A stretch of 64,000 nucleotides of DNA from positions 18,104,001-18,168,000 of the forward strand of contig NC_135251.1 in assembly GCF_964204865.1 (NCBI RefSeq), written 5' to 3'. The notes below the pieces were generated by a model. The model had not been told where the DNA came from. It saw only the letters and a list, made by a program, of their open reading frames with translations, and ran no database searches. A program made the translations under genes and the position numbers. Below are positions 1-64,000 of the stretch, piece by piece. Within the stretch, counting starts at the first letter, position 1; each line of letters starts with the position of its first letter. Origin of the DNA: Styela clava (taxonomy: Eukaryota > Chordata > Ascidiacea > Stolidobranchia > Styelidae).

Positions 1-3000
1 ATCAAAATATGTCTGAAACCTGAGTGGACAAAAAATAATCTAAAATGGTGTATATTTTGCAACCAGTCCATTGTCCTAAAATAATAATCGATAAATAGAA
101 TTTGAACTTGTAACAAATTAACCGATAACTTTGAAAATATTGACATCAACACTAAATATAATTTTTGACGTCATAAAATAATCGAAATTATTCTAGAACA
201 TTCTAGTATAATATTTCGACACAACCGTATGCAAAATAAATCCTCATCATGTGGGATGACAAATTATCTTGTTTTACATGAATATCTGTCATATGAAGGG
301 TCTAAAATAATCGAGCAGAAAGCATATCCGCTCCGTGAAAACGAATGATCTTAAGATAATAAAGAAAGAGACGATTTTGAACGAGTGATATGAAAAATTT
401 GTGTACCATTTTAAATGCGATCTCGAGAACAATTGTCCACTTACTTATATTATGCTAGAATTTCAACTGTCAATAATAATAACTTAGAATTGTGATTTGC
501 TTTATTTGACTTAAGTAATATATTATCCAGGGAAATAGAATTCCATAGAGGCATTCTCTGGATCTTTTGCTGTTATATTAAATTAACAGACATCTGAATA
601 AAACACGCTAACCTAGTAACCTTCCTGTTTTGGATTCAGATTATTATCTAACTAGTTTAATTAGTAATTAGAACTTTTCAAATTATTTTTGTTTTTTTAG
701 GAAATTGATCAGTTTGGTAGAAATATAGGTTATTTTTTCACATATCGTAATATACAATAAGAACCGGTAATCTTTATCGAATTTCGGTAGATTGTTCAGA
801 TTCACTACGATTGAACACGGCATAAGTCATTTTTGATTCATGTTATCTTTGATTTGTAGATGTAGTTTGATGTAGATGTAGTTTTTAAATAATATTTGAA
901 CAATCGATCATATGTGTTACGGAAAACTTCAAAGTTTAATAAAAAAGAAATTGTCAGGCATGATGTAATACTGAAGTATGCTGCGACAAATGCTGGACTC
1001 GCAACTGTCATGGAATAACGAAAAAATTGGTGCATTCTTTGTGAACAACCAAATGTATTTGAATATTCATCACTAAGCGGACAAGAAGTCCAATCGTTAG
1101 TGGAAATTCAAAAGTTTATTATTGCATGTTAGGTAATGTGGAATAACAAATATCCTGATGCTGCGCCATACTTTTGGCGAGGTACATCGCGCTCATAAGG
1201 GAACTTGTCGATGACATGTTTTGGCGCGAAGTCGTACTCAACAAATAGCTCATAATACTGTTAAATCCTTTCAATCTTTCTCAACAAGGATTTGTGAAAG
1301 CATCGACATGATAATTAAAGGATCAATATATTTTCCTCCTGACCACATCAACCCGATTAATTATACTCTGTTTTTTTTATCTCAAGTGTTTCTTCATTCT
1401 AATATTTTATTCTATATTTTGAGCTATGATACCGTTTTAAAAGACAATTTTATTCACAAAAATTAGCAAATACTATTTCTGCACTGAGAGTTCAATTCAT
1501 TTTTAGTGAATATCATTTGTTAAGTTCAGTTCGTTAAAAATAATGTGTTCTGTCAAAATATTTTGCTAAAAAAATATAAGATTCAGAAACACATCTAAGC
1601 AATAAAATATTTGAACAAAGTGAATGAAAAAACTAAATATCACACTAATTAACACACAAAAAAAATGGAAAGCGTAAAAATGAAATTTATTTTTTCTATA
1701 TTTTGATAACACGACAGGGGAGGTCATACGAAATATAAAACTTGCTTATTTTAAAGAGAAGGCATTGCTGTAATTTATTTCAATTTTGATAAAGTTCTAG
1801 CATTTCCTCATATTTTGTTTAGGTCACACTGAAATTTTAAATCCTTTTTCATCTTTTTTACTATTAAATTATCAAGAATAAACTTTTTTTGTAAAATATC
1901 CTATTTAATGCTGTGATTCAAATTAATTTTAACATATAAAATATCAGAACAAATAAAAATATCATCAATCCTTATAATTCACACACACGTAAAATAAATG
2001 TAAACAAAGGTGTGAGTAAAAAAAATTGTAAAGTGAAGACAATGCTGTAATTGTGATTTTAATTTTAATAACCTCATAACAAACCTAAATTTCCTATATT
2101 TCATTGTGTCACAGCGAAACTCTAAATTATTGAAATTAAAAAGTATGTCATATTTGAAAATATATAAGAAAACTTAAAACTCAGACACAAACTTTTGGAT
2201 GAATCACCATGATATTTTTAAAACATTTCTCGGCAAAATCTTCTAATTAAATGTGGTTAGTTTATCTGAGAGAAATATATCCATCGCAATATGTGGAACT
2301 AACATTGAAATTCAGAAGATATAAAGTATAAACCACTAACAATATGAACTATTGGACTTATCAGAAATAAATGTAAAAAATATTTTAGTCAGAAACAATT
2401 AACAACAATTACACATCTTGTACTCAAAATGCATTAGTCGAGAGACGACTTTCTGAAATGACATTCGACGGTAAAAAAAAGTTAAAATAGCAAAAACAAA
2501 AAAAAATCTGCAAAACAATAAAAAAAGCCAATTACGTTTATATCAAAACTATTTTGTACTTTTGTTTTATGGTTATTTTGATTTGGAGTTTTCTAAATAA
2601 ATTTAATTTGCATAAAACGATTCATCATAAAATGACAAACTTTACAAAATACATGTCTGTGGAATAGGAGTTGAGCAAGGCTCCACAAGAACAGGAGTTT
2701 GAATTTGTGGAAATTCTAGATTTCCGATGGTTTTAAAATAAGTCAAAAACTTCTTTATAAATTCTAAAAGCATTAATTTTACTGAGCGTTCGTAACTCTC
2801 CATTAAAAAAAGTTTACCACAGGTTTCATTATCGAAACAATTGTGAAGTCGATTCGATTGTGAATGTAGAAAGTATCAAACAATTTTGAAATTTACTGCT
2901 ATTTCTTGAACATGAAATATATATTTGAAAAAACCGAATCGCCAATATTTCAAGATTATTTACATCCACTCAGAGACAGATTAGGTTATAATAATAAATT

Positions 3001-3412
3001 CAAACATTTCTTGATCACATCTAAGAAATAAAAGATAATTTGTTTCGTGGAAATCTAACAATGAATACTGTTTTATTAGAATTCCTACACAAGAAAACCC
3101 TGACAGACAGACAATTTGAATAATTGAGCATTAAATCGCTTTGGTTCAACATATGGGGCCCAGGTTTGAATTCAGTGGAATCGATTGAGTGGAGTAAAGA
3201 AGAAAACATGATAACCGACTCCTCGGCTCGTCACTTTTCAATATAATTTCAATTTTTTTTCCGAATGTCATGCGAACAACCTTTTAACAGGCTCATTGTG
3301 ATCTATGTATCTCAGGCCTAGTATGACCAATTTATCTCGGTTCGAGTCCTGGGATATTTTGAAAATAAAAACTCAAGAAATAAAAGTATCGGTAAATTAA
3401 CCGTCCCTAACA
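1..3412. other. Intergenic DNA, nothing recognised
   Basis: AT-rich sequence with homopolymer A/T runs and short open frames on both strands (the longest about 80 codons). None of these has a family motif, signal peptide or convincing splice structure. The right end probably holds the 3' untranslated region of the lectin-like gene that ends at 3610 on the minus strand. A B-box-like GGTTCGAGTCC lies near 3340, but I found no matching A box, so it is not called as a tRNA or SINE. Confidence 0.5.
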
Positions 3413-3609
3413 CTTTATTAATAGAGTATTCTACATCCGTCTTTAGACTAAATAAAGGTTATTTATATGCGGGAATACAAGAATATATGTTTGTTTAACT
3501 GTGGAAACAGGAATTCAAAGTTTTAATTGTGTTACTAGGGTGAATAACAAACCTCTCCCACTCTCCATTTTTCTACAGTGTTTGTTTATCAATCATTTAA
3601 TGGACAGAG

Positions 3610-6600
3610 TTATAATTCATTTTCACAGATGGCTGCGTCAAATCTATGTGTAGAAGCAACATTCATAAAAACCGCTTGGGGATAGTCCTTGTCCAAGATT
3701 CGATCGACACGAACAACAACAGTTGTTGATGTTGCAATGGAAGACGGATAATTAGGAAGCCAAACCTCAGCTGGCAGAGACATGGCGTGGCCCGTTGTTG
3801 AATAAAGCTGACCTTTCTGTTGAAATAAAAAATATATTTTGAGAAATATGATAAATGGCAGTTTGAGAATATAGTTGAGTAAAGTTAAATCCCTGCCATA
3901 TGATCTAACAGAGCAAAACAAACCTATTTGGTCTCCGGTAAAAAAAGAATGAAGCGTGACACCATCACGTGATTATTCTGTTCAGTCGCACTCAAGTGAT
4001 TACCGTGTGTGGATGAAAATTGTATGGACGCATAAAGCAAATTAGTTTGGATTATCTTGGATTAGATTTAGTTCCAGAGATGTAAAGTTGAAGCGTTCCA
4101 CTGGTGTTGGAGTCAAATTGTTGAATTATTCGGAAACATATCATGAAGACGAAAATTTGTGGTTGAATTTTTTGATAAAAACTGGAAAACGCTGGCAAAC
4201 GAATTATTTAAATCCAGTAGGAGAGCCAAATTTGATATCAGCCTGGAGTAGCTGGTGTTATAAATGGCTCGATTCAAACCTTTCTCCTATGCTATAGCTA
4301 TATGGGTTTAATCTCAAGTTGAAATGTAATAGCACATGATAATGCAGAAACAATATCGACCACATTTTATAATGATTTCATGTATGGCCGCGTAAGCAAC
4401 AAGATTCAAAAACGAACTACCTTGTATTTCATTCCAGTACGAACCCAAATGTAGGTACCAGGAAAAAATGGTCGTAAATATTCTCGAACCAGGTTGTAGT
4501 GTGTGACGTCATAAATGTTAGCCAGTTTGTTTTCGCAAAGAGATTTAGCGACGCTCAATGTGACGTTCCTCACGTCATAAACGATAGCTCGAATACAACT
4601 CGAATTATAGACAAGTCCGCATTCTGAAAGGAAAATGACAGTCAAAAGAGTTTGAAGTCAGATATTTATGGAATATTTTTAGGGAGATTATTTATTTCTA
4701 CGTTTCAATTAATAACTTTTTGTCATTTTATTCAAGATAATTGTCTTTTGTTGTTTTTTACAATAATGTGATTGTGAGCCCTTTAGACATTTTGAACATA
4801 TGTAATCTTATTTGCTTCAACAAAGGTCACGCGAACTCACTCAGAAATAAATGAAACATATCTTTGAGCAAATTACGGGCAATCACTGAGCCATTAAAGC
4901 TAAAGAAATATAACAGTGAGATATGCCCTGGATAATACAGAGGTTAATTATGATCATGAAAAATCTATAACGTATTGAATTTTGGATAACTCAAGTTTAA
5001 CAAAAACTTTTTGTCTAATCTAAACGACGCGAGTTCATAGAAATTAATAGGCTTTAAGCTATCTTTGGCTGGGCGCGAATGTTTTCGCCAGATTTTTTTT
5101 TCGAATGATGTAGTCACAGATGAGGTTTTTTTTATTTTTTATTATCGGATCAGAGTACGGGTGTGAAATCGGATCGGTATTATATTAATACGTCATGTCC
5201 GAGTTGTAACGGTAATACGCTTCATAAACATATCGCTGCATATGCAGCAATCGTACGTATGTCAGGGGGTTGCTTCCGTATGCTCTATGTTAAACATAGC
5301 ATAATTGCCGCCCCCGAAGCACAGATGAAGGTCAGCAATAACGCATGCCAAAATGAGTATCCACGCATTCTAGCAGTAATTGTGGTACTATACTATACCA
5401 GACCCCCATTGATCACGTCGCACGTCAAAGCGACAGCACCAAAGGGCATGAAGCGAGGAAACGCCCAGACTATGGACGCCATCTTAAAGTAATTTTGCTC
5501 TCTCCTATAACAAGGCGCCCTGCGGGGATAAAGAAATCCATTTTTCCAAGAATAATCATAGACGAACACGTCGCTATCTTATAATCAAGCAAATACATTC
5601 AGTATTTTTGTGATTCGTTTTTAGATACCACTCTAAACAAGGCGCTAGATAGGACAATTACTTTATACTACCAACCTTTATATTACAATCTACTACCAAC
5701 CTGTACTCTGTTCGACGTTTGTAGTTTGTGGGAGCACAGTAGAGAAAAAGGCTTTCTTAGTTGCCCACGGGGATGTAGCTGGGACGGTTGAAGTACGGAC
5801 CGAAGTAGTTTTCTTGTCTTTGTATCCTGTGTCAAAAAGTGAGTTTATATTCCATAAGTTCATAAATTATAGCAAGATTTATAGTTTTAGGTACTTTAAG
5901 GTAAGAATGAGAAACTGGATGGCATTGTGGGTATATGTCGAAATTTTTCTTTTTTATTGCTTCGCATAATCGCATTTTGTCAATCACCATTTCAACGGCC
6001 TCCATACAGGGCTATTGGGCTGCTCTATAGACATCAGGTTAGGAATACGGGTGAATAAATAGCCCCATCGCCATTCAAATGGGCTCCTCTGTACAGCGCT
6101 ACTGGGCTGCCATATAGACAACAGTTTGGGAATAGAGATGGATATATGGCCCCAACCGCTATTTAAATGGACATTTCGTACAAGAATACCGGGGTGTAAG
6201 GTCGGATGGAATTTAAAATCGATATCGGGTTGAAACAATTTTAAGTCCTATTTAAATTTGAAGTCCAGAGATAATCAAATGTCGGAATATTAGACTTTTA
6301 GTAGTGACGAATCAAAATCATCAATAGAAGCACAAAATCAATTGAAGTTTGAATTTTTGACGTTTACAAAATGATCGAACAACGAGATAGCGATCAGAGA
6401 CCGCCGACTTATCGATCTAGTGGCGTGTATCCTTCGCTCTGACTCAACAGCGACACCGCGACACCATCACTAATTAATCAATAACTCGCTAATTATACAT
6501 AATTCATCCAGAATTAATAGACTTTCTGTACGAGATATGATAAATGCACATGCAAAATTTGGAGCAGATTCAACCACGCTTTCGGGAGATATCGCGTTAC

Positions 6601-9600
6601 ATACGAAAGTGTCTAACAGACAAACAAACATATAGACAAATACCCATCAACATACTTACCGATCAAGATCGATAACGAGAGAGGTGGTATCTCTTTTAAT
6701 TTTACGACGTAATTTGCTCGATTCGGGATGATCGTATACACATTTAGGACTACCGTCCATATATTTCAAATGCTGGCCTCATTACGGCACTGTGATTTTT
6801 TGACGTATGCGAAAGTCAAAAAACAAAAACTCACCTACCAAAAATGAACAAAACAAAAAACGACGATTTCTGGGTCTTGTTTAGTTTAATGAATATCACA
6901 TTTACGTTTATTAACATGTTTGGCCCTAATATCGGACAGAGTAAAATTGCCTCAAAATGGTGTCCGTATGCGTTGCATCGCTTTATGACCTTTGGTACTG
7001 TAGTTTTGCTGTGCGACTCGAGAAATCGGGATCTATATCGAGGCGCTTTGCGGAATAAAGAAAGTCGTTTATCTAAGAATAATCTTAGGCGAACACGTTG
7101 ATATCTTATAATCAAGCAAATACATTCAGTGTTTTTGTGATTCATTATTACATCCCACTGCAAACAAGGAGCTAGATACGACAATTACTAATACATAAGC
7201 ATCTACTACCAACCTGTACTCTGTTCGAATTTTGTAGTTTGTGGGCGCACAGTAGAGAGAAAAGCTTTCTTAGTTGACCACGGGGATGTATCAGGAACGA
7301 TTGAAGTACGGACCGAAGAAGCTTTTTTGTTTTGTATCCTGGGTAAAAAAAAGTTCATAAATTGTAGCAATGTTTCAAAAATTTTATTTCAAAAAATTCA
7401 TTTTGCAGCGACAGCGCATAATCACCTTTTTACCTATTACTACGACTGAAGAAGACTTTTTTAATATTTTTTGCAGTACATGCGATATCAAACGAAACAA
7501 ATTTTCATACCATGGAGTGTGGTCATTTCCTTGACACCTACAACAAAGGGCGGCACTGAGTTCGTCTCTGATTCTTCCATCGTCTTTTTTAATTGATAGA
7601 GCTCACTTTCCACTTTGTCTAATTTTTCCGTTAAAGCTGCGAAACATAAATATAAACAGAATTTAAATTCAGCCAACAGTTGACCGATCGGTAAATATGT
7701 TGATAGGTATTTGTCTGTTTGTTTATTTGTTTGTTTGTTTGTCTGTTAGATACACGCGATATCTCACGAAAGCGAGGTTGAATCTGCTCCAAATTTTGCA
7801 TGTGCATTCATCATAGTTCGGAACAGAAGCCTATTGACTTTCGATGAATTATGTCGTATAATTAGCGAGTTATTAATTAATTAGTGATGGGACACACGGT
7901 GTCACTATGGAGTAAGAGCACTGTTTTGGGGATCCCCTAACCTCCGACCGATAAGTCTTCGGTCTCCGACCGATATTCTCGTTATTTTATTAGGAGATAT
8001 GGACCCCTCTAGCTCTCTGGTATAAAATAATTGAATTTTTTCCGATAAAACTATTGTTTGGGGCGTGTTTGCTGTCAGCCGTTTGAGAAGTATGAACAAA
8101 TATCAAACGTATTTCGAAGAAAATTATATTGGGGACATGAACCTTCCAAAGCCTTCTCTTCTTTTTTTGTGCACTGTCCTTCCTGAAATAGAACAAGAGA
8201 GAAATGTTTAAATATATGGACAGGAAGGCTTAAGCTGAACAAGTGTTCCCATACGCCGTGAAAAACTGTTTCCATGGATTAAAGTGAAAACTCAAAATTT
8301 GGGAAGAGGTGCCGATTAAAATAAGTGTTAAACCTCCTCCTCCATATTTATAGTTGAGAGAAATTGCTTGAAATATTTTGTTTTCCTATTTTTCTTTTTC
8401 GGTTTCAAACGAAATTGTTCAGTTTTATTTCTGCAAATAATGCCACCATTATGAAACTTCTACTAAAGCTCTTACCGTAACGTTCTTCCAAGTAGGTTTT
8501 CCGTCGCAAAGCATAGGCATCCAACATTTCTCACCTGTTAGGCGAAAATTAAAATTATAAGTCGAGCAATTTGTTCATTTTAAAATGAATTATGACACGT
8601 AAACAAAAATTGTGTTACTGAACTTTTCAGTGCCTATTTCCTTATGGCCCACATTCCAAATTGAATGATTGGTTGAATCAAATTCGAATTATTACACCCG
8701 CCATGGAGGAACCTAACAATGTTAGCGGTCTTGCGGGCACGGGCGAATTACTGATCAATACCCGAGATTCAATTTCTGGTTTCTGAGAATCCTTTCATTT
8801 TTTTGGCAAGCAATAAACTCAAGAAAGTTAAATTCCTCATAGTTTGATGCTTTCTTCATACGTCTTTCTATCCGATCAAGACTGTATGCGAGCAGCCGAT
8901 GAGAAGATTCTCACAATTAAAGCTTTTTGGTTTTTAAACAAAAGTTCAAAATATCGCCATGTACATTGATTCAGAAGTAAAAAAAGCGAGCAGAAACTGA
9001 TACATAATTAGCTGCTATATTGTACATGGGCAGCAATCTTGTTGAGTCGGCATTGCTTATTCAGTTTATAACACCCTGGTTGGTGGATATGGAATTAAAA
9101 CGAGATTTTCACCCCGCAATGCCAACATATCCAGTCCAACGCTTTAACAATGGACCACCAAGCCCGCTAATCTATAAGCGATTTTCACTTCTGAACATTT
9201 GAGTGTACATAGCAATATTTAAAATTTAAGTTTAAAAAACAGAATGTTTCATATGAGGAAATCCTCTCATCGGAGAATTCAAAACCAAATCGTTTTACCA
9301 TGAAAGAGGTATCATTTAGTACGATCTAAGATCAGGGCGGAATTTAGATGTTAACAGACCCTATTGGCTGCGCCGTTTGTAAGGCTCTTACTGAATTATG
9401 ACGTCATAAAAATATATTACGAATGGAAAAATACATCGCTATTCGCCCTAGTAAGATTGGATAGTAGATCAAAAACTCTGGCAGTAACGAAACGCCCAAG
9501 AGTGCGTTTTTTTGAATTCATACAAATTCATTATTCTACTGTTTCCAATTTCAAACGGTAAATACTTGGAACGAGAATTTATTTGATTAATATCAGCTTC

Positions 9601-10708
9601 ATCAAACTTTGAACCAGACAATCTTCTACCATTTAAAAACGACTTAAAAACGACCTAGTAGTTCAAAATTGAATGCCAAGGCTCTTAAGATTTGAGGCCC
9701 CAAGACTTCGGCCGACTTTACCTGTTAAATCCAGCCCTTTTTACGGTACAGTGACGCATTCAGTATATACGTGATAAATTAAACGAGGTTAAAGCTATCA
9801 GACGAAACATTATTTTTCATATTTAAATGTCAGTTCAACGTTCATGGAGAGACGAGGTTCGCCATATTGTTACACCGTCATACTGGCTTCCCCTACGCCG
9901 AAATAAATAAATGTCATCTTTGATACAAATATGCCAGCCGTGACGCAAAAAAGCAGATTTGAAATTTGTCAAAATAACTGTTTCAATTCACAGGTACGCC
10001 GTGTTGCCTATATTAGCTCAAGCGCTGATTTACGAATACATTTATAAGATGTTAAAATCGGTTGAATTCGACAAATAAAGTGTTTTTACATGTTTTTTTG
10101 CACAATTTTTTTGGCGTGGTTTGGAAAAAAAATATTGGAATTAATAAAATAATGCCACCAATACACTGTTACACTAAGAACGGACACTGTTAGACTTATG
10201 GATTCTATAATTATAAGAGGAAGCGTTCATGCCGTTTAAAATATCAATGGCCTGATTTTTGGAGTCTTCATATAGTTTTCGGTAAAAACCACTAATTTGC
10301 ATATTTGAAAATCACTGGGGAGGTTTTCAAATATTTAGTTTACTTTTAGCTTAAGTGGAATCAGCGAATAATAATAGCCGATTGAAAAAAAAGCGCTAAC
10401 TTTATGTAATATTGGCACAAAAATTTTATTCATGCACAATTAATTAATGTGCAACTTCATTTTGAGCAGCTCAATTATCCTGCCTGATTTACTGGAGCAA
10501 CCGTTTCACGTAAAGTAAGGATTATCTCAACAGCTGGGTATCAAATATTCCAATAAAAATGATTATCTTATAGTGCGCCCTATAAAACAAAATCCAGGCA
10601 AACAAGCAAATCCACAAAGCATGCACAGTTATACTGACCTTTAATCAATAAACAAGCCTCCGTCAACAGTATTAGTCCGATGAAACTGTGTCGAATCGGA
10701 ATCTTCAT
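3610..10708 (-). CDS. Secreted coiled-coil / C-type lectin-like protein, 5 exons, 219 aa
   Basis: Minus-strand exons: 10708-10639, 8529-8476, 7636-7511, 4623-4421, 3816-3610 (stop). Phases agree and the sum is 660 nt. Residues 1-23 (MKIPIRHSFIGLILLTEACL...) look like a signal peptide. Residues 24-65 form a heptad-like helix (LEERYALTEKLDKVESELY), probably an oligomerising neck. Residues 84-219 resemble an invertebrate C-type lectin-like fold: ECGLVYNSSC at the start, SLCENKLANIYD, GTYIWVRTGM, then WLPNYP and the terminal AICE. I see neither an EPN/QPD nor a WND calcium motif, so sugar binding is doubtful. The likely role is a secreted trimeric recognition protein; this is inferred from architecture only. 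A poly(A) signal candidate lies at 3413-3418. Exon 2 has two possible acceptors; the one chosen (GAG/AAATG) is weaker but is the only one that keeps frame with exon 3. I am sure of the exons and less sure of the fold name. Confidence 0.75.
5408..5840. repeat. Interspersed repeat, copy 1 (intron 3 of lectin-like gene)
   Basis: The part at about 5508-5840 matches 7036-7355 in direct orientation at most positions, including the shared stretches CTTATAATCAAGCAAATACA and GGAAGTACGGACCGAAG-like blocks. The part at 5408-5495 matches 6938-7022 in inverted orientation. The mixed orientation indicates a rearranged, nonautonomous repeat family. No coding capacity was recognised. Confidence 0.75.
6400..6645. 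repeat. Left arm of a long inverted repeat
   Basis: This stretch is the imperfect reverse complement of about 7725-7965. Shared landmarks are CATGCAAAATTTGGAGCAGA, CATCACTAATTAATCAATAA and the CTAACAGACAAACAAAC end. The arms are about 240 bp and enclose exon 3 of the lectin-like gene. They may be two oppositely inserted copies of one repeat, or the arms of a foldback element that captured the exon. Confidence 0.75.
6938..7355. repeat. Interspersed repeat, copy 2
   Basis: This is the partner of the repeat at 5408-5840: direct match at 7036-7355, inverted match at 6938-7022. It lies just downstream (in genome coordinates, to the left) of exon 3 of the lectin-like gene, within its intron. Short open frames here are repeat-derived. 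Confidence 0.75.
7700..7965. repeat. Right arm of a long inverted repeat, with (TTTG)n run
   Basis: Reverse complement of the 6400-6645 arm. A TTTG-rich simple repeat (about 7711-7745) sits at its left edge and pairs with the ACAAACAAAC at the end of the left arm. The arm lies in intron 2 of the lectin-like gene. Confidence 0.7.
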
Positions 10709-13069
10709 TTCAAATTTAAAAAAGAATCGGAATATACTCTGTGCAAGCTCACTCACTACTCTACTCTACTCGCGAAAAGTGAAATTGTTTTCTCTCTTTT
10801 AAATTTTAGGATAGCGTCAGCCCAGCATTTAATGACGGCGCGTCATATGCGTGCGCCATGCAGTGCTTTATGATTTATTTCCTACAGTCAAAACTAGTAC
10901 CAATACCGACTGTACCTCATAACCTCGGTTCACCTTATGTATTTTTAAAACCCCAATCTAGGCAATTTATTGACGGTGCACCCTATGGTCCGTGAAATAG
11001 GTCATTTTGGGATGCTGTATATCAATGTATAGTTGTCCTTATATATGGATATGGATAGATATGGATCACATACGTGTGTTCAGTTGATCACAACATTCTA
11101 TGGCAGTGTGTTAGTTCTCTGAACTTATATTTGTGCCACAGTTGAACTAAGACAAAATAAATTAGATTGGCTTCCAAATGAATGTATAGAGATTTGGTCC
11201 CAGCCTGGCACTGGATAATATTTATCAATTATGCCGGTGCTGGTATATAGTATAGCATAGTGGGCTGAGAACTTGACAATATTATCAAAACTTCCTGTGC
11301 AATTTCAGCTATCGTTGAGCTAAATTTCCGTTGTATTGTTCATAAGTGACACCATGATTTCATGGTATCGCATTTCCTAAACACATTCATGCTCATAGGA
11401 AATTAATATCGTTTAGAAATATCTCTGAAGTTCACGTCAATCATTTACTTTCTGTTAAATCAGCGCAACGCAAATTTAACACTAAATATATCAGTAAGAT
11501 ATTCTGATTATAGTCTTAATCAAAGCCTTTATTATATTCCCGAAAACTGTTCACATGTAGAAGCGCATTGAAACACCGTTATTGATGAACATGAAACTCG
11601 TTCGGTTTTGGCCCTTCAAATATTTACAAGGTTTACGCTATATCACATGATTTGTTACACCAAACGTCTAAATTGCAGACTCTCAATGACAATAAAATAA
11701 CTCAAAGCTTCCTTCTATATCTCAAAAACACTAATTTTACCGTCTGTTCACTAGGTTTTTAAGTAGGGCACTTTTATATATAGGGCTGTTTGCTCTGAAT
11801 TAGGCTTTGTATGAGCAGCCTTTGATATTTAACGACATGTAAAGGTGGGTGTAGAAATCGAACGGGAGATGTGAAACAAGGCTTCAACTATTCGTTCTAC
11901 GCGCTATAAAGAAAGAATTAGCATTGCTGCGAAGTTAAACTGTAGTTATGAAAACTCAACGAGATCAATTTAGACATCTGTACAATGCTACGTAGAAATA
12001 CCTTATTCAAAGCCTATTTTGTCGCCCATTAGCGGGAGGGGAGGTTTCATTCTGAAATTAGCGAAGACGTAAATTAGAGAATTAGGATTTAAAATTTAAA
12101 TGAACGAATTGGTGCGGAGATTTATTTTGATACCAACAGACAAAAGCAAGTTAAATTTCTGATTTTTTCTTGCATTGCTATTTTGTTTGCAATGGTTAGG
12201 AAAGTAAAAAACCTAGGATACTGGAATGATAGTTTAATTTTTTTAATCAAAATTATCACGCGATGGCCTGTAATGAATTGGAATGAAGTTAAAATAGTGT
12301 TTTCGTCAGTTACTCACTGTTGAATCAATCAATGATCACACACACTCGGGAGTTGGAAATTTTAGTGATTATTGTTGTGTTATGCAACGCGTCCCTTTCC
12401 TGCACCCCACTCCCATTTTTATATATATATTTACCATAAGCCTGAAATTTGCCGCATAATTTTGGTACTATGATTTTAAATTTATTTGGCTTCGTGACGA
12501 ATCAAGCAGGCGCGGCAATACTGTTGCCGACAACATTTTTGTGTGCAACATCTTCTTTGTGCAAAAATTATCGCGTTAATTTTATCCCGATTCACACTTT
12601 CTACGACCTAAAATTATTATAAGTGACCTTTTATAGAAGGGGCATAAAAAAGTTGAAATTAAAAGTCAAAATTCTATAAAAACCTAACATGATTGGAATT
12701 AAATTATATTTTGCCGCAAATATGATCCAACACTTTCGGGGTGTTTGAAATGTTATGCAGGTGTTCACCCTCTATGTGAGTGTTGTGGGGAAATCAATGC
12801 ACAAAACAGACATTGATCATTTAGTCGCCAATAAATAAAGACATCCGTCACATGGATGGGGGATCGGAGGTAAACCTAGTAAACTAAGTAAAGTACTAAA
12901 GAGTTAAGAAGCGCTGCTATATAATGATATATTGGGGCTCGGGATAGATTTTCTCTTGTAATTCCCACACAAAGTGAATTTCCCACAAAAATATTGTTCG
13001 CGATTGTTTAATTAATACGTCATCCAATTGAACATGGAATCGGGGTAGGATAGGATAGGATTTACATAT
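10709..13069. other. Intergenic DNA, nothing recognised
   Basis: Upstream region of the lectin-like gene. Its promoter should lie just right of 10708, but I found no TATA or initiator arrangement that I would defend. No exon-like open frame, RNA gene or clear repeat was seen. Confidence 0.4.
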
Positions 13070-13345
13070 TTATCTCGGGGGAGAGGAAAGCCGATAAGAC
13101 GGCTTATCCATATGGCGAACCACGGCCTCTCGTCCGGTTACCATTCCAAGTCGGGTATGGGATTAGTTTTACTGTATTGTTTGTTTTCGGAAGCATGGAC
13201 TTGGTGGTGGAGGAAGCCGTAACCGACCAGCGGTTACGTGAACCACCCAACGACGGCGAGGAGTCTAGCAATCCTCTCGCACATAACCATTCCTGCATGG
13301 GATTCGAACCTGCGAACCCACGCAGAGTAGCGTTTCATCCGGCCC
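13070..13345 (-). repeat. tRNA-derived SINE-like element, copy 1
   Basis: On the minus strand there is a perfect pol III B box (GGTTCGAATCC, 13310-13300) preceded by a tRNA-like 3' half. A body of about 230 bp follows. It shares blocks with 50608-50835: the CGGCTTA..CATATGGCG block, the GACGAGGAGTxxAxCAATCCTCT block, and the tRNA-like end. Two copies at distant sites with the same internal order support an interspersed tRNA-derived family. The A box is degenerate. Open frames of 64-81 codons over this region are not genes. Confidence 0.65.
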
Positions 13346-15050
13346 ACTCGTGTCTGTTCAAATTACCACCCCTGGACGTTGGGCAATCAAATTTGAAATT
13401 GGAGTACCCAATGCCAAGGTAATATTTGTGACATTACAAAAATTTAAAAATATAGAAAAAAGTTTGGTGAGAATGAACGGGGAAGTTACATAATCACTTA
13501 TATTTTTAACTTCCGTGTGTGTGATCATTGCCTGATTCATTATTGAGTAATTACCATAAATACTATTTGAACTTCATTACAACTTCTAGAATTCATGCTT
13601 TTACCGCATGATAGCTGTCAACAAAAAAAGTAAATCTATCACACAATTCACTGTTTGAATTGCTTTGTTCAAACCTGAGTGCGACTGTCATTAGCAAAAC
13701 TAGTTAGCAAAATACACAATGTTGAAAAAACACGTTTCTCACTGAAATTTCAAAGTCGGTGTGACAATAAACTTGAATAGCAGTTTTCTTTAAAAAAATT
13801 TATTCGTTTTGACTCATCATTCCTGCAAGAATCCCCAACAAAGATGTATTATCAATACAAAAAAAAATTGTGCCTGCAACTACTAGAGAAGCTATTTCAA
13901 ATAAAGATTGCGTTTTTAAGCTCCCGTTTGTTTGTAATTTGTCCTTTACAACATTCGTTTAACTATTAGTATTCCTATCGAACGCAATAAAAGATAAAGA
14001 CTAAGAAATTTTTGTTTGTGTTCAAGTTTATTCTGATTTCACGTGTTTAGAGTTTACCATGTGCATACCGGAAATAGTTGAGGTTGGGCCTGTATTTGGA
14101 CGTATATTCTTCTCGACGAATAAACTGCCAACTATGAATGAATTGGAGTCGTATTTTTGCGATCTTGGGATTTGTTAAACTTGATTGGTTCTGTCGCACT
14201 CGAGATTATTTTTAAGCAAGATATCGCCGTTTGAAAAATCCCAAGGTCTTGGCAAAATACTAACGATTGAAATTTATTTTAGTGCATGCGGCTCTGTCGG
14301 TAATTTCAGAGTGAAAAAATGGTACATCGCGCGCATAATTAATTGACTGCGTTTCAATTTCGCAGTTACCACGATGAATAACTGTAGAAAACTCAACATA
14401 ACATCAAATTTTGTGATTTACAATGTCTATAAAAGCGTTTTTATTCTGACGTGAGTCTGCTGAAACAAAACTTATAGTGTTATCTCCCATTTTAATTTTT
14501 AGTTCTAATATTTTAGAATGCCGCTTTTTAATCAAGATATTTGAATTGCGGATTCACCTCTTTATTAACTATTATTTTTAGCATTTCGTCGCCGATGATT
14601 ATAATATGGTAACATGTTTTTCCCATTGAACTCATAATTCCCCACGAGAACGAAAAAGCAATTATCGTCGTCATTGTGGAACAATACATGTATATGCCAA
14701 AGGAAATTTTTGATTTGGGGAGAATAAACATCGGCGTGAAGATGTTTGAGGTTTAAAAACACGCCATGCTGACGAAAACAATCGGCGATTGTAACAAAAT
14801 GCAATTGCCCACAATATTAGCAGCCTTTTAAGTCTTCCAAAAATGTCAAGAGGGGAAAAGATTCGACCCCTAATTTATTAATATGTTTGTTATGTGTCAA
14901 ATTTACAGCTTTATTATATACAATTTATCTTTGAAATTTAGATTTATTTATGACTTGTATTAACCCTATTAAAAGGGTTTACTATTTAAATTGAGTAAAG
15001 TACGTTTAACTTACTCAGGAATATTAATCGGTAAGTAACAATTTTAACAT
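13346..15050. other. Intergenic DNA, nothing recognised
   Basis: AT-rich sequence with overlapping short frames at about 14530-14800 that show no family resemblance or signal peptide. No repeat pair was found by eye. Confidence 0.4.
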
Positions 15051-15060
15051 TTATTTTGGG

Positions 15061-15125
15061 GCTCCGTGAATAATAGTCAACCTTTTCAAGGGCTCCGCAA
15101 CGCCAAAAGTTTGAGAACCCCTGAT
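15061..15125. mobile_element. Possible solo hAT-type terminal sequence
   Basis: TTTGAGAACCCCTG near 15107-15120 is the reverse complement of a typical hAT terminus (CAGGGGTTCTCAAA). I could not find the matching opposite end or a target duplication, so this is at most a truncated element end. Confidence 0.35.
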
Positions 15126-15399
15126 CTACACCACAATGCCGCGCACTATTCAATCTATTTCATGAAGGCACAGCGAAACGAAACTGACTTGTGTCACATA
15201 TTTCAGTATAGCGTCTGGGTTGTGTCGATTGTCTTTTTCTTTGTTTTCTTTTTATTACCTGTCCACGAAGGACTCACAAAATGGGAGCAACTTCTTATAG
15301 CGACACCTAGGTCTAGTTCATGTCTGTCGTTGATTTGTTGCGCAACGCGTTGGCGCGTTCAATATTTTGGTGTTTTCGAGTTTTGACATTCGACTTGAA

Positions 15400-16902
15400 T
15401 CTGTCGCGCAGCGAACAGCTCAACCGCAATATCCAAGCTCAATCATACTAGAAGAAATGTTGTACTGTTTTATTGCTATTTTATCTTGTTTTATCACTAT
15501 TCTATAACTAAAGAATATATTACAAAATAGTTATTATTAGATACATTCAAGCTGACAGTTAAAGGAAAGCCCAGTCTCGGCACGCGCGGTGTCATAGGGA
15601 ACAACATCCACGAACCCTACAACACAATTTAAATACATTAGTCATAAAAATTGATTCATCACTGTGCATTTGTCCAATCGATTAAGTTTTATTATGTTTT
15701 TGTGCATATTGTAATATCGCATGGCAATTTGATTAGACTAGTCTCCTTCCTTTTAGACTGTTGGGTTCCAAACTTTTTAATTTTTGACATCTGATGAAAT
15801 GATAAAATGTTTCGAACAATCGCAGTTAAAATTCAACTTGCACTAAAGTTAGACTTCATTCGCACTCTCTTTGAAAAAACGTTATGTAATTAGAAGTTAT
15901 TTTAAATAATTTGAATAGAATTGCTTTTAAATTGCAGCTTTCACTAAATGAATTTTATCATCTTCCAAGAGATGCGTGAAAGAAACGGGATATTTTGATG
16001 GAAAAAACTTCAGATATTTCTTTCTACCTATTCAATGATTGATGGATATTGTAAAGAAAAGTTTCAAAAAAGTCAGCAAAGTCACCAGGGAAGAACGAAT
16101 TTCTGATCGCTGGTGAACAAGACTAGTGCTCTACCACAGTGCTATGGCACCATCTGGTGGTGGTGTGCAGTCTCATGAAAGCAAACTGTTCCATTGTTGC
16201 GAATGCTCCGAAAATCTCATTGCTTTCATAAAGCGGAATTATCGGTCAATTTATCAAACAAATAAACCCAAATTTTGTCAGAATATGCCAAAAATACATC
16301 CGGAAACTAGACGAAATTAGTCAGATTGTCATTATTAACTCGGTTGTTCTTCAATAACTTTGCAACTACAGGAAGAATTTGAAAAATTTTAACTGATTTG
16401 GAATGCTATTGTAAATACACTTTCGAAATTTTTGCTACCCAATTGGCATTAGATTTGTCATTTTCCGGACTTCCCACCCGACCGGTCTTTTACAATACTA
16501 AAATACGGACACACTTATTTAAACGCTTTTAATTGGGGTATCTTACAAAAAAGTTTAGATTTCGGGTTAGTTTTCTAAATACGCTTTAGTCAACTATACT
16601 CGGCAGCATAGTCCTGACATTATTTCTGGAATGTTGTAATGCTAAAATTTACTTAAGGTTTAGAGTAGTTGAAATATCACATTGATATTATACATATATA
16701 TGTTGAATTAACGTTGTCAAAGCTGGTAGATTTGAGACACTAATTTTTCTTTGTTATTTAACTAACTTGCAAGCAAATCGAAAATCAGTAAGACTACAAT
16801 TGTTCTTATCTGCTAATATTTGGCAAATAATTGAAGCAGTTATCAACAAACATTCTGAGATGGTAATGATCGCAAATGTTTAACAAAATAACACATTTCT
16901 AA
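15400..16902. other. Intergenic DNA, nothing recognised
   Basis: Region downstream of the Ly6-like gene. It should hold that gene's 3' end just left of 16903, but no clear poly(A) signal was picked out. A 64-codon open frame near 16126-16320 has no features that support coding. Confidence 0.4.
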
Positions 16903-18035
16903 TTATATATATATATATATGTTCAGCACAACCCCCACAGCCACGAGAAGTATGAGTAGTACATTCATCTTGAAGCTATCTGCTGCGTTACAGAGACCTA
17001 AATTAAAATAAAAAAAAATACTTTCAAATTCAATCTGTATAACATATAGATAAATGTCGAGGTTTTTATACAACATTTTGACAAGGGATCTCTGTATCAT
17101 ACCTACATTCTGACATGCATTTAAATGTATACATAACGTTTTCAGGAACTAATCATTAGATGTGCACTGCAAAATATATATCGTATAATTGACAGCCGAG
17201 AGCATGGAGTGAAATATATATCTATCTTCGGGGAGATAATACAGACCATATTAACTTGAAGGTTATATACAGCATACATAGTGTTACCTTTGCGACAATG
17301 GCAGAGTGTGTGTGTAGTTTTTCCATGCATAGTTGTTTGGCATGCTTCAGAATCACCGACACCACATCCTCTTCTGACGGTTCTGACACCTTTTAAATGT
17401 TTTCATTATACACAGGTTGAATTGACGGTTTGGGAATACTTTGTCACAAGTTATTTTCTAATGAAACTCTTCAACTTCGAACGTATATCTCGATGCACCA
17501 ATTTCATTTGGATGGTATATTTGAGTCTACGCATAAGCTTTGAGTGATTTCAGAGTGATTATATCTTTTGGAGGATTTTTTGTGTCGGTATAACGTTTTA
17601 ATTATTTGTGGAAAAAACCTAATCAAATTTTATAGAAAGAGGAATACCTGCGGATGTGACATTAACCGTCTTAGTGCACGATCTAAACTTATCAATGCTC
17701 ACAAAAAGAGCCGGGCAAACTTGTTCCAAATCATCATTGACTGTTTCACAGTCGTGTTCACAAATGTAGCATTTGAGACCGGTACCACCTGCAGAATTAA
17801 AATAGATTAATATTGAAATTTATATGTAAGTAACCTTGGAATAAGGAATTGGTTCAGTTTCATGGTCTGTTCTCTACTATTAATTAATAATCGCAGGAAC
17901 TTTGGAAAAAGAACACTGGATTTAATCTAGCTACTATTCATAAAAATAATATAAAACGTCCTCATTGCGGTAAGCCCACCACTCACCTTGAAGAAGAGTG
18001 AAAGCTATAGCAACGGCGAGAAGCAGATTTTGCAT
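16903..18035 (-). CDS. Ly6/CD59-like (LU domain) GPI-anchored protein candidate, 4 exons, 128 aa
   Basis: Minus-strand exons: 18035-17987, 17788-17648, 17389-17288, 16997-16903. All introns are phase 1 and the sum is 387 nt. Residues 1-17 (MQNLLLAVAIAFTLLQG) are a signal peptide. The mature part has the ten-cysteine LU pattern: LKCYICEHDC at the start, then VCPA, RSCTK, RGC, EACQ, LCHC, and the hallmark LCN near the end (three-finger fold). The usual CC pair is CHC here. After LCN a short spacer leads to a hydrophobic tail (NVLLILLVAVGVVLN), as expected for a GPI-attachment signal. The family is extracellular, and members act as complement inhibitors, receptor modulators or junction components; the role here is unknown. 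The last codons and the TAA stop lie inside a TA microsatellite (16904-16920). Fold and exons are secure; the function is not. Confidence 0.88.
16904..16920. repeat. (TA)n microsatellite overlapping a stop codon
   Basis: An uninterrupted TA run that, read on the minus strand, encodes alternating Tyr/Ile at the C-terminus of the Ly6-like protein and supplies its TAA stop at 16903-16905. Loss or gain of a single TA unit would shift the frame and change the tail. Confidence 0.85.
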
Positions 18036-18316
18036 CGTTTTGGTTTTCGAAGAATATTATAATTTGTAGATATCGCTGTAAATAATGAAATTGTATGATA
18101 TCAGTGTGAGAGTAATGAAACAGAGTCATCACGTTCGCTACCCAGGATTGTCTGTATATGTAACCCCGAGGTGAATATGCGAATAATCGGCGCTTCAGAA
18201 GTGTGCGTACCAAAATGAATATAACTAATTTTGTTCGGCTACTTTACCTCAAGTTGTGTAAAGAAACTGAAATCTATAGACAGGGAATATATTCACTTGG
18301 CTAACACAGATAGTTC

Positions 18317-18940
18317 CCGAACTCGTAATATAATTAAAATAAGGAAAATCGGAATACAATTATGGCCTAACCTTAACCTGGTATACACACTACGGGAGTA
18401 CCGAATAATCTTCATCACTCAATATAACTGTAGATAGGATTTCACAATTTTGATCCCGTTTAAAACTCGTTTTTGCATATTTCAATTCTTGGAGGAAACG
18501 GGTTATTACTTATTCCTCACTTTTTTCAATTTTTAAAAATATTAATACTGAATGTTTAATTATTTATCCTACCGCAAGATAATGTATCATATATAATATA
18601 TATTATCTAATTTTTACACTCTGAAATTTGCTCCATGCTATTTCCTCAAATTAAAACCGAACTCGTAATAGAATTAAAATAGGGAAAATCGGAATACAAT
18701 TATGGCCTAACCTTAACCTGGTATACACACTACGGGAGTACCGAATAATCTTCATCACTCAAAATAACTGTAGATAGGATTTCACAATCTTGATCCCATT
18801 TAAAACTCGTTTTTGCATATTTCAATTCTTGGAGGAAACGGGTTATTACTTATTCCTCACTTTTTTCAATTTTTGAAAATATTAATACTGAATGTTTGAT
18901 TATTTATCCTACCGCAAGATAATGTATCATATATATTATC
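18317..18940. repeat. Tandem direct duplication, about 340 bp unit
   Basis: 18317-18656 and 18657-18940 are almost identical in order, starting at CCGAACTCGTAATA and running through GGAAAATCGGAATACAATTA to CTACCGCAAGATAATGTATC. The second copy is cut short at the TATTATC near 18938, where it joins the next repeat (18941). A third partial copy lies at 19117-19221. Open frames here are repeat shadows. Confidence 0.85.
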
Positions 18941-19110
18941 ATGATTCACTTTTTTGTTTCGATCGATTTTCAGAGGAAAATTCACTTATTTTACGGTTCA
19001 TTATCATTCTTTCATTTACATCACAGACTTAAACATTATCAGAACATGCCTAAAACATAATTTGCACTTTATTTTCGCATTCAAGTTATATAACTGTCTA
19101 AAATGTAAAT
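18941..19110. repeat. Direct repeat, copy 1 of pair
   Basis: Begins CATGATTCACTTTTTTGTTT and matches 19847-20010 with few differences, including the TCAGAACATGCCTAAAACAT block and the ATATAACTGTCTAAAAT end. It directly abuts the tandem duplication at 18317-18940. Confidence 0.85.
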
Positions 19111-19116
19111 AACTGT

Positions 19117-19221
19117 CTGAATGTTTGATTATTTATCCTACCGCAAGATAATGTATCATATATATTATCTAATTTTTACACTCTAAAATTTGCTCCATGC
19201 TATTTCCTCATATTAAAACCG
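19117..19221. repeat. Third partial copy of the 340-bp unit
   Basis: Matches 18551-18660: the TGAATGTTTGATTATTTATC block, then CTCCATGCTATTTCCTCA and AAAACCGA. It follows directly on the 18941-19110 repeat, giving the mosaic order A-A-B-A. Confidence 0.8.
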
Positions 19222-19846
19222 ACTCAAATATCCTTTGCCTGATGGTAAAAGACGACATTGTAGCAAGGCTTCTGTAGTTAGATAAAGGTCTTGCGACTAC
19301 AACAATGCTGTATCAAAGTACTGTAAAAAGTTACGCGTGACACGTTTCAGATACAGAGACTTTGAAACAAGAATGACGTAATAGAAACTCAAATTCGTAA
19401 CATCCTGATATTGATCGTGAGTTGGCTATGGTTTAGTATTTCCTTCAAATACAAGCGTTGTAGCGTATTTATTGTATACGTCTGTCTAAAATGTGTACAA
19501 AGCTATACCACATCTTCAATGCTTCACAAAGAATAGCTTGTAGGTTCATTGTATGACTCAATGTCAAAACCATGCTACCGTATAATTATTAGTCGCAAGT
19601 ACGCATTTTTTATGTATGGCTTTACGTGGTAAATGAATTTTCGAGAATTTAATAGTGGTCGAAAAAACGATTGGTTAATTAAAATACTATGTTTAGAAGG
19701 TAATATGTATAATATCACTTTTAGTCAAATTGTGTTGCAATTTAAAGTTATGTTTAATGAAATTAGGTTCCAAGCCATACATAAATCAGGCTCCGTGTTC
19801 ACACATCGGAGGTAAATTATATTGCGAATAAAACAGATAAAGCATC

Positions 19847-20010
19847 ATGATTCACTTTTTTGTTTCGATCGATTTTCAGAGGAAAATTCACTTATTTTAC
19901 GGTTCATTCTCATTCTGTCTTTTACAACACAGACTTTAACATTATCAGAACATGCCTAAAACATAGTTTGCACTTTATTTTTTCGCATACAAGTTATATA
20001 ACTGTCTAAA
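19847..20010. repeat. Direct repeat, copy 2 of pair
   Basis: Second copy of the 18941-19110 unit, about 900 bp away, same orientation. This is probably a local segmental duplication or a repeat family; no terminal inverted repeats were seen. Confidence 0.85.
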
Positions 20011-20581
20011 ATCTTATATGGCACCCGAATAAAACTCCATTTAATTGTACTGATCTATATAAAGCAGCCTTGTCTGACTTGCTGGTTTCAACAAATTGCA
20101 CTTCCGCTAGTTCTGTATCAGTAAGACGTCGATTATGAAGTCTTACCATAGTCTTTATAATGACTTTGAACGTCATAAATCAATACTCAAATTTGACACA
20201 CTATATTATTATAATTCAAAAAATATATATTAACAAATCATTTTAATAGGGATTACAAAATAAAGATTTTGCAACCTTTCGGGATTGGAAAATAAAGGGA
20301 ACTTTGAAAAAGAATTTGATTGTATACAACCAGCGGATTTGTTCAACTACATCATTGGTCATCATCTTGTAACATAAGTATTTCAATTATATGTTGTAAG
20401 TCTGGCAACAATTTTCACCATTTTTATGATAGTGTACGAGATCGTTATATAGTTAGAATTGTACCATAAGGAAAGCTTTGAAATAAAAATTAAAGTAAAC
20501 AGTATTTCTTGTTGTCGCAACTTGTCTGCATACCGTGTTGACAATAAGATGTTTCATTTTAAGTGAAACGACTTCAATTGT

Positions 20582-23500
20582 TCACTTCAAGTTCCCCGAC
20601 TCCCACATCTAAAAATATTAAAAAAATTATTCTAACAAGTTCATTCATTCAGCCAAACAGTTATTCAGATATTAAAAGTTCAGTCTGTAAAAAATGATAA
20701 TTTGCCAATTTTTTACATTTTGAGAAATTGAACTCAGAATTCGTTTGAAGAAATTTACTATCTCAAATATCACCTATATTGACAAAAGTAGGTGTATGTC
20801 TCTTGATATCAAAAAAACTACGGAAATGCAACACAAACATTCTATATGCATTACATATATATATGTATCGGGGCGGGAGATAACTCTACACGCAGTGATA
20901 TTGAACGCTACCACGTGTACGGTAATTCCACAATATAATATGTTTATCTAAAAAGCAACAAAATAATAAATTCTATATATCATAATGTCACACTGGCAAA
21001 ATTGCATCGTCTACTTCAACTACATTTACACTTTATTTTCGAATCAGTCATTCTACGCTACGTCAACTAGGTTCAACTGTTTAGGTCATTTGAAATTAAA
21101 AAGGTTTGAGATGACATCATAATTCATTGCGTGTATACTATGGTGATGTAGCCAATATATTGATTATTTGTATGCAACTACAATAAAAAGAAGAATATGG
21201 ATTTTGTGCCCGAAGCTGGAATTATTTAAAATTTATTCTACTGGCGCTGACTTGGATCAGGTTGGTGTGACCAAATTGAAAAGAGTATGATTGTTTAAGA
21301 CATGCTGCCTACAAGTTATCAGTTACATTTTTGAATCGTTGACTGGTACCGAGCATCTGAGTTCAGTAAAATCATCTGCAAAGTAGTTATTGTTTACTTT
21401 CATTTTCTATTGTCATCACGATAATATACAAAAATGAGAAAAACGTTCCAATACGTTTTATATGGTCGAAGAAGGAAAGTATCTCGTAATGAATTCGGTA
21501 CAGAGGCCGCACCGTTCGCCCTGCTAATCTCTACATCTGGACGGGATATTGAGAAACATTCTAAATTTAGCATGAAACCTAAGAAAAAAAATTTCCAGCA
21601 AACAACAGAATTCAAAATAGATGCCCAAAATTTTCATAACGGATGTTCAATTTGACTTGAATAGTTCTACTATCTAGGTTGGTTTCACCACGTTTTTCAC
21701 GCGATATACAAAAATGAGATAAACGTTACAATACGTCAAAAAAACTTTAAGAATGTTAGATATATATGTAACATTTTCGTTTTCATTCATTAGAGATCAA
21801 TCAATACTGGAATAACACTGGATAACGTTAGTTTTATATGGTCGAAGAAGGCAAGTATCTCGTAATGAATTCGGTCCAGAGGCCACAATGTCCGTCCTGC
21901 TAACCTTTACATCTGGACGGGATATTGAGAAACATTCTAAATTTAGCATAAAACCTAAGAAAAAAATTTCCAGCAAACAACAGAATTCAAAATAGATGCC
22001 CAAAAAATGTACAATATATACTATTTATATTTATAAGATAAAACAAGTATCTCATAATAACTTTTCTAAGAAATACTGGCCACTAATACGCGATGCACTT
22101 CAAACCTTGTCGATATAGGTCAATTTAAACCGCAACAGAAAAGTTGTACAAAAGTTATACCAGTGTCTAGTAATGCAAGAGCACGAAAAAAAACGTAGTA
22201 CCAATGAGCGACAACTGCATAAGCAACCGGCCACTCCGCAGATTGAGAAAGGTCGACCAGAAATTGATTACTTCACAGATTTCAAACTAAATGAGCGAAT
22301 CACAAAATGCTTGCCTATGTGCAACGCACTAAAAGCAGAATGAATAGCTTCGATTAATTTACCTGAGCTTTAGATAAAACATTTCCTGTCGCTCCAGTGT
22401 TAATTGGTTTGCGTTCTCGTCGTGATGGTGGCCGCTGATGTAATATAGCAATGTGAATGATTAACTAAGCAGTGGTATTAGCATATGAAATTACTTTTAT
22501 CCAGTGTGCATTTGAAACACTGATAAAGTAAACAGACAATTAATTAATGCATAGCTACAAAAAATAAATTTGTTTATGCGTTTTACTATCATAGTGCACC
22601 ATGGGATTCACCGTTCGTAATTATGTGATATACAGGTCAATGGCCAAGCAGGGATTCATTGTTTATGTGTAGCAGCTAGGATCTCACTGAATAAAGAATA
22701 AAATAAATTTGCGATACTGCAAATTGATCGAACAACATCAAGTTTTGTGTATATAATGACCATATCTTTCATTTTCGAAAATATGCTGTTGTTTATAATA
22801 GTTGAAGAATTTAACAGTACAATAAAACAAATTCGATGGATTTCAGAAAATAATTTTTTAAATGTTTCACCTTATTTGCCGGAGAATCGATGTCATACGA
22901 TTCATCTTTCATCTTCCTCATCTCTAATTCCAGTGCCACGTCTTCCCGTTCCAGTTTACTATGCTCTTCATTGACTTTCTGCAACATGATTCTTAATCTA
23001 CCTCGTTCTTTTTCGGTAGATGCGGCTTGAATATATTTATTTAGCTCGTCCTTTTTGACACTGTGTAGATCGAAAAGTATGGAGTTATATTTTATGTTGC
23101 CAAATTCGAAACTATTTTGAAAAACTCGTCACTTTTAGTCGTGAGTGTGTTAAATTATGGCATTGGTTAGGTAATTGTAATTCACAACACTGAAAACTAA
23201 CAAAAATAGTTGACTCGTTTTAGACAAACAAGGCATAGATCAGCATTTATTTAGAAATATTTCCTGCTCCCCATGATAGCATACTAAAAGGTCATCAGAT
23301 TGGGTCATTTGGTCACTTTATTCAATTGGTACCCAATGTTCAACATAAAATAATTAGAGTCCAAATATTATGAATGAGAAAGCACATTTGACTCATATGC
23401 TACCGCCATCAAAGAGTGAATAAAAGATTTGGTAGAAGAGCTCGCTCTTTGTGTAATTTGAAATGGTCTGCATATTCAACTGTCTAATATGTTTTAATAT

Positions 23501-26500
23501 AACTGTTATGTTATGTAAAAATTTAGGCTAGAAAAACTAATGCATACTTCAGAGTAATAAGTTTCGTTTTTATGTCCGCTTTTTTTTCTGACATTTCCTT
23601 TCGCCTACCATCCATCATATTACGAGATTGAGTTGTTTCTTTATTACTTGTTGTAGCACCTTTTACTGTATCATTTGATTGCTTGCTTGTTGTATTTTTA
23701 TTGTCGACTATTTTGATTTCTCTTGTTTGCATGGATACTGGCGGAGAGTTTATTATTGGTGAACTTGGCTGTGGCTTTTCCTCCTTTCTCCTTTGCTTTT
23801 GTTTTTCTTTTTTAATATCCGCAGTTTTATCACTTTTCTTATCCGAGTTAGTTTTTTTAACAGCCTTTTTTGTCTTTTTATTCTTTTTGTCTTTATCTTT
23901 AGCGCTTTCAGTTGAATTTTCCGATTCCTGATTTTTGCTGGAACCGAGGTTGTTCGCAGGAAGAGGAGGAGGAAATATTTTTTGAGGTGAGATATTTTGA
24001 GGCGTTATTTGGGAGTCTGCAAGGTCCATATATAACTCATCTTCCTCCTCGACTTCCTCACTGTAGAACTTTGACTGAAAACGTGAATAATTTAATATTA
24101 ATTAAAAGCTTTTCTGTAGAATTAGAAAGGATACAATACATAAGATTTAATTTGAGTTTCAATAGCATGCTAAAATCCTTGAAAAATTATTTCTATTCGA
24201 AAAACGAACTTAATGGCACGTATGATATATCAAAGATGAGTTTTTTTTCAACAACTTATTGTTTTAAATAAATGTTACTAACCTTGCCAGCTTTTTTTTC
24301 AGTCATTGTTTCTCTCTGATTATGAAATGCCTGTTTTGCTGACGACATCACACTTGTTCGAACTTCTATTGACATGTATTGTGGTTCTGATTCTGGCATC
24401 TCTGCACACCCTGTCTCTGCAATCAACACACCGACCCATTTTCCCATCTCTGTTGAAGAATTTGCCTGAAAATCCAAATTGAAATTTTATGATTAAAACT
24501 TTGACCAAAGGTTCGTCTGTCTCATATTGATCTAATAAAACCCGCATTGAAATTCAACGAAAAAAATATCAAAAAAAACCTAGTAAAAGTTAAACATACA
24601 TCTGATGCAAGAAAAAATTATAACAAAAATTCAATGACCTCCATATACACTATTTCTTGTCCGTCTTTCAAAAGTTTAAAGCCGAATTGTCGTTCCTGGT
24701 CGTCCGAATACGGGAGCAAATCACATCCTGTCAGTTCTACTTGAACTTCGGGGGTTTCTTCTTTTCCGTATATTAATAATTTATTTGCTTTAACCAGGCA
24801 CCATTTCTTCGACCATTTGGTATCATACACGAGAAGATATCCTTCAAAATTAATTTATGATGAAGTTAAAAATCGTTTTTTAAAGCTAATAAAGTACACT
24901 TGGTTAAAGATCATACACATTATTAGACTGACTATATTTCAATAACGGGGAAAAGTTGTTCAGAACACGCTGGTCGTGCCACTGCTAGTCGCCACGCGGA
25001 AAATTTGGTGTCTGAGGGATAGGAAATACGTGCAAAACCGTTGCTAAAAATCTGTCGGATGCATGGTTTGTACACGCTGGACCAGATCAGTTAGCTACGA
25101 ATAGTATGAAAATTCTGTACTATCATATCTAATATAAATTTGATAAATAGAAAAATGATGCAAAATTACCGCAAACTGAGGCACCCAGATTCTCCGCAAC
25201 GGAAATTCTTTTCTTTGTTTTGTCTTTTTTGAACATATCTGTCATGGCACTTTTGAGCCCTTTGCCAATATCTGCAGAAAAAATTCACATTATTATCGCA
25301 CAACAGTAAATCATTTAAATATTTTCAGTATAACAATATGACGGACGGTCAAAATATATTGTAACGATGTGAGCGACTAGCAACTCATTATTGAAAAATA
25401 TCTCAGCTAATTACTGATAATGCACATTCACATATATATGAAATGCAAATCTTATATTGGAGGACTAATTCCCTAGTATGTAGTGACCTCGGAAGATTAT
25501 GTGATTTTAGTTTAGTAGTACTCGAATTATCCTTGGGATAGTCTATACTTTATTTAACAATACATGATATTGCAATTCAGTCTGTATCATGTTTTCATTA
25601 CTCCAATTTATCGGCCAAATGTTATTGTTTAAAATTAATGAGTATGCCAAAAATGAAAATATCTACGTCGAAAATGAAAATTCCTATTTTGTATATATGA
25701 TCATACAGGATTTTGAACGGATACGTTAGAATAACAAGGTGGCGGGTGACTACTCTAAAAATATCAAACAAATTGCGTGAAGCTAATGAAAAATTATTTG
25801 CATGCATTCAAAATTAAATATAATTTACAATTAAATTGTGTTGGTGTTGAGTTCATAGTTGGATGTCCAGGAGGTACAGGTGGTGGACTTAAATCTGTCA
25901 TAACTACAGATATATCTCCCATACTTTTTGCTCTTTCTGTATAGTTGAAAAATTGTAATGTGATATTTTCGTACAAAAATGTATATTAAAGACGAGTATA
26001 TATATGTACGTGCAGTAGAGTTGATGCGCACATCAAGCAGTTAAAATCAACCTCCTTGCTATAAACAATTTGAATCAATTCAATTCGTTTGCAAATCAGC
26101 TCTTTATTTATTGCTGCGGTAAAGAAAAATTATTCTATTCATCCATCATGCATTGGAATAGATAAATTAAGATATGTTACTCTCGGACTTTGAGAGAGAC
26201 GAATTACACTTATCTATTTCTAGGGAAAAAAATAAAATATTTTAGGCCATAGCATATGTGGTGCAAAATTATTAACATCTAATCACCAGCTACTCCAACT
26301 GAAGGTGTTCTTTGTATTGAAGCGTTTTGCACCCGTTGTTGCGTAGCACTACTCGAAGCATTTTGAGCTGGCAGTGGAGGTAGAGTACTAGTAGGCCTGA
26401 CAGCAACGGGAGGAGGAAGATTTGTTGTGTCAGATACCGAATGCGTTATTTCTTTCAAAACTCTAGACCAATCTTCCACTTTATCACGCATCACATAAAA

Positions 26501-29500
26501 CCTGTCGAATAGAATGCCCGGTAATGTCATTGCAAGAGTGGAGTAATTGAAATAATAAATCCATCTAATCCATCAGTTCATGGACGAGTATTTAATTTGG
26601 GTCTTGAATTTGTGGCATTGATGCTAATCATTGAACGCCGATGTGAAAGTGCGTTTATCCTTCCTGTTCTTTACGAAATAATACAATACGCCAAGGGTGC
26701 AAGCATAGGGTAGATGAAACGGTTCCATTACATTTGAACCCACGTACATTTGAACCCATGACAATTACACCTGTATGCTATTGCACCTATGGAATTTTTT
26801 TTGTTTTTCGGATAGTTGAACCCATACTAACCCTAACCCATGGGTTTTAGCACCCGCATATAGATTGAACCCGTGGATATACACATGGGTTCAAATGTAC
26901 GTGGGTTCAAATGTACGGTCACCAGATGAAACAAACACTCATAAACAAATTTGACCAGAATTTCCGAATTTTATTTTTAAATGGTATCTTAGAATCTTAG
27001 ATCAACATACAAAACGAAATATTACAATATAGAACCACGATGTAGCTGGATTACACTCGTTTTTTTACGTGTATAGGCAACTGATTTAAAAACGTGTTAT
27101 TTATAAGTAAATGGATATCGATTTTCTTATTTTGTATATTTGAAAATCACGTAATTTTCTACTTTGTAATTTTGTTTTCGATAAATGGAAATAAAAGACA
27201 TCCCCTGAAAATGAGCCCTTGTGTTATTTTTCGGAAGAAAATTTAATTACTGTCTTATTTTCGGGGAAACACGATACATACAATTACATTTGATGGGGAA
27301 AAGTATGTTAAAAATTCAATCACTTGTGAGCATCACCGTCGTTGGGACCAGCAGCAAGAATAAATATGACATCGGAAGTTCCTTCTTTATTTTTCAACGT
27401 AGTGCTGTATCCTCGCAATGGTATGTCCAATACTGCAGTTGAGTCACCTGGTTTCTTGTAACACTGTTACAACAAAAAATATACAGTATGTCAGGCTTTG
27501 GTTTAAAAAATCAAACTCACAAATGCATCATGATCATGATTTATCAGCATTTTCTGCCCATGGAAAGTTCGAGTTATATGCAAGAAGATTAGTATTGTTT
27601 TTTTGTTTTTTTTTATAGTGACTGGCAATTTGAAAACCTCTTAATACTATCAATAGGACTACAGATAAGTAGTCACAAATACAGCGAATCAATGAGGGAC
27701 GGAAAATGTTTGCAGGCTTTGTGAAGGTTGAAGGAAATGATTACTGGGACGGAGAAATCGTGACGTCCTTAACGTTACACAACATGTATTCTTGAAAATC
27801 ATCAGTTTTAAAATCGTTTGTGCTTTAAATGATAAAAATCTGAAGCCAACAGTAGATAGATGATGGCGATATATTTTACTCAAAAAATATTTTAGCTGGT
27901 TAAAGGAATTACTACTGTGATACGAGTTGATAGATAATCGTTTAAAATTGTTAAATTTTGTTGTTCAGTGTGCACTGTGCCTCCGTGAATAATATTACAT
28001 TGCGAGAATTTGACAATAAGTTTTATTATTAAAAATATGTCCAGTCATAGCAAACATTCAAATGTTTACCGAGGGTGTTCTAAATCGTAACGTTGGAGCT
28101 TCATTCGAATTTGCCATTGTCCATTAACTGGATTTTTCTATCTGAAAGATTTCGCTGCAAATCATAGAATAACCTATTTGCCAGCAGAAGGCTCAAATCG
28201 GTCAAAACGTATACTGTATATTTAACGCTTAGTTTCGTAAAAGCTATCTTTCAAATATATTTCATCAAAAACATTAAACTTTTATATTCCAGATATAAAG
28301 CTGTCGTATGGAAAAAGACTAAGAAAAAATCTATTAGCAAATACGTATCAAAAGATGAAAATCAGAGTAAGCTGGTCAATGAAACAACCTTTCAAATTTT
28401 TTTTGCACATACCGGAAAGCGCGATCTGAGTTTTCTTGATTGTTCAAAAGCATTCTGTACGTACACAAAAGTGAAAATTTCTTCGGCACGTGAAACAGAA
28501 TTTGTACTTAATGGAATTTCTTTAAAAAGTAAGTTATTGTGTTCTGATTTTATTACAGTTTCTTTCTCATTTGTTTGATCGAGTTGAGTGTGAATCAATA
28601 TTTGATTTATGTTTGAAAAGCTCACGTTTGAGATATAAAGTAACCACAGGTCGCGTTTACAAATGCTTACCACCTGTATTCTCGGCATGAAGTTTCTTTG
28701 TTTGCAACAAGCGGGCGAATCGTAATGTGGGCACAATTTGAACACAATTGTTTGTTCATGTCACCTGGATTTCTTGAGAATTTAATCGGCTGACTAACTA
28801 CTGGATTGCAACACAGATTTTAGGTGGAACTTTACACTATACGCGCTCTCACGTTTGAGTTTATTAAACACGGACACATTATAAAAAAAATACTGCCGTG
28901 ATATATATCAACAGCGTACGAAGGATACAGAGTGCTAAGTTGATGTTTGGACGAAAATTTTTGATATTTTTTTTATTTCCACGGAGCATGCACATTATTG
29001 CAACTTGTTTATGTTCCAATTTCTACGTGTACTCTCTGGCTTCGTCAGATTATAGTGGTTATGGTAAGCAGCTACCTAAGCTTTGTCAAAACTCAAAAAG
29101 TACAAACACTGCGCATTCAAAGTACACTTGAACAATATTCATTTGTTTGTTTGTTCTTTGCTCCAATTAACTTTAAGAGAATCTATTTATACATTGATGT
29201 ATGTTAACTTTGAAATGTTACAAAATAAACAATGATTTATCTCTTTTACGAAAAAAAATGGCCGAACGAATGATTTCAGAAATCAATATATATATCTATG
29301 TGGGAAAATCAGTTATAAACCCCGTGAAACTAATTTCTCATTATTTGATAAAAAATACTTTGTGAACTAGTTACTCATTAATCCATTCTAATAAACCGAT
29401 CATAAGTTCCTAGATGATATATCGATGATTTATGTAGTATATAATAAAAATGTGTAAATAAAAACTTTGTTCAAAGTAATTTTCCCCAACCAATTTGCTA

Positions 29501-32500
29501 TAAACCACGACCAAGCTAGCAATTTTAATTCTCGTGATTCACCAAAATAAATAAAAGCGATATACCAGCACCGATTAAAGTGAGCCATACAAATTTCCCC
29601 AAATCTATGATACCAGTATTTTGTGTGTGCCATGAAACATTTAAACTTACGCATATTTGAATCGGTATCATTTCCTCATGAAAATATAATTGTATTTATA
29701 AATCCTACCTTCAAATGTTTTTCTTTGACAATTCCGATTCTCTTTGCCCATTTTTTGCCTTTTAAAAATTTCGTCTTGTTTTCGAGATAAATATAACTGA
29801 AAATATCGCAATAAGAATGGGAAAAATAAGAATTCAAATCTTCTTCTTCGTTAGACTTCTGTCTGAAACACAAATAGTTTAAAATTAGAAACGAAAGAGT
29901 TAAGATATTGCGTTGATATTTATAAATGAATCATAGTTTCTAATACCATTCAATAGAATATCGTCACGCTAATAACCGAATCGCGTAAGTCATTTTTGGC
30001 GATTTTGAGTTTTTTTTTCATAAAATAGGTATTTATGTAATGCTGCGCACCTGTCTGTTAACTCAGATTTTATTTTAGGAATCCCGAAACCCATAAAAAT
30101 GAAGATTCAGTATGACATGCACATTTGTGCAATTGTTTCGTCATAATCAATTATCATTATTACAGTTGGACTATTGTGACGTCACAAAGGCAAAATAATC
30201 TCAGCGAAGTATTTTCGAGTTTTTGCATCTCGGATTCTAGCTTAGCGCGTATTAATTTGAATTTATACTACAGTATAGGAAGGCATGCACTTGTGATATT
30301 CACTGTCCGAGTCCAATTCACTTTGGTTGACTTTTATATTGGATGCATTGCTGTTTTATTCCTTATATTTAATCTTAATCTTATTTCGGTGGGTGTGCAG
30401 AACGTGTTATATTGATGAAACATATATTTTTAAACATAAAAAATAATGTAATTGAAACTGATTAGCTATTTTGGGGATTGGACATTGTAGATACTGAGAA
30501 TTACATTCGTTCTTGGAATGTTCAGTTTTCAGGACTGGTGCATATAGTAAAGTTGCAAAATTGCGTATGTCCCCAAGTCATAGACACATTTCTGCCCAAG
30601 TCACAATGCGCCATTATGACGTCACTTAACTGCGTCATACAAATTAACTTAAATCCGGCTACGATCAAAAAATTGAACCATGGCAAATTATTGACTCTCA
30701 ATGGCACAACAATATCATTAGGAAGTTTTTTACGTTTTTCTCAAAACAGCTAAAAATGACTTACGCAATTCGGTTATTAGCGTGACGATATATTATTTTA
30801 TGTACCTCGTTGAACTATCTTCATCCGATGCATAAGATTCATATCCAGATCCACTTCCATAACTTTCTGTGACTAAAAGACAAGTAATAGCAAAATATAT
30901 AAGTCATAATTTAAATCAGTTCTAATTCACCGAACTACATCAGAACAGTACGTAAAATCGTATTTTCGGTATTTAATACACAAAAATAGCCGTACTTGGG
31001 ATTAACTGCTCGGGCAAACTATCGGGACCTATTTATCAACATTTAAAAAATACAGGTAATCGAATGGTATCGCAGGGCTGCATAAATAGACTTAAAACTG
31101 AATTAGAGAATGTATTTTGATCCACCAAACTAAAGTGAAATAAACTGATCGCTTCCGTATTGGGCTATATACCGTATTTCCCAGCGAATAGGTCTATCCG
31201 GTAAAAAAGACGAGGCCCGTTTTTAAGACTGAAAAAATGAGTTTTTGCATATACCCTGCCAATAAGTGGGGGTAGCAAAATCGCATCAACATCCGAATCT
31301 AAAATTACCATGCAATGCCTTTTGAGCGGTCGCCACGTTTGCGCATTGGTTAAAATAGCCTATAATGACGTTCTCTTGTAGCGTAATATTCAATCCATAA
31401 TAACTACGGAATTCAAAGTGTCTTTAAATTTTTATCTAATTGTGTTCAACTCGCGATTGCGTCCACCATAAAAAACATTACCTAATACATAATAAGGCAC
31501 AACAAAAATATGAAAATTATCATACTCGCCTAATAACACGACCCCCACAAAATCAGGCCAAAAATTTGGGTAACAAATAACAAAAATAAACATATTCTTG
31601 CTTAAAACACGTTAGGAAGTAAGTAAAGACTCACTCGGAGGACTGAGACTACTGTTCATGGCAGGACCTCCGTTTATATCAGTGAGATCCATGTAATACT
31701 GAAATAAAATAAAATCTGTGATTAGCCTACATATATATAAAAAATTTCCTAACTTTTCTGACCGGGACAATGAAATTGTGATGTAACTAATATATACTTT
31801 GGGCGACATAACTGTGACAGTAATGAAAATTTTGATAAAAGAAAATGCCACGACTTGTTATGAACAACGATCGCCACAGGTATAGTATTAGAGGTACCCA
31901 CGATACGCTGTCCTTAAACGTACGGAACAATCACAACAGATAATTCATTCATTAATAACAATATGTTAACAGATCAAGACCAACTCGTACATCGCCATCA
32001 TCCGAATCTTCGTCACTTTGAACCTGTTAATAGGTAAATATTATATATTCAAACTTGGGTGAGAATATTGATTATTTTAGATTGAGTTGAAACGACGCCG
32101 ATAGTCTCCCACAATAATTGAAAACACAAAACCGGCATGCAAGCTACCCTAACTGCCCAATAGATTAAAAGTAGGTTGATTAACCCTGAACTTCACAAGA
32201 GTCAGCTGTGAAAAAAAAACGGGCATGGAAGTTGAGCATAGTCTTATACATATTGTTAGAAGCAAAATGAATCTTGTTGACAGATGTATGCTTCAATGGA
32301 TACGAATCCACTGATCCAATAATATTTGTGTCAAATGCTCGCATTTTAACGTCGGGAAGATGCTTCGCTCTACTAGTAACATAAATAAACAATGTAAACT
32401 AATACCTAAAATAACTGTAACTGGTTCTATTACAGCTAATTCGAAGAAAGTAATAACTCTACAAACGAATATTTTAACAATTTCTATGATTGCACTGCCA

Positions 32501-34200
32501 TAGTAACAATGTACCTTTCCAGGTGTTTTCGGTATTTTCGTATTCGTAGCCTGCATCCGTGATGTTTCTCTTTGTTTAGAGGCAAATTCGTCTGAAATAT
32601 AACGGGGGTTTTGAAATAAATTTATTCAGAACTGCGCAATAATTTTGGGGTTCTACATACAATGCATTTCAATTTGATTTGTGCTTTACTTGATTTTTAA
32701 TAACTGATATAGAGCGTAGAAAGACTTTCAATAACAGAATAATATGATGGGTTTACTTTTATTCAAATTAAGGTTAAGCAAATTTTCAATAATTATTTTA
32801 ATCAATCAATGATTGCATAGAATCAAATTTTAATGGATGTCGAAGTTGTATTACGATAAACCGCATATTTCGTCAGGCAATTGTTCCATTCGGCTGAGTT
32901 TATAAGTTTATTTTGTTCTCTTTGTTTGCAATTTGAGTGGACATAGGTCAGTCGTAAACTCAAGCTAACATTTACACTAAAGGTTACTGTAGGGATCGTA
33001 ACATTCTTATCAAGACACCACGGAGGGCGAACATTGCTATAACAATGACCAAACTGTACGATAACGATAAAATCGCATTTATGTGGGCGATATTGTCGTT
33101 TGTTTGATCCTTATTCCGACCAGGATAGACGATGAACATCATCTCCCTCATACCACATTTGAGTTGTTCACAGCCATATTAGATCCCTACTTCGAGCTTT
33201 TGATTGTACATGTACATATCCATCACCGGCATAGAATACTTGATCCAGTTAGCGCCGATTGTGATTTCATAGAATATTAGAATTGTATGTATCGAACTCA
33301 AAATAAAATATAGATCATGGAAATATATTTCCCAAATATCAGTTCAAGCTAGTTTTTTTTGTACTGCTGTGTCGATTATTTTCAAAATTATTTTATTCAA
33401 CATGATATAAAACTGTCCAGCATACATTAATTCGTGCATAACAACAGGACCTATTGATTGAACTTAGGTGACAGGTTATTGGGTTGACCTCCATTGTCAC
33501 TTCTTGAAGTTTATGTTCTCGGTCTGATTAATAGTTCTACAAATAAATATGTTGAATCTAATGACATTTCTAGTTCATTTGAATGAACCAGAAAAAAGAC
33601 AGTAGTTTGAAAAAATACGCAAATTTTAAAATAATATGCAAATGAGCACGTTTTTAACATCTCGTGGTTTTGCATAACTGAATGAGATTTGATATTTAGT
33701 TAATTTTCTGTACTTTTTTATACCCAGATCACACTAATAACCAAACTAATAAAATTTAGATAAGGTTGCAGAAACCAAATGTCTTTACGGAACGTACGAA
33801 AAGCAATGAAATTTGCTGATTAGTTTCAGTGACTTGCAATATTTCATGAAAAAGAATTTCAGGTTACAGGAAATTTTCTTCGTATCTTGTGTGTTGGTAA
33901 CAGAAATTAGTTTTCTAAGATAACAACGGAAATATAGGAAAAGATTGACTATATTATACCGTGTTTTCACGCTACTGGCCGATTTGTTCGGTCATGTAAC
34001 TACAAAGAGGTTAAAAAATTCAACAAGAAAATTATGAATAACACACCCTTGGTATTTCTTTCGTTTGCTTCAGTAATACATGACGATACTTTATTTATTA
34101 GTGCCGTTCTTTTATCCTTAGTCCGAGTACTGAGCACTTCTCTTGCAAGATCTTTTCTCAGAAAGTCTTCCACTTCTTTGAGAACACCTACATGACTCAT
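20582..34200 (-). CDS. AFAP1: Actin filament-associated protein 1 (AFAP1-type) orthologue, 16 exons, 769 aa
   Basis: Minus exons: 34200-34047, 32591-32515, 32024-31992, 31698-31635, 30866-30806, 29862-29709, 27463-27324, 26501-26287, 25936-25829, 25271-25170, 24841-24639, 24465-24283, 24074-23548, 23060-22871, 22434-22363, 20608-20582. All phases agree (2310 nt). The N-terminus (MSHVGVLKEVEDFLRKDLAR) matches the AFAP1 N-terminal helix. An acidic Ser/Tyr stretch (GYESYASDEDSS) precedes PH1 at about residues 148-248 (KFLKGKKWAKR, CYKK, DIPLRGY, EDWSRVLKEI). Pro-rich linkers (LPPPVAVRP, SPPPVPPGHP) follow. PH2 at about 368-455 has CGYLLVYDTKWSKKWCLV and EMGKWVGVLIAETG, very close to the vertebrate protein. 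A Lys-rich linker (exon 13), a coiled coil (674-737) and a tiny last exon (MWESGNLK) end it. In the family this is a cytoplasmic adaptor that binds Src kinases and cross-links actin. AFAP1, AFAP1L1 and AFAP1L2 cannot be told apart here. An in-frame upstream ATG at 34218 would add six residues. Confidence 0.92.
21459..22003. repeat. Direct duplication, about 165 bp units (intron of AFAP1)
   Basis: 21459-21630 and 21837-21995 share the same order at about 90 percent or more: TATGGTCGAAGAAGG, AAGTATCTCGTAATGAATTC, ACATCTGGACGGGATATTGA, then AACAACAGAATTCAAAATAG. Both lie in the last intron of the AFAP1-type gene. Open frames on the two strands over each copy mirror one another and are not genes. 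Confidence 0.85.
26721..26923. mobile_element. Short inverted-repeat transposon (MITE), 203 bp, 9-bp target duplication
   Basis: Terminal inverted repeats: left starts GGTTCCATTACATTTGAACC, right ends GGGTTCAAATGTACGGTCAC plus C. Inner TTTGAACCC motifs repeat in both arms. AGATGAAAC flanks both sides (26712-26720 and 26924-26932), a direct 9-bp target duplication. No coding capacity. A 9-bp duplication with a GG terminus fits Mutator- or Merlin-like elements; that class assignment is inference. It lies in the AFAP1 intron between exons 7 and 8. Confidence 0.8.
29961..30788. mobile_element. TIR element, 828 bp, TA-flanked, in AFAP1 intron
   Basis: Left end TCGTCACGCTAATAACCGAA and right end TTCGGTTATTAGCGTGACGA are inverted repeats, continuing inward (GCGTAAGTCATTTTT / AAAAATGACTTACGC) to about 40 bp. 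TA lies on each side, as for Tc1/mariner-type nonautonomous elements. The inverted symmetry runs 3 bp further out, so the exact border is uncertain. Inside are further GACGTCA-containing short repeats and no transposase. The right end stops 17 bp short of exon 5 of the AFAP1-type gene. Confidence 0.8.
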
Positions 34201-34218
34201 GATGGTTGCTTTATACAC

Positions 34219-37200
34219 CCGTTGTTAAGTTTTGACAATTTTAAATTAAGATCTTGAAAAAAAATTTAACAAACATCACGTTAGACGTTGAATAATACAT
34301 GCAAATAAAAAAAAAGTTGGATTAATCATCAATTACAAATATTATTGTTTAGTACTCTACATCTACAGCACACATGAGTATTATTTTTCATTAGTGCCAT
34401 CAATCAGTCATTAGCATTTTTACCTCAACAAAGCCGTGTACCTCAAGCAACTTTCTACGTAAATTCTCTCCGAGGAACACAACTGTCCTGAAAAATCTCG
34501 TATGAAGACATCACATGCGCCCAACAACCACAATCAGCGCCTTTTCGATTGATATTGCTACATTTCTAAAGCTATATTATTCGTTTTGCATTCATTCTCG
34601 CTAATGCTTGCAGCATGATTGAAGTTAAGAGATTACAGTCCAAAGAACATTCGGACTTATGCATTACGACTGATTCTGTAGCAACTTATGACTCATTTAA
34701 CGTTGAATACATATATATATCATATAATATGACAACGAGAGATGGATTTACTCGACGCCTATGCAAATTCATTCATAAAATAATACAAAGGTCAGAAGTT
34801 CGCACGCGTCTCGTAAAACGGAAATGTTAAAATATTTAAAAATTCTGAAGACTGATGCCGGGTTTTGTTTAATACTGTCAATTGATCTATTCCAGTTTTA
34901 AAATGACTACATTGATCAGATCTTCATAAGGTTAAAGCTAATGTTCGTAGTACTTATGCTACCAATTACAGACCTACTGTGATATTTTATCTCTTTGCCA
35001 TTATCGTGGTACTTTCACTTTCAATAAACTATTTTCTTTATATAGGTAAATAACTCTGGAAAGAACTAAACAAATTCCCCACTATATTCTACTTCTACAT
35101 ACATTTCCCAATGAAGAAAACGGTATTCGTTTAAGTTTAGACCAAGCATACACTGTACATGACTGACGAGGTCGAGTCTTAAGTCTTCTACGGTGAATGT
35201 ATAGCAAAAACATTTTGATAAACTCGGAACAAAACAAAAGATAATATGGTAATATGTATTTTGAAGTATTTACGGTCCATAAATTCTGTCATCATTTACC
35301 TACCCTAAACCACCTATTTTAAGAACATTAATAAATCTCTCGAATCACCGGAGCTGAATTAAAACGTCTTGACTAAAACTTGTCATCTGTGGCTTCTATT
35401 CAGTTAAAATACTACATACAAGATAAACTGCGGGTCGTCCAGAATAAAATCAATAAAGGAATATAAAATACGGCTTCAATAAACTCCAGTTGTATATTAT
35501 ACTGCAGGCACAACGGAATTGCTGAAAACCAACCTCGTATAATTATCATATGGCCTACCATATCGCTAGTAGTCTAGAATAGATGACACATGACACTAAT
35601 TCTCTTTACTAATTTACCCGATTTATATTCAAACGTTGAAGTTTTTTTTACACTATTATATTCTCTATGCCCTGAAGAAATAACTGTCTAGAAGAGTTGC
35701 CAATAATTTGGAGAAAAGGTTATTTTATGACGTTTGCGTCGCGGTATATTTTACGTAACTTCAGCGTATACAAAGTAATTCATTGTACTATCGCAGAAAG
35801 GCGACATAAACTTTAATACCAAATTTGTTCTCCGACTCACATAGTCTCAATGCGAACACAGTGATTTATTTTATTCTAATATTACATAGATATAACTAAA
35901 AATTCTTCCTATATATTCTCAGTTGTTTCAATAGCCATGCATGTTCCGCGAATTAAGAGTTACGGAATAAAAATGTACCAGGACGATACGGCTCTTCAAA
36001 TCAAAGGCATTAGTACAACACCTTAAAAGTGCCAACAATATTTGATGCAATTTCAGATTTCGTGTGGAATAAATATCCCAACAAATATATATGATTTTTA
36101 ATATGATGTCATATACTCCTACATTGGGAAATTTTACGATGACGAAAAGTATCTTCTTATATCACACTAATCGAAACAATGCATTTGAATATCTCGTCAA
36201 TTAAAATAATATCATACTCAGTCTCACAACCTTAAAATAGTAATACTGTTACTACTGTAACCTTTCTGAATTTCATTTCCTGGGCACAAAACATGAGATA
36301 AGTACTGTTGTCGAACAACAAACGTTTGCTTTGTCTCGCTTGAATTGATACCAAGTTGTGCATAACGTATCCGAGTGACATTTATTTCATACCCCTATAA
36401 AATATCACAAAATATATCGTATATATGACTTCTGAGTTCACCTATTCAACGCGTAATTTACCAAAAGACAACAAATGCCCAATGCATATCTTAATTAATT
36501 ACACTCAATATGAAGTTTGTATAGATCTTAAGTACAAAGGGAATTGTACTACCGTTCACAAAGTCACAAATTATGCTAACAGGAATCACGTTGACAAACT
36601 TTTTCCGAAACCGCATGTACCAAGAGCAGCGCTGCCTTTCATGTCCACCAATGATAACAAATTCAGTTGGTCTTTTGACAAAGTTGTAATTGTCCACAGA
36701 CACCATAAATGTTTATGAACGTTTCTAAAAGAAGTTGCTATTATCTTTTTTACTAATGTTCTTCTACGGAAATACTTACGGTATACAACCAGTATACCTC
36801 TCAGACAACTTGTTCTGGATTTACCAGTATATCAATGATTAACTTAAAAAAAAGCATAATAATATAATATGTCGCGTTTGGACGGAATTTTAAATACGTC
36901 CGAAATATACAAAGTGAAATAAACAGAGGGTAAGAGAACGCACCTAAATGTCTGAGATTGCTATGTGATATAAAACTGTGATATAAATTGAATGTAAAAC
37001 TAGGATGTGGTTTAATACCACAATTTTAAATCCCATTCAATAATTGTCCGCCTATCAAAACAAATCATAGTTCCGAATAAAAACTTTTATTATTTTGTGA
37101 CGCTCCAATTGAGTACGAGCTTTGCATAAGACGCACCTTTCAGCTGCGGGTTATTCCTGATTCATGTTTGGATGTTACTACACTACTCGATGCTGACGGT

Positions 37201-37500
37201 GATATAAAGTGCGAATTATAAAGGGGAAATATTTATGATAGGTATTTCCGCTCTTCTAATTATCGTTAAGCCTAGCATTTTTTTTTTGTCTATAAAAAAC
37301 AGAAAAACTGAAAAAAAAAAAGATTAATAACAACTGAAATGCTTATTGAAATTGGCAATGAATTTGGGCTGCCTCGTGCGACTTCGACCACGCTTTAGGT
37401 TAATATTGAAGTCAAGCACACCGCTATTATTGGTTTTACATAATTAATCATTATCCTTTTCGTAGTAGTTGCTACTCAATGTTGGCAATAGCAAGTCTCC
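34219..37500. other. Intergenic DNA between AFAP1 and the hAT element
   Basis: This should contain the AFAP1 promoter and any 5' noncoding exon. A possible minus-strand donor follows TTGAG near 34423, but this is weak. A 97-codon frame at 36425-36718 has no family resemblance, no signal peptide and a competing open frame on the other strand. Nothing else was recognised. Confidence 0.4.
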
Positions 37501-37508
37501 AGCTAGAT

Positions 37509-39048
37509 CAGTGGTTCTTAAACTTTTTGGGCCGCGCCCCCCTTTGAAAAATATTACCAACTTCGCGCCCCACCTTTTTTGCTTTGAATTTGAAAATGCT
37601 TTTGTGATGGACAGGCTACTATATATTACAATAGCGCTGTAAGAGTGTTGGTCTCATAGCGTCATTGCTCGGATTGTTTAGGCATAAAACGCATCGGAGT
37701 CAAACTTCGCCATTCATTGTCGTATGTATGAAGCCAAATAGTGGTAATCATACATTCTCGTTTTTCCGCTTAGTTTGGAATACCTGGTAAAGTCAAACTA
37801 TTTTTTAGGTAAAACTAAACACGCAATAAACCTACGCATAAATGTATTTTCCTTTACATAAGGCACGTGAAATTTCAATGAATTGTTTACTTCATCACTA
37901 TTGAGCAATGCAAAAATGATTAACTGCAAAAATTATTTACTTTACTGTTTATTTACTAAGCAACAATTACAGACTTCTTAGCTTTCCTAACGTTTCCAAA
38001 ATTCACTACCAATACAATTGGACAACCACCAGGGTAAAAAATACAGTTTACAAAATGGAGAATTGCGAATAAATTTATGTAAATTTAAAAGCAGGTCATT
38101 TTTTAATAGTTAATATGCATGTGGATTTTTCCCCGGCTCTCGATCGCTGAAAATAAAGTCGCTAAGGCGTTTGCGATTGCAATTTGTTTAAATATCGATT
38201 GTTTTTATCAGCATGGCGTTAATTAAGCCGTACAAATTGCAGGGACAGCTCATATTGGTGTGTTTTGCAGAAATGCGAATCAAAACAAAATGTAATCGGG
38301 CACTTTGCCACACATTTTTATGTCCGCGGATTACCGCGGTTTTTTGGGGGCAGTGGTGCTCTTATTTTATCGACGCAATCGCAGATTCAATTAAATAAAT
38401 AAAGCAACCGTTAAATATGTATATCGGTCATGGATTTAATATTTTATTCAACAGAAAAACCATGACATATTCATTGAAAAAGTTGGGTTTTTCAACGAGT
38501 GGCGTAATCTCGATGACGAACTCAGGAGCCGTACCGCGGGGATTTCGAGTCGTTGAATATGTATTTTTCATCTACTAATATACTTTATATTTATTTAAAT
38601 TGCACCAAATCAAATTTACTTTCTGGGATATTATACCAGATCTTTCTAAGGACGACAACAAATTCGCATGAGCGCAATATCTATCAAAACTAAATATAAT
38701 CGGGCAGTTGATCACACATTATTATAGCCGTGGATTGGCGTGGGATTTTTAGTTTAGTAATGACTAATTGGTAATTGGTAATGAGTTTATTTTGTCGTGA
38801 GTCGCCACAACCGCGAGTTACCTTGAACACAAATGAATTGAAATGGTGAGACATTTTGAATCTTGTAGTTGTCATAGATTGAATATTACGAAACAGAAAA
38901 TTTTATTATACCGCGAAAAAGCCGGTATTTTTACCGAATACGGAGACCGTTTTAGGAGCAGTTACATGGATACTTCCGATTTCATCTTGTGACCTCTCGC
39001 GCCCCCCTAGGGGGGGGCGCGCGTCATTCCCCAGTTTAAGAACCACTG
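37509..39048. mobile_element. Nonautonomous hAT transposon, 1540 bp, with 8-bp target duplication
   Basis: Terminal inverted repeats CAGTGGTTCTTAAACT (37509 on) and AGTTTAAGAACCACTG (ending 39048), followed inward by GC-rich inverted blocks (CGCGCCCCCC / GGGGGGGCGCGC). AGCTAGAT is duplicated exactly at 37501-37508 and 39049-39056. The 8-bp duplication and CAGTGGTTCT terminus are diagnostic of the hAT superfamily. Only short open frames occur inside (about 60 codons), so no transposase is encoded. Two related internal blocks lie near 38278-38346 and 38684-38752 (both contain AATCGGGCA and a CACACATT box). Confidence 0.93.
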
Positions 39049-39940
39049 AGCTAGATCAAAAGAGATTGGCCATAAAGCACTTTTTTAATCTCAACTAATA
39101 TCTTCACCAATTCATTATGTACACAATAAGTATGGCAATGCCGCTAATGCATTTGAAAAAAAGCAACGTGGACTACGAGAACAACGTCGTTGTACATAAG
39201 ATAGATAATGATTCTTGCCTCAATGATTAGAAATAGTTGCTGTCAAAAAAAATATATATATGTCTGTTATCCAGTATAATGTTACGTTAGCGTGTTAAGC
39301 CGTTTAATTTCCGTCGACTAAAGAACGATTTTGATGATTTATACTCATGAATAAAATACAGTAGGCCTGATTTTCATTCACCAGGCATGTACCACGTTTT
39401 ATTATTTACTGGTTTTCTTTGATCAAATGATTTCTTTGATGTAAAATGTTTATTTGTAAACAAGTGCTATATAAATGCCCGAATCTGTGCATGACTACTT
39501 GGTATAATGAAATCATCATAGTGAAAACCATTTGCATGGTAGGTGCATAATTATAAACATATAAACACAAATATGAACTCAGAAACTGAGGATTCTGGTT
39601 CACTCAGTAAGAAAATGGTTGAGAGAAGGCAGCTTTTCATAGCTTTTCATTTTATGGGGTGTTTCCAAATTAGGTGTTTCAGATATTTTGCTATTAGTGA
39701 TGAAATCATTAGCAACTATTAAACTATCACTGGGATAGAAAGCTCAATAGTCATAGATAAATTATAAAAATAAATATTGAAGTGTGAAATTCCAGTATAG
39801 GAGAGAAACATCGGTGGCTAAGAAATTAACAGAACACTCTTTGAGGAAAGCTTGCAAAACTTATACTGTAATGTCTATTTATCAATTACAATAGATATAT
39901 ATAATCAATATTGTTTGTACAAATGTAACTACAAAATAGA

Positions 39941-42900
39941 ATGAATTCTGTTATTTATTCGATAGTTGTTGTCTGTTATCTCATATTCTTCAGCATTAAC
40001 AATATGATTTCATCTCCGGCGGAAGGTAAAGTCTGATTTATTACTGTATATACTTTATTCCATAACGGTTAACGTGTTATTTGTCTGGAATACTAGTGTG
40101 TTTTGCGCGTTATATGTTAGTGCCAGCTACCTCACAGACTATCAATATACAATTTTGCGGATTGAAAGTCAAAAGCGTGTTATGACCACTTTTAACACCA
40201 ACATTGGGCATTATGTTTAGCGCTGGATGTTGTCAAGATAGTACAATCCCCAGGCATCATTTGTCATGCGGCTATAGAACATGTACAATTACGATAAGCA
40301 AGTGAATTTTTAATCTTGTTTACCTAGTATCAATTTATACGTCGATGTTGTAATGTACTGAGAATCTGCAACCTTCTATGAAATCTATTACAATTAAATG
40401 TACTTTGGGAACGAGAAAATTTATTATTTCGTAAATAATATTTGTGCTGCATGACGAGGAGGATGTTAAATGTAATAACTTATATTTCTATATCGCGTAA
40501 TTAATCTTTGTACTACACGAAATGCACCCAATGTTAAGTGCTTACGATATGTAATATGAATATCTCTTTCTTGGAGTTTTCCGAACGCTGTTTTTTCAGG
40601 CTGTCATCACGGTCTTCATAGAAAGAAGAGAGAAGCCGGGTCAGCTCTTACAGTTCAAGAGTTCTTTCCTGGATGTATGAGAAATCTCTCAGCAGATATA
40701 CCAAGGTTTGAAAACAGGAGTTGGGAAGGATCGGTGGCATTTACGCTGTTCCATTCGACGTGGTATGAGGTTATTGGGAATGAAACTTGCATGTGAGTAA
40801 TAATCCAGACATAATACATCCAAAATTATTTCTCATTTTGTTTTGGCTCTTTGGACGGTCCAGCACAAGTTTGAAACATATGGGACCACGAGGAAAAAAA
40901 CTAAATGAGTCATTATCATTTCGAGGCGTTTTATGTATTAATAAATAATATTAGTTTGGATATAGACTATACATTCTAACACTTTAAATAAAGATTTTGA
41001 TTAGTGCACATTCGTCGCAATCAACCACATAGAAAATCGATCGACCGAAAGAGCAAATATCTTGGTATAAATTAAAATACCAATATTCAAAGAGTTGCTG
41101 CACTTATTCATCTCCAGATGAAATATTCCATAGCGGAAAAAATTATTCAAATTGAGTGATTGGCCTTAATCATATTGTTAACAAAATATATTTTTATTTC
41201 CAGAGACGCCTATGACACGATTGAATGTTGGAACGAAAATTTACCTGATTATATTTCAAACTATACTGATGGAGTCGGTAAACCGGCATTAAGACTGGCA
41301 CAAGAATGCGTTGTGGAATACTATAACCAATTTTTTGGACTCAATGTTACCATCACAGGTTAGTTCTTGTAACACATCATTAATTAATATATCAATAATT
41401 GCAAGGCGCTGTGATTGTAAATTTTAAATTCCAAACTTGCAGCTTTTCCAACTGGATCTAATGAACCGAATGATTCAACATGCATAGCAGTAAATGAAAC
41501 ATACTACAAAACCGAACTTGTTGCTGACCTGAATACAACTGAATTAGAAAGTAGCGATCAAACTGTTAATGAAATTGATGATACTGTTGCATTTGTTATT
41601 GATGATATGATATGTCCGTGAGTTTTTTCTACTGTTTATATACTATATTCAAACAGCTAGAACTAGCATATAAAATTAGTAAAACAAATTGAAAGCATAA
41701 CAGATGATTATTGACGACATCGTATTTAGAAGACAATTGTGAGTAAACGTGTTGGTGCCCTCATGCGATACTACAAAACGAAGGTGCGTATGAGATTCTA
41801 TGCATACTATTTCTGCTCTGAACTGTTGCTATCTTCTTTTCTCCTTATCTCATTTTAAAAGTTTTACACAGTGACTTAAGCAAACCATAAATTTCATGCA
41901 TACAAGCCGATGAAATGCAATTCTTGAAATTTTCTAGGAATTGTACGTGCGCTGATTTGTTTGCTAATGATGAATATGTTGAAGAATATGAATTTGAAAG
42001 TGGAATATCCTGTGGCGACTGCTGGACAACAAGGCTTGCTACTTCGACTCGCGAAAAATCTCCGATAAGAAAAACTGGATCAAAGTTGGCAGTCAAAAAA
42101 TCTGGAGTGAAGAGAAGTGGGTATTCCGTCATTCCGGTTAGTATACTTTCAAACTTATATATATTCATGTATGGGTTTCAATATTGCTCAAATAAGAACG
42201 ATTATCGACTAGTACAACGCCTTGACAGTGTCGGCTGGGATTACTTGGTTCTTTGCGATGCTAATTAAGCCTACGAGCTAACGAAAGGAGGAGGAAAACA
42301 CCATAAAGTGTCGCTTCTTATTATTTCATAACAATCATGGTTCTAAACCGGCTCATTTTGTGATGAATAACATGAAATATCATTTGTCATGTATACGAAT
42401 CGCCTTTTTAGCAGTCGATCTTTTAAAATCGAGTTGTGAACAAAAATTTATCTGTTTCCTGTTTCCTGGGGCAGACCCAATGCCGGTCCGACACAGATAC
42501 AAAACTCAGTCCCGACTTACAATCCTAATGACGATGCCGCATTTACTTTACAGTTAGAAGATGTGCAAGAGATCCCATTCCAGAATCAGATTACGAAATT
42601 GTCAATGACCTTTTACAAATGAATATTTCATGTTTTGATTCCTATGTTGAATTGAGGTAAAAATTTCAAATAAAGTTTTTTTTTTATAAATTTATATACA
42701 TATATGTATATGTAGAGCGACCTCAAAATACAGAACCCAGGTCATTTGGAACGTATTCTAGAGAGAACATAACTTTCGTGCATTCCAGATTACTGAAACC
42801 TCTGGGTACAATCATACATAAAAAAGTTCAAGTGTTGATTGAAAAATTTTAATTTTTGATGGGATAGTTAGAAATTGATGGGCTCTGTTTTGGGGTCACC

Positions 42901-45900
42901 CTGTGAAACATTAAAATACTTGAAATACATTTAATTAAGATGAAAGAGGTTGAAAACCTCGAGATCACGTGAGCATTAACAATGCAATTAAAATTGCAAT
43001 CATCACAATGACTAATATTAGTAGAATAGTGTGGAAATAAGATTTGAGACCACTAATCAAAATAAGCGTAAAGTCGATTGAAAAAGGTACTTAAGCAAAT
43101 ATTCTCGTCATCCGAAACTAAATCAAACTAATACAATTCAGAATAAGTGCCTGCGGACTCGCCACACTTAACTACCGACAGGCAACTGAGTTAGCAATTG
43201 CAGATCCGACATCGACAGATGATGTTCATTTCTCCCAACTTGATGATGAATGCAAACCCGTAGTGAAAAGGCGTAATCAACCTCTAAAGAAAGAAGTATT
43301 TTTCAATTTCACTCAATCTGCTTGTGATGCCTATGTTGTACAGGTGAGTTGGTTTGTACTAGTTCAAAATTTATTTAAAATGCTAGCGTTATATTACAAG
43401 CTCATAAATGCTCATTTTATTTGTACGAGTTTCTATATAACTCAGTAGTTTGTTAACAATAATTACATATTATATTTTGGCTTCATGAGGAGAAATGGAG
43501 GAGGCAGCAACACGACTTTTCGAACCTACTTTATTTCATTGTTTTCGGTCAGGTAAATCCAGATGAAGTCAATTACGTATACGGTCTTCGGACATTGGAG
43601 CCAGATTTCAAGTATCAAGAAGACGAAGTTCTTAGACGAATTCTTCTTAATCTCAATATAACATGTCGATACCAAAGTGTTTACAGAAATACCATTCCGT
43701 TTGGAGCAATTACGATTGTTTCAAGGTAAATAAAATTGTCGAGTTTCGTGAGTTACTTCGAGAAAACAATCACTTATTGTTAGAAAAGTATTCAAAATAT
43801 CATTTACTTTATAGAACGGTTTCTGTAAATCTGGCAAGCAGTATTGGATTATCAGTTACAATGACTGTATACAGAGATTCTGATTTTAATGAAACCTTTA
43901 CAAGCGAAAATAGTGAAATTATAGTACCCGACAAAATATGGTTAAGATTCACGCATGACGGAAGTTTGTCTGAATACTTGGAGGTGAGTTCAATTCTGTA
44001 AAAATTTTCTTTATTTGAACCAACTTTTACTTGACCATGGAGTTTAAAATTCATTTCATATCAGCGGGGATGAGTTAGAATATACGAATCCAATTTCTAC
44101 ACAATTTTCAATGACGCTATTTAACCATTTACCTAATCATGATTATGAGATCACCTATGTGAAAAAGCGTAAAATTTTATTTTACCACCATCAAATTTTT
44201 CAGCGCATCTATTATCATACTTTTCGTTTATAAGGGCACATCGAACTAAAAAAGAAGTCATTCTACATAATTGTGTGTATATGTGTTCAAGGAGAGTGGG
44301 CATTATTGACATATTATTGACCTTCAACTTAGTGGCAGCTTAAATTTAATTAATTCATATTGAAATATGAAGCACGTTGTTCAGCTTATTAATGGGAATA
44401 ACAAACTTTTTTGGAGTACATACGAACCCATGAAGTTTGCAACGACGAATAAACGCAGAAATTCTTTCTAAGCTGAACTAGGTGACTGCTCGTGGAAGGT
44501 AATTTTTTATGAATGATAAAACTGTTACTACAGTTTTTTGTATCAACGGTTCTGTAAGTACACAAGAATTGCGAATGAACAAATCTTTTATCCTAATTCG
44601 TAAATTGTAAAAAAAACAAATTAATTGCATTTAGATTGATTCGTGCTGGATCACACCCGATGAAAATAGAGAAAATCCAATTTTTTATGAAATCATAGAA
44701 GACGGGTGAGAATTACAACTTAAGATTATATTTGAATTTCGTTAAACATCTAATCACATTCTACAAGCATCGTATTTGGTCTTAACATAACCGTCATAAC
44801 TGCATATGATCTGCCAAAACTTCTACATTCAATAGAGTTGTTTAGAATTTAGAGAAATAAAATATAATAATTCTTTAAGATGCACTATTGAGGAAGATGG
44901 TGTAAACATAGCCAAAGAACTCCATACATGCGAATCAAACGTAGCTAGTTTTGGTTTCGAATCTTTTATGTGGGGAGCAGTTGCTGATTCAAACGAACTC
45001 CATTTGCATTGCGACGTCATATCATACCTTGATACAGATCCATATTGTGGAAATAAGGTAATTTCTTAATAACGCTATCGCATAGCACTTTCCAACAACA
45101 TATATGACATTTATCACTCAAATCCATCTTAGTATCAATTTTGTGGTAGTGGGTAATAAATCCGTGTTCACACTCAAATTTGACCCTATTTATGAAGCCA
45201 AAATGTATGTAATACTGTACATGATATTTTGTGTGAATATGTTGTAGCATAGGTTGATTGGATTAGGAACTTAGATGAATAATGGATTATGTACACTAAG
45301 TACGTGCAAGTGTTTTGTTCCAAAGATATTTTGTTTCAATTGTCAGCGATTGTGATAGAAGTGTCTCCCAAATCTAGTAAAAGCGACCAAATATTGAATG
45401 AAAGCAAGTTTGATGGAATTTTGTGAGAAGCACGTGTTGCAGTAGAGATTCTTGGTAAAATATCGTATCGCAAATTTGAAGGAAAACAGTTCTGCAATCT
45501 CATGCTTTACCTAACGCACTGACGCTACCCACACAAAGCTTATTTTCAGCACCGATATTTGTAACTCAATACAAATAAATTATTCTGGTGGATCTATTTT
45601 TCATTGGTTTCATTTATTCTCAAAGTCTATTAAAATTTATTTTGGAAAATAATAAAATACACAATATATTTAGACAGAAAAATGTGAGAAGGAAAAATAA
45701 ATGGAAAATTCCAAACATTTCGTTAAAAACGTCCTAAACTTATATTTGCTTCCCAAAAATTCATAATTCAATTAAAAACAAATACACTGTTGTAAAAGTT
45801 TACATAAAGATGTAAACTTTCTAATTGTTGCATTTTATATTTGATGCTGAATATATTTTAGAGTTGCCAAGTAACTAGGAGGCGAAAACGGTCCATATCG

Positions 45901-46519
45901 AAAAAGAGTACAACGATGGGTGCTTTATTTGTAGGAAGCGGTTCAAAATTATGCACTGATGAACATGTAAGAAAATTAGCCGAAACAATGGAGAACTGCT
46001 TTATATTTATTGGATTTCATCATATATGTCCATATTAAAAAGTCAAAAATTGAATCTGCCTGATGACACACCTATTCTCGCTTAAATTAAACCATCCAAT
46101 AAATATTAAATTAGTATGACGATGTACAATATATATAGCTAATTAGCATGTAATTGAAACGATTATTATTGTACTGTCGTAGCTTAAGCGTTTTGAATTA
46201 CAACCAATCTATGCTATGTTCCATATTTCCTCTTGAAGGATACATTTCATGCAATTCTCTCAGATCTTAGTTTTGTTGCCGTACAATTGCCGATTATGGT
46301 CCATAATTTGTTAACAACTCAACTAAAAATTTAGTATATAATATAATGTCAGTATACTAACTAGCCAAACGAAAACTAACAATTTTGTATTTTGCTCTCA
46401 CTCAGGGACAATCCTGTTCGGAAATTTATTTCGGATGTGATGAATATGGAAAACCAAAATGTCGTTGTTCAACAGGACGAAAATTAAAATCAGATGGATT
46501 AACTTGTGAACCATTATGA
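39941..46519 (+). CDS. Secreted ZP-domain protein with C-terminal EGF-like domain, 13 exons, 633 aa
   Basis: Exons: 39941-40025, 40600-40792, 41204-41358, 41443-41617, 41938-42116, 42554-42656, 43142-43343, 43553-43725, 43815-43983, 44635-44705, 44880-45057, 45862-45966, 46406-46519 (1902 nt). Residues 1-26 (MNSVIYSIVVVCYLIFFSIN...) are a signal peptide. HRKKRE near 36 may be a processing site. Residues 30-262 form a Cys-rich region I do not recognise, with N-glycosylation sites and an acidic EEYEFESG stretch. A full ZP domain follows (about 284-560): NISCFDSYVELRISACGL, QSACDAYVV, LNITCRYQ, then the ZP-C signatures DSCWITPD, EDGC, LHCDVI. RRRKR at 567-571 fits a furin-type cleavage site. After it comes a six-cysteine EGF-like domain (592-630), then TGA, with no TM or GPI tail. 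ZP proteins polymerise into extracellular coats and matrices. The exon 5/6 junction is the least certain: two other in-frame splice pairs are possible. Poly(A) signal near 46633. Confidence 0.85.
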
Positions 46520-46639
46520 CCTCATTCCGTGCCCATCTACTGAACTATTTTCGTGGTTGGCGTGCTGAAATTATTTGAGAACTGAAATGAATTGAGAACT
46601 GAGCAAGTTTTGTAGACAACAATTCAGTATCGAATAAAA

Positions 46640-47200
46640 ATAGCATCTTGCGTATCATCAGTGACTGCTTGTATATGGCATTGTTTAGAGCGGAAAAAAA
46701 TTATATAGTATTTTATAGTTTGAATGCAGATTTGACGAAGTGCACGGCTACCTAAATAAAGTTACGACATGGCAATTAGCTAGCACAAATGCGTGTACTA
46801 GAATTCTTCTTACTTTCAGATGAAATTTTCTAATAGGTCATGTTATAGGTGAACTGGGCGTGGTTTCGATATCCCTGAAAAACAATAAAGCACTGTTGGG
46901 CACAAAGTCCTGATATATATATATAAAATGTTGAAAAATTGTGGAATTCACTATCGCTTTTGCAGCGTAGGTGAACATACTGGAAAGTTGCTACTTGCTA
47001 CATTTCAGATATTATTCTCAGAAAATATTAAAATAAATGAACTAGGCCTACATCTCCCGGATATTAATTAACTAAAGGAATGGTTTGTCAGACTCGCAAT
47101 TCTTCATTGTAATAAGCATTCTGAATAAAATATTTTAAAGTGTGTTGGCAATTGAACAAGTAATAAAATAAGTATAGTTGTCTAAAAGTAAGACAAAAAA
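46640..47200. other. Intergenic DNA downstream of ZP gene
   Basis: Includes the poly(A) signal candidate AATAAA at 46633-46638 just to the left. No other feature recognised. Confidence 0.4.
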
Positions 47201-47212
47201 AAGAAACTGGAC

Positions 47213-47318
47213 CTCCAGAAGTATGCGCACCAAGATGGCGCACAGCCTGAACATAGTATGTGTGTACCGGTCAAGATTCAGGCTTTGCGACATCTTGGTG
47301 CGCGTACTTCTGAAGCCC
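47213..47318. mobile_element. Palindromic MITE-like element, copy 1
   Basis: An almost complete hairpin: CAGAAGTATGCGCACCAAGA...GCCTGAA on the left, and TTCAGGC...TCTTGGTGCGCGTACTTCTG on the right, with a loop of about 25 bp. A diverged second copy lies at 60680-60772. The frame of 64 codons running through it is a repeat shadow. Confidence 0.8.
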
Positions 47319-47339
47319 CAAGAAACTTATATGGCACAT

Positions 47340-49500
47340 AGTTTAAGCATGAAGTTTGGTCATTGTACGTGATTTTGAAGCTTTTTTGTGTAAATAACGT
47401 ACTTTGAAACTACAAATAATAACGCTAAATGTATAACCAAAGGCCGTATTCCAGCAATTTCCCCTCTTACAATTTGATGAAACAAATTCACTCGGATAAA
47501 TACAGAGTTATTTGCCTGAATGCATAATAATGGCACTCCGTGCTCTTGAAAATTCAACACTGGTGATTTAGAGGAGCATATGACGGCAGGTATATCATGT
47601 TCAAGCAAGCGCCACATTGCTGTCAGCTCTATTCACAATTACGAAATGACTGCAAGCTGAAGAAACGTGATCACTATGACTGCAAACAGTACAATTGTTT
47701 CCCTAGCACCCCACGTATGGTATTGCACACAGGTTCTTCTCGTTGTCGGTACAGTCGTAAACTGTTGTCCAGAATTTTGTTTATCTAAGGGCAAGCAGTA
47801 TAACATAGATGTACTTTCAAAACCGATGTTTTCAGTGCAGTCTATTTTCCCGAACGTTATGACTAAAATTCTGGAGATTTCTATTTGATCCAAGCGAGGG
47901 CAGCAGAGGTCGTACCACTGGACTGCTCAAGCATCTTATTTGCGAGTTTGACTCCTTGCTATTTATTTATGAAATATTTGCTCATTTGCTAAATTTGTTT
48001 CTTATTTGAGAGACTAACCCCTCGCTGCTTAAAATAATATACACCCAAAGTTATATTTATATACGAGTATATATTGTTTTCGGACTTGAGGGGCTATCCC
48101 CTCCCCTTGATGCTGCTTCAAACAATAGTTATGTATTCAAGTTGTTTATTTGCCAAAAATGTTGTGTACATGTATATACACAGGGCTCAGTGATTGTATT
48201 CGGGGAATTGATTATAACGGCCGCCCCATTGGCTTTTAAATAGTAAATAAAACGAGATGTGATCAATTGTACATTTAAAATTTAGATTCGTGCCATCCGT
48301 ACTTGCTCATCATCACGCAGTCAGTGAAGGGCTGACGTTAAGCGCTATAAAACGACATCGATGTTGGATTGGGACGGATAGCAGCTAGCAGCAGCACTAT
48401 TTCACATCATTGGGATTTGCGATGCTCCCGACCAAGTTTCTGCTTGTATGGTACAATGTTAGGATCGAAGTATAGAATGTTCAAGTTTCTAAAAATCTAA
48501 ACAATTCATCTCAAAGCATATTCGCAAGAACGTAGGTTCGCTCAAACTGTAGACTTTGTGACGTTTCATTGAGTTCTTCATAAATTCTCAATAAAATCTT
48601 CGTATATGCTAACCGAGGCAAAAATATTACTTTTGAATCAATAAGACGGTCCTAGTGCAATTACGTGCTCACTTTGCCGATATAAACGGTTGGGATCCTG
48701 AGTTTTGACTGTGGATAATGAGTCAGTTTATAATGAACCGACAATGTAACGTGTGATGTAAGATATCGGAAAAAAACATGTTGAGTGGTGAATATATAAA
48801 TGGTTGTAGTAATTTTAGCAAAAGATTTAAGAAGAATTTTAAAGATTTCGTTTTGAACAATGCTCTACACAATTTTCCAATGCTAGGTAAAGAGCTCCGA
48901 TATTTTGTAAGGGCGGAATCTTTCCGGTTCAATAATGCCTAACCAACCTATTTCATCCTAGGTAGGGTGGTGGGTATTAGATTTGCAAGCTTGTCCATGG
49001 GAAACTTCCCATGAGGTGGGATGGGACAGCACACATTCGTATTTCGTTAGAACATTTCGTCGGTACAACGTTTCGTTATGGACTTCGTGTCCATATATTA
49101 GAGCATTGCTCTCTTGTTAGTTATAAAGAGCAAAATATATTCAGCATTGGAAATATACTTTGTGCATGGGCTGATGAACACGTGTATAATAGTTATGAAT
49201 ATAAAGTTAACAAAGTCCGTAAATTTTGTTGTTTTGCGTGTCTCTTCGTACATTTAGTAGTCCTATTTAGTGGACGCTAATTCTAAATTTAACAATTTTA
49301 ATTGAATTTTATTTCAATGGTAATCCCATGAGATGGGATGAGATGAAATGGGATGGGACAGGCATAATTGCTATGGTATGGGAATGGGACAAAAAATATG
49401 TCTTATGGACAAGCCTGGGGATTTGACACGTAGACACCTGCGATGCCTCACTTGGCCATCGGATGCACCTACCATTTTAGCCATACGATACATATAATGT
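47340..49500. other. Intergenic DNA, no gene assigned
   Basis: Two adjacent minus-strand open frames (47893-47639, 84 codons, and 47617-47360, 85 codons) are interrupted by stops and overlapped by plus-strand frames. I recognise no family and do not call them genes. A GATGGGA-rich degenerate simple repeat lies at about 49310-49400. A TATTAGAGCATTGCTCTCTT block near 49097 resembles sequences near 8200 and 59000. Confidence 0.4.
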
Positions 49501-49652
49501 TTTATTAATAATATTCAGATCTTGAAGAAAAGCATAACATATACGTTAAGTTTTTAAAAATAGTAAATATGATAATGTTCAGAATGCCTGGCAATGAAGG
49601 TAAAAAGGCACAAACTGGGTCATATTATGTTCTTGCTCCATTCATTTTATTC

Positions 49653-52600
49653 TCATTGCAAATGTTTATCGATGTCTGTGATCATATCGTATGGGTGATC
49701 GCCAGCTCCGACTGATTTCAATTCTACGCCTGTTACGCTTTCTATAAACTCATAACTCCTATTAGATGCCCCTCCTGGTCCGCGTATTTCTTCGTACTTA
49801 CGCGTGGATGATTGATCTGGATCCTTTATATGTTCGTAGGAATGGTATATATTATCTTTCTGGTCACTTCTTTCCGACGGTTCCAATTTTCCATGGCACG
49901 ATTCTATAGCTGAATGTAAACGAAAATTTTAGAAACTCTAATAGGAAAAAATATGTGATTACTGATTAGTTGTCTTTTTTCCTACTTTAGGTAAATATAT
50001 ATTTTATCACTTTCATAAATACGTCTTAATTAAAAAAATAAAACAAAAATAAATTTTATTCCGTTATACCGTCACGATGCTATCTTTTTTATACGGAATA
50101 CTAAATTATGTGAAAAGATTTTTAAAATGGACTATTTCTAACTCAAATCATACCGGACTTGTTTAGTTTTGCACTATACGATATTGTTGAAATGGTATTT
50201 TTTTGTTGCTCTTCATTTTTTTCCTGCTTTTTTCTTTTCACGCAAGATACAATTGTACCGCATGCAACCAGTATGACTATAATCCAAATTACTAAAAGCA
50301 ATATGGCAAAGACGGGAAATTGCTCTGAAATAAAATTAAATTAAACATTTCTTGATTAGTTAAAATTAATATAAGTAAACAATAATAAAAATACCGGCCG
50401 AGTTTATAATAATAAATAAGTGAATAAGCATTAGTAACCTAAACACGACATTGCAAACTTCAAAAAAACAACTAAAAATCAAGTTTTATAAAACAGCTCA
50501 ACAAAAAAGTTACAAAAACAAAAAAGATAAAACAAGGTAGCACTTCTATAATATATTTCTTATAGAGTGTTCCCCATGAATTAGAATAGAATTTACGTAT
50601 TTCACACGGGGGTAAAAGCCTATAAATCGGCTTAATCATATGGCGGATTTCGTTCCATACCAGTTTTTGTATAGTGTGTAATTAGTTAATATGCGCCACA
50701 CTACGGCGACGAGGAGTTCAACAATCCTCTTGCACATAATCATCTCACGCGGAATTCGAACCCGCAGACCCAAGCGGGGTAATCAGAGGTGCGGTGGCAA
50801 GCGTATTTCTAACGCTTAGCACGATGTGCCATACCGCCCAGCAAATTAGCATATATCTGCAAAATTTCGGATCATCGGACTTAAATTTGAAAGATAAATT
50901 AAAGGTTTTGTCTCCAAGCGCCTTCAACCACCTTTGGGTGATGTACATTTTGAATGAACCTGTCTTAGTTGCGAAAAAAAAATTATCGACTACGATCACT
51001 CCAAAACAGCAAAAAGAATTTATCGAAACAATATACACATATTCACTTCGTATCAAAAAAGAATAGACGATAATGGAACCATAATAAACATTAAACATTC
51101 AATATATGCCTGGCAGTGCAGTCGGCGCCTTGGACTTAAGCACAAACGGTTGTATTAACTGACTAACTTGTTGTAATCGATTTCCATTTTTAATAAACAA
51201 AAAAAATTATTCTATCAGTTTTTACCTGGTGGGTCTGGTTCTTTCTCAAGCAATAAACCATCACTGACTTGAAACAACACTCTATTCGTTGTTGGAGTTG
51301 CGGACACGATATGAATTCTGCCACAAAGAATTTGTTCTAACGAATATTATTGCCCAGCAAACAGTATTTTGGGTCAAAGCAATATTAATAAATTGAAGAT
51401 GCTGCAAGGTATTATTATTGCCGTACATTGATAGGTAAAGTTTAACGAATAATAGAAGCCAGTACACGTTGACATCCTTATTTTTGGGGCCACTATATGG
51501 CGTTAATATGATTTCGTTACTGTTTGTTTTAACATTTGATTGAGTTCACCTTTTTTTTCCATTATAAAACGAATCTTTGACCTTCTGATGCGGTCATTCA
51601 AAAAAATATGAATAAAAATTTGCGACACTTACATGTATAAATTTGAGTTACTTACATGTATGATTTCTTTGTGCTCAGTTTCATGTTGTATCCTCTGAGT
51701 TTCATTGGTAGATCGAAGTAAGACTCGTTTGATATATTTTTCCTGTGTTTTAAATCCCCGTGCAAATAACATGTCGTGAGAGACTTTGTTCCAAGTGTAA
51801 GAGTGACATTCCCAGACTTATAACTGAATGGAGAAGGTTCATTTAATGAAGATAAAATATTTTTTAAAGAAACCAAGAGCGTATAAGAGCCCAATTAACA
51901 TTTTTTGTGGGGGTTAGGGATCTCTATATTCAAACTCAGCCATATTCACGGAATATATTTCATTTAACAAAATGTTTACAGGTAGTTTCATAATAAAATA
52001 TATGACTCATTTATGTTAAAGATGAGATAACTATGTTTTCGTGGAGCTTAAATTTTACCGGAAAGGGTTGACGAAAAATTTATGCGTGTGGCGTTTTTTC
52101 TCGGTTGGCATTGTTATTCTGAGTGAGAGTCAAACATTTTCAAATATACGTGGACAAGATTGAATCAATAACGCTAATAATAAAGCCGTGACTCGGATAA
52201 AATTTCATAACCTCATTTACACATCAAACTGATTATTGAATATAGAGTATAAAAAAACAACCTCGAGGAATTGTGTTGACAAAACAACCTACAGCATTCT
52301 ACATCGGTATACAGTATTGAACTCCTCCTACTCACGTATTGTAATCAAAACACAAAACACACATTCATATTTTCATCACAAAACCACGCTCAGTCGCTCT
52401 TACAATAAACACCATTCTTAATACATCAGCACGTGTATTAACATCGGTGTCGAGTCATTACTTGTTATTATAAACAACTTTTTGGCAAATGCCCATATTC
52501 TGGTTGAGGATATACAAGAATTTTCGACGCTGAGAATATTTTAATTCGTAGTAACGTAGACTTGCTTTGTTCTGTTCTGAAAGTATCGTGTCCTGTTGAG

Positions 52601-55600
52601 AGAAAGTGCAATATATTCTGATTCCGGTACTGTGTCGCCAACACTAGCATTTATCAGTCGTTGTTTAAGGTATAAAGTTGCAGAAACATTTGAAATGTTT
52701 GTCCGTCTTACAACAACGAATATACAGCTGAAAATATACACATTGAAAACATTGAATTGTTTTTTGATACGATTATTATTTTTCAAGTTCTTTTCGAAAA
52801 GTTGAAACATTCGAAGCTTTTTTCATTCCTACAACATTAAATATACGGCTGAATATTGCTAAAAATATACACATAATATGAATTCATGTACCTTGTAGAT
52901 ATCATATTACCAGAAAGTTTATTTTCACTTACAATCACATTGGCTAAACTTGGCTAAAAGTATTTAATTGTTTATAATAATATTATTTCCACAAAAAACC
53001 TTCAAGTCATTTTACAAAAAGAAAACATACCTGATTGGTCCATTGCCTTCATCAGGTATTTTCACATTAATTGCGAGAGTACCGTTGTCAGAAATGCTGT
53101 CATTTGTCGTCGGCTGGTCAATAAATTCTGGTGCTGTACCAAATTTACATTGGAATAGACAAACATCAACCGGGGAAATGAAGATAGGATTGCAACATTT
53201 TGGTACAACTGCTATTACTAGTGGGTATGCAATTTCATCTGTTTATAGTTTTGAAATTGGCCGACATAATGCTACTGTTTTGTTCAGTGGTTTTCAACCT
53301 TTTTGGTAGAGCGAAACCCCAATGAAACACTTTAAAGACTTGAGGAACTTTTATGTTCAATACTTGAATTGCCTACTTATATATATATAAGAGTGAAGCT
53401 CAAACTGACAAAACAATATGTGCATATAATGATACAGACTCTCAGTTAATAATAGAAGCTTGCAGACCCTTGGGCTGTACTGACGTAATTCTGGGGTTAC
53501 GTAAACCACTGGTGAAGTAATAACTTGCACAATTGTGCAAAAGGTTTTAATTACCTTTTGTATGAGTGACACATTCTCCGTCAGGCACTTTAAATTCTCC
53601 GTATCCAGCGCATGTTTTAGCTTGTATGGTCACATAGTATTTTCTATTAGGAATATTTGGAAATTGGAAGGTCTGATTTGTATAATTATCTAATAAATAT
53701 TCAAATGTGTTTGATGGTATTGAATATCCGAAAAACGGCACTTTCGCCAATGAACTCGAAACATTAATCTGTAAAATTGAAGTAGTAAAATTATTTGCAT
53801 GGCATGTCGTTACATTCACAATGAAGCTAAAATATAGTCTGGGATAGAATTGTGTTTTGCTCATAAATCAGGTCTACCGGTTTGGTTATTTGTATGTTTA
53901 ACATAACAGATGTCATTTAATAAAGGCCGATTAATCTGAGATAATGGGTGTTGGATTATATTATATTATATATTATATTGCCGATATCACAAAGGGTATT
54001 TTTACAGAATTAAGATAAAAAATTTACAAAAATTTACCTTAAACCCAATAATATCGGAATGCTGATTTTCCAATGGAAACGACCAAGAAACTTTGCAAAA
54101 TCCTTTGTAAGTGTCAATGGAGGGGTTTGAAACAGGTCCAGGCAATCCTTTTGTTTTTAAACCAGGGCTTACTGCAGTATATGACGAGTAACAATCAAGT
54201 GGACATGGAAAAATCTAGAGTTATTGCAGATTGATTAAAAATTGGCAGTTGTTGTTAAAGCATGCAACAAAAATATTTACCTCCAATCTATAAAATGTTG
54301 ATGGAATCAAATCTTTGAATTCGATATTAACATTTCCATTTGCATAAACGTACTTTTCTTTAACTATAATGTATCGTGGACTGATTTTCAAAATGATTCT
54401 AAAATCAAAAAAGTGTAGATCCAATTGAAAAAAGAAAATATTAAGACTTCGAGTATTGAAATGGCTATTTATATATACTTTTTGAAAATATTCAAAAAAT
54501 AGTTTTCATCGCAGAAAGTATTTTAAAACGTGGGTCTATCTAAAAAAAAAATGAATCACGACGTGTAAAAAATATCAAACAGTAGATAAAATCGATTAAA
54601 ACTGTATATGTACGTTTCACATTTTAAATAATACCCATGTAATACCAAAACCTTCAACCAAACGTGTGCATAAAACGTAAGAATATTGGCGAATTAGTCA
54701 ACTATACGAATGTACTCACTTGTGTCTTAACCCAATAGCTTTCGGATGAGATCTCCACTTGATGATTAATGTAGACTCGCATGGTAATGATGTTCTTGAT
54801 AAAATTGTTGGTCGACTTGGTACTAGTCCATAAAAGCAATATTACTCACAAAAATATTTACAATAAAATATTAACAATGTTAAATGTCCTTCAATTGACT
54901 GCTAATCACCTGCCTAATTTTGATAAATTCATTCTTTGCCAGTATATATGCATAAACTAATAAATTAAATATTATCGCTGAAGGATGTTTTGCCAAACAT
55001 TCACTATTTTGTTTAATGAACACATAAATTATGCCTTTTGTAGAGTTGGCCATCTTCATGACAATTGGCACCCTATGATAATTAATTTTACACCTAACTA
55101 CGGACCGTTTTGCAAATTTCTTGTTGTTATTTTTGTGATCGTATCAGTTTTAAATTTTTATTGCCCAGAGATGGTAGAATTAGCAAAAAAGCTATTACTT
55201 TAATACAATCTCCCCTTTTTTTCAAATTTTGATATTTCATCAAAAATTTTGACGTTTCAATTTAACTGAAGAGAAACGTTTTGATTTCATACTGCTAGAC
55301 CACCCCCATATTGTTGGTCAACCAATTTTACCAGCAAAATCGGTGCTCACATACGTGGCCGTAAATACCGATTGGCAACCTTCGTCCTCAAATATATGAT
55401 AATTGCTTTCTTTTTTCAGTAAAAATATCTAATTTAAAATAGGTCATTTGTGATCTAACATTAAAAAAAAAACATTCGAAATTTTATCAGACGCTAGTAA
55501 ATTTATTGCATAAATATACGTACTTTCAAATTTGGTTATTTACATTGACTCGTTTTCTGAGCCCCTTTGGGTGTTAATTGTGAGTTTAGAGTTTGGTATG

Positions 55601-57821
55601 TTCTTAAATATAAGTATAACTCAAATGACTATCTTCAGTTTGTCTGTTAACGAGTTTAGATCAATTGCAGTATAAAAAAACGAAAAGTAACATTCAATAC
55701 TTTTCAATGGCTGCTGCTCGAACCATTAAAATTAAAAAGATACGAACTAGTTTACACTCGTCAACTCGTAGAAAATGTCAAAACAAAAGTCAAAAAAATA
55801 TTGGTAAAGTACAACTCTGTGGACAAAGCGATAGGGAACCCCCTATTAGCAATAATATTATTTACTGAATCTCTCAAGTATCATTCAATAACGATACATT
55901 GTTTAAAACAGAAAAATAAATGAAAATTTTATATTCGGAAAAAGTTGATGTACCTCTCACAACGGCTTGTCCAGATCTCGTTCCTACAGTGTTTTTAGCA
56001 ATGCAATTGTACACTCCTTCGTTTAGTAAGTTTGTATTGGATAAGTATAAACTTGATTGACCTGTGCCTTGACTTTGATACACTCGAGAGGATGATGTGA
56101 AAGTAATTTTATGGTTTCTGTAATACCAGAGGACGTCTGGAGTTGGATAACCAGACAGTTGACAAACGACGGAATTGGAAGTTTGTTTTATAGAAATTGT
56201 TGTTCCAATCCACCCTGAGAAAAATATCAATTAGGACTTATTCAACGACTATCACAGTTCGCTCTGCCTTTCTTGAGTAATAATTTTATTATTATTAATA
56301 TTCAAAGCCCCCACCAAGTCTCAAAATAATCAAATTAATAATTATTCAGTTTAGTTTAAAAATTCGAATTGCCATGGCGAAGGCTTTGTACAAAAGATCA
56401 ACAATTTCTTCTACAGCCCTAAACAAAATTCTTATTCAAATTTTTAATGCAAAATCAATCTTCTCACTCAGAAACACGTACATTTCCTTTGGCAGACATA
56501 GCCAAATTTTGAATTCCGAAGTTTGTCATCTATCAGGCCATCCTTTTTTCTTATAATTGCATAGTCTTCATTACCCCCGAAATTCGGCCATCCCCCATTG
56601 TCTGGTTGACCGGGTTCCCTACATAAAATATTGAATGAAATAGGGTTTTGGTAATTTTTTGTTTTCGTAGCAATGCAATTAAAATCCTAACTTTTGCGCG
56701 CAACTATTCTTATATAGCGTGAATATTCATTCTCAAAAAAGTATTCCAAAATCTTCTTTAAGTTCCTCATTAGTTCTGCATTACATTAATATATGCGTTT
56801 AAAACTGCATACTTGAATACGTAACTTAACATATAGAAATGATAATACCCGGCGGTGTTAATGCAATATTCGCGAACTATTGTTGGCTGTCCGGGATGTA
56901 CATCGCTTTGGATTATTTTTTACCGACTGTATAAAGCAGTTAGTTACCATTTTCATTGGTCTACGTTGAAATTCTTAATGCGAGATAAAAGGTTTGCTAG
57001 TGACAAGATTGGCTATAGATCTTGTAGTGTAGTGCAATAAAAATATACTAAAAGTAAAATTGAATAATTAACAAAAATCTAATAACTAACCACGGAATAC
57101 CATATGCATATGACCCGCCCAACCATTTCCATGTTCCTCCGCGTGACAGCTCATATAATCCTATCCACAGCTCATTGATGGACGTACTACAGTACAATGC
57201 AATATAGATTAAAATATGGGATGGACCCAACAAAGAGTTATCATTGGACCAAATCAGTTAGATATTTCACAAGTTTCTTTTGATATATACTGCTAGGATG
57301 GTAATATTGATATTGAATGGTATCGTTATTTTCACATACCATTTTTGACAGGACATCCACCACGCGGGTGTAATAAGTTGGTAGGCTATACCAAAAACAC
57401 AGAACCTCTGCCTCCTATATAAACCCGTTTTTAGGTAGAAGTGCGACATTACACATTCGATCGGTAAAAGGAATAAAACCTTATATAACGTGACAAAAAA
57501 ATTAAAACAATATTCTACCGCCCTAAGTTAGACCGCAAGGCACTTAGTGCTTCATCGGAGTTCACAAGATTGAATCCCATATTTTGACAAGATGCACTTG
57601 CTCCATCCCAAGTCACGCGACTTGAATAGAATCTCCACTCGTAGCCGGCTGCAATGTGAAAACCAAGTTTAGAGGCAATTAGGCAATGTTGCTATTTGAA
57701 CTTATTGCTAATTTTTTCATCTCATTATTGTACTTTGTCGCTTTACTGATTACTTACCGTGAACGGATTTTAAAGATACTAAAAGTTGAAATGCTAAAAG
57801 TAAATTGTTGAAATTAAACAT
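49653..57821 (-). CDS. Type I receptor: C-type lectin + Ig + 3 FN3 + TM + ITAM-like tail, 15 exons, 776 aa
   Basis: Minus exons: 57821-57758, 57648-57519, 57186-57091, 56618-56482, 56214-55954, 54822-54720, 54398-54281, 54214-54038, 53768-53555, 53211-53031, 52727-52566, 51823-51656, 51317-51226, 50324-50154, 49909-49653. Phases agree throughout (2331 nt). Signal peptide 1-21. CTLD 22-142 has the WIGL core, GTWKW, and QPD (as EPGQPDNGG), but lacks WND and the second disulfide pair. I-set Ig 143-229 (VVCQLSGYPTPDVLWYY, EGVYNCIAKN). FN3 modules at about 230-320, 321-430 and 455-630; the last resembles membrane-proximal FN3 of receptor phosphatases (PDEGNGPIS, then VVVRR). TM 638-663 (VFAILLLVIWIIVILVACG), then KRKK. 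The tail carries YEHI, YEEI, YEFI and YDMI and no enzyme domain. I infer signalling through SH2 proteins after ligand binding. Intron 11 is GC-AG. AATAAA lies 2 nt after the stop and again near 49501. Exons are secure; function is inferred. Confidence 0.88.
50608..50835 (-). repeat. tRNA-derived SINE-like element, copy 2
   Basis: Matches the element at 13070-13345 block by block: CGGCTTAATCATATGGCG, GACGAGGAGTTCAACAATCC, then the tRNA-like end with B box GGTTCGAATTCC on the minus strand (about 50763-50752). It sits in the receptor gene's intron between the juxtamembrane exon 13 and the TM exon 14. Open frames of 90-117 codons across it are not genes. Confidence 0.65.
53285..53511. mobile_element. 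Short hAT-like MITE in receptor intron
   Basis: Left end CAGTGGTTTTCAACCTTTTT and right end GGTTACGTAAACCACTG are imperfect inverted repeats of hAT type. I saw no 8-bp target duplication, so the borders or the class may be wrong. It lies between exons 9 and 10 of the receptor gene. Confidence 0.5.
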
Positions 57822-59526
57822 TTTACTTCAAACTACTGGTTCACCCGCAGTGCGACAATGCGGCAAACAAGGTACGACGTGCGGTATATATAATAAGTTA
57901 CCACTTCTGTTCAATTTTACAAAATAGGATTTTTATTATTATTCCTCCCACACGGAATCAATGACAAAGTAGTACTATAAACAACATTTAAAATGACACT
58001 GAAAGTTTACACAACATTCAAAGACGGAAAATAGGATGAATCGACAAATTCTTCAACAAAACGCAGTATGCTCGCACTTAACAGGACTCCTCCCAACTGA
58101 CAGGTTTACAACCTACATATCCTATACCACAGTTATGTTTTATTTCCTGTATAATTCCAACTTGGAAGGTTAATAAGGGTCAATATAGGCCTTGACGTTA
58201 GCCTCACCCATATACCCAAAAGAAAAAAAATACTTCAGCATTGCTAAAAGATGACTGTTCTAAAAGAAGCATCGATTTGAAAATGTCGAGTCGTGGTTAT
58301 AAGACATTGGTATAGATAGTTTGAAACTCAAATGCGTATTGACAGCACCTTATAAGGAAAACAGTTTCTCAGTCTTCCCATGGTCCAGAAAAGTAGTCAA
58401 CTTATGAGGCCAATTTACGCGATTTACATATTTCATGCTTCACATATATAAATGCATTTCCATCTAATATTACTTTTATCACCAGGAAGGCTAGATACTT
58501 GTAGTGCCCATGGATACCTTGTGCAAATATATTTGCCCATGCCGACTATATTTTGTATGACAATTTCTTTTGTGCAGTGTATCGAACTCGTTAACAACAG
58601 GTTCCCTCATTTCAGAAGTGCATGCTCACACATGCCTACATAATTATGACAGACACTTCATATAAATCTAATCTATATAATAAATGGAAAACATAACTTT
58701 CGAATCGTAAAATATAACGCTAAATTACACATTTGCTGCGGTCGTCCTATAGCGGAAATGGGAAGTTTTTATGGGGAACGGTAGACTGTGGTACCTGACT
58801 TGGTAATAAAGAAGTTACTCGGATCAGTTGGTATGTCAATTCACGTTGAAATTGAATCATGAAAAACGGATCAACGTCACAGTACAGTATGTTGGACAGT
58901 CCTTGTACCGTTACCCTCATACCCTGGCACAGGCACATTACTGGTCAATTACCGCATATGATTTTCGTTTTGCCCTCCATGTCCATAAATTTGAGCATAG
59001 CTCCCTTGTTTTAATTATATTCCTAAAATCTTAATTTCAGAAGCCTTGAAAACCGAGTATTTATGTTGTGAAACAAGCAAATAAAGTGAAAATGTACATG
59101 TTCCTCACAAACAAATCTTAGCGAAGCGAGAATTACGTTCGGTTCTCAGCTGATATGCCTCCGCGGAACAATGTTCCCTCTAATTTTTATTAGTATGTGT
59201 GCGCAGAAATTTCGGTGTGTGCGGACTTTTTTGGAAATGACTAATATTTGTGCAAAAACCAATGAAGAAATTTTGGCGTTCTAACCGGGTAATAAGTGGG
59301 CCAACAACAAACTTTCTCAATCTGCCAACCAAGCACATGTTTACATTACATCGAAATACAACTGTGCATACTAAATCTATGCGTGTGCGCGGCCTCTGAA
59401 AGCTGTGTGCGCGCGCACAGTAATTTGTCGTTCTACATTTGGCTGACTCTGATTGGATATTCAATACTCAAGTTTAGGTTCATAATAATATCTTTTGAAT
59501 CCAAGAGCATATTCTCATACTTCAAT
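57822..59526. other. Intergenic DNA between receptor and ZP pseudogene
   Basis: The region right of 57821 should hold the receptor promoter; the two genes around it diverge. GCGCAC-rich sequence at about 59160-59420 (starting near CAATGTTCCCTCTAATTTTT) looks like a degenerate short transposon, but no complementary end was found. No gene recognised. Confidence 0.4.
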
Positions 59527-60356
59527 ATGAATAGCCATCGAAATTGTTCTGACTTTAGTCTAGCGACTGTTTTAATGTGGTACAGTTGTTGTTTGGTTGC
59601 ATTTATCTGGTCCACTGCAAAGACACGGAAACATTTTCAGGTGGGTCTATTATCCACAAACATATTAAAAATTACAAGAGTTATTGGTGAATTAGTTAAA
59701 CTTTGATTGTAGTAGCAATGATTGTTAATACTGTACTAAGCTACTAAACGGTAATTTTTATATTCATTATGAAAATGGAAGTGTCTAATCTTGTGTAATG
59801 AATTTTTTTGAGTTTTTCCTGTGCATGAGAAAGTTAATGGGCCACAGAATTTTTCGTGCAACGGAAGTGGGTCACGAGAGAAAAAAGGTTGACGTTTAAA
59901 TGGGTTACGGATACAACTCTCATGATACGGTAGATTGCTGGATTGCCAATTTACCAAACTTTATATCGGAATCTCCCGTTCTTGTAGCAGCACAACGATG
60001 TGTACATAAATATAATGGTGCTTTTCACAAAATTCAAACAGTCGAGATACCAGGTTGGTTGTTTTTCTACAAATAGATTTTTTGGTTATTCGATGTTATT
60101 AGCTTATACCTGAATACATTGCTAACACAAGTGATACCAGTTTAAATATCATTCCAAAAATCGAATTGTCAGAGTTTAAAGTTCCTCGAGGGGTTAAGAT
60201 TGTCAACAATGCGTCTTGTGGGTCAATAGACGATTCAGAATAAAAAACAGATTTCCTATCAGAAACGGATCAGACTGGATTGATTTATGAAGATAAAACA
60301 ATCAGCGATTTTGATGATGTGATCAAGTTTGTGAAAAATGATAGCATATGCAAGTA
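59527..60356 (+). pseudogene. Broken paralogue of the N-terminal part of the ZP gene
   Basis: Three pieces correspond to the first exons of the ZP gene at 39941. (1) 59527-59640 starts with ATG and encodes a hydrophobic leader (TVLMWYSCCLVAFIW). (2) About 59905-60053 encodes SHDTVDCWIANLPNFISESP, aligned with YDTIECWNENLPDYIS of exon 3, and ends in CAG/GTTGGT. (3) About 60179-60355 encodes VNNASCGSIDDSE, a TAA stop at 60241-60243, then KTDFLSE and ISDFDDVIKFVKNDSIC, aligned with exon 4 (NDSTCIAVNETYYKTELVA to VAFVIDDMIC). The stop falls where exon 4 has Tyr. The exon 2 counterpart was not found, exon 1 ends in a different phase, and no ZP or EGF exons follow before 64000. This is probably a dead tandem duplicate, though the splice-site relics are still readable. 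Confidence 0.72.
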
Positions 60357-62703
60357 AGTAACATATCAGTTTTGCTCGAAACAAAATAATTGCATGTGCA
60401 TCAGAATGTAGATGTCGAACAAAAATTATTGGTTGAGCTTAAACTGTACCAGGTGGCCTATTGATTACCTAAATATTGAAGGTCTTTACACTGTGAGCTG
60501 TACGTAGCTAATAGTTAGCTAGAAACATAAAAATATTTACCACGTCGATCAGTTTATAACTATCAATCGCAACTTTGATTCGAAGATAAATATATTTAAC
60601 ATACGCCATCAACTGGTGATTAATTCGTACTCAGATATTAAATTTGCTTGGGTTGTTGCATAATATTGTTAAATATGGCGCTCCCGAAGTATGTGCACCA
60701 AGATGTCGCACAACCTGGACCCCAACCTGGTACACATACTGTGTTCAGATTGTGTGCCATCTTGGTGCTTATCATGTTTTGTTTTGAAAAAAAAAATTTG
60801 ATTGCGCAATTGATTCTTCTGACTCTTTTCAACGTTTGTTAAAACAATAATTTACTACAGACTGCTTAAGTTGTTAGCACTCACTAAATAGAAATAACTG
60901 CATATACATATATATATAGATACTGTTTTTTGTCTTTTTGAGAAGTTTAAAAAGATTGAAAAACACTACATATTTTTAAAACTTGTTTCAAGTTGTTTTT
61001 TATGTAACCAGAAGCGTCTTTGAAATAGTTACATTTTGTATTTTAACACGCCAAATACAAAAATGCGTCAGAAAAATGATAGAGATAAATACCATGTATA
61101 CTGAACATAATGAGTAGAATTTCATTTCGACTCTATAATCAGCATTACAGGCAATAAAATAATTAGTAAAAAAAAAATATTATAAAATCAGCGGAGCAAA
61201 CGAAACCGCAAGTAAGGTTTAAATCTTTTAAATAAAAAAGTGGAAAGAAAAATTATAATTCATACACACTAGAAGAATGAGATATAATAAAATAAAGAAA
61301 AGGCGAGAGACATTTAGGATAATATACCTTTTAGGATAATAAGTAAAAAAAACAATCCCACTCCTTCATTCACATGTTACATTCACATCTCCCAAGTAAA
61401 TACCATATCAATTATCAAATACTATCAGTAATTACAATAATATCATTTATCGATAATGATAACGCTTGTCGTATTTATTATTATTTTGATTCTGATAAAA
61501 ATCCTTCGTTAACCCTCGTTATTTATGTACGGAAGATGACGCTAGTAATCTAGTGTATTTGTATACGCTCATATCCAATCTTTATAATTATAATATTCAA
61601 CAAAATGGCGGTAATGGATCGTGGCAAAGTCCGAGTGATAGGAGATGGCGGTTCTCGTGTTTGCCTCTGAAAATAGATTAGGGAAAACGCGAGCAAAAGT
61701 GAAACTTTACTGACGAAAACAAATACGTGACACACCACAGGCTGTTGAAATTCAATTGCTACTTCTATAACCGGCCCGAACGAATACCATATTAAGCGCT
61801 TCTCTACCGCGCCATGGAAAATAATGATGTTTGAACATTCAGTGGCGCGCTTATTCGCACATTTTACCATAGTCACTGAAGTTGAATGATTCATTTATCC
61901 ATTCTTAGTTACCGTCGCGGCTGCACTCGTCCTTTTTTCCAGGATTATGATTATACATAATGCTAATTAATGTAAAGTATATATGCTCAATAAATAATCA
62001 TTGTACTAAATTAAATTGTACAGTTTGGGATTTTATCGTCGACCTTGGGATTTTTTAACGGAAATATCTTAGAAATAATTGAGTGAATGGCGGTCGTTGT
62101 TGAAAGAACAGACGAATTACCAAGACCTCAAATCTGATTGTGTACCACGTTTATTTTGGATATTTACTTTCCGTCCACGTATTTTCAACATGTTTCTCGA
62201 ATAAAACATACTTTCACCTTACTATCTGTTATTTGTAGCTTATTGTTAGCTAGTTATTTTAGAGGTGGGGCGCTAGACTTGACAAATTCTAAAAAGAGGG
62301 CACGGATTAAAAAGTTTAATAAGCACTGCTTTAAATGCTGCTAACGGCCACGGATTGCATATTTTACTTGTCAGTGAAAATCGTGGTTGCGCCCTTGACC
62401 ACACGCGTTATATTTTATTTCCAAAGCTTTGTATGCAATTTACGAAAGCCTGTTATATGTGGTTTACGTCGTGGCATACATAGATTTTTAGAAATGAAGA
62501 ACCTGTTGTCAGTGAGTTGAGGGAACCCGTTCTTAAAATTTTCGATCCCGGCAATGCATTTAATGCGATTGAATGAGTCTTAATATTCTACTAAATAAAA
62601 GCAAGATATACAATCATTTTATTGCACAAAAGCTTATATATTCAAGACAAATGATTGTAATCGTAAAATTCTAAATATTAACACAGTGATGAAACTTTCA
62701 AGC
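60357..62703. other. Intergenic DNA with one MITE, no gene assigned
   Basis: Apart from the palindromic element at 60680-60772, I recognise nothing. A 114-codon minus-strand open frame (61894-61550) has basic and hydrophobic stretches, no conserved motif, and what may be an internal intron-like segment; it is left uncalled. Many homopolymer A runs lie near 61160-61260. Confidence 0.4.
60680..60772. mobile_element. Palindromic MITE-like element, copy 2
   Basis: CGAAGTATGTGCACCAAGAT...CAACCTGGACCC on the left and GTGCCATCTTGGTGC on the right form an imperfect hairpin. It shares its order and most bases with 47213-47318 (GAAGTATG-GCACCAAGATG-CGCAC core), so the two are members of one family. 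Confidence 0.75.
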
Positions 62704-62711
62704 AGTTCAAC

Positions 62712-63174
62712 CAGGGCTGGGGAGATAGTCCGAAAGCACAGTGGTCCCCGAGTCGCAGTGAATTCGAATGTGGCTCCAACGCTTCATTTTTTACGTCGGA
62801 GATGGTCTTCGGCTCTTTTTCATGGAGGTTCTTATATTTGACCAATGCCATGAAATACCTGCCCAAGTGCAGTTTCGTGGAATATGGACTCAAAACTATG
62901 ATATAAGAATTTCAGAATTCAAATTTTGAATATATAAATTCAGCACTAAACTTTTAAATTATTACGAATTAAAAATGTATGAGCTCAAAAGGATGGATTT
63001 TATTATTCGCTTGAAGTATTAAAAAATTATAAATATTACAAAATAATAATATGGTTAGGAGCTGGAGCCAATCAAATTTCTGGTAGCTCCAACTTCAGCT
63101 CCGTCCAACATGGTAAGCTTGGTTTCAGCTCCACCAAAAAGTCAGAGCTCCATGGCTCCAGCTTCCCAGCCCTG
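62712..63174. mobile_element. Nonautonomous hAT element, 463 bp, with 8-bp target duplication
   Basis: Ends CAGGGCTGGG and CCCAGCCCTG are inverted repeats. The sequence just inside the right end is rich in GGAGCTGGAGCC-type motifs. AGTTCAAC is duplicated exactly at 62704-62711 and 63175-63182. The 8-bp duplication and CAGGG terminus fit the hAT superfamily. There is no transposase; the 71-codon minus-strand frame across the left part is not a gene. Confidence 0.88.
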
Positions 63175-63532
63175 AGTTCAACAAAGTTTGCAAAATAAAA
63201 GTACAATTTTTCTCATTTACAAAAATTTCTACTGATTTCAGCATATCATCATGACAAGACGTACGTAACTATACCTAAATGTGCAAATATCAGATTAAGT
63301 AAAAATTTAACTAAGTTAACAATTTTCAAAACTGTATATGTCCATACAAACAAATAATTTTTATACAAAGTCCTATTGTTCTAAAATTCAGAAGAGGAAT
63401 ACACATATAAAATTTGTGATATTCGACAAATTGCTCTCCTATGATCTAAGTACAAATCATGACTTGTGAAAATCGTTAAATTTCCCGTTCGAAATTGATA
63501 TTCATATTATTTGATTTCCAAAATAATTTTCC

Positions 63533-63912
63533 AATTCAAGTTTAGTTTTAACTATGTTGTCTGAATATTTCAAGATAAATATATATACATGAAAATGTGA
63601 AAATCTTACGAAATATCGTTCACAAATGTGAATACTTTGAGACTGTCTCTCAGTTTATCAAAGCGGCACTGCTTGGCTTGAATCAATTTTTTTTTTGCTT
63701 TTCGGTATGTTGAAAGCTAAATAATTATCTAATTCAAGTTTAGTTTTAACTATGTTGTCTGAATATCCCAAGACCAATATACATTAAAATGTGAAAATTT
63801 TACAAAACATCGTTAACAAATGTGAATACTTTGACACTGCCTCTCAGTTTATCAAAGCGGCACTCCTTGGCTTGAATCAAGTTTTTTGCTTTTCGGTATG
63901 TTGGAAGCTGAC
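63533..63912. repeat. Two tandem copies of a unit of about 195 bp
   Basis: 63533-63722 and 63731-63912 run in parallel: TCAAGTTTAGTTTTAACTAT, GTTGTCTGAATAT, CTCAGTTTATCAAAGCGGCA, GGCTTGAATCAA, then CTTTTCGGTATGTTG. Differences are a few substitutions and small indels. The array may continue beyond the window. No coding content seen. Confidence 0.88.
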
Positions 63913-64000
63913 ACAATCATCAATATTTATGGAGTGATGTTACAGAACTAAAATCAACTTTCATGTCGTTAGAACATAACTTTCACATGGCGTCAAAATG

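Follow-up and report, generated by a model that had tools for sequence, protein, structure and literature searches.

A lectin receptor family in Styela clava that resembles an on/off receptor system

Gene model

The window, which is the whole 64-kb stretch of Styela clava DNA that was analysed, carries on its minus strand, from 57821 to 49653, 15 coding exons that keep their frame throughout and encode 750 amino acids. The start is an ATG at 57821, the stop a TGA at 49653. The encoded order is signal peptide, C-type lectin, I-set Ig domain, FN3-like region, transmembrane (TM) segment and tyrosine-motif tail. As far as its sequence tells, this is a genuine gene. An earlier note had proposed a 15-exon model in frame from signal peptide to stop. 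This holds, with no stop in the 750 residues; the borders of its exons are possibly not identical to those below.

Related ectodomains with the same exon order are found on C3, where they form a tandem array at 17.95-18.24 Mb, and in one further gene on the window's own chromosome, C2. The gene is thus part of a multigene family, as the earlier note had suggested. Exons of the array (c1a, f1a and so on) were used as queries.

57758..57821, minus strand: exon 1, start codon and putative signal peptide (MFNFNNLLLAFQLLVSLKSVH, called by eye); donor GTAAGT
57519..57648, minus strand: exon 2, C-type lectin part 1; Lectin_C, array exon c1a match at E 2.5e-5
57091..57186, minus strand: exon 3, C-type lectin part 2; array exon c1b match at E 3.1e-6
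56482..56618, minus strand: exon 4, C-type lectin part 3 with QPD and NED motifs; Lectin_C, no c1c match
55954..56214, minus strand: exon 5, I-set Ig domain; 41.6 bits, cut-off 23.7
54720..54822, minus strand: exon 6, first FN3-like unit part 1; array exon f1a, E 5.4e-10
54281..54398, minus strand: exon 7, first FN3-like unit part 2; array counterpart at the same place when phases are required
54038..54214, minus strand: exon 8, second FN3-like unit part 1; array match, sub-cut-off fn3 together with exon 9
53555..53768, minus strand: exon 9, second FN3-like unit part 2; array match
53031..53133, minus strand: exon 10, third (membrane-proximal) unit part 1; match to array f3a, starting at 53137
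52566..52727, minus strand: exon 11, third unit part 2 (SEYIALSLNRTRY), GC donor; array f3b, E 1.2e-4
51656..51823, minus strand: exon 12, third unit part 3; weak array f3c match, E 0.011
51226..51317, minus strand: exon 13, third unit part 4; array f3d, E 2.4e-6
50154..50324, minus strand: exon 14, TM segment and juxtamembrane TISTIS motif; from the spliced model
49653..49909, minus strand: exon 15, tail with Y690-EHI, Y704-EEI, Y718-EFI and Y739-DMI, then the stop; from the spliced model and motif count

All 14 acceptors are AG and 13 of the 14 donors are GT. The remaining donor follows exon 11, which is without the GT donor of the array and uses a GC site instead. A first model of 14 exons omitted exon 11, and was given up when the array pointed to that exon and to an improved acceptor for exon 10. 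A 14-exon alternative without exon 11 is likewise in frame, and exon 10 has a second in-frame acceptor upstream, at 53238.

Array exon queries match ten of the 14 exons after the first at their predicted places (exons 2, 3, 5, 6 and 8-13), the match of exon 12 being the weak one listed above. Exons 4, 14 and 15 drew no match from the C3-array exon queries in the 64-kb window. In an unconstrained search of the window, exon 7 was matched by the window's own sequence only, and not by array exon queries. No Rfam families or tRNAs were found in the window, Pfam gave no match in eight other open frames of the window, and no long repeats lie within the gene.

Ectodomain

The earlier note had read the ectodomain as a lectin, an Ig and three FN3 domains, and had proposed a search with the Lectin_C, I-set and fn3 models. 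In this search (Pfam, window protein) the first two are borne out: Lectin_C scores 34.3 bits against a curated cut-off of 22.6, and I-set is also above its own. The three FN3 domains are not. There is a single fn3 match, at residues 344-422 (exons 8-9), and its 19.7 bits are below the cut-off of 25. In two paralogues fn3 scores 23.7 bits at one unit and 24.2 bits at another, both below the same cut-off. The last FN3-like unit has no fn3 match in Pfam. A profile of this unit, built from 4 sequences, found no relative in the PDB, its five matches being T-cell-receptor entries at chance level (E >= 1). Exon 4 presumably encodes a lectin motif with QPD and NED present and one usual cysteine pair absent. 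The QPD loop would predict that the window gene prefers ligands of galactose type.

Transmembrane segment and tail

The TM segment that the earlier note described is there, as one strong segment at about residues 611-635. Also as described, the tail has tyrosine motifs, and Pfam finds neither a kinase nor a phosphatase domain in the protein. The tail reads YEHI-x10-YEEI-x10-YEFI, plus YDMI. These are four Yxx[ILV] motifs in 85 residues, and as many occur in 143 of 100,000 shuffles. ITAM-type pairs, YxxI/L-x6-12-YxxI/L, number two; they overlap, each with a spacer of 10, and any such pair arises in 1,762 of 100,000 shuffles of this tail. Classical ITAM spacing is 6-8, so that the spacing here is longer. 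The ITIM consensus [SIVL]xYxx[ILV] is absent from the tail.

A search of the 64-kb window for a phosphatase exon gave a best query at E 0.032. This is chance level, as the reversed window gave 0.026 with another query. Because no such exon was found in the window, the gene is taken not to be a receptor tyrosine phosphatase (RPTP).

A search with the array tail gave 26 matches, none of them this tail, and the array tail and TM exon K queries do not match it either. With a profile it comes out ahead of all 2,000 shuffles in a set of 2,001 that holds one real sequence, though at no better than E 0.023.

The receptor family

The cytoplasmic part of these relatives takes one of two forms: some have a tyrosine-motif tail, others a tandem phosphatase that is LAR-like. 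There are 11 tail exons without a stop, all on C3. Two YxxI motifs are found in all seven tails that were read, and six of the seven have YxxI-x6-YxxI; in tail K the spacing is 4. Tails J and K (two of the seven) end in SQYETV, which places their last tyrosine in an ITIM consensus. This means that not every tail need be activating.

Phosphatase (PF00102) exons lie at at least five places on C3 and at C2:18.4156-18.4197 Mb, among the matches listed; these make at least six phosphatase-type loci, one of them with stops. The phosphatase siblings start with one or two C-type lectin domains. Gene C scores 350 bits for Y_phosphatase, in two stretches. Its D1, joined by hand, is closest to LAR/PTPRF (E 5.5e-95) and has WPD as well as HCSAGAGRTG, the latter spanning an exon join.

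The earlier note had also supposed a receptor phosphatase or Tie-like ancestor. Kinship with receptor phosphatases stands, since relatives with the same exon order continue into a two-domain tyrosine phosphatase. The resemblance of the last FN3 on which it was based does not, as no PDB relative of that unit was found. The Tie-like origin is not supported: the protein is without a kinase, and the 150 kinase matches listed all fall outside the array; among them the one on C2 closest to the gene is at 18.569 Mb, some 0.4 Mb off.

At most exon borders of members C, F, I, B and L, one of the two best splice-site candidates has the phase of the window gene. Exceptions are the f2b acceptors and, among others, c1b of L and f3a of F. 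The f3b donor was judged by eye, and requiring the phases brought out the counterpart of exon 7. The tail module and the phosphatase module alike have a phase-1 acceptor, so their exchange preserves the frame.

A crude script joined the exons of tail genes B, G and I into frames free of internal stops; these assemblies cover the exons after the signal exon, some of their borders are unsure, and f1b of B and G is apparently misbounded. By the same naive splicing the ectodomain of gene C has a stop-free frame, the tail of D is lost, and a missing exon or a bad join throws F, J and K out of frame. Stops occur within exon matches of A, D, E, G, H, J, K, X1, X4 and X5. By reading, D and G have theirs ahead of the f2b acceptor, and the stop of J comes past the f3b donor. 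K carries one stop, in lectin 1. A is taken as broken because its stops fall inside phosphatase exons.

Selection was estimated on 11 hand-picked pairs, with fewer for some domains. Between C and F, dN/dS is 0.12 for D1 and 0.155 for D2. For the TM and tail exons of the array it is 0.67 over 7 pairs, which suggests mild constraint there.

The window gene itself is distant. It shares 38-41% identity with other members over Ig and FN3, sits on a long branch, and is absent from the best candidates listed for the ectodomain search with gene C. The distant phosphatase relative on C2 is about 254 kb away and shares 37.6% over Ig and FN3.

Reassortment

Trees were made from exon-level alignments, not spliced proteins, with the window gene as root. 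The fragments E, H and X1-X6 were omitted, and the Ig of J was entered shortened. The Ig and FN3 exons reject a single clade of phosphatase members (p-AU 0.0005, three of 11 rows being phosphatases), also in a larger set (p-AU 0.005, five of 13 rows). Lectin 2 rejects it too (p 3.7e-11, four of 11 rows, 88 columns). This indicates that outer parts and signalling modules have been reshuffled. For example, phosphatase gene M and tail gene K share 87.4% of lectin 2, and tail gene I and phosphatase gene F share 85.7% of Ig and FN3.

Many inner branches have weak support. When labels were shuffled, 95 of 500 shuffles required as few changes of type, so module type is neither clustered nor proven to be random. 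The phosphatase members are placed among the tail members, and these trees, rooted as they are, appear to favour neither loss nor gain of the phosphatase.

Known systems compared

LAR / R2A receptor tyrosine phosphatases consist of Ig, FN3 and tandem PTP domains. The phosphatase siblings are alike in having Ig, FN3-like units, one TM and D1-D2, with the D1 of C nearest to LAR/PTPRF. They differ in opening with one or two C-type lectin domains, and the window gene and its tail-type siblings differ further, with a tyrosine-motif tail and no phosphatase. Sea urchin PTPRLec is a receptor phosphatase with a lectin domain; we know of no tail-type sibling.

Among vertebrates, paired receptors include the SIRP, PILR, KIR, LILR and CLEC families. 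The family described here is similar in its near-alike ectodomains and opposing modules. Unlike in those families, the presumed opposing partner bears the phosphatase itself and not an ITIM, and the ITAM-like motif lies within the receptor chain and not in an adaptor. Paired receptors are generally described as having very similar ectodomains on opposing signalling modules (PMC3533184). Highly similar ectodomains with opposite modules in one cluster are found in the C3 array. For the window gene itself there is only the distant phosphatase relative.

Dectin-1 and CLEC-2 are type II proteins with one lectin domain and one YxxL, and the ectodomains of CD45 and CD148 are unrelated to theirs. Here, in contrast, the phosphatases have their ectodomain in common with the tail receptors. 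Dectin-1 is a lectin receptor with a tyrosine motif whose controlling phosphatases are CD45 and CD148 (PMC10815196).

The Botryllus fester co-receptors (FcoR) are type I receptors of an ascidian multigene family. They are encoded in polymorphic clusters, their tails are of ITIM or hemITAM type, and they measure 520-610 aa, made up of a V-type Ig, a sushi and two C2 Ig domains (PMC12065747). The family here differs in its lectin, its I-set Ig and FN3-like units, its paired YxxI and its phosphatase siblings. In the window protein Pfam finds a lectin and one I-set and no sushi domain, which is not the FcoR make-up.

The earlier note had called a single chain with its own tandem motifs unusual. 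Such a chain is supported by the tail as read; its novelty is not. A Halocynthia haemocyte glycoprotein carries two ITAMs, as reported in PMC5465252, which cites a 1997 JBC paper. It is likewise an ascidian membrane protein with its own ITAMs, compared here by description only, and self-contained ITAM receptors are already known in ascidians. The present architecture is described in none of the titles and abstract openings of the open-licence papers listed.

Interpretation

The sequence shows the gene, its domains and the family, and also that two kinds of cytoplasmic module occur on shared ectodomains and have been reassorted. As a whole, this lectin receptor family looks like an on/off receptor system. 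The window gene probably encodes a single-chain lectin/Ig receptor whose signalling runs through paired YxxI motifs of its own. It would be the diverged member of a family of paired receptors, the other branch of which has a tandem tyrosine phosphatase built in beneath a related ectodomain.

In such a system the ligand bound by the lectin and Ig domains would carry glycans and sit on a microbe or a cell. Clustering of receptors would then let Src-type kinases phosphorylate the tail, and the doubled phospho-YxxI could recruit a Syk-type tandem-SH2 kinase. Phosphatase siblings with the same or a similar ligand would enter the cluster and remove the phosphates, as the one-chain equivalent of ITIM receptors that borrow SHP phosphatases. 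The genome has a 624-aa open frame with two SH2 domains and a tyrosine kinase at C5:24.185-24.187 Mb, and two SH2 exons followed by a phosphatase exon at C8:10.922-10.926 Mb.

It is also conceivable, if unlikely, that the tyrosines of this family serve adhesion, endocytosis or docking of Src and adaptors, and not ITAM-type immune signalling. YEEI is a general Src-family SH2 motif, Yxx-hydrophobic motifs have a sorting role too, adhesion and guidance proteins commonly have FN3/Ig ectodomains, and the spacings of 10 in the window tail and 4 in tail K would fit. Against this, the window tail has several YxxI that are evenly spaced, six of seven array tails have the x6 spacing, and there is a lectin domain and a multicopy tandem array with two opposing cytoplasmic modules.

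Quite improbable is that the tail form is a phosphatase-derived decoy or co-receptor, which competes for ligand and whose tyrosines are mere substrates. The ectodomain is indeed common to both forms, and truncation could yield copies without a PTP; yet the place of the phosphatase is taken by a TM exon of its own and by a tail exon that is conserved, which argues against truncation. An artefact that joins the exons of two genes, or a dying copy, can hardly be credited: the GC donor, the broken array copies and the unmatched exons 4, 14 and 15 would suit it, but the array repeats the same exon order and ectodomain-to-tail link, and all 15 exons are stop-free.

Paired activating and inhibitory receptors are thought to arise by tail swaps under a common ectodomain. 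Here a substrate tail is swapped with an enzyme of the class that works on substrates of this sort. A functional pairing would offer a second, independent way to set an ITAM threshold, in an apparent close invertebrate relative of vertebrates, and would tie receptor phosphatases directly to lectin recognition.

A more tentative proposal, somewhat doubtful as a whole, is a chordate system in which exon exchange in a tandem array splits a lectin/Ig repertoire between ITAM-substrate and phosphatase receptors. The ectodomains that a cell expresses would set the kinase/phosphatase balance, and gene content might differ between haplotypes, as it does at allorecognition loci. If true, the ITIM-SHP logic of paired immune receptors would be fused in a single chain. 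The family also provides a concrete gene set, beyond fester, for studies of allorecognition and haemocyte recognition.

Other observations in the genome

A search of the assembly for COX1 gave no match. The genome does have an exon of glycoside hydrolase 6 (35.4 bits, cut-off 27); to our knowledge, this family is known among animals from tunicates only.

The window gene

The receptor gene is read on the minus strand as one spliced coding frame.
57821 to 49653, minus strand: 15 exons, 750 residues

All 14 acceptors are AG and 13 of the 14 donors are GT; the donor after exon 11 is GC (GCAAGT). Comparison with paralogues replaced a first model of 14 exons, adding exon 11 and shortening exon 10. 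In Pfam, the protein matches the C-type lectin domain at 34.3 bits and the I-set Ig domain at 41.6 bits, both over their cut-offs. The membrane span is a hydropathy peak of 3.27 (19-residue windows). The earlier note had described a lectin, an Ig, three FN3 domains and an ITAM-like tail. The 15-exon frame, lectin, Ig, membrane span and YxxI tail hold up; the FN3 units are weak, with a single fn3 match of 19.7 bits, under the cut-off.

By our reading against the consensus of its class, the lectin has QPD and NED at the calcium- and sugar-binding places, and it lacks one of the two usual cysteine pairs. Paralogues have EPN, EPS, QPN or DPN at the QPD position.

The tail carries Y690-EHI, Y704-EEI, Y718-EFI and Y739-DMI, which form two overlapping YxxI-x10-YxxI pairs. 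Four or more Yxx[ILV] motifs arise in 143 of 100,000 shuffles of this tail, and an ITAM-like pair in 1,762 of 100,000. The ITIM consensus is absent from all four.

Elsewhere in the window, 23526-24101 on the minus strand is an open frame of 192 aa, lysine-rich and of low complexity, with no Pfam match.

A tandem array of relatives

The genome, 376.6 Mb in 379 contigs, is likely that of a tunicate: it contains an exon of GH6, a family not known in animals other than tunicates. A search for mitochondrial COX1 found no match. Apart from the gene itself, a whole-genome search with the window protein gave dispersed Ig matches and, at about 17.96-18.23 Mb of contig C3, a cluster that also matches the FN3-like part. 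Exon queries over 200 kb of it (C3:17950001-18150000) find an array of tandem copies, the fuller of which carry two lectin domains, Ig, FN3-like exons and a membrane span. Of 18 array segments, nine (B, C, D, F, G, I, J, K, L) have a near-complete ectodomain set, F being without two exons of the first lectin. Eight are fragments, and member A is without the first lectin, Ig and the first FN3-like exon. In the five members checked, most exon borders, though not all, have a splice site of the window gene's phase among their two best candidates.

Identity over the Ig and FN3-like exons is 63-94% among array members and 38-41% between array and window gene. Of the 14 window exons that follow exon 1, array exon queries match 10; they find no match for exons 4, 14 and 15.

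Fragments recur between the fuller genes in this stretch, and three of them (X2, X3, X5) have the FN3-like exons f2a and f3b in common. By subtraction of coordinates, the distances C-F, B-D and D-G are each 44-49 kb, as if a block of tail gene, fragments and phosphatase gene was duplicated.

Two cytoplasmic modules

Array members run on into either a tail exon or a tandem tyrosine phosphatase. Both modules have a phase-1 acceptor, so exchanging them keeps the frame.

In a whole-genome search with one array membrane span and tail, every one of the 26 matches lies on C3; 11 of them are tail exons free of stops, and a further tail exon is degraded. YETI-x6-YEDI is present in six of the seven tails read; in K the spacing is x4. 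Two tails close with SQYETV, a fit to the ITIM consensus:
C3:18133412-18133567: tail of member K
C3:18117332-18117490: tail of member J
In the other five the -2 residue at the last tyrosine is G, C or D, so that single-residue switches separate non-ITIM from ITIM there.

The window tail was returned neither by this search nor by the array exon queries. Against a profile of six array membrane-span-and-tail sequences, it ranks first of 2,001 (itself and 2,000 shuffles; E 0.023). The alignment has TIS[ST]IS after the membrane in common, with YExI, YE[ED]I and PY[DE] further on. Common descent of window and array tails is likely.

Among the matches listed in a PF00102 search, phosphatase exons lie in at least five array places and at C2:18.4156-18.4197 Mb, on the window's own chromosome. 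Member C has exon matches without a stop from lectin through both phosphatase domains; joined by hand, its protein reaches 350 bits against Y_phosphatase (Pfam). Its first domain, D1, is closest to LAR/PTPRF in PDB (E 5.5e-95). By our own reading, D1 has WPD and an HCSAGAGRTG that spans an exon join, while D2 keeps the cysteine and not WPD. Both domains are constrained between C and F, with a dN/dS of 0.12 for D1 and 0.155 for D2. The phosphatase exons of member A contain stops.

Genome-wide there are at least 152 tyrosine-phosphatase exon matches, with many clusters outside the array, which suggests a large expansion. These include:
C1:24.80-26.37 Mb
C2:10.87-11.45 Mb
C2:6.44-6.56 Mb
C10:19.09-19.15 Mb
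C13:13.82-13.83 Mb
C6:14.21-14.24 Mb

Outside the array, the ectodomain of member C matched only C2:18.424-18.426 Mb, and the window gene was absent from these matches (best 91 of 289 candidates). This stretch has exons for one lectin, Ig and FN3-like units, upstream of the C2 phosphatase exons on the same strand. No second lectin was found there, nor in the window gene. The distance of this relative from the window gene is about 254 kb, and its identity is 60-67% to the array and 37.6% to the window gene.

Reassortment of ectodomains and modules

Two old lineages, one of phosphatase and one of tail members, should come apart in trees of the ectodomain, and these trees show no such split. They reject one clade for A, C and F, the phosphatase members among 11 rows, with p 0.0005; with 13 rows, five of them phosphatase members, one phosphatase clade is rejected with p 0.005. 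Lectin 2 alone also rejects it, with p 3.7e-11 (11 rows, 88 columns). Many inner branches of these trees are weak, and as few changes of type were needed in 95 of 500 label shuffles.

F (phosphatase) and I (tail) are 85.7% identical over Ig and FN3. M (phosphatase) and K (tail) are 87.4% identical in lectin 2 and 68.9% in Ig and FN3. Twice, at C/D and F/G, a phosphatase gene and a tail gene are tail-to-tail neighbours.

At the level of sequence, the gene, its domains and a family with two modules on shared ectodomains are shown. The earlier note had proposed an unusual self-contained receptor of possible receptor-phosphatase ancestry. The self-contained form and the kinship to receptor phosphatases stand; ascidian receptors carrying their own ITAMs are already known (PMC5465252). 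In the open-licence literature searched, what appears to be new is that a single family of lectin/Ig ectodomains comes in paired ITAM-like and phosphatase forms, with signs of exchange.

Proposed signalling

The genome has candidate partners. An open frame of 624 residues on C5 is laid out like Syk, with two SH2 domains and a tyrosine kinase; C8 has the order of SHP, two SH2 exons and then a phosphatase exon. In the ampullae of Botryllus, almost all proteins of the ITAM/ITIM pathways have expressed homologues, LAT and SLP-76 being the exceptions (PMC12065747); Ciona has an annotated SYK gene (PMC10433773).

The probable way of working is that the lectin and Ig would bind a ligand, a Src-type kinase would phosphorylate the YxxI pairs, and a tandem-SH2 kinase would dock. 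Phosphatase siblings, attracted by the same ligand, would then erase the phosphates. Vertebrate Dectin-1 is described as restrained by CD45 and CD148, which are size-excluded from the contact (PMC10815196). The family phosphatase, in contrast, has a like ectodomain, and should therefore be recruited to the contact instead of being excluded from it.

Clusters of kinase-like open frames, all close in length at about 290-340 aa, were also seen at C10:4.07-4.38 Mb, C5:2.65-4.43 Mb and C18:1.84-1.99 Mb. Two long minus-strand runs of fn3 exons, about 80-95 kb each, lie at C1:11.25-11.33 Mb and C16:6.07-6.17 Mb; these are perhaps giant FN3 proteins or paralogous clusters.
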